Source: Archivesica marissinica (Eukaryota; Mollusca; Bivalvia; Venerida; Vesicomyidae). From it: a stretch of DNA of 64,000 nt. Numbering within the stretch: position 1 is the stretch's first letter; every line of letters begins with the position of its first letter. The notes under the pieces were generated by a model. It worked only from the letters and a program-made list of their open reading frames with translations. It was not told where the DNA came from and searched no databases. Position numbers and translations under genes: made by a program. Positions 1 through 64,000 of this stretch are shown one piece after another. Location of the stretch: NCBI GenBank assembly GCA_014843695.1, contig CM026387.1:82138598-82202597 (forward strand), in the 5' to 3' direction.

Positions 1-90
1 CCATCATATTATTACGGTCAGATTGCGGATCAAACACGCGATTTCTGGATTCGCACTCCATCCTCTTAACCATTGGATCACTGACTAGAG
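1..90 (-). mobile_element. 5' (tRNA-like) end of a minus-strand SINE
   Basis: The segment nearly matches 27400-27489, where it is the tRNA-derived head of a minus-oriented SINE: a degenerate B-box-like stretch and the 'taaccattggatca' end. The rest of the SINE lies off the left edge. It belongs to a segment duplicated between 1-660 and about 27400-28150. Confidence 0.6.
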
Positions 91-127
91 TTTAAGTGAA
101 ACTCGTTTTTATACCAACAAAACATAC

Positions 128-297
128 CTTTATATAATTAAAATCGGCGTCTAAGATCTGGTCGGGAAGTCCATGCGCATGTAGGTACGAGAGTGCCATT
201 GTTGCATACCCGTGTGAGGCCAGTAACGCTGCCCGAGTCTCAATAAGACTGACTAGACCTCCGAACATGTCAACCAAGCCTGGGAATGGACCATCAC
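128..297 (-). CDS. exon 3 of a third ACOT/BAAT-family paralogue (gene C), isolated copy
   Basis: The 170-bp exon runs from a 'ctgtag' acceptor to an AAAG|GTATGT donor. It encodes [20 protein letters not shown] and continues to FNYIK. It matches the family's N-domain/hydrolase junction (PFPG-x-DMFGG, then [17 protein letters not shown]). It is almost identical to exon 3 of gene A at 27695-27526, with M-F-G-G here and M-Y-G-G there. The donor is intact here, unlike in gene A. Exons 4 onward would lie left of the window. No exon 1 or 2 was found between here and gene A, so it may be a duplicated, non-functional exon or part of a gene broken by assembly. Confidence 0.75.
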
Positions 298-486
298 CTA
301 CAGACAAAACAAATAGTACGGTATAGGATAAATAAACCATACATGAGATAAAGGCAAACATCATAATCATGCAAGCATTTTGTATGTTATTTAACAAGCA
401 TATTATTACATGTCTACGTCAGACCCGCTCCTTCCATGCAGACAGAAGCACCTGTATCCACACAAACCTGTCCCATCCATACAGGT
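298..486. other. intron sequence duplicated from the 27.7-27.9 kb region
   Basis: Near-identical to 27696-27890, including the 'tgtctacgtcagac' and 'cctgtcccatccatacaggt' landmarks. No exon is seen. Confidence 0.7.
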
Positions 487-660
487 GGGTGATAGCTTAC
501 AGTTTGTGAACCTTCATCTACACAGGTGTCTGATAGCTTACAGTTTGTGAACCTTCGTCTACACAGGTGGCTGATAGCTTACAGTTTGTGAACCTTCGTC
601 TACACAGGTGGCTGATAGCTTACAGTTTGTGAACCTTCGTCTACACAGGTGGCTGATAGT
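487..660. repeat. four to five copies of a ~42-bp minisatellite
   Basis: Units contain 'gatagcttacagtttgtgaa' and 'ccttcgtctacacaggtg'. This is the same family as the large array at 27885-29795, so the duplicated segment includes the edge of that array. The duplication ends near 660, where unique sequence begins. Confidence 0.85.
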
Positions 661-1440
661 GTTACGCGCCTGTGGATGGGCCAATATGTGGCACGTACGT
701 GACTACGTTGTACTTGGCCGTAAGTACAGTCGACGGCGACAGAGATTTTGGGAGGTAAACGGCTGATGTCCCTGATACGCCCGCGTGACGTTAGCCCCGC
801 GACAACAGTACACTCGCCGATGCTGGTCTCCTTGTTGGGGGGGTGACTCCGCAATGTTTTATTGGGGGGGGGGACAAAGAATATTAGACTGTTTCTAATA
901 ATTATAATGTTTATTTAGTAATATCGTAATAGTGAACAGAAAATGCTGTGGTCAAATATTCGCACAGTAGTTCAACGTCATATGCACTGTACCAGCTGTC
1001 AGTACCCAGAACTTGGCATTGACCAATAGACAAACAATTATTTATTTCATAAATAATTTATCTAATAAACAACTAAAATGTTACTATCAAGTTTCACAAC
1101 CATTTCCCAAAAATCACTACTTATTAAATAATTTGTTAACCAAATAGCACACCTTAGAGTTTATTATGGCCGAAAGTTCCGAAACGAATGTGCTATGAAA
1201 ATTTTAGAAGCCGCGGAGTCCAGAATGAACTACTGCAATGCATATATACCCTCAGACCATCTCCCCACACAACTATGTGTGGCCACATGTGTGTTGATGG
1301 ATTCCACAAGTGTGGCGGTGAATCCCACAGTAAAAGCTGTGGAAGAACGCTCCACACTAAACTCGGTGGCCACAGATGTGTGTGTGGGACAGGTGCGCGT
1401 GACTAAAACTCGCTTGAAACACCCAATGAGAGCAATAAGA
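661..1440. other. unassigned sequence, locally GC-rich at 660-850
   Basis: The first 190 bases are clearly more GC-rich and CpG-rich than the surroundings and have short open frames on both strands. None was recognised. The rest is AT-rich with a low-complexity G run at 835-873. Around 1260-1400 is a 'ccacaagtgtgg'-type short palindromic repeat. No gene is supported. Confidence 0.5.
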
Positions 1441-1452
1441 ACATGAACTAAA

Positions 1453-2034
1453 TAGTACAGTCAGAAACGAATCTATCAAATATTCAAGCAAATTGAAGAA
1501 AAAACAAAGGGAAGAAGAAAAAATAATATCGGAAATAAAAAGATTAGAAGAAAATATTGTAAAAAATCCCAATAGTCTAAACTTAACAGAACAACTTAAA
1601 AATGAAACCGATAAACTAAATAATATAATCGAAGAAAAAACCAAAGGACGTATCATTCGTTCAAAAGCAGAATGGGTCGAAGGTGCCGAAAGAAATACTA
1701 ACTATTTTTCTAACTTAGAAAAGAAAAGAGCCGAAGAAAAAACAATCAAATAATAAATAATGCATTAGATAATAATCAGTCAAACATTCTTAATCATGCC
1801 AAAAAATACTACGAACATATATATAGCGAAAATCGTGCTATAGACCACGAAAACATCAGTTTCTTTAATGAACCAGGCATCCAGCTGAAGGAAAATGAAC
1901 AATTATTATGCGAAGGTCACATCAGTGAATATGAATGTCAACTAGCTATTAAAGATATGAAAAACATGAAATCACCTGTGTCGGATGGGCTAACAGCTGA
2001 GTTTTATAAACTTTATTGGAATGATATTAAACAA
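1453..2034 (+). pseudogene. LINE (L1-like) reverse transcriptase fragment
   Basis: In frame from about 1460 the translation gives VRNESIKYSSKLKKKQREEE, then (about 1640-1750) the linker GRIIRSKAEWVEGAERNTNY and FSNLEKKRA. After a frame break near 1750 it gives HAKKYYEHIYSENRA and MKNMKSPVSDGLTAEFYKLY. The 'KSP-x-SDGLTAEFYK' block is the start of the reverse transcriptase domain in L1-type non-LTR elements, and 'GERNT-x-YF-x-NLE' is the conserved segment before it. The copy is a dead fragment: it has a frameshift and is cut off at 2040 by a GTGC microsatellite before the catalytic residues. Confidence 0.8.
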
Positions 2035-2037
2035 TAC

Positions 2038-2045
2038 TGTGTGTG

Positions 2046-2085
<40 letters not shown>

Positions 2086-2087
2086 TT
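2038..2087. repeat. (TGCG)n microsatellite
   Basis: About eleven uninterrupted 4-base units following a short TGTG run. It marks the 3' break of the LINE fragment. Confidence 0.95.
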
Positions 2088-2255
2088 ATGATACACCATA
2101 CATGGGCAGGCTTAATCGACATAAGCGGTTAACAAGTACTAAGCAGTGTGTGTGGTGCTTGCTCAATGGCACTACATACTTGGCATGACCGAGTATCGAA
2201 CCCGGGACCGTTCGATTCCAAATCCGACGCTCTACCACTGGACCACGGACACCAT
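2088..2255 (-). mobile_element. tRNA-derived SINE
   Basis: On the minus strand the head reads GTCCGTGGTCCAGTGGTAGA (A box) and GGTCCCGGGTTCGATACTCG (B box). The body follows toward 2090. The acceptor stem does not close, so this is a SINE head and not a working tRNA gene. Confidence 0.65.
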
Positions 2256-2545
2256 AATGCATGCAGCAATATGATCATAAGGTAATGTTTAACCGATAGT
2301 TGAGAAAACTTGCTTGCACTAATATAACACTTAAGACGGTCCTATAAATAACACTGTAAACCATATAAATGAAAGGCATGTACTGTGCAAACTACTCATT
2401 AGATTAAGAAGATTCCTGGATGAAATTACACGTCTGATCTCCGCCTTAAAATTAGAACCGCGTATCAAGGGCAAATGTTTCAACGGTATTTTTATATCAG
2501 CAATTAAAGTCAATATCAAGCAGTACCACACATTGATATATTTTA
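2256..2545. other. unassigned AT-rich sequence next to a gap
   Basis: No exon, repeat or TE signature was recognised. Confidence 0.5.
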
Positions 2546-3545
2546 NNNNNNNNNNNNNNNNNNNNNNNNNNNNNNNNNNNNNNNNNNNNNNNNNNNNNNN
2601 NNNNNNNNNNNNNNNNNNNNNNNNNNNNNNNNNNNNNNNNNNNNNNNNNNNNNNNNNNNNNNNNNNNNNNNNNNNNNNNNNNNNNNNNNNNNNNNNNNNN
2701 NNNNNNNNNNNNNNNNNNNNNNNNNNNNNNNNNNNNNNNNNNNNNNNNNNNNNNNNNNNNNNNNNNNNNNNNNNNNNNNNNNNNNNNNNNNNNNNNNNNN
2801 NNNNNNNNNNNNNNNNNNNNNNNNNNNNNNNNNNNNNNNNNNNNNNNNNNNNNNNNNNNNNNNNNNNNNNNNNNNNNNNNNNNNNNNNNNNNNNNNNNNN
2901 NNNNNNNNNNNNNNNNNNNNNNNNNNNNNNNNNNNNNNNNNNNNNNNNNNNNNNNNNNNNNNNNNNNNNNNNNNNNNNNNNNNNNNNNNNNNNNNNNNNN
3001 NNNNNNNNNNNNNNNNNNNNNNNNNNNNNNNNNNNNNNNNNNNNNNNNNNNNNNNNNNNNNNNNNNNNNNNNNNNNNNNNNNNNNNNNNNNNNNNNNNNN
3101 NNNNNNNNNNNNNNNNNNNNNNNNNNNNNNNNNNNNNNNNNNNNNNNNNNNNNNNNNNNNNNNNNNNNNNNNNNNNNNNNNNNNNNNNNNNNNNNNNNNN
3201 NNNNNNNNNNNNNNNNNNNNNNNNNNNNNNNNNNNNNNNNNNNNNNNNNNNNNNNNNNNNNNNNNNNNNNNNNNNNNNNNNNNNNNNNNNNNNNNNNNNN
3301 NNNNNNNNNNNNNNNNNNNNNNNNNNNNNNNNNNNNNNNNNNNNNNNNNNNNNNNNNNNNNNNNNNNNNNNNNNNNNNNNNNNNNNNNNNNNNNNNNNNN
3401 NNNNNNNNNNNNNNNNNNNNNNNNNNNNNNNNNNNNNNNNNNNNNNNNNNNNNNNNNNNNNNNNNNNNNNNNNNNNNNNNNNNNNNNNNNNNNNNNNNNN
3501 NNNNNNNNNNNNNNNNNNNNNNNNNNNNNNNNNNNNNNNNNNNNN
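2546..3545. other. assembly gap of exactly 1000 N
   Basis: Placeholder-sized gap at the left edge of the 46-bp satellite. Its true size is unknown. It is the only place between exon 6 of gene A and the left edge where the missing exons 7 and 8 could be hidden. Confidence 0.95.
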
Positions 3546-6500
3546 TGTGTTGTACATACTGGTATAGGGTATGGATTTCACATACATAGGTTGTGTTGTA
3601 CATACTGGTATAGGGTATGGATTGCACATACATAGGTTGTGTTGTACATACTGGTATAGGGTATGGATTGCACATACATAGGTTGTGTTGTACATACTGG
3701 TATAGGGTATGGATTTCACATACATAGGTTGTGTTGTACATATTGGTATAGGGTATGGATATCACATACATATGTTGTGTTGTACATACTGGTATAGGGT
3801 ATGGATTTCACATACATAGGTTGTGTTGTACATACTGGTATATGGTATGGATTGCACATACATAGGTTGTGTTGTACATACTGGTATAGGGTATGGATTG
3901 CACATACATAGGTTGTGTTGTACATACTGGTATAGGGTATGGATTCACATACATAGGTTGTGTGTTGTACATACTGGTATAGGTATGGATTGCACATACA
4001 TAGTTGTGTTGTACATACTGTGTATAGGGTATGGTTGCACATACATAGGTTGTGTTGTACATACTGGTATAGGTATGGATTGCACATACATAGGTTGTGT
4101 TGTACATACTTGGTATATGGTATGGATTGCACATACATAGGTTGTGTTGTACATACTGGTATAGGGTATGGATATCACATACATAGGTTGTGTTGTACAT
4201 ACTGGTATAGGGTATGGATTGCACATACATAGGTTGTGTTGTACATAGTGGTATAGTGTATGGATTGCACATACATAGGTTGTGTTGTACATATTGTTAT
4301 AGGGTATGGATTGCACATACATAGGTTGTGTTGTACATATTGGTATAGGGAATGGATTGCACATACATAGGTTGTGTTGTACATATTGGTATAGGGTATG
4401 GATTGCACATACATAGGTTGTGTTGTACATATTGGTATAGGGTATGGATTGCACATACATAGGTTGTGTTGTACATATTGGTATATGGTATGGATTTCAC
4501 ATACATAGGTTGTGTTGTACATACTGGTATAGGGCATGGATTGCACATACATAGGTTGTGTTGTACATACTGGTAAAGGGTATGGATTGCACATACATAG
4601 GTTTTGTTGTACATACTGGTATAGGGCATGGATTTCACATACATAGGTTGTGTTGTACATACTGGTATAGGGTATGGATATCACATACATAGGTTGTGTT
4701 GTACATATTGGTATAGGGTATGGATTGCACATACATAGGTTGTGTTGTACATACTGGTATAGGGTATGGATTGCACATACATAGGTTGTATTGTACATAC
4801 TGGTATAGGGTATGGATATCACATACATAGGTTGTGTTGTACATATTGGTATAGGGTATGGATTGCACATACATAGGTTGTGTTGTACATACTGGTATAG
4901 GGTATGGATTGCACATACATAGGTTGTGTTGTACATATTGGTATAGGGTATGGATTGCACATACATAGGTTGTGTTGTACATATTGGTATAGGGTATGGA
5001 TATCACATATCGTAGGTTGTTTTGTACATACTAGTATAGGGAATGGATTGCACATACATAGGTTGTGTTGTACATACTGGTATAGGGTATGGATATCACA
5101 TACATAGGTTGTGTTGTGCATACTGGTATATGGTATGGATATCACATACATAGGTTGTGTTGTACATACTGGTATAGGGTATGGATATCACATACATAGG
5201 TTGTGTTGTACATACTGGTATAGGGTATGGATATCACATACATAGGTTGTGTTGTACATACTGGTATAGGGTATGGATATCACATACATAGGTTGTGTTG
5301 TACATACTTGTATAGGGTATGGATTGCACATACATAGTTGTGTTGTACATACTGGTATAGGGTATGGATATCACATACATAGGTTGTGTTGTACATACTG
5401 GTATAGGGTATGGATTGCACATACATAGGTTGTGTTGTACATACTGGTATAGGGTATGGATTCACATACATAGGTTGTGTTGTACATACTGGTATAGGTA
5501 TGGATATCACATACGTTGGTTGTGTTGTACATACTGGTATAGGATGGATTCACATACATAGGTTTGTTTGTACATACTGGTATAGGGTATGGATATCACA
5601 TACATAGGTTGTGTTGTACATATGGTATAGGGTATGGATTGCACATACATAGAGTGTGTTGTACATATTGGTATAGGGTATGGATTGCACATACATAGTT
5701 GTGTTGTACATACTGGTATAGGGTATGGATATCACATACGTATATTGTGTTGTACATACTGGTATAGGGTATGGATTGCACATACATAGGTTGTGTTGTA
5801 CATACTGGTACATTTCACATACGTAGGTTGTGTTGTACATACTGGTACATTTCACATACGTAGGTTGTGTTGTACATATTGGTATAGGGTATGGATATCA
5901 CATACATAGGTTGTGTCGTACATACTGGTATAGGGTATGGATTGCACATACATAGGTTGTGTTGTACATACTGGTATAGGGTATGGATTGCACATACACA
6001 GGTTGTGTTGTACATACTGGTATAGGGTATGGATTGCACATACATAGGTTGTGTTGTACATACTGGTATAGGGTATGGATTTCACATACATAGGTTGTGT
6101 TGTACATACTGGTATAGGGTATGGATTCCACATACATAGTTTGTGTTGTACATACTGGTATAGGGTATGGATTGCACATACATAGGTTGTGTTGTACATA
6201 CTGGTATAGGGTATGGATTGCACATACATAGGTTGTGTTGTACATACTGGTATAGGATATGGATTGCACATACATAGGTTGTGTTGTACATACTGGTATA
6301 GGGTATGGATATCACATACATAGGTTGTGTTGTACATATTGGTATATGGTATGGATTGCACATACATAGGTTGTGTTGTACATATTGGTATATGGTATGG
6401 ATTGCACATACATAGGTTGTGTTGTACATACTGGTATAGGGTATGGATTGCACATACATAGGTTGTTTTGTACATACTGGTATAGGTTATGGATCACATA

Positions 6501-9500
6501 CATAGTTGTGTTGTACATACTGGTATAGGGTATGGATTGCACATACATAGGTTGTGTTGTACATACTGGTATAGGGTATGGATTCACATACATAGTTGTG
6601 TTGTACATACTGGTATAGGGTATGGATTGCACATACATAGGTTGTGTTGTACATACTGGTATATGGTATGGATTGCACATACATAGGTTGTGTTGTACAT
6701 ACTGGTATAGGGTATGGATATCACATACATAGGTTGTGTTGTACATATTGGTATAGGGTATGTATTGCACATACATATGTTGTGTTGTACATACTGGTAT
6801 AGGGTATGGATATCACATACATAGGTTGTGTTGTACATACTGGTATAGGGTATGGATTGCACATACATAGGTTGTGTTGTACATACTGGTATAGGGTATG
6901 GATTGCACATACATAGGTTGTGTTGTACATACTGGTATAGGGTATGGATTCACATACATAGTTGTGTTGTACATACTGGTATAGGGTATGGATTGCACAT
7001 ACATAGGTTGTGTTGTACATACTGGTATAGGGTATGGATTGCACATACATAGGTTGTGTTGTACATACTGGTATAGGGTATGGATTGCACATACATAGGT
7101 TGTGTTGTACATACTGGTATAGGGTATGGATTGCACATACATAGGTTGTGTTGTACATATTGGTATATGGTATGGATTGCACATACATAGGTTGTGTTGT
7201 ACATACTGGTATAGGGTATGGATATCACATACATAGGTTGTGTTGTACATACTGGTATATGGTATGGATTGCACATACATAGGTTGTGTTGTACATAGTG
7301 GTATAGGGTATGTTATTGCACATACATAGGTTGTGTTGTACATATTGGTATAAGGTATGGATTGCACATACATAGGTTGTGTTGTACATATTGGTATAGG
7401 GAATGGATTGCACATACATAGGTTGTGTTGTACAAATTGGTATAGGGTATGGATTGCACATACATAGGTTGTGTTTTACATATTGGTATAGGGTATGGAT
7501 TGCACATACATAGGTTGTGTTGTACATATTGGTATATGGTATGGATTTCACATACATAGGTTGTGTTGTACATACTGGTATAGGGCATGGATTGCACATA
7601 CATAGGTTGTGTTGTACATACTGGTATAGGGTATGGATTGCACATACATAGGTTATGTTGTATATACTGGTATAGGGTATGGATATCACATACGTTGGTT
7701 GTGTTGTACATACTGGTATAGGGTATGGATATCACATACGCATATTGTGTTGTACATACTGGTATAGGGTATGGATTGCACATAAATAGGTTGTGTTGTA
7801 CATACTGGTACATTTCACATACGTAGGTTGTGTTGTACATACTGGTACATGTCACATACGTAGGTTGTGTTGTACATACTGGTATAGGGTATGGATATCA
7901 CATACATAGGTTGTGTTGTACATACTGGTATAGGGTATGGATTGCACATACATAGGTTGTGTTGTACATACTGGTATAGGGTATGGATTGCACATACATA
8001 GGTTGTGTTGTACATATTGGTATAGGGTATGGATTGCACATACATAGGTTGTGTTGTACATATTGGTATAGGGTATGGATTGCACATACATAGGTTGTGT
8101 TGTACATACTGGTATAGGGCATGGATTGCACATACGTAGGTTGTGTTGTACATACTGGTATAGGGTATGGATTCCACATATATTGGTTGTGTTGTACATA
8201 CTGGTACATTTCACATACATAGGTTGTGTTGTACATATTAGTATAGGGTATGGATTGCACATACATAGGTTGTGTTGTACACACTGGTATAGGGTATGGA
8301 TATCACATACATTGGTTGTGTTGTACACACTAGTATAGGGTATGGATATCACATACATTGGTTGTGTTGTACATACTGGTATAGGGTATGGATATCACAT
8401 ACATTGGTTGTGTTGTACATACTGGTATAGGGTATGGATATCACATACATAGGTTGTGTTGTACATACTGGTATAGGGTATGGATTGCACATACATAGGT
8501 TGTGTTGTACATACTGGTATAGGGTATGGATTTCACATACATAGGTTGTGTTGTACATACTGGTATAGGGTATGGATTCCACATACATAGGTTGTGTTGT
8601 ACATACTGGTATAGGGTATGGATATCACGTACATAGGTTATGTTGTACATATTGGTATATGGTATGGATTGCACATACATAGGTTGTGTTGTACATATTG
8701 GTATATGGTATGGATTGTACATACATAGGTTGTGTTGTACATATTGGTATAGGGTATGGATTGCAAATACATATATTGTGTTGTACATATTGGTATAGGG
8801 TATGGATTGCACATACATATGTTGTGTTGTACATACTGGTATAGGGTATGGATATCACATACATAGGTTGTGTTGTACATACTGGTATAGGGTATGGATT
8901 GCACATACATAGGTTGTGTTGTACATACTGGTATAGGGTATGGATATCACATACATAGGTTGTGTTGTACATATTGGTATATGGTATGGATTACACATAC
9001 ATAGGTTGTGTTGTACATATTGGTATATGGTATGGATTGCACATACATAGGTTTTGTTGTAAATATTGGTATAGGGTATGGATTGCACATACATAGGTTG
9101 GGTTGTACATATTGGTATAGGGTATGGATTGCACATACATATGTTGTGTTGTACATACTGGTATAGGGTATGGATATCACATACATAAGTTGTGTTGTAC
9201 ATACTGGTATAGGGTATGGATATCACATACTTTGTTGTGTTGTACATACTGGTATAGGGTATGGATTGCACATACATAGGTTGTGTTGTACATACTGGTA
9301 TAGGGTATGGATTGCACATACATGGTTGTGTTGTACATTGGTATAGGGTATGGATTGCACATACATAGGTTGTGTTGTACATACTGGTATAGGGTATGGA
9401 TATCACATAAATAGGTTGTGTTGTACATACTGGTATAGGGTATGGATTGCACATACATAGGTTGTGTTGTACATATTGGTATAGGGTATGGATTGCACAT

Positions 9501-11168
9501 ACATAGGTTGTGTTGTACATACTGGTATAGGGTATGGATTGCACATACATAGGTTGTGTTGTACATACTGGTATAGGTTATGGATATCACATACATAGGT
9601 TGTGTTGTACATATTGGTATAGGGTATGGATTGCACATACATAGGTTGTGTTTTACATACTGGTATAGGGTATGGATATCACATACGTAGGTTGTTTTGT
9701 ACATACTAGTATAGGGTATGGATTGCACATACATAGGTTGTGTTGTACATACTGGTATAGGGTATGGATATCACATACATAGGTTGTGTTGTACATACTG
9801 GTATAGGGTATGGATATCACATACATAGGTTGTGTTGTACATACTGGTATAGGGTATGGATATCACATACATATGTTGTGTTGTACATACTGGTATAGGG
9901 TATGGATTTCACATACATAGGTTGTGTTGTACATACTGGTATAGGGTATGGATTGCACATACATAGGTTGTGTTGTACATACTGGTATAGGGTATGGATT
10001 TCACATACATAGGTTGTGTTGTATATACTGGTATTGGGTATGGATATCACATACGTTGGTTGTGTTGTACATACTGGTATAGGGTATGGATTGCACATAC
10101 ATAGGTTGTGTTGTACATACTGGTATAGGGTATGGATTGCACATACATATGTTGTGTTGTACATATTGGTATAGGGTATGGATATCACATACATAGGTTG
10201 TGTTGTACATACTGGTATAGGGTATGGATTGCACATACATAGGTTGTGTTGTACATACTGGTATAGGGTATGGATATCACATACATAGGTTGTGTTGTAC
10301 ATATTGGTATATGGTATGGATTGCACATACATAGAGTGTGTTGTACATATTGGTATAGGGTATGGATTGCACATACATAGGTTGTGTTGTACATATTGGT
10401 ATAGGGTATGGATTGCACATACATAGGTTGTGTTGTACATACTGGTATAGGGTATGGATATCACATACATAGGTTGTGTTGTACATACTGGTATAGGGTG
10501 TGGATATCACATACATAGGTTGTGTTGTACATACTGGTATAGGGTATGGATATCACATACATAGGTTGTGTTTTATATACTGGTATAGGGTATGGATTGC
10601 ACATACATAGGTTGTGTTGTACATACTGGTATAGGGTATGGATATCACATACATAGGTTGTGTTGTACATACTGGTATAGGGTATGGATTTCACATACAT
10701 AGGTTGTGTTGTATATACTGGTATAGGGTATGGATATCATATACGTTGGTTGTGTTGTACATACTGGTATAGAGTATGGATTGCACATACATAGGTTGTG
10801 TTGTACATACTGGTATAGGGTATGGATTGCACATACATTGGTTGTGTTGTACATATTGGTATAGGGTATGGATTGCACATACATTGGTTGTGTTGTACAT
10901 ATTGGTATAGGGTATGGATTGCACATACATAGGAGGTTGTGTTGTACATACTGGTATAGGGTATGGATTGCACATACATAGGTTGTGTTGTACATACTGG
11001 TATAGGGTATGGATTGCACATACATAGGTTGTGTTGTACATACTGGTATAGGGTATGGATTGCACATACATAGGTTGTGTTGTACATACTGGTATAGGGT
11101 ATGGATTGCACATACATAGGTTGTGTTGTACATACTGGTATAGGGTATGGATTGCACATACATAGGTT
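3546..11168 (-). repeat. 46-bp satellite, about 165 copies, carrying an exon-6-type end and splice donor
   Basis: On the minus strand each unit reads AATCCATACCCTATACC, then AGTATGTACAACACAACC, then TATGTATGTGC. This corresponds to the last 17 bases of exon 6 of the ACOT/BAAT genes (encoding N-P-x-P-x-P) plus a GTATGT donor and intron start. It is a sister family of the 47-bp array at 12.7-17.1 kb, which lies directly downstream of exon 6 of gene A. Many units have AT instead of GT at the donor. A short variant lacking the 'tagggtatgga' segment appears at 5806-5866, 7795-7860 and 8200-8225. Blocks with shared variants (4240-4690 and 7290-7720) show multi-kb duplications inside the array. Long frames here exist only because the unit lacks stops. 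Confidence 0.9.
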
Positions 11169-11171
11169 TTG

Positions 11172-12512
11172 CAGGGCTGTGAATCTTCCTCTTTTTAAAG
11201 GATTTCTTTTTTTGTCCAAATCTTGAAAAATAACATTTTGGATCAATTTATTCATTCTTTTATTATTTATTATTTTCCATATCTCATCCACAAGATATGC
11301 AAAAGTGATAAACATCTATTAATAAAAAGTACATATTTAAGATGTTTTAAGGTGGTATCCCTCAATTCCAAAATTCACAAAATAGAATTTTGAGATTTCA
11401 TATTACTTATTTTACGCATAAAATCCCCCAAAACCAATTTTAGTGATAACAAATATTGTTTTCCAATACACTACTCACTTGTCACTTAATTAAAAGTCAA
11501 TGTGTTTAAAACCACTGATCCGTGACTTATTCTGCACAGGTGAGACGATTTGCACGTGCACTGTACATGTGAGTTGCCAAACAATATAAATTTAATAAAT
11601 TCGTGACATCTTACGGAAATGTAACTAAAAGATCAACAATTGTTTCATTTTGTATAAATAACGACAACACAATATGCCTCGACTTCTGGAAAATATTCAC
11701 GCCAGTGCTGTCGCCAGATCTTGCACCAATAGAACATGTATGGGCATTAATGGTACATTAAAGATAGGGTGTACAAGCGGGTACCACCACCAGCAAACGT
11801 CCAGGACATGCGTGTTGCATTAAATCAATAGTGGAGTAACATTCCACAGGCTAGCAACATAGCTACCTCTATGAGAAGGTGTGTGGCAGCTCTCGGAGGA
11901 CATACCAAATACTGACATACTGGCTTTTTGTGAATTTTGATTTGGATGGTGATGTTTTTAATAGGACGAAATGAACAGTTTTTGTTAACCGATTGTTGTT
12001 AAATTTTACTTGTTTATGTACCAGATAATGAATTTAATTATCACATAAAAAGTAATAGAATTGCTATATAGAATAAAATTGTATGACCTATTTTCTGAGT
12101 GGAGACTTTCTTTTGAGCATCGGTGTATTATAGGTATTAAAATTGTCCAATTGTTTTCAGGGAACTAGTTCCAAGCTTTCACTTTCATAGAAATACAGGC
12201 TTGACTTGAAATCAAGAAATGGCCAGGTCAATCTATTTACGCAGTTGAAATTCTGCAACAATAATTGGTTCCTATATAATTCACGGATGTTCCAGCAGGG
12301 ATGTGGTATATACTACTTAGTTTCATGTTATTATCAACATGTTTGCATTTAATAACTTTATAATTTGTATACAGTCACTCTATGTAGAGTAAATGTTCAA
12401 TCGTCCTTCTATTACATATTTATATGTAATCGTTTGTCTTGTTCACATTTAAGTGGGGAAAATCCTCTAGTTCAGTAGCATGTGTTAGATATCATCTTGT
12501 TTCACAGCCCTG
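11172..12512. mobile_element. TIR-bounded DNA transposon remnant inside the satellite
   Basis: Starts CAGGGCTGTGAA and ends TTCACAGCCCTG, a perfect 12-bp terminal inverted repeat of hAT-like style. It separates the 46-bp and 47-bp arrays. The flanks (aggttttg and attgtgca) show no clear 8-bp target duplication, so the family assignment is tentative. It contains a Tc1-like fragment at 11690-11920. Confidence 0.5.
11690..11920 (+). pseudogene. Tc1/mariner-like transposase C-terminal fragment
   Basis: The frame starting TGGAAAATATTC gives PVLSPDLAPIEHVWALM, the SPDLxPIExxW signature of Tc1-type transposases. After a frame change it gives RVPPPANVQDMRVALNQ, a stop, WSNIPQ and SMRRCVAALGGHTKY before a final stop. 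The frame change and internal stop show it is dead. The upstream catalytic part is missing. Confidence 0.85.
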
Positions 12513-12524
12513 ATTGTGCATGTG

Positions 12525-12716
12525 TGTTTATTTATCGTCGCTACCGGTTGCCTATATGAGCTACTCCTCCTGAAGAGATTAGTCACTTTAGAGTTTGGAG
12601 GATAGTGCAATGATACAGACAGAGACCCATTCCAGAGTGTCATTAAAGAACCATCTGAATGACTGTTAATATGTGGTCACAGTCCAACATGTTAACCACT
12701 AGACCAATGACCCATC
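12525..12716 (-). mobile_element. tRNA-derived SINE, family 1, decayed
   Basis: Begins with the reverse-complemented SINE tail (gtttatttatcgtcgctacc), then the conserved 'gaagagattagtcactttag' and 'ggaggatagtgcaatgatac' core and the degenerate tRNA head. Confidence 0.8.
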
Positions 12717-12759
12717 TGATTAAGTTGTGTTGTACTTACTGGTACAGGGTGTGGATTTT

Positions 12760-13455
12760 AACATAGATAGAGAGATAGATAGTTTATTTTTCAAATTCAA
12801 TAAGCCAGAGGCCCATGAGAACATACAACAAACATAAACATATATATTATACAGTATACAGTGACGCAACAAGATGACAATAACACAGTGACAATGCATA
12901 CAATCAATGGCAGAAATATTTATAACTCTCATGAACAGTGTACTCAAACCGTAATGCTCATAGTTTCATACAACACCCAAAATATGCATAGTCATGCGGA
13001 GAAGGTGTTAACTATACAAAAATCAATTCAAGTATTAATTCGGTGGTGCATTGCATAATAATATATAGATTTAGAATAGGTACTTTAAATTATTTCATTA
13101 AACCTTTACATCAGCATGTACAATGTGTAAAATGTATAAGCACTACTTATGTAGCTCGGGCCTTAAACAAAACAGTTTCAGCAATTCATATGCAATGTAC
13201 TGATTGACTTTAACTGAAATGTATAGGCATCTATGCATAGTCATGACAAGTGTATATTGTAACTGTAATATGGTCATACATAAATAATAATTTAAAGACG
13301 TAATGGCATATATATATTGATTCAAGATGCATGCAATATTGTACAAAATAGCACATAATTATATAATAATTTGCACTCAGATGAAACATAATAATTAGTC
13401 AGCATATCAATTCTGACCGTAACTCAAAAGCTTTATAAATGAATACACTTAGTTT
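12760..13455 (-). mobile_element. insertion interrupting the 47-bp array, probably a non-LTR element end
   Basis: A satellite unit at 12720-12760 and the array resuming at 13456 bracket about 695 bp of other sequence. On the minus strand it ends AAAAATAAACTATCTATC, then more TATC units, like the 3' end of a non-LTR retrotransposon with a short-repeat tail. 'acata' lies on both sides and could be the target duplication. No coding part was recognised. Confidence 0.45.
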
Positions 13456-14159
13456 CTACATATGTAGGTTGTGTTGTACTTATTGGTACAGGGTGTGGAT
13501 TTTAACATATGTAGGTTGTGTTGTACTTACTGGTACAGGGTGTGGATTTTAACATATGTAGGTTGTGTTGTACTTACTGGTACAGGGTGTGGATTTTAAC
13601 ATATTTAGGTTGTGTTGTACTTACTGGTACAGGGTGTGGATTTTAACATATGTAGGTTGTGTTGTACTTACTGGTACAGGGTGTGGATTTTAACATATGG
13701 AGGTTGTGTTGTACTTACTGGTACAGGATGTGGATTTTAACATACGTAGGTTGTGTTGTACTTACTGGTACAGGGTGTGGATTTTAACATACTTACGTTG
13801 TGTTGTACTTACTGGTACAGGGTGTGGATTTTAACATATTTAGGTTGTGTTGTACTTACTGGTACAGGGTGTGGATTTTAACATATGTAGGTTGTGTTGT
13901 ACATACTGGTACAGGGTGTGGATTTAAACATATTAGGTTGGTTGTACTTATTGGTACAGGGTGTGGATTTTAACATATTTAGGTGGTGTTGTACTTACTG
14001 GTACAGGGTGTGGATTTTAACATATGTAGGTTGTGTTGTACTTACTGGTACAGGGTGTGGATTTTAACATATGTAGGTTGTGTTGTACTTATTGGTACAG
14101 GGTGTGGATTTTAACATATTTAGGTTGTGTTGTACTTATTGGTACAGGGTGTGGATTTT

Positions 14160-15159
14160 NNNNNNNNNNNNNNNNNNNNNNNNNNNNNNNNNNNNNNNNN
14201 NNNNNNNNNNNNNNNNNNNNNNNNNNNNNNNNNNNNNNNNNNNNNNNNNNNNNNNNNNNNNNNNNNNNNNNNNNNNNNNNNNNNNNNNNNNNNNNNNNNN
14301 NNNNNNNNNNNNNNNNNNNNNNNNNNNNNNNNNNNNNNNNNNNNNNNNNNNNNNNNNNNNNNNNNNNNNNNNNNNNNNNNNNNNNNNNNNNNNNNNNNNN
14401 NNNNNNNNNNNNNNNNNNNNNNNNNNNNNNNNNNNNNNNNNNNNNNNNNNNNNNNNNNNNNNNNNNNNNNNNNNNNNNNNNNNNNNNNNNNNNNNNNNNN
14501 NNNNNNNNNNNNNNNNNNNNNNNNNNNNNNNNNNNNNNNNNNNNNNNNNNNNNNNNNNNNNNNNNNNNNNNNNNNNNNNNNNNNNNNNNNNNNNNNNNNN
14601 NNNNNNNNNNNNNNNNNNNNNNNNNNNNNNNNNNNNNNNNNNNNNNNNNNNNNNNNNNNNNNNNNNNNNNNNNNNNNNNNNNNNNNNNNNNNNNNNNNNN
14701 NNNNNNNNNNNNNNNNNNNNNNNNNNNNNNNNNNNNNNNNNNNNNNNNNNNNNNNNNNNNNNNNNNNNNNNNNNNNNNNNNNNNNNNNNNNNNNNNNNNN
14801 NNNNNNNNNNNNNNNNNNNNNNNNNNNNNNNNNNNNNNNNNNNNNNNNNNNNNNNNNNNNNNNNNNNNNNNNNNNNNNNNNNNNNNNNNNNNNNNNNNNN
14901 NNNNNNNNNNNNNNNNNNNNNNNNNNNNNNNNNNNNNNNNNNNNNNNNNNNNNNNNNNNNNNNNNNNNNNNNNNNNNNNNNNNNNNNNNNNNNNNNNNNN
15001 NNNNNNNNNNNNNNNNNNNNNNNNNNNNNNNNNNNNNNNNNNNNNNNNNNNNNNNNNNNNNNNNNNNNNNNNNNNNNNNNNNNNNNNNNNNNNNNNNNNN
15101 NNNNNNNNNNNNNNNNNNNNNNNNNNNNNNNNNNNNNNNNNNNNNNNNNNNNNNNNNNN
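14160..15159. other. assembly gap of exactly 1000 N inside the 47-bp array
   Basis: Array units lie on both sides, so the gap is collapsed satellite of unknown length. Confidence 0.95.
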
Positions 15160-15463
15160 GGTACAGGGTGTGGATTTTAACATATTTAGGTTGTGTTGTA
15201 CTTATTGGTACAGGGTGTGGATTTTAACATATTTAGGTTGTGTTGTACTTACTGGTACAGGGTGTGGATGTTCACATACGTAGGTTGTGTTGTACATATT
15301 GGTACAGGGTGTGGATTTTAACATACGTAGGTTGTGTAGTACTTATTGGTACAGGGTGTGGATTTTAACATACGTAGGTTGTGTTGTACTTATTGGTACA
15401 GGGTGTGGATTTTAACATACGTAGGTTGTGTTGTACTTATTGGTACAGGGTGTGGATTTTAAC

Positions 15464-16400
15464 TAGGGATGTCAACGAATATGCGAATACTATTCCAGTA
15501 ATCGAATACTCGGGAAAAATATTATATTTGCAAAAATGAAATAAACTGTCATAAATCAGATACTTTATATTTGTTCGAAACCATCATAACACCTTCCAAT
15601 ACAAAGAAATCGCTCCAGGAGTTGGGAATAAATGATGTTGTGGTTGCATCCATGGCAGGTGTTAATAGACACACCATGTAATCGGATAAGTACAGTAGGT
15701 GTTAAGGTAGGTAGTGTTTAATTATGATGTCAAAACTGTTTAGACAGATAATGACATATTACAGACTGCAACAACATCTACCCACACGTACCTGTATCAT
15801 ACAATTTTAAATAACTTGTGGTTTTATTTGTGAAAACACCCATGAATGTATATCCTATTCAACCACTTTTCTTTATACTAATATCTTCTTCTCGTGCTCC
15901 AATTTTATATTTCACGTTCTTGAGCTTTCTTTAAATATTCCTTTAAATATTAACCATTTTCCTTTTAACATCCAAAACTATATTGACTCACTAATACAAT
16001 AACTCCTGAATTTTTTTTAGCATATACCTAGAATAGATTTCACGTGTATTCATTGTTATATATATTATTCTCCTGCCTTTTGTATATCAATCAATTGATA
16101 GGGAAAAGAACTATGCATGTTTTTTTCTTTCGTTCTAGTCCCTTTCAGTATACTGCTGTTAATTTATATGTAAAATGTTAGAATAAATAATGTTTAAACC
16201 AATGTACAGTGGCCGATAACAATAACTGAATGAGTGTTCGTCATATTTGCATGGCCTTACAGGAAGATGACGTTTACGCAATTTTATAAGAGTTTGAGTG
16301 ATTTTGAGTATTTGATAGAATTCTATCAAATATTCGAATATTCGAATACCTTCCCGACCGAATATTCGAATACCAAAATCACTATTCGTTGCCATCCCTA
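15464..16400. mobile_element. non-autonomous hAT element (937 bp) with 8-bp target duplication
   Basis: Begins TAGGGATGTCAACGAATA and ends TATTCGTTGCCATCCCTA, an 18-bp TIR with one mismatch. The 8-bp ATTTTAAC is present on both sides (15456-15463 and 16401-16408); this is the hallmark of hAT insertion. The target is part of the 47-bp unit, so it jumped into an already expanded array. No transposase frame is present. Confidence 0.93.
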
Positions 16401-17135
16401 ATTTTAACATATGTAGGTTGTGTTGTACTTATTGGTACAGGGTGTGGATTTTAACATATGTAGGTTGTGTTGTACTTACTGGTACAGGGTGTGGGTTTTA
16501 ACATATGTATGTTGTGTTGTACTTACTGGTACAGGGTGTGGATTTTAACATATGTAGGTTGTGTTGTACTTACTGGTACAGGGTGTGGATTTTAACATAT
16601 TTAGGTTGTGTTGTACTTACTGGTACAGGGTGTGGATTTTAACATATGTAGGTTGTGTTGTACTTATTGGTACAGGGTGTGGATTTTAACATATGTAGGT
16701 TGTGTTGTACTTATTGGTACAGGGTGTGGATTTTAACAGATGTATGTTGTGTTGTACTTACTGGTATAGGGTGTGGATTTTAACATACGTAGGTTGTGTT
16801 GTACTTATTGGTACAGGGTGTGGATTTTAACATATGGAGGTTGTGTTGTACTTATTGGTACAGGGTGTGGATTTTAACATATGGAGGTTGTGTTGTACTT
16901 ACTGGTACAGGGTGTGGATTTTAACATATTTAGGTTGTGTTGTACTTATTGGTACAGGGTGTGGATTTTAACATATGTAGGTTGTGTTGTACTTACTGGT
17001 ACAGGGTGTGGATTTTAACATACGTAGGTTGTGTTGTACTTATTTGTACAGGGTGTGGATTTTAACATATGTAGGTTGTGTTGTACTTACTGGTACAGGG
17101 TGTGGATATTAACATGTAGGTTATGTTGTACTTAC

Positions 17136-17220
17136 AGGTACAGGGTGTGGATTTTCACATTCATAAATATCAGTAATCACAATCCCTTCATCTGTGTTAA
17201 ACACATTCTCTTCTTTGGGC
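17136..17220 (-). CDS. gene A exon 6, ACOT/BAAT-family hydrolase
   Basis: An 85-bp exon between a 'tttatctag' acceptor and CCT|GTAAGTAC donor. The first G completes a Trp split with exon 5; then PKEENVFNTDEGIVITDIYE, C-E-N-P-H-P-V-P, ending in phase 0. Its counterpart in gene B is the same length and 16 of 28 residues look identical. In the family this is the linker between the nucleophile region and the strand bearing the catalytic Asp. Its last 18 bases are the seed of the satellite that follows. Confidence 0.88.
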
Positions 17221-17254
17221 CTAGATAAAAATAGAAAACTGACGAATGATACTC

Positions 17255-18340
17255 AATATATTACCAGTTGTATGGGGTAACCGGATACATTACCAGTTAT
17301 ATGGGGAACCGGATATATTACCAGTTATATGGGGTAACCGGATATATTACCAGTTATATGGGGAACCGGATACATTACCAGTTATATGGGGAACCGGATA
17401 TATTACCAGTTATATGGGGAACCGGATATATTACCAGTTATATGGGGAACCGGATACATTACCAGTTATATGGGGAACCGGATACATTACCAGTTATATG
17501 GGGAACGGATACATTACCAGTTATATGGGGAACCGGATATATTACCAGTTATATGGGTAACCGGATACATTACCAGTTATATGGGAACCGGATATATTAC
17601 CAGTTATATGGGGAACGGATACATTACCAGTTATATGGGAACCGGATATATTACCAGTTATATGGGGAACGGATACATTACCAGTTATATGGAACTGGAT
17701 ACATTACCAGTTATATGGGGAACCGGATACATTACCAGTTATATGGGGTACCGGATACATTACCAGTTATATGGGGAACAGGATACATTACCAGTTATAT
17801 GGGGGAACCGGATACATTACCAGTTATATGGGGAACCGGATACATTACCAGTTATATGGGGGAACCGGATACATTACCAGTTATATGGGGGAACCGGATA
17901 CATTACCAGTTATATGGGGAACTGGATACATTACCAGTTATATGGGGGAACCGGATACATTACCAGTTATATGGGGAACTGGATACATTACCAGTTATAT
18001 GGGGGAACCGGATACATTACCAGTTATATGGGGAACCGGATACATTACCAGTTATATGGGGGAACCGGATACATTACCAGTTATATGGGGAACTGGATAC
18101 ATTACCAGTTATATGGGGGAACCGGATACATTACCAGTTATATGGGGGAACAGCATACATTACCAGTTATATGGGGGAACCGGATACATTACCAGTTATA
18201 TGGGGAACCGGATACATTACCAGTTATATGGGGGAACCGGATACATTACCAGTTATATGGGGTAATAAGATACATGCTTAGTTATATGGGGTAACAAGAT
18301 ACATGCTTATTTATATGGGGTAACAGGGTACATGCTCAGT
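17255..18340. repeat. 28-29-bp minisatellite (ttaccagttatatgggg), about 37 copies
   Basis: Unit 'attaccagttatatggggaa' plus 'ccggatac', in the intron between exons 5 and 6 of gene A, ending about 30 bp upstream of the exon 6 acceptor. Units differ mainly by G-run length and ccgg/ctgg. Divergent copies trail off after 18262. Confidence 0.93.
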
Positions 18341-18643
18341 TATATGGAGTATCAGGATGTATCATCAGTGTTGTAGCATGATACAATGTCCATTTTAAAG
18401 AGGTTACAGAATACAAGATCAGTTTTATGGGGTAGCACGATATGTGCCGCTGAAGCTGTATGCAACAATGTATTACCATAGGCCATTTGAATGACAACGT
18501 TCATCCAATTCTGTCCATCAGTTTGGGAGTCGCAAACATCAATGAATAGCTGGAATGCAATAGTGACATCTACTCTGGATGTTAATAGTGAAGCTAATAA
18601 TGACAACACAGCGAATCTGGTGCCATCCCATGTCTGTTAGTAT
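18341..18643. other. unassigned intronic sequence
   Basis: No exon, TE or repeat recognised apart from decaying edge units of the 28-bp array. Confidence 0.5.
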
Positions 18644-18842
18644 ACAGTCTACATCCGTTATGTCAAAGTCGGTTATGTCGAATTCTCCGCTAATCTCGAA
18701 GTCGGATCAAAGTCCCGTTTCAGACACTATCATTTTACATATAACTGGCTGTGTTTTTATCGAATTTCGTTAAGTCAAACTTCGGTAATGTCGAAATATT
18801 TTGTTCGGTCTGACATAATTCGACATAACGGATGTAGACTGT
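18644..18842. mobile_element. MITE with 21-bp perfect TIR (pogo/Tigger-like ends), copy 1
   Basis: Ends are ACAGTCTACATCCGTTATGT and its exact reverse complement. The interior has 'cgaatttcgttaagtcaaac'-type motifs. Two more copies lie at 22464 and 32643. Terminal CAGT and the 'gttatgtcgaa' repeats resemble pogo/Tigger-derived MITEs; the family is inferred. Confidence 0.85.
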
Positions 18843-18911
18843 TGTTTGAATTGTGTAGTAAGAGTAGTCAAGCACAATCTATATCATTAAGTGGGGGGGG
18901 GTATATTAACA

Positions 18912-19746
18912 GCATAGAGTGATGTATAAATGCATTCTCACCATGCTTCTGTAGTGGGTTTAATGCCTCTTATAGAGTGATATATAATGCATTCTTACCA
19001 TGCTTCTGTAGTGGGTTTAATGCCTCTTATAGGTGATGTATAAATGCATTCTCACCATGCTTCTGTAGTGGGTTTAATGCCTCTTATAGAGTGATATATA
19101 AATGCATTCTTACCATGCTTCTGTAGTGGGTTTAATGCCTCTTATAGAGTGATATATAATGCATTCTTACCATGCTTCTGTAGTGGGTTTAATGCCTCTT
19201 ATAGGTGATGTATAAATGCATTCTCACCATGCTTCTGTAGTGGGTTTAATGCCTCTTATAGAGTGATATATAAATGCATTCTTGCCATGCTTCTGTAGTG
19301 GGTTTAATGCCTCTTATAGAGTGATATATAAATGCATTCTTACCATGCTTCTGTAGTGGGTTTAATGCCTCTTATAGAGTGATATATAATGCATTCTTAC
19401 CATACTTCTGTAGTGGGTTTAATGCCTCTTATATAGTGATGTATAAATGCATTCTTACCATGCTTCTGTAGTGGGCTTAACGCCTCTTATAGAGTGATAT
19501 ATAAATGCATTCTCACCATGCTTCTGTAGTGGGCTTAATGCCTCTTATAGAGTGATATATAAATGCATTCTTACCATGCTTCTGTAGTGGGTTTAATGCC
19601 TCTTATAGAGTGATGTATAAATGCATTCTTACCATACTTCTGTAGTGGGTTTAATGCCTCTTATAGAGTGATATATAATGCATTCTTACCATACTTCTGT
19701 AGTGGGTTTAATGCCTCTTATAGAGTGATATATAATGCATTCTTAC
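18912..19746 (-). repeat. 58-bp minisatellite made of exon 5 (gene A) 3' end plus splice donor, about 15 copies
   Basis: Begins at the exon 5 donor. On the minus strand the unit reads ATAAGAGGCATTAAACCCAC, TACAGAAGCATG, then GTAAGAATGCATTTATATAT. The first 32 bases equal the last 32 bases of exon 5, with one recurrent A/G-type change. Donor versions are GTAAGA and GTGAGA, with one GCAAGA near 19283. The exon end has thus been duplicated about fifteen times into its own downstream intron. Confidence 0.93.
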
Positions 19747-19841
19747 CATACTTCTGTAGTGGGTTTAATGCCTCTTATAGGTGATGTTGTTGATGCTACA
19801 GGTGTGAATGTAATCCCGTTTATATTGACAACAGCTCGAAT
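19747..19841 (-). CDS. gene A exon 5, ACOT/BAAT-family hydrolase
   Basis: A 95-bp exon from a 'tattgctttgcag' acceptor to ATG|GTAAGAAT. It encodes IRAVVNINGITFTPVASTTS then PIRGIKPTTEV and two bases of a split Trp. 'AVVNING' is the strand after the nucleophile helix in the family (A-x-V-x-ING). It is six codons longer than exon 5 of gene B, and the extra part (PIRGIKPTTE) is the segment amplified in the array. Confidence 0.87.
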
Positions 19842-19885
19842 CTGCAAAGCAATATATGCTACTTTGTATACATACCATACAGAGA

Positions 19886-21785
19886 ACAGGTCACGGAATC
19901 GGGAATGACAACAAGTCACAGAATGACAATAAGTCACGGGAATGACAACAAGTCACGGGAATGACAACAAGTCACGGGAATGACAACACGTCACGGGAAT
20001 GACAAGTCACAGAATGACAACACGTCACGGGAATGACAATAAGTCACGGGAATGACAAGTCACAGAATGACAATAAGTCACAGAATGACAATAAGTCACG
20101 GGAATGACAACACGTCACAGAATGACAACAAGTCACGGGAATGACAACAAGTCACGGGAATGACAACAAGTCACAGAATGACAAGTCACGGGAATGACAA
20201 CACGTCACAGAATGACAACAAGTCACGGGAATGACAAGTCACGGGAATGACAACAAGTCACAGAATGACAACAAGTCACGGGAATGACAACAAGTCACAG
20301 AATGACAACAAGTCACGGGAATGACAACACGTCACAGAATGACAACAAGTCACGGGAATGACAAGTCACGGGAATGACAACAAGTCACGGGAATGACAAC
20401 ACGTCACGGGAATGACAAGTCACAGGAATGACGACAAGTCACGGGAATGACAACACGTCACGGGAATGACAAGTCACAGAATGACAACACGTCACGGGAA
20501 TGACAATAAGTCACGGGAATGACAAGTCACAGAATGACAATAAGTCACGGGAATGACAACAAGTCACGGGAATGACAAGTCACAGAATGACAAGTCACGG
20601 GAATGACAATAAGTCACGGAATGATAATAAGTCACAGAATGACAATAAGTAACGGAATGACAACAAGTCACGGGAATGACAATAAGTCACGGAATGACAA
20701 TAAACCCACGGAATGACAATAAGTCACAGAATGACAACAAGTCACGGGAATGACAACAAGTCACGGGAATGACAATAAGTCACGGAATGACAACAAGTCA
20801 CGGAATGACAATAAGCCACGGAATGACAATAAGTCACAGAATGACAACAAGTCACGGGAATGACAACAAGTCACGGGAATGACAACAAGTCACAGGAATG
20901 ACAACACGTCACGGGAATGACAATAAGTCATGGGAATGACAACAAGTCACGGGAATGACAATAAGTCACGGAATGACAACAAGTCACGGAATGACAATAA
21001 GCCACGGAATGACAATAAGTCACAGAATGACAACAAGTCACGGAAATGACAACATGTCACGGGAATGACAACACGTCACGGGAATGACAATAAGTCACGG
21101 GAATGACAAGTCACAGAATGACAATAAGTCACGGGAATGACAACAAGTCACGGGAATGACAAGTCACAGAATGACAACAAGTCACGGGAATGACAATAAG
21201 TCACAGAATGACAATAAGTAACGGAATGACAACAAGTCACGGGAATGACAATAAGTCACAGAATGACAACAAGTCACGGAATGACAATAAGCCACGGAAT
21301 GACAATAAGTCACAGAATGACAATAAGTAATGGAATGACAACAAGTCACGGAATGACAATAAGCCACGGAATGACAATAAGTCACAGAATGACAATAAGT
21401 AACGGAATGACAACAAGTCACGGGAATGACAATAAGTCACAGAATGACAACAAGTCACGGAATGACAACACGTCACGGGAATAACAATTAGTCACATAAT
21501 GACAATAAGTCATCACAGAATGACAATTAGTCATGGAATGACAATAAGTCACAGAATGACAACAAGTCACGGAATGACAACAAGTCACGGAATGACAATA
21601 TGTCACGGAATGACAATAAGTCACGGAATGATATTAAGTCACAGAATGACAATAAGTCACGGAATGACAATAAGTCATGGAATGACAATAAGCCACAGAA
21701 TGACAATAATTCACGGAATGACAATAAGTCATGGAATGACAATAAGTCACGGAATGACAATAAGTCACAGAATGACAAGTCATGT
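19886..21785. repeat. 19-bp minisatellite (gacaacaagtcacgggaat), about 100 copies
   Basis: Units of 19 bp with 14-, 15- and 18-bp deletion variants, in the intron between exons 4 and 5 of gene A, close to the exon 5 acceptor. The longest frames (ITISH / NDNKSR types) are repeat artefacts. Confidence 0.94.
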
Positions 21786-22043
21786 GATCTTTGTTGACAT
21801 GTTGGTTGCTCGTAACTTTATGGGAGCTTGAAAAGGTGGCATTGATAGAGGGGTTTTCTACAGGTGATCTGTATTCGGAACTTGTAGCGTCTATTGCATG
21901 GACTGTGTACCAATGTGCGGCCTTCTACAGTCTTGTTTCCATTATCAAATCAGTGAGGAGAGACTTCAATCACAGTGTACATGAACAATAATGACTTGAC
22001 AATGATACATGTTGCCGCAGTATTGAGTTTAAGTTCTATCTAG
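21786..22043. other. unassigned intronic sequence
   Basis: Short plus-strand frame at 21791-21991 with no recognisable similarity; no support for a gene. Confidence 0.5.
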
Positions 22044-22250
22044 TGTGCTTTCAAAGTAAAGTAATAATGGTTGTAAACATTCGATACACTATTGCATTAT
22101 AGGTAAGTCAGGTTGTTAGCAGTATTACATTATATATATATTAAACTATAATTGGTAAGCGTCGTCCTGGCCTGTAAGCTATCGTATATTACCTTACCTA
22201 TACAGTAGTGTAATATTCCAACGGTATTATTACTTTACTTTGAAAGCACA
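22044..22250. mobile_element. fold-back MITE (about 207 bp)
   Basis: Starts TGTGCTTTCAAAGTAAAGTA and ends with its reverse complement, giving at least 25 perfect TIR bases, plus a second inner pair (ataggtaag / cttacctat). The target duplication is unclear. Confidence 0.85.
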
Positions 22251-22463
22251 GTAGTTTGTATCATGTACAGTTTTATTTACTATTTCTGTAACCTACATAC
22301 AAATGTTTACACAAAGAAACACGGTCACATTAGTAATCATTTTAAGACACCATGATATAGACAATTATTTATTTCTGATATGGATGTAGTCAAGTATACT
22401 ATTTCCACGAACCTACAGCTTGGAGGCAGAACACGGCGTTACATATTGCATTCTTTATTTAGA

Positions 22464-22641
22464 TACAGTCTACATCCGTTATGTCAAAATCGGTTATCTC
22501 GAAGTCGGATCAAAGTCCCGTTTCAGACACTATCGTTTTACATATAACTTGATTTGTTTATATCGAATTTCGTTAAGTCAAACTTAGGTTATGTCAAAGT
22601 ATTTTGTTCGGTCTCACGGATTTCGACATGTAGACAGTATG
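22464..22641. mobile_element. pogo-like MITE, copy 2, right end decayed
   Basis: Same left TIR as copy 1 (tacagtctacatccgttatg) and same interior. The right TIR is reduced to 'cgacatgtagacagtatg'. Confidence 0.8.
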
Positions 22642-23067
22642 TGAAATTTATTCGGGTTGACAAGGTGCTGTAAGAGATAAGAAAACTATCGGTCACTGTT
22701 CGCTCTTAGTAGTCAAAATATATATCGATGCACTGTGTGTGCCTGAACCCTCATCATGTGTTACTAAATATGAATCATTATAGTCTGTAGGCTACCAACA
22801 CCCCCCTCTCCCCATGGGGGAAGGATTGAACAGTATGAGTTTCTGGTAAAGCATACCAAAAGCTATTATTTCCCATTTTCTGCCAACTGGGTACTGGGGC
22901 TTTACCGAGTAACGGAGGTTACTACGTTACCAATTTTGCACATACATTATGAACACAGTTATATCTGTATAACATTATATATTGAACTATATGAATGCTA
23001 TATATATTACATTTTAACATATTATGCATTAGTTTATGAACTATGAAACTGGGGTTGGTTTTAAAAT
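22642..23067. other. unassigned intronic sequence
   Basis: AT-rich, with a short 'ccccatggggg' palindrome near 22810. No exon recognised. Confidence 0.5.
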
Positions 23068-23308
23068 TACGTTTATTTATCATCGTTACTGGTTGCCAAT
23101 ATGAGCGACTCCTTAAGAAATTAGTCATTTTAGATTTTGGAGGATAGTGCAATAATGAAGACAGAGACCCATCCCAGAGTATCCTCTGGTTCGTTTACGT
23201 GCACGGTGTACAGCACCGACACAAGACCTCGATTTAAAGTCACCTATCAAAAACAGTTAATATTATTAGGGTGAGACGGGGACGTGTTAACCACTGGACT
23301 ACTGACCA
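23068..23308 (-). mobile_element. tRNA-derived SINE, family 1
   Basis: Full order of family-1 modules in reverse: tail with 'gtttatttatcatcgttactgg', core 'aagaaattagtcattttaga' and 'ggaggatagtgcaataatga', then the tRNA-like end 'gttaaccactggactactg'. Confidence 0.82.
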
Positions 23309-23941
23309 AAGTAATGCAATGAACCCACCTCTTGGCTTTATATAACAAGAACACTGCAGCAACAGTGTCCCCGTGATTTCCCAAAGTTCATGGTCACTGA
23401 CAGGGTGGGGAGGATTGCTGTGGGTGTAAAGGATTAGTCCCTGAATGTGTGTATGCTAAATTTCCAAGAAATACCGTTGACAGTTTTAAAGAAATAGTGT
23501 GGGTTTTTACACATTAGTGATGTCTGAAATTGTGCTATTTTTGGTCAATTTGCAATTCCAAGGTCATTGGTAAGGTGGTAACTTATTGTGAGTGTAGAGC
23601 ATTAGGATTCAGCTGTGTATGCCACGTTTCACAGAAATATCTTTGATGGATTTTGAGAATTGATAATGTTGGAGGTTTTTTTTTATGTCTAAATTTTCTG
23701 AAAACTACACCATCATTTCGCCCAAATTCAAGTAGAATGACTGTCTTGGGTGGGACTTGCTGGAGGGAAGGGAATAACCCCCAGAAACAGTATGCATCTT
23801 ATCAAAGCATTCTATTTAACTTATATACAATTGTGACTGCTTAAATTAGTTCTCCATTAAAGTGGTTGAGACAAAAAGTATATTGAATAATAATTATTTC
23901 AATTTGAACAATATTTCCAGGAAATGTCTGGTATTATCAAA
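23309..23941. other. unassigned intronic sequence with a diverged internal duplication
   Basis: Two related stretches (about 23390-23490 and 23570-23660), each with a 'ggtcactg/ggtcattg' start and a 'gtgtatgc..a..tttc' end, suggest an old transposon or old tandem repeat. No frame is supported. Confidence 0.45.
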
Positions 23942-24188
23942 TTAACACATTTCATTCTGGATACCGTTCAAACAGTATTTGCAAAAAACATAGCGCCAGA
24001 TCAACCGCAACGGAACGTGTCGTCTGATCAGGCTCTATACTGTTTGCTATTCAGATGATCTTGCTAACACACTTGGCTATGTACCAAACAACATAGATCC
24101 TGATCAGCACGCAGCGTCACGCTGCTGCTGATCTGGATCTATGTTGTTTGCAAAAGCCTTTAAATATATCCAGAATGAAATGGGTTAA
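23942..24188. mobile_element. MITE with TTAA ends and an internal long hairpin (piggyBac-like)
   Basis: Ends are TTAACACATTTCATTCTGGA and its reverse complement with one mismatch. TTAA at both outer edges is the piggyBac target site; the assignment is inferred. The interior 24085-24150 folds on itself (CAAACAACATAGATCC pairs with GGATCTATGTTGTTTG). Confidence 0.75.
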
Positions 24189-24374
24189 GTTGTGTTTGAA
24201 ATACAATGGTGCATGCACGTGATGAAACAAACATGCAAGTAGAGCTATGCATTGAATTACTTGTAGCATATAAATCAAATATTATAATTGTATACAATAT
24301 GTATCAAGATTGCAATCTGGATTTACTACAAACTTACCATTAATTGGATGTTGCAACTTGTGTTGTGATCTTAC

Positions 24375-24488
24375 CTGAGGTAATACAGATGTAAGAGCCA
24401 GTGACAGAAAGCCACCAAAGCACAGACCAACAGCACCGAGCCTGCGTGCATCTATGTAATCTTGACCAATAAACCATTCATAGGCATC
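24375..24488 (-). CDS. gene A exon 4, nucleophile exon of the ACOT/BAAT-family hydrolase
   Basis: A 114-bp, phase 0-0 exon with 'tttgttaag' acceptor and CTCAG|GTAAGA donor. It encodes DAYEWFIGQDYIDARRLGAV then GLCFGGFLSLALTSVLPQ. G-L-C-F-G-G is the nucleophile elbow, with Cys at about residue 270 of the gene A protein. BAAT uses Cys here and the ACOT thioesterases Ser; bacterial-type dienelactone hydrolases also have GxCxGG. So an acyltransferase-like or hydrolase activity on acyl-CoA is possible, but substrate cannot be read from sequence. Confidence 0.92.
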
Positions 24489-24743
24489 CTTAACAAAACA
24501 AACAAACAATACAACAAATAATTATATAACTTAAATACTTATAAAGCACATATAAATAATTAGTTTTAATTAAACTAAAGCAAACTAATGTTTAAGATAG
24601 CAACAACAGAGACTGAGAAATGGACGAGACGAAAGTGGATGAAAGAGTAGGTGGACCAGGAGCAACCTCAGTGAGTGCCAGCATTTGGTGTTGTTGCTGA
24701 ATTCCTGTCTATGATAAAAAAAAACTTCCATTAAATACAGTAA
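24489..24743. other. intron between exons 3 and 4, non-repetitive part
   Basis: No exon or TE recognised. Confidence 0.5.
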
Positions 24744-25725
24744 ATCATCTGTGTATTATACTCCGACAATGACGCTAGTTCTAAGCAACAGTCGTGTATT
24801 ATACTCCGACAATGACGCTAGTTCTAAGCAACAGTCGTGTATTATACTCCGACAATGACGCTAGTTCTAAGCAACAGTCGTGTATTATACTCCGACAATG
24901 ATGCTAGTTCTAAGCAACAGTCGTGTATTATACTCCGACAATGACGCTAGTTCTAAACAACAGTCGTGTATTATACTCCGACAATGATGCTAGTTCTAAG
25001 CAACAGTCGTGTATTATACTCCGACAATGATGCTAGTTCTAAGCAACAGTCGTGTATTATACTCCGACAATGATGCTAGTTCTAAGCAACAGTCGTGTAT
25101 TATACTACGACAATGATGCTAGTTCTAAGCAACAGTCGTGTATTATACTCCGACAATGATGCTAGTTCTAAGCAACAGTCATTAGTGTATTATACTAAGA
25201 CAATGACGCTAGTTCTAAGCAACAGTCATTAGTGTATTATACTAAGACAATGACGCTAGTTCTAAGCAACAGTCATGTATTATACTCAGACAATGACGCT
25301 AGTTCTAAGCAATAGTCCTGTATTATACTCAGGCAATGACGCTAGTTCTAAGCAACAGTCATTAGTGTATTATACTCCGACAATGACGCTAGTTCTAAGC
25401 AACAGTCATTAGTGTATTATACTCCGACAATGATGCTAGTTCTAAGCAACAGTCATTAGTGTATTATACTCCGACAATGATGCTACTTCTAAGCAACAGT
25501 CCTGTATTATACTCAGGCAATGACGCTAGTTCTAAGCAACAGTCATTAGTGTATTATACTCCGACAATGACGATACTTCTAAGTAACAGTCATTAGTGTA
25601 TTATACTCCGACAATGACGATACTTCTAAGCAACAGTCGTGTATTATACTCCGACAATGACGATACTTCTGAGCAACAGTCGTGTATTATACTCCGATAA
25701 TGACTATAGTTCTAAGCAAGCTCAT
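24744..25725. repeat. 43-46-bp minisatellite, about 22 copies
   Basis: Unit 'gtgtattatactccgacaat' plus 'gacgctagttctaagcaacagtc'; a 46-bp form adds 'att' (cattagtg). Position 'gac/gat gctag' alternates along the array. In intron 3 of gene A. Confidence 0.93.
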
Positions 25726-25804
25726 CTATTATAGATACATATACACACCATATTGCCACTATACATAGGTAATAAATCACTGGATAAAATGATCACGTGT
25801 TTTT

Positions 25805-27258
25805 ATATGTTTATTTATCGTTGTATCCCGGTTAACCGGTTATGTATATTTATTGTTGCATCCCGGTTAACTGGTTATGTATATTTATCGTTGTATCCCG
25901 GTTAACCGGTTATGTATATTTATCGTTGCATCCCGGTTAACCGGTTATGTATATTTATCGTTGCATCCCGGTTAACCGGTTATGTATATTTATTGTTGTA
26001 TCCCGGTTAACCGGTTATGTATATTTATCGTTGTATCCCGGTTAACTGGTTATGTATATTTATCGTTGCATCCCGGTTAACTGGTTATGTATATTTATCG
26101 TTGCATCCCGGTTAACTGGTTATGTTTATTTATCGTTGCATTCCGGTTAACTGGTTATGTTTATTTATCGTTGCATCCCGGTTAACCGGTTATGTATATT
26201 TATCGTTGCATCCCGGTTCTGTTTATTTATCGTTGCATCCCGGTTAACCGGTTATGTATATTTATCGTTGCATCCCGGTTAACCGGTTATGTTTATTTAT
26301 CGTTGCATCCCGGTTAACTGGTTATGTATATTTATCGTTGCATCCCGGTTAACTGGTTATGTTTATTTATTGGTGCATCCCGGTTAACCGGTTATGTATA
26401 TTTATCGTTGCATCCCGGTAAACTGGTTATGTATATTTATCGTTGCATCCCGGTTAACTGGTTATGTATATTTATCGTTGCATCCCGGTAAACTGGTTAT
26501 GTATATTTATCGTTGCATCCCGGTTAACTGGTTATGTATATTTATCGTTGCATCCCGGTTAACTGGTTATGTATATTTATCGGTGCATCCCGGTTAACTG
26601 GTTATGTATATTTATCGTTGCATCCCGGTTAACTGGTTATGTATATTTATCGTTGCATCCCGGTTAACTGGTTATGTATATTTATCGTTGCATCCCGGTT
26701 AACTGGTTATGTATATTTATCGTTGCATCCCGGTTAACTGGTTATGTATATTTATCGTTGCATCCCGGTTAACTGGTTATGTATATTTATCGGTGCATCC
26801 CGGTTAACTGGTTATGTATATTTATCGTTGCATCCCGGTTAACTGGTTATGTATATTTATCGGTGCATCCCGGTTAACTGGTTATGTATATTTATCGTTG
26901 CATCCCGGTTAACTGGTTATGTATATTTATCGTTGCATCCCGGTTAACTGGTTATGTATATTTATCGTTGCATCCCGGTTAACTGGTTATGTATATTTAT
27001 CGGTGCATCCCGGTTAACTGGTTATGTATATTTATCGTTGCATCCCGGTTAACTGGTTATGTATATTTATCGTTGCATCCCGGTTAACTGGTTATGTATA
27101 TTTATCGTTGCATCCCGGTTAACTGGTTATGTATATTTATCGTTGCATCCCGGTTAACTGGTTATGTATATTTATCGGTGCATCCCGGTTAACTGGTTAT
27201 GTATATTTATCGGTGCATCCCGGTTAACTGGTTATGTATATTTATCGGTGCATCCCGG
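25805..27258 (-). repeat. 35-bp minisatellite grown from a SINE 3' tail, about 41 copies
   Basis: Unit 'tatgtatatttatcgttgca' plus 'tcccggttaactggt'. It matches the reverse-complemented tail of family-1 SINEs (gtttatttatcgtcgctacc, then ggttgcc), and the body of such a SINE continues directly at 27259. Left units carry aaccgg, right units aactgg, with tat/ttt and cgt/cgg variants. Confidence 0.88.
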
Positions 27259-27489
27259 TTATGCCCCCAGAAGTATATTAGTCATTTTATTATTTGGAGG
27301 ATAGTGCATGATACAGACGACATTCCAATTACAGAAGCATCCCTGGTTATTGTACATGTCCGGTGTAGATCACTGATACGCGAGACCTTGGTTTATAGTT
27401 CCATCATATTATTATGGTCAGATTGCGGATCAAACACGATTTCTGGATTCGCACGCCATCCTCTTAACCATTGGATCAATCACTGACTA
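27259..27489 (-). mobile_element. SINE body, family 1, whose tail became the 35-bp array
   Basis: Contains 'ttagtcattttattatttgg', 'aggatagtgcatgatacaga' and the tRNA-like end 'ctcttaaccattggatcaat'. Same copy type as at 1-90. Confidence 0.75.
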
Positions 27490-27525
27490 GAGCTTAAGTG
27501 AAACTCGTTTTTATACCAACAAAAC

Positions 27526-27695
27526 CTTTATATAATTAAAATCGGCGTCTAAGATCTGGTCGGGAAGTCCATGCGCATGTAGGTACGAGAGTGCCATTGT
27601 TGCATACCCGTGTGATGCCAGTAACGCTGCCCGAGTCTCAATAAGACTGACTACACCTCCGTACATGTCAACCAAGCCTGGGAATGGACCATCAC
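27526..27695 (-). CDS. gene A exon 3, ACOT/BAAT-family hydrolase
   Basis: A 170-bp exon. The first two bases finish a Gly split with exon 2: [20 protein letters not shown], then [20 protein letters not shown] and AHGLPDQILDADFNYIK. This matches the family block GPFPG-x-DMFGG...RA-x-LLA-x-HG-x-A-x-LAY at the start of the hydrolase domain. The donor reads AAAG|GTTTTG. The gene C copy has AAAG|GTATGT, so four bases are missing here and the donor is weak. Confidence 0.9.
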
Positions 27696-27884
27696 CTACA
27701 GACAAAGCAAATAATACGATATAGGATAAATAAACCACACATGAGATAAAGGCAAACATCATAATCATGCAAGCATTTTGTATGTTATTTCACAAGCATA
27801 TTATTACATGTCTACGTCAGACCTGCTCCTTCCATGCAGACAGAAGCACCTGTATCCACACAAACCTGTCCCATCCATACAGGT
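27696..27884. other. intron sequence shared with 298-486
   Basis: Part of the duplicated segment; no exon. Confidence 0.6.
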
Positions 27885-29795
27885 GGGTGATAGCTTACCG
27901 TTTGTGAACCTTCGTCTACACAGGTGTCTGATAGCTTACAGTTTGTGAACTTTCGTCTACACAGGTGGCTGATAGCTTACAGTTTGTGAACTTTCGTCTC
28001 CACAGGTGGCTAATAGCTTACAGTTTGTGAACCTTCGTCTCCACAGGTGGCTGATAGCTTACAGTTTGTGAACCTTTGTCTCCACAGGTGGCTGATAGCT
28101 TACAGTTTGTGAACCTTCGTCTCCACAGGTGGCTGATAGCTTACAGTTTGTGAACCTTCGTCTCCACAGGTTAGTGATTAGCTTACAGTTTCTGAACCTT
28201 CGTCTCCACAGGTTAGTGATTAGCTTACAGTTTCTGAACCTTCGTCTCCACAGGTTAGTGATTAGCTTACAGTTTCTGAACCTTTGTCTCCACAGGTAGG
28301 TGATTAGCTTACAGTTTCTGAACCTTCATCTCCACAGGTAGGTTATTAGCTTACAGTTTCTGAACCTTCATCTCCACAGGTAGGTGATTAGCTTACAGTT
28401 TCTGAACATTCGTCTCCACAGGTTAGTGATTAGCTTACAGTTTCTGAACCTTCGTCTCCACAGGTTAGTGATTAGCTTACAGTTTCTGAACCTTTGTCTC
28501 CACAGGTAGGTGATTAGCTTACAGTTTCTGAACCTTCATCTCCACAGGTAGGTTATTAGCTTACAGTTTCTGAACCTTCATCTCCACAGGTAGGTGATTA
28601 GCTTACAGTTTCTGAACATTCGTCTCCACAGGTTAGTGATTAGCTTACAGTTTCTGAACCTTCGTCTCCACAGGTTAGTGATTAGCTTACAGTTTCTGAA
28701 CCTTTGTCTCCACAGGTAGGTGATTAGCTTACAGTTTCTGAACCTTCATCTCCACAGGTAGGTGATTAGCTTACAGTTTCTGAACCTTCGTCTCCACAGG
28801 TAGGTGATTAGCTTACAATCTCTGAACCTTTGTCTCCACAGGTAGGTGATTAGCTTACAATTTATGAACCTTTGTCTCCACAGGTTAGTGATTAGCTTAC
28901 AGTTTCTGAACCTTTGTCTCCACAGGTTAGTGATTAGCTTACAGTTTCTGAACCTTTGTCTCCACAGGTAGGTGATTAGCTTACAGTTTCTGAACCTTCA
29001 TCTCCACAGGTAGGTGATTAGCTTACAGTTTGTGAACCTTCGTCTCCACAGGTGGCTGATAGCTTACAGTTTGTGAACCTTTGTCTCCACAGGTGGCTGA
29101 TAGCTTACAGTTTGTGAACCTTCGTCTCCACAGGTGGCTGATAGCTTACAGTTTGTGAACCTTCGTCTACACAGGTTAGTGATTAGCTTACAGTTTCTGA
29201 ACCTTCGTCTCCACAGGTTAGTGATTAGCTTACAGTTTCTGAACCTTCGTCTCCACAGGTTAGTGATTAGCTTACAGTTTCTGAACCTTTGTCTCCACAG
29301 GTAGGTGATTAGCTTACAGTTTCTGAACCTTCATCTCCACAGGTAGGTGATTAGCTTACAGTTTCTGAACCTTCGTCTCCACAGGTAGGTGATTAGCTTA
29401 CAATTTCTGAACCTTTGTCTCCACAGGTAGGTGATTAGCTTACAATTTATGAACCTTTGTCTCCACAGGTTAGTGATTAGCTTACAGTTTCTGAACCTTC
29501 GTCTCCACAGGTTAGTGATTAGCTTACAGTTTCTGAACCTTTGTCTCCACAGGTAGGTGATTAGCTTACAGTTTCTGAACCTTCATCTCCACAGGTAGGT
29601 GATTAGCTTACAGTTTCTGAACCTTCGTCTCCACAGGTAGGTGATTAGCTTACAATTTCTGAACCTTTGTCTCCACAGGTAGGTGATTAGCTTACAATTT
29701 ATGAACCTTTGTCTCCACAGGTAGGTGATTAGCTTACAATTTCTGAACCTTCGTCTCCACAGGTAGGTGATTAGCTTACAGTTTCTGTACCTTTG
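27885..29795. repeat. 41-43-bp minisatellite, about 45 copies
   Basis: Two main unit types: 'gtggctgatagcttacagtt' plus 'tgtgaaccttcgtctccacag', and 'gtaggtgattagcttacagt' plus 'ttctgaacc'. Types occur in blocks repeated about every 210 bp at 28400-28800, a higher-order pattern. In intron 2 of gene A. Diverged single copies at 31140-31230 look like the old array edge. Confidence 0.93.
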
Positions 29796-29984
29796 TTAGT
29801 GCAGAAACAAAATGTCAAACAGACGTATCTACAACATGTGCATACCATACACATATATGGGGCACCCACTAGTATGCATATATTACAATTAATAAATTTC
29901 AACAATTTTGACTGTAGAAATTATATTTAGAAATCCTGTGACATCTGTGTCAAAAGGTTGTAGCTGCATATATATGAATACCAC
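29796..29984. other. short unique spacer between two arrays
   Basis: No feature recognised. Confidence 0.5.
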
Positions 29985-31057
29985 ACACCAACTATTATGG
30001 CACACCCACTATTATGGCACACCCACTATTATGACACACCCACTATTATGGCACACCCACTATTATGGCACACCCACTATTATGACACACCCACTATTAT
30101 GGCACACCCACTACAATGGCACACCAACTATTATGACACACCCACTATTATGACACACCCACTATTATGGCACACCCACTATTATGACACACCCACTATT
30201 ATGACACACCCACTATTATGACACACCCACTATTATGACACACCCACTATTATGGCACACCCACTATTATGGCACACCCACTATTATGGCACACCCACTA
30301 TTATGGCACACCCACTATTATGGCACACCAACTATTATGGCACACCCACTATTATGGCACACCCACTATTATGGCACACCCACTATTATGGCACACCCAC
30401 TATTATGCCACACCCACTATTATGGCACACCCACTATTATGGCACACCCACTATTATGGCACACCCACTATTATGGCACACCCACTATTATGGCACACCA
30501 ACTATTATGACACACCCACTATTATGGCACACCAACTATTATGACACACCCACTATTATGGCACACCAACTATTATGACACACCCACTATTATGGCACAC
30601 CCACTATTATGCCACACCCACTATTATGGCACACCCACTATTATGGCACACCCACTATTATGGCACACCAACTATTATGACACACCCACTATTATGGCAC
30701 ACCAACTATTATGACACACCCACTATTATGGCACACCAACTATTATGACACACCCACTATTATGGCACACCCACTATTATGCCACACCCACTATTATGGC
30801 ACACCCACTATTATGGCACACCCACTATTATGGCACACCAACTATTATGACACACCCACTATTATGGCACACCAACTATTATGACACACCCACTATTATG
30901 GCACACCAACTATTATGGCACACCCACTATTATGGCACACCAACTATTATGACACACCCACTATTATGGCACACCAACTATTATGACACACCCACTATTA
31001 TGACACACCCACTATTATGGCACACCCACTATTATGACACACCCACTATTATGACAT
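29985..31057. repeat. 17-bp minisatellite (cactattatggcacacc), about 63 copies
   Basis: Nearly perfect 17-bp units with few variants (gacacacc, gccacacc, caacta). A block ending in 'atgccacaccc' repeats at 30410, 30610 and 30780. Seventeen is not a multiple of three, so all frames are open and meaningless. Confidence 0.95.
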
Positions 31058-31301
31058 TTTATGTAAAAGTGTAGGTAGGACATTTTGACATTTCGTCGGC
31101 GATACAATGAATGAGCGTCTTGTCTTCATAGAGGTGTAATTAGATTTAAATGTTTGCACATTCATCTCCACAGAGAAGTACATAGCTTTCAATATTTGAG
31201 CTTTCCTCTGTATATATGTAGTTGAGCCTTCGTCTTCATATATGTGTGGTTACCTTATACCTACCTATACACGTACAATATATATGTTATATAGCTACCT
31301 T

Positions 31302-31558
31302 CAACACGACTGGACTGGTAATCCAGGGATCGCAGGTTCGATCCCCCGCCTGACCGTATACAATTAACAGTCTTTCAGATGGGACGTTAAACCAAGGTCT
31401 TGCTTTTCACACCGTGCACGTAAAAGAACCATAGGAGACTCTGGAACGGGTCTCTGTCTGTATCATTGCACTATCCTCTCAAATCTAAAATGACTAATCT
31501 CTTCAGGAGGCGTCGCTCATATGGGTAACCGGTAGCGACGTTAAATAAACGTAAAACA
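31302..31558 (+). mobile_element. tRNA-derived SINE, family 1, 5' slightly truncated
   Basis: 'cacgactggactggtaatcc', B box 'gcaggttcgatcccc', core 'gtctctgtctgtatcattgc' and 'actatcctc', tail 'ggtagcgacgttaaataaac'. Inserted in intron 2 of gene A. Confidence 0.88.
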
Positions 31559-31639
31559 TAAACTTCAACACGACTAGTATTCTTAGGTCTAATCAATTGA
31601 CATCATAGTGGTAAGATTAACATACAATACATGTATTAC

Positions 31640-31885
31640 CTTCCGGAAGAAATATGGTACCCTTGAAGCGTCCAGTCAGTGGTATTCTCCTAACCCCGGG
31701 TTTCAGGTATAATCTTTGAACCTTGGTCTCTGTTAAAGGCTCATTAGGTGGGACTGTTTCGAAATGTATACCAGAGTAAACCTTTATATCGAAACTCATA
31801 GGTTTTCCAACGTCTTTCTTAACGAGCAGGGACGATTGCCCAGAACAACATTTCAGACTCCAAAATAGCCCCATTGGTTCTATCC
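31640..31885 (-). CDS. gene A exon 2, N-terminal domain of the ACOT/BAAT family
   Basis: A 246-bp exon with 'atcgtag' acceptor and GAAG|GTAATA donor, phases 1 and 1. It begins GIEPMGLFWSLKCCSG, continues with a 'KPGVRRIPLTGRFKGTIFLP' segment and ends in P-E-G. 'EPMGLLW', 'PGVRR' and 'GTLFLPPG' are landmarks of the N-terminal Bile_Hydr_Trans domain (PF04775 from memory). Confidence 0.93.
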
Positions 31886-32064
31886 CTACGATAAAATAAC
31901 ATACATGTAGAAATAAGGAAATGTCATACAGCAGCGTTGGACACTCGCACTCGCCAACTCGCCATGGCGATAACGTTTTTAGACTGGCGAGAAACTTTTA
32001 CTACGCACTCGACATCGTGGCGAGATGTCTTATTTATTTTTATTTTTTTTAAATTCTTTTTTTT

Positions 32065-32248
32065 TTTTAATTTTTATACTTTATTTTACAACGATTGCGA
32101 AACAAGTTTGAACAACTTATATTAATCACTCTCGTTGGCTCGGATGTAAGCGTATATGTGGTCATTCATGTGGGAGGAAACCGGAGTACCCAGAGAAAAC
32201 CCACCTGTCCGATCTGGCGACCATCGTACCATCTCATCTCATAGTATG
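32065..32248 (-). mobile_element. SINE, family 2, fragment
   Basis: Reverse complement of the element at 52290-52540: tail 'tattttacaacgattgcgaa', core 'gtgggaggaaaccggagtac' and 'cccacctgtccgatctggcg'. The tRNA head is missing. Confidence 0.8.
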
Positions 32249-32263
32249 TGAGATGGTACGATG
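32222..32263. repeat. 15-bp perfect inverted repeat with 12-bp loop
   Basis: CATCGTACCATCTCA at 32222-32236 pairs exactly with 32249-32263. It is built from SINE family-2 sequence copied in the opposite orientation. Confidence 0.9.
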
Positions 32264-32642
32264 TCTTATTTGATAGCCCTTGGCGAGTTTGTTGAAGTTC
32301 ATACTCGCCTGAACCAGGACACACAGTATCTTCGCCATTTTAGGCGCTTTTTCTCATCGAATTAACAAAATATCAAATATTTGTGTCTACTTAAAACAGA
32401 TTTCGTGGGGGGGGGCATGCCCCCAGACCCCCCTAGCATGGCAATTGCCTGCGGCACATGCATCCGGTGGCAAAGCCACCAGACAGAACCACATTCACTG
32501 GCCTGTACCATTTATTTTTGGCCAGAACTAATTCTTAAGTACAGGCCAAAAATTGGCCTGTACAATTTCATCTTGGCCGGTACCTTTTCTCAAGTACAGG
32601 CCAAGTTGGCCGGAATATATTGAAACGAGTGTCCAACACTGA

Positions 32643-32835
32643 TACAGTCTACATAAGTTATGTCAAAGTCTGTTATGTCGAATTCTCCGGTTATCTCGAA
32701 GTCGAATCAAAGTCCCGTTTCAGACATTATCATTTTACATATAACTGGATCGTTTATATCGAATTTCGTTAAGACAAACTTCCGATATGTCGAAGTATTT
32801 TGTTCGGTCCTACGGAATTCGACATAACGGATGTA
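32643..32835. mobile_element. pogo-like MITE, copy 3
   Basis: Left end 'tacagtctacataagttatg', right end 'cgacataacggatgtagaac'. Directly abuts the TIR element at 31932-32641. Confidence 0.82.
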
Positions 32836-33212
32836 GAACGTATTCTCGTACATACCTAGTAATAATGTAGTAGTAATTATAAATGCTTACGGTAATCTTT
32901 TTCATTGAATCATGCAATATGCAAATTAATATTGTAACCAGTTGTCAACTTTTGTCATGTGATATCTACGTGGACACCGGCCGTACCAAGACAGGCAGCA
33001 CGTGCCGGTATACCGCATTTGGCCATGAGGAAAACGGAATAATATATTGTAATTGTCGAATATTTTACAACTTGTGACTTTAATCTTAATTATGATTTAC
33101 CATAATGTTAACACCACAAATCCGAAGACGTGTATATTCGTAAACGTGACAATATATATGCCAAGCAAATTAAATCAAACAATAAAATCCCCCACATGAT
33201 AAATCAGTTCAC

Positions 33213-33497
33213 AGACAGATCTGTAGTCCAGTGGTAACACGCTGGACTGGTAATCCAGGGATCGCAGGTTTGATCCCCCATCTGACCCTCATAAAATTAA
33301 CAGACTTTCAGATGGGACGTTAAACCGAGGTCTCGTGTCGGTGCTTTACACCGTGCCCATAAAAGAACCAGAGGAGATTCTGGAATGGGTCTCTGTCTGT
33401 ATCATGCACTATCCTCCAAAATCTAAAATAACTAATCTCTTCAGTAGGCGTCGCTCATGTGGGCAACCGGTAGCAACGATAAATAAATGTAAAACAC
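33213..33497 (+). mobile_element. tRNA-derived SINE, family 1, near full length
   Basis: Head 'gatctgtagtccagtggtaa' (A box) and 'gcaggtttgatcccccatct' (B box with one change), body and 'cggtagcaacgataaataaa' tail. In intron 1 of gene A. Serves as a reference copy of the family. Confidence 0.9.
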
Positions 33498-33730
33498 ACA
33501 CTCAGTTCAAATCCCTTAAGATAATATACGGTGCAACATGAATTAATAACAACATATTGGTCACAATTATCTGGAATCCGTCATGTTCATTCATACCAAG
33601 GCAACAATATAAAGTTCTACTCATTTCTACTGGCATTTTATTAAATAGGAAATTGGCATGTCATAGTTTATACTTAGTTCCAAACGCTCCACATAAATTT
33701 TACAAGTATATAAAACATCGAGAACCATAC

Positions 33731-34069
33731 CTTTAAAACTACCAGCTATGGATGCATCTGACATGCTATCCATTCTACCGTGGACATCGGCTTCATAAAC
33801 ACATCTGGACTCGAACTTTATTCCATTCTCCTCTACACTTGCAACCAGTGTCACTTTTTCTTTGGAATTCAATCCATGGACTTTAATCTTGATCTTTTCA
33901 TCAACCATTCCAACAGAAGGAGTCACGGTAATGCTCGGTGGATGCCCGTGATGTGTCACGGTGTTTGAGCATGGTTTTGTGCATATATTTAAATGTCTAT
34001 TCAGGACTGTGATACGACGCATCATGATAGATGAACATTTCTGACCCAACTGCATTGTCACGTCATTCT
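33731..34069 (-). CDS. gene A exon 1 (first coding exon), ACOT/BAAT-family N-terminal domain
   Basis: The exon lies between a 'tttattgtag' acceptor and AAAG|GTATGG donor. The first in-frame ATG is at 34055, giving MQLGQKCSSIMMRRITVLNR. A second, MMRRITVLNR, starts at 34022. The Arg-rich, acid-free start could be a mitochondrial presequence (inference). Domain sequence begins at SITVTPSVGMVDEKIKIKVH and ends D-A-S-I-A-G-S-F-K, matching the family's 'ITVTPS-x-x-x-x-D' start and 'D-P-x-L-G-G-S-F-x-G' end. Coding part 325 nt. Confidence 0.88.
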
Positions 34070-34122
34070 CTACAATAAACAAGTTTATATTGTTACGGTT
34101 AATAGTCTGGAATACCTACATA

Positions 34123-34401
34123 CAGACTTGAAGCCCAGCGATAACACGCTGGGCTGGTAATCCAGGGATCGCAATGTTCTGACCCTAATACAATTAATAG
34201 TCTTTCAGATGGGACTTTAAACCGATGTCTCGTGTCGGTGCTGTACACCGTGCACGTAAAAGAACCAGCGGAGACTCTGGAATGGGTCTCTGTCTGTATC
34301 ATTGCACTATCCTCCAACAATCTAAAATGAGTAATCTCTTCCGGAGGCGTCGCTCATATATGGGCAACCGGTAGCGACTATAAATAAACGTAAAACACAC
34401 A
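34123..34401 (+). mobile_element. tRNA-derived SINE, family 1, decayed head
   Basis: 'aacacgctgggctggtaatc' head with part of the B box lost, intact core 'gggtctctgtctgtatcatt' and tail 'gtagcgactataaataaacg'. Confidence 0.85.
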
Positions 34402-34893
34402 CGGAATGAGTTACCACAATAGGTAACTAGACACAATAGGCCCGGCTGCCACTGCCTGATTAGTGCTTTGTACAGTTCAATAGGCAGTCGATTGCATATA
34501 TACGCCTCATACAACTCATACAGGTACGCGGTCAACCCGTACCCTCGTCAACACGATATGTGAATTTCATGTCATTCATTAAAATCGAAAATCACCGCAT
34601 ACAGCGGAGGGGTACTGCGGCACAAGACGAGGCCGAGGGTCGAATTGACTGGGGTACGAATTGACTTGTTGCATGTGGTGTATTTATGTAATTGGCTGGC
34701 TACCTGTCCTTAAACGGGAAGATGAAGAATCGTTTGTATATGAAAAGTTTAATTAAGCCTATTATAGGCCTACTGTTAGCTTGATTTACTGTTTTACTCA
34801 CATGTAGGTCAAAGTTCAGTTTTTAAAAGAATGGCAATCTGAATGTTCCAATATAAACCAAGAGTTATAAGATAATAAAAACAATCTACTTAC
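34402..34893. other. unassigned sequence, probable first intron of gene A
   Basis: No exon or TE recognised. Confidence 0.5.
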
Positions 34894-34990
34894 CTTCCAA
34901 CTATCTCATGTAGAACAAGATGATTGAGCTTAATCACCCTCGCCTCCGCAAACCATGTGGGCGAGCGGATGTAGAACAATTTCGTCATAA
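34894..34990 (-). other. possible 5' non-coding exon of gene A
   Basis: A strong donor, TTGGAAG|GTAAGTAG, ends a relatively GC-rich minus-strand segment at 34894. Exon 1 has an acceptor at 34070, so a spliced leader exon is expected; this donor is the best candidate. The upstream limit is unknown and no promoter motif was identified. Confidence 0.4.
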
Positions 34991-35600
34991 ATATATGTCC
35001 ATACCCGTACCTTATATTATCTGGTAAGCCTATATCGTACGAAGAAAACGATATTTGAAAAATTCAAATTTTACGTATCGGTAGCAATGTTGATACGCAT
35101 TCTTACATTATAATTTGCATAATTATGGTCAATTAGTAAACAGTGTTTTTTTTTGCGATAAAACAAACTCGAAACCGAAAGTAGGACTTTACGAGTCGGT
35201 CAGTCACGCACTTGTTTACAATCGGAACGCATCGTCCGCACTTGTTTACATTCGGAATGCATTGTCCCCATTTGTCCCATGTTGTCTTTTTTAATTGAAT
35301 TACTTGAGCTGTCAATTCATACCTCTGTTATCTAAGTCATTTAGGGACATGTCTACATCCCGCGAGGGATTCGACATTAGAGGAAGATAGATATATAGTC
35401 TTTCATATTCAAAATATGTTGACATTGAACGTGCGTTTCTACACCCGCTGTTGTTTCACACATGCGCCCGCCCTGTGCGTGTTAACATTTCGTGTGTTGA
35501 TAAACGACCTTTCTGCACTATACAGGCCCATTATAATAATGCTAGTATTAGCTATTTAGGTAATTAGACACAATTATGAATGGGACTATGTAGCCGTGTG
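34991..35600. other. probable upstream region of gene A, no feature recognised
   Basis: Contains a short direct repeat 'gcacttgtttacaatcggaa' (35207 and 35240). No clear core promoter was found. Confidence 0.4.
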
Positions 35601-35619
35601 TTTGCCATACCAGTTAGCT

Positions 35620-35720
35620 GTGCAACTCCCTCACATGAAACAATTCCACACACCAGTGGGATTCGAACCCACAGCGGTGATTTGGAGCCCCTACATCAAC
35701 TTTAATGTAGATTGTGTATC
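35620..35720 (-). mobile_element. tRNA-like B-box fragment, SINE remnant
   Basis: On the minus strand GCTGTGGGTTCGAATCCCAC is a consensus B box in a T-arm-like palindrome. No D arm or acceptor stem is found, so it is a SINE piece and not a tRNA gene. Confidence 0.5.
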
Positions 35721-35751
35721 TTCCCGGGAATAATCAGGGTCTTTGAAATGA

Positions 35752-36215
35752 GAATGTACATGCCGAATATAGTCAACGTCTTTGACGCGATAATGTACAC
35801 GGGTATATTCACGGCCGAATATAGTCAGCGTCTGTGACGCGATAATGTACACGGGTATATTCACGGCCGAATATAGTAAGTGTCTTTGACGCGATAATGT
35901 ACACGGGTATATTCACGGCCGAATATAGTCAGCGTCTGTGACGCGATAATGTACACGGGTATATTCACGGCCGAATATAGTCAGTGTCTTTGACGCGATA
36001 ATGTACACGGGTATATTCACGGCCGAATATAGTCAGCGTCTTTGACGCGATAATGTACACGGGTATATTCACGGCCGAATATAGTCAGCGTCTGTGACAC
36101 AAGAATGTCAAACTCCACGGGAATAGTCAGCGTCGTTGACGCAATAATGTGCATCTTCACGGGAATAGATAGTCAGCGCCGTTGACGCGAGGATGTGTAA
36201 CTTCACGTGATTAGT
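35752..36215. repeat. 52-bp minisatellite, about 7 good copies plus decayed ones
   Basis: Unit 'gtctttgacgcgataatgta' plus 'cacgggtatattcacggccg' plus 'aatatagtcagc'. CpG-containing, unlike neighbours. The last two copies have lost the middle. Confidence 0.92.
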
Positions 36216-36224
36216 CCGAGCTGA

Positions 36225-36955
36225 ATACACACCATATCACGAAATATGGGACCTCTCGCTTAAAGGGTGAATGCTCCGGACTGCATACATACCATCTCAC
36301 GAAATATGGGACCTCTCGCTTAAAGGGTGAATGCTCCGGACTACATACATACAATCTCACGAAATATGGGACCTCTTGTTTATATGGTGAATGCTCCGGA
36401 CTGCATACATACCATCTTACGAAATATGGGACCTCTTGTTTATAGGGTGAATGCTCCGGACTGCGTACATACCATCTCACGAAATATGGGACCTCTTGTT
36501 TATAGGGTGAATGCTCCGGACTGCGTACATACCATCTCACGAAATATGGGACCTCTTGCTTATAGGGTGAATGCTCCGGACTGCGTACATACCATCTCAC
36601 GAAATATGGGACCTCTTGTTTATAGGGTGAATGCTCCGGACTGCAACATACCATCTCACGAAATATGGGACCTCTTGCTTATAGGGTGAATGCTCCGGAC
36701 TGCATACATACCATCTCACGAAATATGGGACCTCTTGTTTATAGGGTGAATGCTCCGGACTGCGTACATACCATCTCACGAAATATGGGACCTTTGTTTA
36801 TATGGTGAATGCTCCGGACTACATACATACCATCTCACGAAATATGGGACCTCTTGTTTATAGGGTGAATGCTCCGGACTGCGTACATACTATCTCACGA
36901 AATATGGGACTTCTTGTTTATAGGGTGAATGCTCCGGACTGAGTAGCAATTTGTG
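36225..36955. repeat. 60-bp minisatellite, about 12 copies
   Basis: Unit 'cgaaatatgggacctcttgt' plus 'ttatagggtgaatgctccgg' plus 'actgcgtacataccatctca'. Sixty is a multiple of three, which explains the open frames on both strands. Confidence 0.94.
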
Positions 36956-37137
36956 ACTTGCAATACATGTAGATTCCTTCACAACCGTAATATTGTTTAT
37001 GTGTAGGCCTATATGACACACAATTAAGAACTTTTTGGGGAAGAAAGTTGCAACGAATTTGTGCATGTATGTAAAATAGTGCCAAAATGACACATTGAAC
37101 GCATGCTTTTGAGGTGGTGGTGGTGGTGGTGGGGATA

Positions 37138-37452
37138 TGGTGGTCTATGATATTATTTATTACATTTTATGAAGCATATACCAGTTTACCTGGTACCGGT
37201 AGTGCGATACCTGAATCTTCACAGATTCATGATATATCTGATAACACCACCTCGGAACCATCAGTACAGAGATCTGTCTCACATTTAGAGTCCATAATAG
37301 ACCAACCTGTTGTCGTCCCTGCTGGCAATGCCCAAACTCCTGAACCGACCCGTCGTCCGGTGCGCCAAAGGAAGCCACCGGACCGGTATGGAGAATGGGT
37401 GGTCCCATTGACAGCAGTACCAAACACTGACAAGGTTGTGTACTATGTGTAA
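37138..37452 (+). pseudogene. C-terminal end of an LTR-retrotransposon polyprotein
   Basis: Frame ending TRRPVRQRKPPDRYGEWVVP, then a stop at 37450. The basic R-P-x-R-x-R-x-P-P-D-R-Y tail is common at the end of Ty3/gypsy-type integrases. It lies about 540 bp upstream of a polypurine tract and LTR. Upstream the frame runs into a GGT microsatellite and the 60-bp array, so the rest is lost. Confidence 0.65.
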
Positions 37453-37980
37453 GACAGTGTCAGATATTGAGTTTTTAATTGTTTCAAAATATACTGTATT
37501 CTGGTATATTACTGTGTAAGTGCAATGTTTGAATCATTCTATGTCAACATATATACAATGCGCGTACATTAGTATTACATTTCATTATGTCATTTGAAAT
37601 GGTTGTTTTTATTTCATAGTAAATGTTCATGTTTGTACAATTTGAAGGTTAATCTTACCTTTACAGGTCTCCACATAGTTGGAACAGATTTGTAGCATTT
37701 GTCCATTATTGTGGACATATACCTTTAAGCCAGCCATATTGAGCATACCCATGCATGGTGTAATACTTAACTAATGATCGTTACATTAGTATCTTTAATT
37801 ACATTGTATTGGTTGTTATGTTTTTATTTCAGTTTGTAAAATTATTTCAGTTGACAATGTCGGATGTTGGATAGTGAATGATGCAGTAAATAAAATTGTT
37901 ATTATATAGCTTGATTATTTGGATTGAGCTACAATATTCATTTAGTTTCAGGTAATTAAAACGTCAGGAGACCTTTTCTC

Positions 37981-38585
37981 CAAGAGGGGGAACTATGTAA
38001 CCCATGTCATATTTATGTTAAAGGGAAATAATTATTGATATTTAGTACATGTACATTATAATGTTTCCAAACCCTGCTGCAAGCGTACCGCCCAATAGTT
38101 TCCCTTATATGGCCTTATTAAAATCACTGGTCTGAATCATATCATAATTATATAGCCTGGTCCCATACTATGTCTTTGTATAATATATACTAGTCTTCAC
38201 TACTATTGTGTATACAGTATTATGGGTGAGTGATTGTGAGTGACGATCAGGTCAGATGTGTGAATGAGTGAACTAACTCAACTAATTAGGTGCACTTTCC
38301 AACTACCCTTATCCCACACTCTATCTCTACTAGTCAAATGGATAAGTTGCGAAGCTATCCTGTTTACGTTAATATATACTATACTAGTAACCTTATACAT
38401 ATATACATTATATGTATCAGCTGATAGCCGGACTCTGGTAATGTAATGTTTTATCTTTGATATTTTACATTGTAAAATATTTATTTGAAATGCTTGAATT
38501 GGAATTGTGTATTTACTATTTTGTATTGTGAAATTAAGTAGAATGATTTGTACATAATAATATTATGTATATATTGTATATTACA
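37981..38585 (+). mobile_element. polypurine tract and 3' LTR (about 590 bp) of a Ty3/gypsy-like element
   Basis: Purine tract AAGAGGGGGAA followed by TATGTAAC, with the LTR taken from TGTAA at 37996 to TTACA at 38585. No second LTR is in the window, so the right end is inferred from the TG..CA rule. Confidence 0.6.
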
Positions 38586-38689
38586 GGCTCTTTATATCCA
38601 TATATACGAAAATACGAAAACAACCAGAGTTTGTTATATCTATAAACTCCCCGGTCTACATATCTCCAGTGCTATATAACGACATTCTC

Positions 38690-41110
38690 CAGTGTGATTA
38701 AGCACATATCTGTAGGTTATGCTAAGGACGTTCTCCAGTGTGATTAAGCTTATGTCTGTACGTTATGCCAAGGACTCCCTTCTGTGTTATATAAGGACGT
38801 TCTCCAGTGTGATTAAGCTTATGTCTGTAAGTTATGCCAAGGACTCCATTCAGTGTTATATAAGGACGTTCTCCAGTGTGATTAAGCTTATGTCTGTAAG
38901 TTAGGCCAAGGACTCCATTCAGTGTTATATAAGGACGTTCTCCAGTGTGATTAAGCTTATGTCTGTAAGTTATGCCAAGGACTCCCTTCAGTGTTATATA
39001 AGGATGTTCTCCAGTGTGATTAAGCTTATGTCTGTAAGTTATGCCAAGGACTACATTCAGTGTTATATAAGGACGTTCTCCAGTGTGATTAAGCTTATGT
39101 CTGTAAGTTATGCCAAGGATTCCATTCAGTGTTATATAAGGACGTTCTCCAATGTGATTAAGCTTATGTCTGTAAGTTATGCCAAGGACTCCATTCAGTG
39201 TTATATAAGGATGTTCGCCAGTGTGATTAAGCTTATGTCTGTAAGTTATGCCAAGGACTCCCTTCAGTGTTATATAAGGACGTTCTCCGGTGTGATTAAG
39301 CTTATGTCTGTACGTTATGCCAAGGACTCCATTCTGTGTTATATAAGGACGTTCTCCAGTGTGATTAAGCTTATGTCTGTACGTTATGCCAAGGACTCCC
39401 TTCTGTGTTATATAAGGACGTTCTCCAGTGTGATTAAGCTTATGTCTGTAAGTTATGCCAAGGACTCCATTCAGTGTTATATAAGGACGTTCTCCAGTGT
39501 GATTAAGCTTATGTCTGTAAGTTAGGCCAAGGACTCCATTCAGTGTTATATAAGGACGTTCTCCAGTGTGATTAAGCTTATGTCTGTAAGTTATGCCAAG
39601 GACTCCCTTCAGTGTTATATAAGGATGTTCTCCAGTGTGATTAAGCTTATGTCTGTAAGTTATGCCAAGGACTCCATTCAGTGTTATATAAGGACGTTCT
39701 CCAGTGTGATTAAGCTTATGTCTGTAAGTTATGCCAAGGATTCCATTCAGTGTTATATAAGGACGTTCTCCAATGTGATTAAGCTTATGTCTGTACGTTA
39801 TGCCAAGGACTCCATTCTGTGTTATATAAGGACGTTCTCCAGTGTGATTAAGCTTATGTCTGTACGTTATGCCAAGGACTCCCTTCTGTGTTATATAAGG
39901 ACGTTCTCCAGTGTGATTAAGCTTATGTCTGTAAGTTATGCCAAGGACTCCATTCAGTGTTATATAAGGACGTTCTCCAGTGTGATTAAGCTTATGTCTG
40001 TAAGTTAGGCCAAGGACTCCATTCAGTGTTATATAAGGACGTTCTCCAGTGTGATTAAGCTTATGTCTGTAAGTTATGCCAAGGACTCCCTTCAGTGTTA
40101 TATAAGGATGTTCTCCAGTGTGATTAAGCTTATGTCTGTAAGTTATGCCAAGGACTCCATTCAGTGTTATATAAGGACGTTCTCCAGTGTGATTAAGCTT
40201 ATGTCTGTAAGTTATGCCAAGGATTCCATTCAGTGTTATATAAGGACGTTCTCCAATGTGATTAAGCTTATGTCTGTAAGTTATGCCAAGGACTCCATTC
40301 AGTGTTATATAAGGATGTTCGCCAGTGTGATTAAGCTTATGTCTGTAAGTTATGCCAAGGACTCCCTTCAGTGTTATATAAGGACGTTCTCCGGTGTGAT
40401 TAAGCTTATGTCTGTACGTTATGCCAAGGACTCCATTCTGTGTTATATAAGGACGTTCACTCGTGTGATTAAGCTTATGTCTGTAAGTTATGCCAAGGAC
40501 TCCCTTCAGTGTTATACAAGGACGTTCACTCGTGTGATTAAGCTTATGTCTGTCAGTTATGCCAAGGACTCCCTTCAGTGTTATATAAGGACGTTCACTC
40601 GTGTGATTAAGCTTATGTCTGTAAGTTATGCCAAGGACTCCCATCAGTGTTATATAAGGACGTTCTCCAGTGTGATTAAGCTTATGTCTGTAAGTTATGC
40701 CAAGGACTACCTTCAGTGTTATATAAGGACGTTCACCTATGTGATTAAGCTTATGTCTGTAAGTTATGCCAAGGACTCCATTCAGTGTTATATAAGGACG
40801 TTCTCCAGTGTGATTAAGCTTATGTCTGTAAGTTATGCTAAGGACTCCATTCAGTGTTATATAAGGACGTTCTCCAGTGTGATTAAGCTTATGTCTGTAA
40901 GTTATGCCAAGGACTCCATTCAGTGTTATATAAGGACGTTCTCCAGTGTGATTAAGCTTATGTCTGTAAGTTATGCTAAGGACTCCATTCAGTGTTATAT
41001 AAGGACGTTCTCCAGTGTGATTAAGCTTATGTCTGTAAGTTAGGCCAAGGACTCCATTCAGTGTTATATAAGGACGTTCACTCGTGTGATTAAGCATATA
41101 TCTGTAAGTC
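38690..41110 (-). repeat. 69-bp satellite resembling a degenerate C2H2 zinc-finger unit, 35 copies
   Basis: On the minus strand each unit encodes H-T-G-E-R-P-Y-I-T-L-N-G-V-L-G-I-T-Y-R-H, then K-L-N. HTGERPY is the standard linker between C2H2 fingers, preceded by H-x3-H (H-K-L-N-H), but the unit is 23 residues, not 28, and both cysteines are missing. The 804-codon frame is open, but so are long plus-strand frames, because 69 is a multiple of three. Blocks repeat with offsets of 621 and 483 bp (9 and 7 units). Confidence 0.9.
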
Positions 41111-42265
41111 ATCTTGTAGCAATTTGTAAACTTCACAATCCATCAGGCACTGAAGTGCAAGTCATACTGTAGCAGTATGTAAACTTCACAATCCATCAGG
41201 AGCTGAAGTGCAAGTCATACTGTAGCAATATGTAAACTTCACAATCCATCAGGCTCTGAAGTGCAAGTCATACTGTAGCAGTATGTAAACTTCACAATCC
41301 ATCAGGCACTGAAGTGCAAGTCATACTGTAGCAATATGTAAACTTCACAACCCATCAGGCACTGAAGAGCAAGTCATACTGTAGCAATATGTAAAAAACT
41401 TCACAATCCACCAGGCACTGAAGAGCAAGTCATCTTGTAGCAATATGTAAACTTCACAATCCATCAGGCACTGAAGAGCAAGTCATCTTGTAGCAATATG
41501 TAAACTTCACAATCCATCAGGCACTGAAGAGCAAGTCATACTGTAGCAATATGTAAACTTCACAATTCATCAGGCACTGAAGTGCAAGTCATACTCTAGC
41601 AATATGTAAACTTCACAATCCATCAGGCACTGAAGAGCAAGTCATACTGTAGCAATATGTAAACTTCACAATCCATCAGGAGCTAAAGAGCAAGTCATAC
41701 TGTAGCAATATGTAAACTTCACAATCCATCAGGAGCTAAAGAGCAAGTCATACTGTAGCAATATGTAAACTTTACAATCCATCAGGAGCTGAAGTGCAAG
41801 TCATACTGTAGCAATATGTAAACTTCACAATCCATCAGGCACTGAAGTGCAAGTCATACTGTAGCAATATGTAAACTTCACAATCCATCAGGCACTGAAG
41901 TGCAAGTCATACTGTAGCAATATGTAAACTTCACAATCCATCAGGCACTGAAGTGCAAGTCATCCTGTAGCAATATGTAAACTTCACAATCCATCAGGCA
42001 CTGAAGTGCAAGTCATACTGTAGCAATATGTAAACTTAACAATCCATCAGGAGCTGAAGTGCAAGTCATACTGTAGCAATATGTAAACTTCACAATCCAT
42101 CAGGCACTGAAGAGCAAGTCATACTGTAGCAATATGTAAACTTCACAATCCATCAGGCACTGAAGTGCAAGTCATACTGTAGCAATATGTAAACTTCACA
42201 ATCCATCAGGAGCTGAAGAGCAAGTTATCTTGTAGCAATATGTAAACTTCACAATCCATCAGGAG
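41111..42265. repeat. 53-bp minisatellite, about 21 copies
   Basis: Unit 'gcaagtcatactgtagcaat' plus 'atgtaaacttcacaatccat' plus 'caggcactgaagt'. Directly follows the 69-bp array; the junction unit ('tgtaagtcatcttgtagcaa') blends the two. Confidence 0.94.
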
Positions 42266-42907
42266 CATAAGAAAATTGACACTCTCTTCAGTCTGTGGAC
42301 ATTAACCAAACTATAGTTAATTTGTCTGGGGTCCATGTGATGAAGTGTCCCACCCAGTTTTCTTAACGTTTGTTTGCTAGTCTTAGAAGAGATAAGTGAT
42401 GGAAGCTATGAAATGTAATCATCGCCTGAATTCCACAACCTAACTGGCTCTCTGGTAGTCTTGAGATAATCACCATTTTATGATTGTAATTTAAGCTAAA
42501 CAAAGGCATATAGATCATTGTGGACACTGGAATTCTCCTACTTCTAGACGTTGCACAATCAACCCACATTCACCAGTACCAAGTGCTCGTCGAGATGATA
42601 AACAACGCTACCAAAACCTCAATTTAACAAATAAAGTTGGAAGGTTGTGGAACTTAGCTGACGTGTTGATAGACTCACAATAGACGCTGGACAACTTATA
42701 TATAGTTTTTCTTCATCAGCAAAATACAAATAAAACATAAACAATCGTGAAAATAAATATATAGGTATCTATCTGCAGTGAATTTCAAACCACTGACTCA
42801 CAGGGATGTAGTAGACATGTAGATATAGAGTGACTTTGCATCAGATGTTACACAAAATCGATAAAGCGCAGGAAGCTATCTAACATAACAATAATAACAC
42901 CCTGATT
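42266..42907. other. unassigned sequence between two arrays
   Basis: Short minus-strand frame at 42363-42569 not recognised. No exon or TE supported. Confidence 0.5.
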
Positions 42908-45900
42908 ATACGACCAGATCAACTGACTGTCGTGCGTAGTGCATTACTGTACGACCAGATCAACTGACTGTCGTGCGTAGTGCATTACTGTACGACCAGA
43001 TCAACTGACTGTCGTGCGTAGTGCATTACTGTACGACCAGATCAACTGACTGTCGTGCGTAGTGCATTACTGTACGACCAGATCAACTGACTGTCGTGCG
43101 TAGTGCATTACTGTACGACCAGATCAACTGACTGTCGTGCGTAGTGCATTACTGTACGACCAGATCAACTGACTGTCGTGCGTAGTGCATTACTGTACGA
43201 CCAGATCAACTGACTGTCGTGCGTAGTGCATTACTGTACGACCAGATCAACTGACTGTCGTGCGTAGTGCATTACTGTACGACCAGATCAACTGACTGTC
43301 GTGCGTAGTGCATTACTGTACGACCAGATCAACTGACTGTCGTGCGTAGTGCATTACTGTACGACCAGATCAACTGACTGTCGTGCGTAGTGCATTACTG
43401 TACGACCAGATCAACTGACTGTCGTGCGTAGTGCATTACTGTACGACCAGATCAACTGACTGTCTTGCGTAGTGCATTACTGTACGACCAGATCAACTGA
43501 CTGTCTGGTAGTGCATTACTGTACGACCAGATCAACTGACTGTCGTGCGTAGTGCATTACTGTACGACCAGATCAACTGACTGTCGTGCGTAGTGCATTA
43601 CTGTACGACCAGATCAACTGATGTCGTGCGTAGTGCATTACTGTACGACCAGATCAACTGACTGTCGTGCGTAGTGCATTACTGTACGACCAGATCAACT
43701 GATGTCGTGCGTAGTGCATTACTGTACGACCAGATCAACTGATGTCGTGCGTAGTGCATTACTGTACGACCAGATCAACTGATGTCGTGCGTAGTGCATT
43801 ACTGTACGACCAGATCAACTGATGTCGTGCGTAGTGCATTACTGTACGACCAGATCAACTGACTGTCGTGCGTAGTGCATTACTGTACGACCAGATCAAC
43901 TGACTGTCGTGCGTAGTGCATTACTGTATGACCAGATCAACTGACTGTCGTGCGTAGTGCATTACTGTACGACCAGATCAACTGATGTCGTGCGTAGTAC
44001 ATTACTGTACAACCAGATCAACTGATGTCGTGCGTAGTGCATTACTGTACGAACAGATCAACTGATGTCGTGCATAGTGCATTACTGTACGACCAGATCA
44101 ACTGATGTCGTGCGTAGTGCATTACTGTACGACCAGATCAACTGATGTCGTGCGTAGTGCATTACTGTACGACCAGATCAACTGATGTCGTGCATAGTGC
44201 ATTACTGTACGACCAGATCAACTGACTGTCGTGCGTAGTGCATTACTGTACGACCAGATCAACTGACTGTCGTGCGTAGTGCATTACTGTACGACCAGAT
44301 CAACTGATGTCGTGCGTAGTGCATTACTGTACGACCAGATCAACTGATGTCGTGCGTAGTGCATTACTGTACGAACAGATCAACTGATGTCGTGCATAGT
44401 GCATTACTGTACGACCAGATCAACTGATGTTGTGCGTAGTGTATTACTGTACGACCAGATCAACTGATGTCGTGCGTAGTGCATTACTGTACGACCAGAT
44501 CAACTGACTGTCGTGCTTAGTGCATTACTGTACGACCAGATCAACTGACTGTCGTGCATAGTGCATTACTGTACGACCAGATCAACTGATGTCGTGCGTA
44601 GTGCATTACTGTACGACCAGATCAACTCACTGTCGTGCGTAGTGCATTACTGTACGACCAGATCAACTGACTGTCTTGTGTAGTGCATTACTGTATGACC
44701 AGATCAACTGATGTCGTGCGTAGCGTATTATTGTACGACCAGATCAACTGATGTCGTGCGTAGCGCATTACTGTACGACCAGATCAACTGACTGTCGTGC
44801 TTAGNNNNNNNNNNNNNNNNNNNNNNNNNNNNNNNNNNNNNNNNNNNNNNNNNNNNNNNNNNNNNNNNNNNNNNNNNNNNNNNNNNNNNNNNNNNNNNNN
44901 NNNNNNNNNNNNNNNNNNNNNNNNNNNNNNNNNNNNNNNNNNNNNNNNNNNNNNNNNNNNNNNNNNNNNNNNNNNNNNNNNNNNNNNNNNNNNNNNNNNN
45001 NNNNNNNNNNNNNNNNNNNNNNNNNNNNNNNNNNNNNNNNNNNNNNNNNNNNNNNNNNNNNNNNNNNNNNNNNNNNNNNNNNNNNNNNNNNNNNNNNNNN
45101 NNNNNNNNNNNNNNNNNNNNNNNNNNNNNNNNNNNNNNNNNNNNNNNNNNNNNNNNNNNNNNNNNNNNNNNNNNNNNNNNNNNNNNNNNNNNNNNNNNNN
45201 NNNNNNNNNNNNNNNNNNNNNNNNNNNNNNNNNNNNNNNNNNNNNNNNNNNNNNNNNNNNNNNNNNNNNNNNNNNNNNNNNNNNNNNNNNNNNNNNNNNN
45301 NNNNNNNNNNNNNNNNNNNNNNNNNNNNNNNNNNNNNNNNNNNNNNNNNNNNNNNNNNNNNNNNNNNNNNNNNNNNNNNNNNNNNNNNNNNNNNNNNNNN
45401 NNNNNNNNNNNNNNNNNNNNNNNNNNNNNNNNNNNNNNNNNNNNNNNNNNNNNNNNNNNNNNNNNNNNNNNNNNNNNNNNNNNNNNNNNNNNNNNNNNNN
45501 NNNNNNNNNNNNNNNNNNNNNNNNNNNNNNNNNNNNNNNNNNNNNNNNNNNNNNNNNNNNNNNNNNNNNNNNNNNNNNNNNNNNNNNNNNNNNNNNNNNN
45601 NNNNNNNNNNNNNNNNNNNNNNNNNNNNNNNNNNNNNNNNNNNNNNNNNNNNNNNNNNNNNNNNNNNNNNNNNNNNNNNNNNNNNNNNNNNNNNNNNNNN
45701 NNNNNNNNNNNNNNNNNNNNNNNNNNNNNNNNNNNNNNNNNNNNNNNNNNNNNNNNNNNNNNNNNNNNNNNNNNNNNNNNNNNNNNNNNNNNNNNNNNNN
45801 NNNNACGACCAGATCAACTGACTGTCGTGCGTAGTGCATTACTGTACGACCAGATCAACTGACTGTCGTGCGTAGTGCATTACTGTACGACCAGATCAAC

Positions 45901-48900
45901 TGACTGTCGTGCGTAGTGCATTACTGTACGACCAGATCAACTGACTGTCGTGCGTAGTGCATTACTGTACGACCAGATCAACTGACTGTCGTGCGTAGTG
46001 CATTACTGTACGACCAGATCAACTGACTGTCGTGCGTAGTGCATTACTGTACGACCAGATCAACTGACTGTCGTGCGTAGTGCATTACTGTACGACCAGA
46101 TCAACTGACTGTCGTGCGTAGTGCATTACTGTACGACCAGATCAACTGACTGTCGTGCGTAGTGCATTACTGTACGACCAGATCAACTGACTGTCGTGCG
46201 TAGTGCATTACTGTACGACCAGATCAACTGACTGTCGTGCGTAGTGCATTACTGTACGACCAGATCAACTGACTGTCGTGCGTAGTGCATTACTGTACGA
46301 CCAGATCAACTGACTGTCGTGCGTAGTGCATTACTGTACGACCAGATCAACTGACTGTCGTGCGTAGTGCATTACTGTACGACCAGATCAACTGACTGTC
46401 GTGCGTAGTGCATTACTGTACGACCAGATCAACTGACTGTCGTGCGTAGTGCATTACTGTACGACCAGATCAACTGACTGTCGTGCGTAGTGCATTACTG
46501 TACGACCAGATCAACTGACTGTCGTGCGTAGTGTGTTTGTGTGGTTGTGTGTGGTGTGCATTACTGTACGACCAGATCAACTGACTGTCGTGCGTAGTGC
46601 ATTACTGTACGACCAGATCAACTGACTGTCGTGCGTAGTGCATTACTGTACGACCAGATCAACTGATGTCGTGCGTAGTGTGCATTACTGTACGACCAGA
46701 TCAACTGACTGTCGTGCGTAGTGCATTACTGTATGACCAGATCAACTGATGTCGTGCGTAGTGCATTACTGTACGACCAGATCAACTGATGTCGTGCGTA
46801 GTGCATTACTGTACGACCAGATCAACTGATGTGTGTGTGTTTGTGTTGTGTGTGTTGGTGTGTTTGTGGTTGCTGTCGTGCGTGTGTAGTGCATTACTGT
46901 AGTGACCAGATCAACTGACTGTGTGGTGTGTTTGTGGTTGTGTGTGTGTGTTTGTGGTTGTGTGTGGTGTGTTTGTGGTTGTGTGTGGTGTGTTTGTGGT
47001 TGTGTTGTGTGTGTGCAGATCAACTGATGTCGTGCGTAGTGCATTACTGTACGACCAGATCAACTGATGTTGTGCGTAGTGCATTACTGTACGACCAGAT
47101 CAACTGATGTCGTGCATGCATTACTGTACGACCAGATCACTGACTGTAGTGCATTACTGTACGACAGATCAACTGACTGTGTGCGTAAGGCGTTACTGTA
47201 CGACCAGATCAACTGATGTCAGTGCTTATGTACGACCAGATCAACTGATGTCGTGCTTAGTGCGTACGACCAGATGACTGTCGTGCGTAGTATTACTGTA
47301 CGACAGATCAACTGATGTCGTGCGTAGTGCATTACTGTACGACCCAGATCAACTGATGTCGTGCGTAGTGCATTACTGTACGACCAGATCAACTGATGTC
47401 GTGCATAGTGCATTACTGTACAACCAGATCAACTGATGTCGTGCGTAGTGCATTACTGTACGACCAGATCAACTGACTGTCGTGCGTAGTGCATTACTGT
47501 ACGACCAGATCAACTGACTGTCGTGCGTAGTGCATTACTGTACGACCAGATCAACTGACTGTCGTGCGTAGTGCATTACTGTACGACCAGATCAACTGAT
47601 GTCGTGCATAGTACATTACTGTACAACCAGATCAACTGATGTCGTGCGTAGTGCATTACTGTACGAACAGATCAACTGATGTCGTGCATAGTGCATTACT
47701 GTACGACCAGATCAACTGATGTCGTGCGTAGTGCATTACTGTACGACCAGATCAACTGATGTCGTGCGTAGTGCATTACTGTACGACCAGATCAACTGAC
47801 TGTCATGCATAGTGCATTACTGTACGACCAGATCAACTGACTGTCGTGCGTAGTGCATTACTGTACGACCAGATCAACTGACTGTTGTGCGTAGTGCATT
47901 ACTGTACGACCAGATCAACTGATGTCGTGCGTAGTGCATTACTGTACGACCAGATCAACTGATGTCGTGCATAGTGCATTACTGTACGAACAGATCAACT
48001 GATGTCGTGCATAGTGCATTACTGTACGACCAGATCAACTGATGTTGTGCGTAGTGTATTACTGTACGACCAGATCAACTGATGCCGTGCGTAGTGCATT
48101 ACTGTACGACCAGATCAACTGACTGTCGTGCTTAGTGCATTACTGTACGACCAGATCAACTGACTGTCGTGCATAGTGCATTACTGTACGACCAGATCAA
48201 CTGATGTCATGCGTAGTGCATTACTGTACGACCAGATCAACTCACTGTCGTGCGTAGTGCATTACTGTACGACCAGATCAACTGACTGTCTTGTGTAGTG
48301 CATTACTGTATGACCAGATCAACTGATGTCGTGCGTAGCGTATTACTGTACGACCAGATCAACTGATGTCGTGCGTAGCGCATTACTGTACGACCAGATC
48401 AACTGACTGTCGTGCTTAGTGCATTACTGTACGACCAGATCAACTGACTGTCGTGCGTAGTGCATTACTGTACGACCAGATCAACTGATGTCGTGCGTAG
48501 TGCATTACTGTACGACCAGATCAACTGACTGTCGTGCGTAGTGCATTACTGTATGACCAGATCAACTGACTGTCTTGCGTAGTGCATTACTGTACGACCA
48601 GATCAACTCACTGTCGTGTGTAGTGCATTACTGTATGACCAGATCAACCGACTGTCGTGCGTAGTGCATTACTGTACGACCAGATCAACTGATGTCGTGC
48701 GTAGTGCATTACTGTACGACCAGATCAACTGATGTCGTGCGTAGTGCATTACTGTACGACCAGATCAACTGACTGTCGTGCGTAGTGCATTACTGTACGA
48801 CCAGATCAACTGACTGTCTTGTGTAGTGCATTACTGTACGACCAGATCAACTGACTGTCTTGTGTAGTGCATTACTGTACGACCAGATCAACTGACTGTC

Positions 48901-51011
48901 GTGCGTAGTGCATTACTGTATGACCAGATCAACTGACTGTCGTGCGTAGTGCATTACTGTACGACCAGATCAACTGATGTCGTGCGTAGTACATTACTGT
49001 ACAACCAGATCAACTGATGTCGTGCGTAGTGCATTACTGTACGAACAGATCAACTGATGTCGTGCATAGTGCATTACTGTATGACCAGATCAACTGATGT
49101 CGTGCGTAGTGCATTACTGTACGACCAGATCAACTGATGTCGTGCGTAGTGCATTACTGTACGACCAGATCAACTGACTGTCGTGCATAGTGCATTACTG
49201 TACGACCAGATCAACTGACTGTCGTGCGTAGTGCATTACTGTACGACCAGATCAACTGACTGTTGTGCGTAGTGCATTACTGTACGACCAGATCAACTCA
49301 CTGTCGTGCGTAGTGCATTACTGTACGACCAGATCAACTGACTGTCTTGTGTAGTGCATTACTGTATGACCAGATCAACTGATGTCGTGCGTAGCGTATT
49401 ATTGTACGACCAGATCAACTGATGTCGTGCGTAGCGCATTACTGTACGACCAGATCAACTGACTGTCGTGCTTAGTGCATTACTGTACGACCAGATCAAC
49501 TGACTGTCGTGCATAGTGCATTACTGTACGACCAGATCAACTGATGTCGTGCGTAGTGCATTACTGTACGACCAGATCAACTCACTGTCGTGCGTAGTGC
49601 ATTACTGTACGACCAGATCAACTGACTGTCTTGTGTAGTGCATTACTGTATGACCAGATCAACTGATGTCGTGCGTAGCGTATTATTGTACGACCAGATC
49701 AACTGATGTCGTGCGTAGCGCATTACTGTACGACCAGATCAACTGACTGTCGTGCTTAGTGCATTACTGTACGACCAGATCAACTGACTGTCGTGCATAG
49801 TGCATTACTGTACGACCAGATCAACTGATGTCGTGCGTAGTGCATTACTGTACGACCAGATCAACTGACTGTCGTGCGTAGTGCATTACTGTACGACCAG
49901 ATCAACTGACTGTCTTGCGTAGTGCATTACTGTACGACCAGATCAACTCACTGTCGTGTGTAGTGCATTACTGTATGACCAGATCAACCGACTGTCGTGC
50001 GTAGTGCATTACTGTACGACCAGATCAACTGATGTCGTGCATAGTGCATTACTGTACGACCAGATCAACTGATGTCGTGCGTAGTGCATTACTGTACGAC
50101 CAGATCAACTGACTGTCGTGCGTAGTGCATTACTGTATGACCAGATCAACTGACTGTCTTGTGTAGTGCATTACTGTATGACCAGATCAACTGACTGTTG
50201 TGCGTAGTGCATTACTGTACGACCAGATCAACTGACTGTCGTGTGTAGTGCATTACTGTATGACCAGATCAACTGACTGTTGTGCGTAGTGCATTACTGT
50301 ACGACCAGATCAACTGACTGTCGTGTGTAGTGCATTACTGTATAACCAGATCAACTGACTGTCATGCGTAGTGCATTACTGTACGACCAGATCAACTGAT
50401 GTCGTGCATAGTGCATTACTGTACGACCAGATCAACTGATTGTCGTGCGTAGTGCATTACTGTATGACCAGATCAACTGACTGTCTTGTGTAGTGCATTA
50501 CTGTACAACCAGATCAACTGATGTCGTGCATAGTGCATTACTGTACGACCAGATCAACTGACTGTCATGCGTAGTGCATTACTGTACGACCAGATCAACT
50601 GACTGTCTTGTGTAGTGCATTACTGTATGACCAGATCAACTGACTGTTGTGCGTAGTGCATTACTGTACGACCAGATCAACTGACTGTCGTGTGTAGTGC
50701 ATCACTGTACGACCAGATCAACTGACTGTCTTGTGTAGTGCATTACTGTACGACCAGATCAACTGATGTCGTGCGTAGTGTATTACTGTACGACCAGATC
50801 AACTGATGTCGTGCATAGTGCATTACTGTACGACCAGATCAACTGACTGTCGTGCGTAGTGCATTACTGTATGACCAGATCAACTGACTGTTGTGCGTAG
50901 TGCATTACTGTACGACCAGATCAACTGACTGTCGTGCGTAGTGCATTACTGTATGACCAGATCAACTGACTGTCGTGCGTAGTGCATTACTGTATGACCA
51001 GATCAACTGAC
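42908..51011. repeat. 41-bp satellite, about 8.1 kb, in the space between genes B and A
   Basis: Unit 'gtacgaccagatcaactgac' plus 'tgtcgtgcgtagtgcattact'; a common 40-bp form has 'ctgatgtcg'. The left part and 45805-46530 are nearly perfect. The right half has a higher-order pattern of about seven units marked by 'cttag', 'gcatag', 'ctcactg', 'ttgtgtag' and 'tagcgtattattg', seen at 44500-44804, 48120-48420 and 49440-49770. At 46530-47010 units are broken by TGTGTGGT-rich stretches. Confidence 0.95.
44805..45804. other. assembly gap of exactly 1000 N inside the 41-bp satellite
   Basis: The same satellite lies on both sides: diverged units to the left, perfect ones to the right. The gap size is a placeholder. 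Confidence 0.95.
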
Positions 51012-51148
51012 ATTTTCTAAATGGTTTTTCTTCATACATATATGCGTGGCTTCCGCTGATATCACAATGCTATTGTTTACATTTCCATGATTCTGGGACT
51101 CGTATTTTCGCATTTCATCCAAACATTCTTTCTCAGCATTGAGATCTG

Positions 51149-51258
51149 TCACCTAATAGTTTTTACATTTTCATTGAGAAAGGTTAAGATTTTTGCCCAA
51201 GAATCTTCCTGGGCATATGCGTGTTCTCTAGGCCAGCCACCTGTCATCATGTCTTCAT
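51149..51258 (-). CDS. gene B exon 8 (last exon), C-terminal helix of the ACOT/BAAT family
   Basis: After a 'cgtgtttcag' acceptor the exon encodes (D)EDMMTGGWPREHAYAQEDSW, AKILTFLNENVKTIR and a TGA stop. 'GG-x-P-x-x-H-A-x-AQEDAW-x-x-I' is the terminal helix of the BAAT_C domain. Phase 1 entry fits exon 7. The protein ends T-I-R, so no peroxisomal SKL-type signal is present. No AATAAA was seen before the 41-bp satellite begins, about 140 bp downstream. Confidence 0.92.
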
Positions 51259-51760
51259 CTGAAACACGAGATACAAACAGTTCTAATAACTTTAAGAATC
51301 TTGTAAATACCCATTCATGCTCATGCATGTTCAACCTCGTGTATTTGTTGTTCCCTGCTGTGTATTGTCTATATAGCATATTACTTATATGTACAATCCA
51401 TGTAATGTTATATTGTAAATAGTATCTTAAAAAAACAAATGTTGTCATGTTGATAACTTATATGTTAATATATTTGATCATGTAGCTAGAAACAGTGTAT
51501 GTTTATATTGCTTCTTGAATCTAATATATATCTATGTTTTTAACCCATGGCATTAGAAACGAAAACATGTCAAGTCCAAACCAATCTATGCTATTTGGTC
51601 ATATTTCTTTTGCACATCAGAAAGTAATAAGGGCCTACTTACATGAGTAATACAAGGTACAAGATCAATATTCACAAAATAAATTTTACACAACTCTGTT
51701 TACAGAACAAAAAATGTCCAGTCACATAAAATTAAACCAGTTTTACACCATTTATCCTAT
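51259..51760. other. intron 7 of gene B, non-repetitive part
   Basis: No exon or TE recognised. The plus-strand frame at 51087-51422 is antisense to exon 8. Confidence 0.55.
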
Positions 51761-51868
51761 TAGGACATAGAAAACGCACACCTCGGATAAGTGTGTTTTT
51801 ACATGAAAAACAATAACTATATATTAAATACATAGTTTTAAACAAGGGCGTTTTCTATGTCCTCTAGT
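51761..51868. mobile_element. short MITE, relative of the element at 62620
   Basis: Left 'taggacatagaaaacgcaca', right 'gggcgttttctatgtcctct', with the same interior 'acatgaaaaacaataactat' as the 62620 element. Confidence 0.8.
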
Positions 51869-51887
51869 ACACAATGTACGATTGTAC

Positions 51888-52150
51888 AGACGGATCTGTA
51901 GTCCAGTGGTAACACGCTGGACTGGTAATCCAGGTTCAACCCCTCGTCTGACTCTAATAAAATTAACAGTCTTAAGTTAAACCAAGGTGTCATGCCGGTG
52001 TTTTACACCGTGCACGTAAAAGAACCAGAGGAGACTCTGGAATGGGTCTCTGTATCATTGCACTATCCTCCAAAAATCTAAAATGACTAATCTCTTCAGG
52101 AGGCGTCGCTCATATGGGTAACCGGTAGCGATGATAAATAAACGTAAAAG
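51888..52150 (+). mobile_element. tRNA-derived SINE, family 1
   Basis: Head 'ggatctgtagtccagtggta', B box partly deleted ('caggttcaaccc'), core and 'ccggtagcgatgataaataa' tail. In intron 7 of gene B. Confidence 0.87.
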
Positions 52151-52289
52151 ACACACAAAAATTGTACAGGAATAAGAACATTCAGATTGAAGAAACAATA
52201 CAACTATTCATGACATGATTTAAATTTACCCAGTCATGATTTGTATCAAACCGTTTTCAACATAATTATGTGCTCAGCAAGTTCATTAC

Positions 52290-52542
52290 GGAACTGTTCG
52301 ATTAGCGCAGTACTTAGCGCTCTCACTTCTCACCAATGCAACCCGGGTTCGATCCTCAGACCGGTAAGTATGTGAGATGGTACGGTGGTCGCCAGATCGG
52401 ACAAGTGGGTTTTCTCCGAGTACTCCGGTTTCCTTCCACACGAATGACCACATATACGCTTTCATCAGCGCCAACGATAGTGATTAATATAAGTTGTTAG
52501 AACTTGCTTCACAATCGTTGTAAAATAAATAAAGTTTAAACC
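52290..52542 (+). mobile_element. tRNA-derived SINE, family 2, near full length
   Basis: Head 'cgattagcgcagtacttagc' and B box 'cccgggttcgatcctcagac', then 'gggttttctccgagtactcc' and 'ggtttccttccac', a core widely seen in animal SINEs, and an A-rich 'gttgtaaaataaataaagtt' end. Confidence 0.82.
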
Positions 52543-52652
52543 ATTAAGGAACTATTAAAGCTAGTGTCCCTTCAAAATTGGAAAGTCAAAACTGATCAAT
52601 AATTATCCAATAATTCAAACTGGAGATTAGCATCAAATGCAACCAGTTTATC

Positions 52653-52895
52653 TCACCAGCCGAAGCAACGTTTCAATGAAATCAACAGATACTGACAACA
52701 CCAGTACCATGTGTGTACAATGAAATCAACAGATACTACAACACCAGTACCATGTGTGTACAATGAAATCAACAGATACTGACAACACCAGTACCATGTG
52801 TGTACAATGAAATCAGCAGATATTGACAACACCAGTACCATGTGTGAACAATGAAATCAGCAGATATTGACAACACCAGTACCTGGTGTGATCAA
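52653..52895. repeat. 44-bp minisatellite, five copies
   Basis: Unit 'caatgaaatcaacagatact' plus 'gacaacaccagtaccatgtg'. In intron 7 of gene B. Confidence 0.92.
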
Positions 52896-53029
52896 AATCA
52901 GTTGACATGTGTATTTGTATGTAAAGCTGTCCATACAGGATAATGTATCTATTAAAGTACTTGAAAGGGATCTGCCACAAAGTAGCTGCATTATAATAAT
53001 TATATTGAGATGTGCACCACTAGTGTGTG

Positions 53030-53314
53030 CTTTATGTTTATTTATTGTCGCTACCGGTTGCCCATATGAGCGACGCCTCCTGAAGAGATTAGTTACTTGA
53101 GATTTTTGGAGGATAGTGCAATGATACAGACATAGACCATTTCAGAGTCTCCTCTGATTCCTTTACGTGCACGGTGTACATCACTGACAAGAGATTTCGG
53201 TTTAAAGTCCCATTTGAAAGACTGTTAATTTTATTAGGCTCAGACGGGGGATCGAACCTGCGACCCCTGGATTACAAGACCAGCATTACACCACTGGACT
53301 ACAGATCTGTCTAT
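53030..53314 (-). mobile_element. tRNA-derived SINE, family 1, full length
   Basis: Tail 'tttattgtcgctaccggttg' at the left, core 'ctgaagagattagttacttg', then 'gggggatcgaacctgcgacc' (B box) and 'ccactggactacagatctgt' (head). Confidence 0.9.
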
Positions 53315-53553
53315 GAACAACTAGGTATCAAGCAGCTCCTTTCCTACAAGTGTCAAGGTTCATTGAATAGCTTTGGAAGAGTTATCCGGACGAAGAGTAT
53401 GTAAAACAGGACAAAGGCGTGCCAAACAAACGGATGTATGGCAGCCATACAATTATAAACTTGTTACAACTGTGTATGTGTATTTGTTTGCTTGATGTGC
53501 AACTTTGTTTGACTTGGAGTAAACTAATTATGCATAAATAATATGTCAATTAC
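53315..53553. other. intron 7 sequence next to exon 7 of gene B
   Basis: Nothing recognised. Confidence 0.5.
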
Positions 53554-53794
53554 CATGGAACTTTTCTGGAACAAAAGTAATTGTCTTCATTCTGGTCCGT
53601 CCTGGTGATACGGCCCTTGCATGGGGCGAGTACGGAGGCTCGATCATATGTCCCGCTCCAGGATACCGATGAATTTGGATGTTATTTTTGAACTCCGCCG
53701 GGCAGCTGTTGTAGAAGAAAGAGTGCCATTTCGGGTGGACCTGCTTATCATCTTCTCCGACTATCACCAGAATCTTTGCACCGTGTTGCCATGC
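53554..53794 (-). CDS. gene B exon 7, exon with catalytic Asp and His
   Basis: A 241-bp exon from a 'gaaattgtag' acceptor to CATG|GTAATT. It encodes AWQHGAKILVIVGEDDKQVH, then IQIHRYPGAGHMIEPPYSPH and VPEKFH. 'ILVIVGEDD' supplies the catalytic Asp and 'YPGAGHMIEPPY' the catalytic His of the ACOT/BAAT family, both intact. No equivalent was found for gene A. Confidence 0.95.
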
Positions 53795-53927
53795 CTACAA
53801 TTTCATAAATGACAGTTAATAATTACAATTCAATGGATGGATTATTGAAAAGATGTATTGAAGAATTAAATAAAATGATTAATTTATCTTGTCACCAAAT
53901 CTGAATACTTCATACGATTACGGCAAT

Positions 53928-54029
53928 CATCGCTCCAGTGGTAACACGCTGGACTGGTAATCCAGGGATCGCAGGTTCGATCCCTTGTCTGACCATAATA
54001 AAATTAACAGTCTTTCAGAGGGGACTTTA
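53928..54029 (+). mobile_element. tRNA-derived SINE head, family 1, 3' truncated
   Basis: 'ctccagtggtaacacgctgg', 'gcaggttcgatcccttgtct' and 'aattaacagtctttcagagg', then stops. Only the Pol III promoter part is kept. Confidence 0.85.
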
Positions 54030-54100
54030 TCTGATATGTGTTATTCCATTCCAGTCAACTGACAGAATAGTTATTTAAGTAACTTGGTGTGCACATTGAT

Positions 54101-57100
54101 GGTTATACTTCGTGATACACATATAATATAACTTACATGTACTGGGTTATATGGCTACACATATAATATAACTTACAGGTACTGGGTTATATGGATACAC
54201 ATATAATATAACTTACATGTACTGGGTTATATGGCTACACATATAATATAACCTACAGGTGCTGGTCATGGGTTATATGGCTACACATATAATATAACCT
54301 ACAGGTACTGGTCATGGGTTATATGGCTACACATATAATATAACCTACAGGTACTGGTCATGGGTTATATGGCTACACATATAATATAACCTACAGGTGC
54401 TGGTCATGGGTTATATGGCTCCACATATAATATAACTTACAGGTGCTGGGTTATATGGCTACACATATAATATAACCTACAGGTACTGGTCATGGGTTAT
54501 ATGGCTACACATATAATATAACCTACAGGTACTGGTCATTGGTTATATGGCTACACATATAATATAACTTACAGGTACTGGTCATGGGTTATATGGCTAC
54601 ACATATAATATAACCTACAGGTGCTGGTCATGGGTTATATGGCTCCACATATAATATAACTTACAGGTGCTGGGTTATATGGCTACACATATAATATAAC
54701 CTACAGGTACTGGTCATGGGTTATATGGCTACACATATAATATAACCTACAGGTACTGGTCATTGGTTATATGGCTACACATATAATATAACTTACAGGT
54801 ACTGGTCATGGGTTATATGGCTACACATATAATATAACCTACAGGTGCTGGTCATGGGTTATATGGCTCCACATATAATATAACTTACAGGTGCTGGGTT
54901 ATATGGCTACACATATAATATAACTTACAGGTACTGGTCATGGGTTATATGGCTACACATATAATATAACATACAGGTGCTGGGTTATATGGCTACACAT
55001 ATAATATAACTTACAGGTGCTGGTCATGGGTTATATGGCTACACATATAATATAACATACAGGTGCTGGTCATGGGTTATATGGCTACACATATAATATA
55101 ACATACAGGTGCTGGTCATGGGTTATATGGCTACACATATAATATAACATACAGGTGCTGGGTTATATGGCTACACATATAATATAACATACAGGTGCTG
55201 GCCATGGGTTATATGGCTACACATATAATATAACATACAGGTGCTGGTCATGGGTTATATGGCTACACATATAATATAACATACAGGTGCTGGGTTATAT
55301 GGCTACACATATAATATAACTTACAGGTGCTGGTCATGGGTTATATGGCTACACATATAATATAACCTACAGGTGCTGGTCATGGGTTATATGGCTACAC
55401 ATATAATATAACTTACAGGTGCTGGTCATTGGTTATATGGCTACACATATAATATAACTTACAGGTGCTGGTCATTGGTTATATGGCTACACATATAATA
55501 TAACGTACAGGTGCTGGTCATTGGTTATATGGCTACACATATAATATAACGTACAGGTGCTGGTCATGGGTTATATGGCTACACATATAATATAACTTAC
55601 AGGTGCTGGGTTATATGGCTACACATATAATATAACTTACAGGTACTGGGTTATATGGCTACACATATAATATAACGTACAGGTACTGGCCATGGGTTAT
55701 ATGGCTACACATATAATATAACTTACAGGTACTGGGTTATATGGCTACACATATAATATAACATACAGGTGCTGGGTTATATGGCTACACATATAATATA
55801 ACTTACAGGTACTGGGTTATATGGCTACACATATAATATAACATACAGGTGCTGGGTTATATGGCTACACATATAATATAACTTACAGGTGCTGGGTTAT
55901 ATGGCTACACATATAATATAACTTACAGGTACTGGGTTATATGGCTACACATATAATATAACGTACAGGTGCTGGGTTATATGGCTACACATATAATATA
56001 ACGTACAGGTGCTGGGTTATATGGCTACACATATAATATAACGTACAGGTACTGGTCATGGGTTATATGGCTACACATATAATATAACTTACAGGTACTG
56101 GTCATGGGTTATATGGCTACACATATAATATAACATACAGGTGCTGGGTTATATGGCTACACATATAATATAACATACAGGTGCTGGTCATGGGTTATAT
56201 GGCTACACATATAATATAACTTACAGGTACTGGTCATGGGTTATATGGCTACACATATAATATAACCTACAGGTACTGGTCATGGGTTATATGGCTACAC
56301 ATATAATATAACGTACAGGTGCTGGTCATGGGTTATATGGCTACACATATAATATAACTTACAGGTACTGGTCATGGGTTATATGGCTACACATATAATA
56401 TAACTTACAGGTGCTGGTCATGGGTTATATGGCTACACATATAATATAACGTACAGGTGCTGGTCATTAGTTATATGGCTACACATATAATATAACGTAC
56501 AGGTACTGGCCATGGGTTATATGGCTACACATATAATGTAACATACAGGTACTGGCCATGGGTTATATGGCTACACATATAATATAACTTACAGGTGCTG
56601 GGTTATATGGCTACACATATAATATAACTTACAGGTGCTGGTCATGGGTTATATGGCTACACATATAATATAATTTACAGGTGCTGGTCATGGGTTATAT
56701 GGCTACACATATAATATAACCTACAGGTAATGGTCATGGGTTATATGGCTACACATATAATATAACTTACAGGTGCTGGTCATGGGTTATATGGCTACAC
56801 ATATAATATAACTTACAGGTGCTGGCCATGGGTTATATGGCTACACATATAATATAATTTACAGGTGCTGGTCATGGGTTATATGGCTACACATATAATA
56901 TAACTTACAGGTGCTGGGTTATATGGCTACACATATAATATAACTTACAGGTAATGGTCATGGGTTATATGGCTACACATATAATATAATTTACAGGTGC
57001 TGGTCATGGGTTATATGGCTACACATATAATATAACCTACAGGTAATGGTCATGGGTTATATGGCTACACATATAATATAATTTACAGGTGCTGGTCATG

Positions 57101-57314
57101 GGTTATATGGCTACACATATAATATAACTTACAGGTGCTGGTCATGGGTTATATGGCTACACATATAATATAACTTACAGGTGCTGGCCATGGGTTATAT
57201 GGCTACACATATAATATAATTTACAGGTGCTGGTCATGGGTTATATGGCTACACATATAATATAACTTACAGGTGCTGGCCATGGGTTATATGGCTCACA
57301 TAAATAGTACTTAC
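54101..57314 (-). repeat. 40/46-bp satellite grown from the exon 6 donor of gene B, about 72 copies
   Basis: Begins at the donor of exon 6 of gene B. On the minus strand the unit is CATGACCAGCACCTGTAAGT plus TATATTATATGTGTAGCCAT plus ATAACC; the 40-bp form lacks 'catgac'. The exon-intron junction itself reads CCGTGTCCTATACCT|GTAAGT, then ACTATTTATGTGAGCCATAT. Donors vary at +4 (GTAAGT, GTAGGT, GTATGT, GTACGT), but no unit without GT was noticed. Units are unlike those after exon 6 of gene A. Confidence 0.88.
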
Positions 57315-57399
57315 AGGTATAGGACACGGATTATCACAGTCAAACACCTCATTGATGACCAAACCTTCCTCTGTATTGAACACCTTATCTGCTCTTGGC
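57315..57399 (-). CDS. gene B exon 6, ACOT/BAAT-family hydrolase
   Basis: An 85-bp exon with 'tctatccag' acceptor and CCT|GTAAGTAC donor. It encodes (W)PRADKVFNTEEGLVINEVF then DCDNPCPIP. Same length and phases (2 in, 0 out) as exon 6 of gene A. Its last bases resemble the first part of the satellite unit that follows. Confidence 0.9.
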
Positions 57400-57852
57400 C
57401 TGGATAGAAAAAATACACATAACACTACTGGTGCATAGAAACAATATAACTTTTTATGTAGCATGAACAAAACTGTCACAAAGTTGAGATACAGGCGTCC
57501 ATTTTGCCATATTTGTATGCTAAGATTGCATCAGTTTTTGGTAAATTTTTGCGTTCATGTATAAATCTTTAAAGTTTTCGTTCAAAACGTAGTGCATTAG
57601 TTTCGGCATTAGAAATCGTGAACATCCATGTAAATGTTATCAAATTCGGTTCAGAAATGACACAGTTATCATTTTTATAACTTTAGATTTATTGCTAAAA
57701 AGTTATAAACCCCCAGATCAGGTCTCCGTTGATAAAAATACAGCCGCATAGCGTGATATCAAATTCACGGAATGGGTACTTATCTCGTGCACATTTCCTG
57801 TCTAAGCAGACCACTGTGGTTATAAAAGCCGCAGGTTTCATGCTATTTGCGA
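57400..57852. other. intron 5 of gene B, unassigned part
   Basis: No exon or TE recognised. Confidence 0.5.
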
Positions 57853-58137
57853 CAAATGGATTTGTAGTCCAGTGGTAACACGCTGGACTGGTAATCCAGG
57901 GATCGCAGGTTCGATCCCCTGTCTGACCCTAATAAAATTAACAGTCTTTCAGATGGGACATTAAACCGAGATGTCGTGTCGCTGCTTTACACCGTGCACG
58001 TAAAAAACCAGAGGAGATTCTGGAATAGGTCTCTGTCTGTATCATTGCACTATCCTCCAAAAATCTAAAATGACTAATCTCTTCAGGAGGCGTCGCTCAT
58101 ATGGGCAACCAGTAGCGACGATAAATAAAAGTAAAAC
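57853..58137 (+). mobile_element. tRNA-derived SINE, family 1, near full length
   Basis: Head 'tttgtagtccagtggtaaca', B box 'gcaggttcgatcccctgtct', core 'ggtctctgtctgtatcattg', tail 'gtagcgacgataaataaaag'. Confidence 0.9.
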
Positions 58138-58617
58138 CACCACCGCTATTTGCGCATACACATTCGACTGTTACGACAGACTGGGATTATAGTGAATCTA
58201 TTCCAGGACATTTTTTATTTTTGCTCGGAAGACGAGGTATGTGGAAATTTATGTTAAAATTGTATTTTGTATTTTAACGTCAATTCTGTTTAGTTATAGC
58301 GTCATAATTTATGCGGAAATTATGCCGTATAGAGTTACGCCATGCTGAGTCTTTCTGTCCGTAACTATTTTGTTGGAAGATTTTGTGTTAAAACATTAAC
58401 TATGGAACGCCGTAGATACATTAGGTTTGTGTGGTTCTATGCCCGCGGTTCCATGATGAGCATTAATATTGTCAGCAACTATTACTTGTTGTAAAGGTTA
58501 CATGTTAACATAATTAAATATGGAACGCCTGAGGTATGAGGTTTATGTGGTTCTATACTCAAGGCTCCATAATTAAGTATTACCGGCAGAAGATTGTATT
58601 TTAATTTCAGTTGTTAT
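58138..58617. other. intron 5 sequence with a diverged ~100-bp tandem duplication
   Basis: About 58385-58480 and 58495-58590 share 'atggaacgcc' and 'gtggttctat', then '..ctccat'. No exon. Confidence 0.5.
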
Positions 58618-58625
58618 ATATGATA

Positions 58626-59150
58626 CGTGGTCAGTCGCACGAGGTCAGTCGCACGTGGTCTGTCGCACTTGGTCAGTAGCATATGGTATGTCGCACGTGG
58701 TCTGTCGCACTTGGTCAGTAGCATATGGTATGTCGCACGTGGTCTGTCGCACTTGGTCAGTAGCATATGGTATGTCGCACGTGGTCTGTCGCACTTGGTC
58801 AGTAGCATATGGTATGTCGCACGTGGTCTGTCGCACTTGGTCAGTAGCATATGGTATGTCGCACGTGGTCTGTCGCACTTGGTCAGTAGCATATGGTATG
58901 TCGCACGTGGTCTGTCGCACTTGGTCAGTAGCATATGGTATGTCGCACGTGGTCTGTCGCACTTGGTCAGTAGCATATGGTATGTCGCACGTGGTCTGTC
59001 GCACTTGGTCAGTAGCATATGGTATGTCGCACGTGGTCTGTCGCACTTGGTCAGTAGCATATGGTATGTCGCACGTGGTCTGTCGCACTTGGTCAGTAGC
59101 ATATGGTATGTCGCACGTGGTCTGTCGCACTTGGTCAGTAGCATGTGGTA
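58626..59150. repeat. 42-bp minisatellite, about 12 near-identical copies, itself three 14-bp units
   Basis: Unit 'gtcgcacgtggtct', 'gtcgcacttggtca', 'gtagcatatggtat'. The three parts are diverged copies of one 14-mer, and the left edge has still simpler units (gtcgcacgaggtca). Copies of the 42-mer appear identical, so expansion is recent or the stretch is collapsed. Confidence 0.95.
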
Positions 59151-59247
59151 TGATATGACTTTAGTTATTGTTCTTATTTGTACGTGAAATTGTTAATGGT
59201 TAATGTAATTGGCTGCAGTTACATAAATTATATAGGTATAATATTCA
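59151..59247. other. short unassigned spacer
   Basis: Nothing recognised. Confidence 0.5.
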
Positions 59248-59333
59248 ACGAGCGTTCTGATTGGATTATGATTATTCTTCATATAAAAAACAAACATCTT
59301 GTTACATTCTAATAATCCAATCAGAACGCTCGT
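59248..59333. repeat. fold-back element with 22-bp perfect arms
   Basis: ACGAGCGTTCTGATTGGATT at 59248 is repeated inverted at 59314-59333. The loop is 42 bp. Could be a MITE internal deletion product. Confidence 0.85.
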
Positions 59334-60800
59334 TTCAACGCTCATTTCAACGCGAATTGCGCCCCTTTAGAAATTTTCAAAACAAATTGAAAAATTCTAC
59401 GAAATCTCTTTTTAACGTACATTTTTGCCGAATAAACCTACACGTTAGTGGAAACACATTTTATTGATAATGTTATTCACAGTTAAAACTCTCCCGTCGA
59501 AGATTTTTTGTTGTTGCTGACAGAACCCGTGTCCTAGTATGGAAATGTGACCTGCTATGGCCAATGTCTGTGGCTATTGTTTGCAAAGTATACATGCATG
59601 CAGCTTAAAGTTGTGTTTTATTTGAAGAACAATATAAAGACTCGGGATAGGCGTTATATTTGGATATATTTGTACACAATTGTTTCAGATAGGGCCATTT
59701 TACTGAGCGATGCGAAATCTGACATCCCACAGAGTAGAATCCCTGTACTTAAATATATATACTAGTACCCCCAAACGTGCCGAATCCCTGTGATTTTGCC
59801 TGGTCAGTGAGATAAATATATTTTAACACCGAGATCATTTATTCGGCCGTATTGAGTTTCTGATAATATCGACTATTTCGCCAGGAGTTAAAACGTGAAA
59901 AATCAACAGACTGGAACCTAGGCTACTTGTATCTCACTGTAGAATGAGAGACATCTCTTATTTTCTATTACCTCCCTTGGCAGATAAAGTCTGATTTATT
60001 CCAAAATGTGAATAGGTCCTTTTAGTTAGAATCCTTTGTTTTTACTGTTAACCAGATGTTGCAGTATGATAATTGTGATTTTATCAAAATATTATTATTA
60101 TCATTATATATATATAGTAATTTAATAATCATATAAAGCGATAGTGGAATACAATTGCTAGCATGTTGTGCAAAGGAAACAACAATAAAAACAGAGGATA
60201 TCACTTAATAGGACCTATCTACTTTTAGGGAGTATTCAGGGGCAGTAACTGACCGATGTCTCTCATTGAACATGTACAAGTACACATGGTTTTATTGATG
60301 TGCATATAATAAATAGAGGATCTTACATGAGTGGTGATTTCAGACCATATTTTAGGAGACTCGTTTTTGGAATGTTGGTATTAAGCTCGCTTTTTATCAC
60401 ATTACCGTATAGGGTTTTAATAGTATTTTTGCAAAAACAATGCTGATACTTTCATTTTGCCGACAACTGTCAAGCACAACTCGTTATGACGTCACTATGC
60501 AAAACAGCGTTATATTGTTGTTTTAAACGGCGTTATAATTGTGCCAAGACTTCTTTTAAATCGTAGTGTGTCTTACCATTAACGTTATGTACCAATTCAA
60601 ATAGAAATATGCATACTTTAAAGTTTAATTTACAATTTATAACGATTATTCTCTCAACCAATCAGAATCTGTCCAGGTGTTATTACACGTGTGTATATAT
60701 AAGAAATTATGAGATGACTGTATTACACTGAATACAACCAAAGTTATGTGATAAATATCATCATGCTATCCCAATGATCTTTGAATAAAACCTATTTTAC
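59334..60800. other. intron 5 of gene B, mostly unassigned, with one weak MITE candidate
   Basis: At 59943-60267 the 13-bp pair AATGAGAGACATC / GATGTCTCTCATT and an inner ATAGGTCCT pair suggest an old 325-bp TIR element. No exon was recognised elsewhere. Confidence 0.45.
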
Positions 60801-60877
60801 CAGATGTCCAATTCGTTGTCGGTAAAGTCTAATTCAGGTAAGAAAGAATGTCCATTTACATTTACAACTGCTCGAAT
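60801..60877 (-). CDS. gene B exon 5, ACOT/BAAT-family hydrolase
   Basis: A 77-bp exon from 'ttgctttccag' to CATCTG|GTAAAA. It encodes IRAVVNVNGHSFLPELDFTD, NELDI and two bases of a split Trp. Phases (0 in, 2 out) equal those of exon 5 of gene A, but it is six codons shorter and is not followed by an exon-derived array. Confidence 0.88.
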
Positions 60878-61076
60878 CTGGAAAGCAAAATGTAAAGTTT
60901 CTAAGAAATATACATTTACCTGAAGGAGACTTCGCCTAACCTACAGTCATATATGTAATAAAGTTGTTACTGTCGAGTCGGGTTCAACACCCATGATATT
61001 ATACGACCTAAAACAAGACTAAACCGTTAATTGCTGTTACATTGAAATAAGTGTAGCCCAGGTGAGAAAAACATGC
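60878..61076. other. intron 4 of gene B, unassigned
   Basis: Nothing recognised. Confidence 0.5.
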
Positions 61077-61152
61077 AGCCAGTCCGGGACTCGAACCAGG
61101 TGCCTCTCGATAACAGGGCGATTGCTCTACCTACTGATCTAATCAGACTGCC
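61077..61152 (-). mobile_element. tRNA-like SINE head
   Basis: On the minus strand TAGATCAGTAGGTAGAGCAA (A box) and CCTGGTTCGAGTCCCGGACT (B box), about 75 bp in all. The acceptor stem has a mismatch, the anticodon stem is imperfect, and the sequence continues as a SINE-like body toward 60960. A decayed tRNA gene is the alternative. Confidence 0.55.
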
Positions 61153-61357
61153 TACATATCGCCTCACTTAAAACACTGTCGTGACGTCATACCTTTGTAC
61201 TTTCAGTCCATTATTATTAACATTGCGTACATGTACAAAATTAACAATTTTAATTAGTAAGATTTGTTATATAAGTATATGTGTTTTAAGTACAATATAA
61301 GCCTTAAACGGATACAATATGTCAACTATTGGTACTGTCTTCGGCGCTACATGCCTC
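61153..61357. other. intron 4 of gene B, unassigned
   Basis: Nothing recognised. Confidence 0.5.
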
Positions 61358-61665
61358 ACACCGTTACATATTGGATGGTTTTCGGCTTATATCCTATGCA
61401 TATAGGGTTACTATACACACCGTTACATATTGGATGGTTTTCGGCTTATATCCTATGCATATAGGGTTAATATACACACCGTTACATATTGGATGGTTTT
61501 CGGCTTATATCCTATGCATATAGGGTTAATATACACACCGTTACATATTGGATGGTTTTCGGCTTATATCCTATGCATATAGGGTTAATATACACACCGT
61601 TACATATTGGATGGTTTTCGGCTTATATCCTATGCATATAGGGTTAATATACACACCGTTACATA
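61358..61665. repeat. 59-bp minisatellite, about five copies
   Basis: Unit 'cacaccgttacatattggat' plus 'ggttttcggcttatatccta' plus 'tgcatatagggttaatata'. Copies are nearly identical. In intron 4 of gene B. Confidence 0.95.
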
Positions 61666-61921
61666 AGCGAATGATCATAATATGTCCATCAAACTGACAA
61701 GATGAGATATGGAACGTCATTCTGGAAGCACAGCTGTACAACAAACCAAATGTTCGAATCCATATCAATCTCATGATAATACAAGGTCAAAGCATTGGTT
61801 CAAATGTTGCATTGGATGCTCCTAATGCACAATTTATGCATTGTGTAAAGTCTATCGATAAAATTAATTGAATACTCGCGCACTTAAAATGGTGAAAATT
61901 GATAACAGTGAGTAGGCTAAC
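61666..61921. other. intron 4 of gene B, next to the exon 4 donor
   Basis: Nothing recognised. Confidence 0.5.
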
Positions 61922-62035
61922 CTGAGGTAATACAGATGTAAGAGCCAGTAACAGAAAGCCACCATAGCACAGACCAACAGCACCGAGCCTACGCGCGTCT
62001 ATGTAATCTTGACCAATAAACCATTCATAGGCACC
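61922..62035 (-). CDS. gene B exon 4, nucleophile exon
   Basis: A 114-bp, phase 0-0 exon from 'tttataacag' to CTCAG|GTTAGC. It encodes GAYEWFIGQDYIDARRLGAV, then GLCYGGFLLLALTSVLPQ. It is nearly identical to exon 4 of gene A and keeps the Cys nucleophile (G-L-C-Y-G-G). The donor GTTAGC is weaker than GTAAGA in gene A. Confidence 0.93.
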
Positions 62036-62040
62036 CTGTT

Positions 62041-62540
62041 ATAAATATAACGTATGTACAATTATAAACATAACATATGTACAATTATAAACATAACGTA
62101 TGAACAATTATAAACATAACATATGTACAATTATAAACATAACGTATGAACAATTATAAACATAACGTATGAACAATTATAAACATAACGTATGTACAAT
62201 TATAAATATAACGTATGTACAATTATAAACATAACGTATGTACAATTATAAATATAACGTATGTACAATTATAAATATAACGTATGTACAATTATAAACA
62301 TAACGTATGTACAATTATAAACATAACGTATGTACAATTATAAACATAACGTATGTACAATTATAAACATAACGTATGTACAATTATAAACATAACGTAT
62401 GTACAATTATAAACATAACGTATGTACAATTATAAACATAACGTATGTACAATTATAAACATAACGTATGTACAATTATAAACATAATGTATGTACAATT
62501 ATAAACATAACGTATGTACAATTATAAACATAACGTACAC
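62041..62540 (-). repeat. 23-bp minisatellite abutting the exon 4 acceptor of gene B, about 21 copies
   Basis: On the minus strand the unit is TTATAATTGTACATACGTTA plus TGT, and the sequence next to the exon is CGTTATATTTATAACAG. The array runs to within 6 bp of the exon, so the branch-point and pyrimidine region is made of repeat sequence. Confidence 0.93.
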
Positions 62541-62619
62541 TGAACTGAAACAACATCAACAACTCATAAATGAAAATACAAATAAACTAGAAAGAGTAAT
62601 TACATGTAAACATATATAT

Positions 62620-62823
62620 ACTAGAGGACATAGAAAACGCACATGTCAGATAAGTGTGGTTTTACATGAAAAACAATAACTATATAAATACATTGTTCTA
62701 AACAGTTGTTCAGTTTGTGTTTTGTAATAAAGATGTGATATATCTTTGATGGAATCCTTCGTATTTCGTTTTCATGTAATAATAATCATATAATGTAGGT
62801 GTGCGTTTTCTATGTCCTCTAGT
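62620..62823. mobile_element. MITE (about 204 bp) with 24-bp perfect TIR
   Basis: Left ACTAGAGGACATAGAAAACG, right its reverse complement CGTTTTCTATGTCCTCTAGT. 'tata' lies on both sides and could be the target duplication. It is the parent of the array that follows. Confidence 0.88.
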
Positions 62824-63296
62824 ATATAATGTAGGTGTGCATTTTCTATGTCTTCTAGTATATAATGTAGGTGTGCGTTTTCTATGTCCTCTAGTATATA
62901 ATGTAGGTGTGCGTTTTCTATGTCCTCTAGTATATAATGTAGGTGTGCGTTTTCTATGTCCTCTAGTATATAAGGTAGGTGTGCGTTTTCTATGTCCTCT
63001 AGTATATAATGTAGGTGTGCGTTTTCTATGTCCTCTAGTATATAATGTAGGTGTGCGTTTTCTATGTCCTCTAGTATATAATGTAGGTGTGCGTTTTCTA
63101 TGTCCTCTAGTATATAATGTAGGTGTGCGTTTTCTATGTCCTCTAGTATATAATGTAGGTGTGCGTTTTCTATGTCCTCTAGTATATAATGTAGGTGTGC
63201 GTTTTCTATGTCCTCTAGTATATAATGTAGGTGTGCGTTTTCTATGTCCTCTAGTATATAATGTAGGTGTGCGTTTTCTATGTCCACTAGTCTATT
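62785..63296. repeat. 36-bp minisatellite grown from the MITE right end, 14 copies
   Basis: Unit 'agtatataatgtaggtgtgc' plus 'gttttctatgtcctct'. It contains the complete right TIR of the MITE plus 12 bp of flank. Copies differ by only a few bases. In intron 3 of gene B. Confidence 0.93.
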
Positions 63297-63342
63297 TGGT
63301 ACATTCAAGCGCAACTGTTGCAACAAACACACACCAATCTAC

Positions 63343-63506
63343 CTGTATATAAGTATTCTGATTGTTTCCCTCAAACGTTCCTGGAACATGTAGGTACGAG
63401 AGTGCCATTGTTGCATACCCGTGTGAGGCCAGTAACGCTGCCCGAGTCTCAATAAGACTGACTAGACCTCCGAACATATCAACCAAGCCTGGGAATGGAC
63501 CATCAC
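63343..63506 (-). CDS. gene B exon 3, with a replaced 3' part
   Basis: A 164-bp exon from 'cctgttgtag' to ATACAG|GTAGAT, phase 1 in and 0 out. The first part, [20 protein letters not shown] to MALSYLH, matches genes A and C. After 63387 the sequence differs: [15 protein letters not shown] instead of AHGLPDQILDADFNYIK. The frame still joins exon 4 correctly. Either this is a genuine variant or a rearrangement removed the usual end and a cryptic donor serves. The 3' limit is a prediction. Confidence 0.75.
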
Positions 63507-63600
63507 CTACAACAGGAAAAACATACTACATATATGAAAGCATTTTCAGTGTGTTAATGTGTGTATATCTAATTAATTACTGAATTTGTGTAACATGTCT
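63507..63600. other. intron 2 of gene B, start
   Basis: Nothing recognised. Exons 1 and 2 of gene B should lie to the right of the window. Confidence 0.5.
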
Positions 63601-64000
63601 CCAATGTAAGGATGATATCATAGATCAATTCATCGTTATCTAAGAGCCGCATTGACCTTCAAATTGATCCATGATATCATCACTACATAAAAACCGCACT
63701 GACTACCTTTAAATATTACTTAATATATGACTATATGCCAAAACAATTGTTTGTGTCTTGTGCCTGTGATTGTTATCTAAGAGCCGCACTGACTACCTTC
63801 AAATTGATCCATGATATCATCGTTACATAAGAGCCGCATTGACCTCCTTCAAATTGATCCATGATATCAACGTTACATAAAAGCTGCATTAACCTCTTTC
63901 GATTTGATCCATGATATCATCGCTACATAAGAGACGCATTAACCTCTTTCGATTTGATCCATGATATCATTAAGCGGTCAATGCGTCTCTTATATAACGA
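63601..64000. repeat. ~50-bp repeat with a terminal inverted copy, running off the window
   Basis: Unit 'gatccatgatatcatcgtta' plus 'cataagagccgcattgacct' plus 'ccttcaaatt', about six diverged copies. The last 30 bases (ggtcaatgcgtctcttatat) are a unit in the opposite direction. Confidence 0.8.

Follow-up and report, generated by a model that had tools for sequence, protein, structure and literature searches.

How does a satellite come to begin at the splice donor of an exon, and to carry the end of that exon together with the donor in its units? The question is raised by the intron behind exon 6 of gene A, a BAAT-like gene on the minus strand of the window (the whole 64,000-nt stretch analysed here). 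The 47-bp array at this site is probably a boundary-spanning minisatellite of the type called "mirage" in lancelets. Its unit combines about 23 coding bases of the exon 6 end, the splice donor, which 16 of 38 units have lost, and some 24 bases of the intron; the array would have originated by slippage or unequal exchange and be tolerated since splicing would take place at the first donor. Table 1 lists the features concerned.

Table 1. Exons, arrays and interruptions in the window (a slash marks the exon-intron boundary)
Feature	Position	Strand	Remarks
Gene A exon 1 (assumed start codon)	33731..34055	-	
Gene A exon 2	31640..31885	-	
Gene A exon 3	27526..27695	-	
Gene A exon 4	24375..24488	-	
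Gene A exon 5	19747..19841	-	last 39 nt repeated in adjoining array
57/58-bp donor satellite (the second): end of exon 5 + ATG/GTAAGA + intron	18914..19787	-	15 units including the exon's own
Gene A (BAAT-like) exon 6	17136..17220	-	AG/exon/GTAAGT; reading frame continues from exons 1-5; clam proteins have a homologous segment
Predicted authentic exon 6 donor, CCT/GTAAGT	17130..17135	-	identical in copies A, B, D, E, F
47-bp donor satellite, exon-nearest segment	16401..17160	-	TRF, 16.2 copies
937-bp insertion within repeat unit	15464..16400	.	inverted ends TAGGGATG...CATCCCTA; 8-bp duplication ATTTTAAC
47-bp donor satellite, middle segment	15160..15463	-	TRF, 6.5 copies
Assembly gap, 1000 N, inside array	14160..15159	.	
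47-bp donor satellite, distal segment	13458..14159	-	TRF, 15.0 copies
Lone unit	12720..12767	-	744 bp unit to unit past array
Diverged 46-bp array, same family, CCA/GTATGT	3546..11168	-	163 units matched
Paralog gene C exon 6	57315..57399	-	
Third donor satellite, 46/40-bp steps, from gene C exon 6 donor	54116..57318	-	72 units matched

Exon 6 of gene A and the 47-bp array

Gene A has an open frame across exons 1-6 with Pfam matches to PF04775 (2.1e-34) and PF08840 (4.3e-9), and the best protein match is from Mercenaria mercenaria (68%). The exon 6 end, ...AAAATCCACACCCTGTACCT/GTAAGTACAAC on the minus strand, falls at 17136/17135, and the array begins at that junction, as the sequence-only reading of this DNA had claimed. 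That reading also saw the seed of the array in the exon end and donor, and named in advance the comparison that would count against it, namely the exon-like part against random sequence. The comparison came out clearly on its side: the unit matches 23 of 24 exon bases ending one base before the donor, a score equalled by 0 of 2000 dinucleotide shuffles (22/24 bases match in register to the donor itself). The copying of the exon end is borne out, but the copied stretch is longer than the 17-18 bases originally put forward. Exon 6 is likely to be the source of the coding part of the repeat. Its end is overlapped by 25 nt of the array at 16401-17160; the first unit differs from the rest (45 bp, CCT), and the 4-base motif ATGT occurs near both ends of this first repeat, 45 bp apart.

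Units were collected with a pattern tolerating four substitutions. Among the 38 obtained, 22 keep GT (real donor included) and 16 have an A at +1, which makes this the most variable of the 47 positions (42% of 36 units; the next reaches 25%). The description of the unit as exon end, GTAAGT and intron bases therefore stands, but its extension to every unit does not. Similarly, 12720..17220 does contain 47-bp arrays but not a continuous one, being broken by the run of N, by the 937-bp insertion and by approximately 0.7 kb of non-array sequence between the lone unit near 12720 and the array. The insertion we take to be a hAT-like MITE. In the 46-bp array, whose kinship with the 47-bp array was judged from their two consensus units, GT is kept in 121/163 units and +1 ranks third of 46 positions in variability.

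In the 1.54-Gb assembly the last 17 bases of exon 6 have 141 occurrences, every one on the minus strand (100 places listed), and the reversed 17-mer used as control has 0. The 264 kb around the gene cluster also hold 141 copies; thus, all copies lie within the cluster. Five of them are the exons themselves and the others lie downstream of an exon-6 copy. Between copies B and D of the locus, and between E and F, collinear stretches are 96.5-99.1% alike.

Splicing from a later donor would insert four codons and then an in-frame TAA (VSTT, then stop), in agreement with the original prediction. Scored with a donor weight matrix, the real donor (7.2) is no stronger than the intact array donors (7.4), so that the choice between them would have to depend on where a donor lies and not on how strong it is. 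That the first donor wins is plausible.

Donor arrays at exon 5 and in the paralogous gene C

Exon 5 of gene A adjoins an array of the same design. Its unit matches 38 of 39 aligned exon bases, with one gap, and 0/2000 shuffles reach this score; extension of the likeness upstream, with the exon preceding its last 41 nt taken as a further degenerate unit, was unsupported (750/2000 shuffles reach the score). GT is found in 14/15 units of copy A and in 139/140 units of the five assembled copies, exons included, the one loss being a GC. Read-through past this donor would yield W followed by a stop. The five copies could be paralogs or haplotypes, or duplicates due to the assembly; they contain 15, 14, 46, 14 and 51 units, the kind of difference that unequal exchange would give.

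In gene C, a third array starts at the exon 6 donor and GT is kept in all 72 matched units. The second donor (+44) would shift the frame, and later donors would meet a stop. Here the likeness of exon and unit is weaker: in register 14/20 bases match, a value that none of 321 other GTRAGT sites attains (best 13), but free local alignment is not significant (1572/2000 shuffles reach the score). A common origin of the gene A and gene C exon 6 arrays found no support, exon-to-unit comparisons being unremarkable both for the gene C exon against the gene A unit (1135/2000 shuffles) and for the reverse (1251/2000); one hint of kinship is the score of the gene C exon against the 46-bp unit (28/2000). 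Downstream, protein hits point to a likely exon 8 of gene C near 51155-51376 and supersede an earlier model in which exon 7 ended at a stop.

Chance, origin and function

The match between unit and exon is beyond chance. That arrays and donors should coincide at this locus is unlikely only to a moderate degree, given that tandem array accounts for about half of the DNA both locally and in the samples. Array makes up 51% of 50 kb sampled from ten random loci; within the locus it occupies 54.8% of the bases outside exons against 2.8% of those inside, and all 70 array bases in exons lie at donor ends. When an overlap of 1-58 nt is counted, arrays occur at 3 of 12 donors (a set excluding gene C exon 7) against 0.29 expected (P = 0.0037), and at 0 of 11 acceptors. 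P becomes 0.017 for 1-100 nt, 0.76 for 1-1000 nt, 0.19 with a 5-nt minimum overlap, under which only two donors count, and 0.020 when donors and acceptors are pooled. Pure coincidence of array and exon edges in a half-array genome would suit the abundance of arrays and the unexceptional count under loose rules. It is nevertheless very improbable in our estimate, given the donor excess and empty acceptors under the 58-nt rule and the fact that the units behind gene A exons 5 and 6 are copies of the exon end and do not merely adjoin it.

Misassembly may affect part of the locus, and the run of N within the array and the near-identical downstream copies could be taken to mean that the arrays themselves are collapsed or stuttered repeats. 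We give this artefact hardly any credence: the exon-array junction is identical in five copies, a distinct one is present in gene C, and the units carry ordered, differing variants.

Could the array have come first, and the exon end and donor been captured from it? In that case some 39 nt at the end of exon 5 would be satellite, and the same could in principle hold for the end of exon 6. For exon 6 the proteins of other clams argue otherwise. Most have a homologous segment joined straight to exon 7, and the exon end N.WPVP or NPWPIP precedes AWQHG in Mercenaria P0001, P0002 and P0006 and in Ruditapes P0003. The end differs in the clam relatives P0004, P0005 and P0007, and the segment is missing from P0016. 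An intronless paralog in the same genome (a 460-codon open frame) has exons 5-6-7 joined with no array-derived residues. Together with the clam proteins, it also weighs against the other refuting condition named by the sequence-only reading, that exon 6 might be no exon. Because its end recurs in several clam proteins, exon 6 is likely older than its array, a view drawn from the proteins of the relatives. In the Mercenaria model P0006 a further 39 residues stand exactly at the junction of exons 6 and 7, ahead of AWQHG; these may reflect read-through at the exon 6 donor in that relative, or a wrong gene model.

Exon 5 lends itself better to capture. Its tail is six residues longer than in gene C, Mercenaria P0001 and the intronless paralog, and is not conserved among relatives, so that the array may predate the exon end there. 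In addition, exon 5 of copy A carries a T together with the 57-bp form, a pair that recurs in its array at units 1 and 6, whereas the other four of four copies have C with the 58-bp form. On the other side, the length of this loop varies among clams anyway, and the array could have been seeded by a tail that was already an old exon end. Altogether, we consider an array-first origin unlikely.

The shared variants bear on a further point: array turnover seems to reach coding sequence. We tentatively raise the possibility, doubtful as it may be, that donor satellites work in two directions, the array growing from an exon end and then rewriting it through unequal exchange across the splice site. 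The terminal part of exon 5, with an Ala/Val codon and maybe the six-residue extension, and the exon's donor would then evolve in concert with more than 100 intronic copies, and the satellite would be a reservoir of exon ends.

Under the mirage-type reading that we favour for exon 6, slippage or unequal exchange would have duplicated the exon-intron junction, and further unequal exchange would have added units. Exon definition would direct splicing to the first donor, and the array would be near-neutral and tolerated for that reason.

A functional role, proposed at the outset as a U1-binding cluster, found no support. Such a cluster of selected U1 snRNP sites might, for instance, guard the long intron from premature polyadenylation, and tandem donors are indeed present at exon 6 of gene A (21 downstream GT units), at exon 6 of gene C (72/72) and in the five exon 5 copies (139/140), in counts from patterns that include the donor and so favour intact units. 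However, the 47-bp array has lost the donor in 16/38 units with +1 as its most variable position, and the exon 6 arrays of genes A and C have no detectable likeness in exon-to-unit comparisons. Moreover, tandem triples of AGGTAAGT are genome-wide only 1.17 times as frequent as the reversed-word control (19,805 vs 16,874), in counts that single arrays may dominate on both sides (the 100 places listed all come from one array on C1). So small an enrichment indicates no general splicing function, and selection for U1 binding appears very unlikely to us. On the same figures, the idea of a general class of splice-donor satellites was dropped. By the donor weight matrix, a strong donor is present in 6/17 random-locus arrays (3.9 expected) and in 44/99 arrays of the 264 kb (26.0 expected), the latter not being independent of one another. 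Selection to disable decoy donors was likewise rejected, with 0/72 donors lost at exon 6 of gene C and 1/140 in the exon 5 arrays; the two arrays showing G to A changes at +1, the 47-bp and the 46-bp, are related.

Comparison with known systems

The minisatellite of IFI6/6-16 (G1P3), reportedly described in NAR in 1995, is said to supply extra donors that are used and add in-frame codons. Our arrays resemble this case in placing serial splice donors at an exon's own donor, but differ in that the added sequence brings a stop (VSTT or W, then stop, at exons 6 and 5 of gene A) or a frame shift (+44 in gene C).

A splice signal within a tandem duplication is also central to the Rogers model, in which introns are gained through tandem duplication of proto-splice sites (as cited in PMC3087553); here, no new intron is seen and the donor side alone is copied. 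CeRep25B of C. elegans was considered for comparison and set aside as not relevant, judging from passages of PMC4039745. A boundary-spanning satellite in a mollusc was absent from the literature matches listed.

Contrary to the sequence-only reading, which knew of no named class, minisatellites across exon-intron boundaries have a name in lancelets. Mirages are described (PMC3902484) for amphioxus Adh3, the globins BflGb6/9, TnC and PGBD5, and are reported to leave regular splicing undisturbed as judged by RT-PCR. The splice signal of a mirage is described as kept in many of its units though not in all, its length as unstable and its edge units as excluded from homogenisation. If the arrays described here are mirages, they extend the phenomenon to a likely bivalve, with arrays of tens of units, three of them in one gene pair. 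They would provide natural tests of how the spliceosome picks the first donor when many others of equal strength follow, and of whether a satellite in an intron can rewrite the end of a coding exon; with about half of the sampled DNA in tandem array, such events at boundaries could be numerous enough for counts on a large scale.

The likeness to mirages lies in a unit spanning the exon-intron boundary, at exons 6 and 5 of gene A and less firmly at exon 6 of gene C (14/20 in register), and in a splice signal kept in part of the units: 22/38 in the 47-bp, 121/163 in the 46-bp and 14/15 in the exon 5 array, against 72/72 in gene C. Differences from the lancelet cases are the likely bivalve host, the tens of units (the BflGb6 haplotypes have 3 and 6), the involvement of two consecutive exons of one gene plus a paralog, the restriction to the donor side, and the linked variants common to exon and array in copy A.

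Structure of the array at exon 6 of gene A

The minus-strand genes of the window (C2:82138598-82202597, assembly size 1.54 Gb) are BAAT/acyl-CoA thioesterase-like, with domains PF04775 and PF08840; their closest protein relatives are clam proteins, of Mercenaria (68%) and Ruditapes (63%), which makes the animal probably a bivalve. In gene A, an AG acceptor lies ahead of each of exons 2-6 and GT behind all 6 exons. Four partial copies (B, D, E and F), taken from exons 3-7, lie downstream of the window; in all four, exon 5 is one base short near its start. Collinear parts of the two blocks, B/D and E/F, agree at 96.5-99.1%, so these would be either recent duplicates or haplotypes that the assembly placed in tandem. 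Ahead of exon 3, copies B (481-659) and A (27879-29793) both have arrays of similar 41/42-bp units, likely common through duplication. Two extra exon-7 copies lie about 7 Mb away, at C2:89227425 and 89324043.

Features of the genes and arrays, in window coordinates
Feature	Position	Strand	Remarks
Gene A, exons 1-6	34055-17136	-	single open frame, 345 codons
Exon 5, gene A	19747-19841	-	
57/58-bp array at exon 5	18914-19787	-	unit: last 39 exon bases, ATG/GTAAGA, intron bases
Insert, 937 bp	15464-16400		inside a satellite unit; TAGGGATG ends; 8-bp target duplication ATTTTAAC
Gene C, paralog of gene A	69036 to about 51155	-	
Exon 6, gene C	57315-57399	-	
46/40-bp array from gene C exon 6 donor	54116-57318	-	

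As the sequence-only reading had it, the 47-bp array starts at the exon 6 donor: the exon end AAAATCCACACCCTGTACCT is followed by GTAAGTACAAC at 17136 and the array continues directly from there. The consensus of 36 units is TTAAAATCCACACCCTGTACCAGTAAGTACAACACAACCTACATATG. The claimed likeness of the units to the exon was borne out, since 23 of the 24 exon bases ending one base before the donor are identical in the unit, a score equalled by none of 2000 dinucleotide shuffles. The same reading placed a donor in every unit and ran the array across 12720..17220; both statements held in part. Scanning 12700-17165 with up to 4 substitutions allowed in the pattern gave 38 units, of which 22 (including the real donor) keep GT and 16 have AT at +1. 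The stretch is interrupted by a 1000-N gap and by the 937-bp insert, which we take to be a hAT-like MITE, and non-array sequence separates a lone unit near 12720. A 46-bp array at 3546-11168 (163 units; GT in 121, AT in 40, CT in 2) looks like a diverged relative.

Arrays at exon 5 of gene A and exon 6 of gene C

The end of exon 5 matches its array unit at 38 of 39 bases, with one gap. Among 140 units of this type over the five copies, the five exons counted, 139 carry GT and one GC. A 26-mer from the exon part of the unit occurs 182 times genome-wide, always on the minus strand (control, 0); 128 of these are inside the 264 kb read over this gene cluster, and the other 54 possibly reside with the distant exon-7 copies.

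In copy A, exon 5 ends in GTATG and continues into the 57-bp intron form; of the 140 units, only units 1 and 6 of the copy A array show this linked pair as well. GCATG with the 58-bp form is found in the remaining four exon 5 copies; the T alone is common in the exon 5-type arrays of D (14 units) and F (13 units). The copy A variant changes Ala to Val. As variants linked in the exon are shared with the array, the simplest account would be exon-array exchange, in either direction. No such exchange was seen at exon 6, where the CCT donor context is identical in all five A-type copies and, among the 38 units, belongs to the real donor only. Compared with gene C, Mercenaria P0001 and an intronless paralog, exon 5 has six more residues in its tail.

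At gene C exon 6, all 72 matched units have GT. The unit agrees with the exon end at 14 of 20 positions in register, the best of 321 other GTRAGT sites reaching 13, and a free local alignment of exon and unit was not significant (1572 of 2000 shuffles). The exon part is thus weaker than in the gene A arrays. A separate 23-bp minus-strand array (62039-62537) stops 3 nt short of where exon 4 of gene C begins, filling the intron almost to the splice signal.

Age of the exon end and frequency of arrays

The exon 6 end is represented by the 17-mer AATCCACACCCTGTACC, which has 141 copies genome-wide, all on the minus strand (reversed-pattern control, 0). As 141 copies lie within the 264 kb, the sequence is private to this gene cluster; by nearest upstream exon 6, the exon's own copy counted, they divide into A 33, B 30, D 14, E 26 and F 38. 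Among 23 aligned relatives, the exon end is common to Mercenaria P0001 (CDNPWPVP/AWQHG), P0002 and P0006 and to Ruditapes P0003 (CENPWPIP/AWQHG); it is not common to P0004, P0005 and P0007, and P0016 is without the exon 6 segment. These matches at the protein level suggest that the exon end predates the array. In the predicted Mercenaria protein P0006, 39 additional residues lie precisely where exons 6 and 7 meet, reflecting either read-through at the exon 6 donor or a model error. The intronless BAAT-like paralog (C4:50485000-50486700), with an open frame of 460 codons and 56% identity to A, joins exon 6 directly to exon 7 and is likely a retrocopy of a spliced mRNA. ATGT occurs near both ends of the first A6 repeat, 45 bp apart; the pair would fit slippage as the founding event.

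Ten random 5-kb loci and the window reveal a genome of extreme tandem-repeat content. Arrays (period 10 or more, at least 3 copies) occupy 25,740 of 50,000 bases in the random loci, nine of which have some, and 50% of the A-C span. Coincidence was assessed by rotating 25 arrays against the exons. With an overlap of 1-58 nt, a limit of one unit picked after the arrays were seen, 3 of 12 donors are spanned against 0.29 expected (P = 0.0037) and 0 of 11 acceptors against 0.28 (jointly, P = 0.020). A limit of 100 nt gives P = 0.017 and one of 1000 nt P = 0.76; a 5-nt minimum leaves two arrays (P = 0.19). Exons are otherwise little touched: arrays cover 70 of 2488 exon bases (2.8%) versus 54.8% of the rest, and every one of these 70 bases (41, 25 and 4) sits at a donor end. 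Triples of AGGTAAGT 24-54 bp apart number 19,805 genome-wide versus 16,874 for the reversed word; donor words therefore hold little special place in arrays.

Splicing at array donors and comparison with known systems

Reading on past the real A6 donor gives VSTT and then TAA, confirming the early in-frame stop already noticed there; past A5 it gives W and an immediate stop. At C6, use of the second donor (+44) would change the frame, and any later donor would lead to a stop. On a donor weight matrix, the scores are 7.2 for the real A6 donor and 7.4 for intact donors of its array, so that position, as under exon definition, would have to account for any first-donor preference. Donor-side arrays may be free to grow, since they would leave the trio of acceptor, exon and first donor intact; in an acceptor-side array, additional AGs would precede the real AG.

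A human precedent is a 1995 study that reportedly described, in a transcript induced by interferon, a minisatellite bearing several splice donors. A literature search found, among the matches listed, no mollusc report of such a boundary-spanning array. That no named class exists, as had been supposed, is contradicted by the mirages of lancelets, minisatellite-like duplications of intron-exon boundaries which are described in globin genes and earlier in Adh3, with RT-PCR suggesting regular splicing (PMC3087553); TnC and PGBD5 are further cases (PMC3902484). Judged from its sequence, the present array would resemble a mirage in its working, and both structural features of mirages are found in it. 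It differs from them in belonging to a probable bivalve, in having arrays of tens of units, in involving two neighbouring exons as well as a paralog, and in its signs of putative exon-array exchange.
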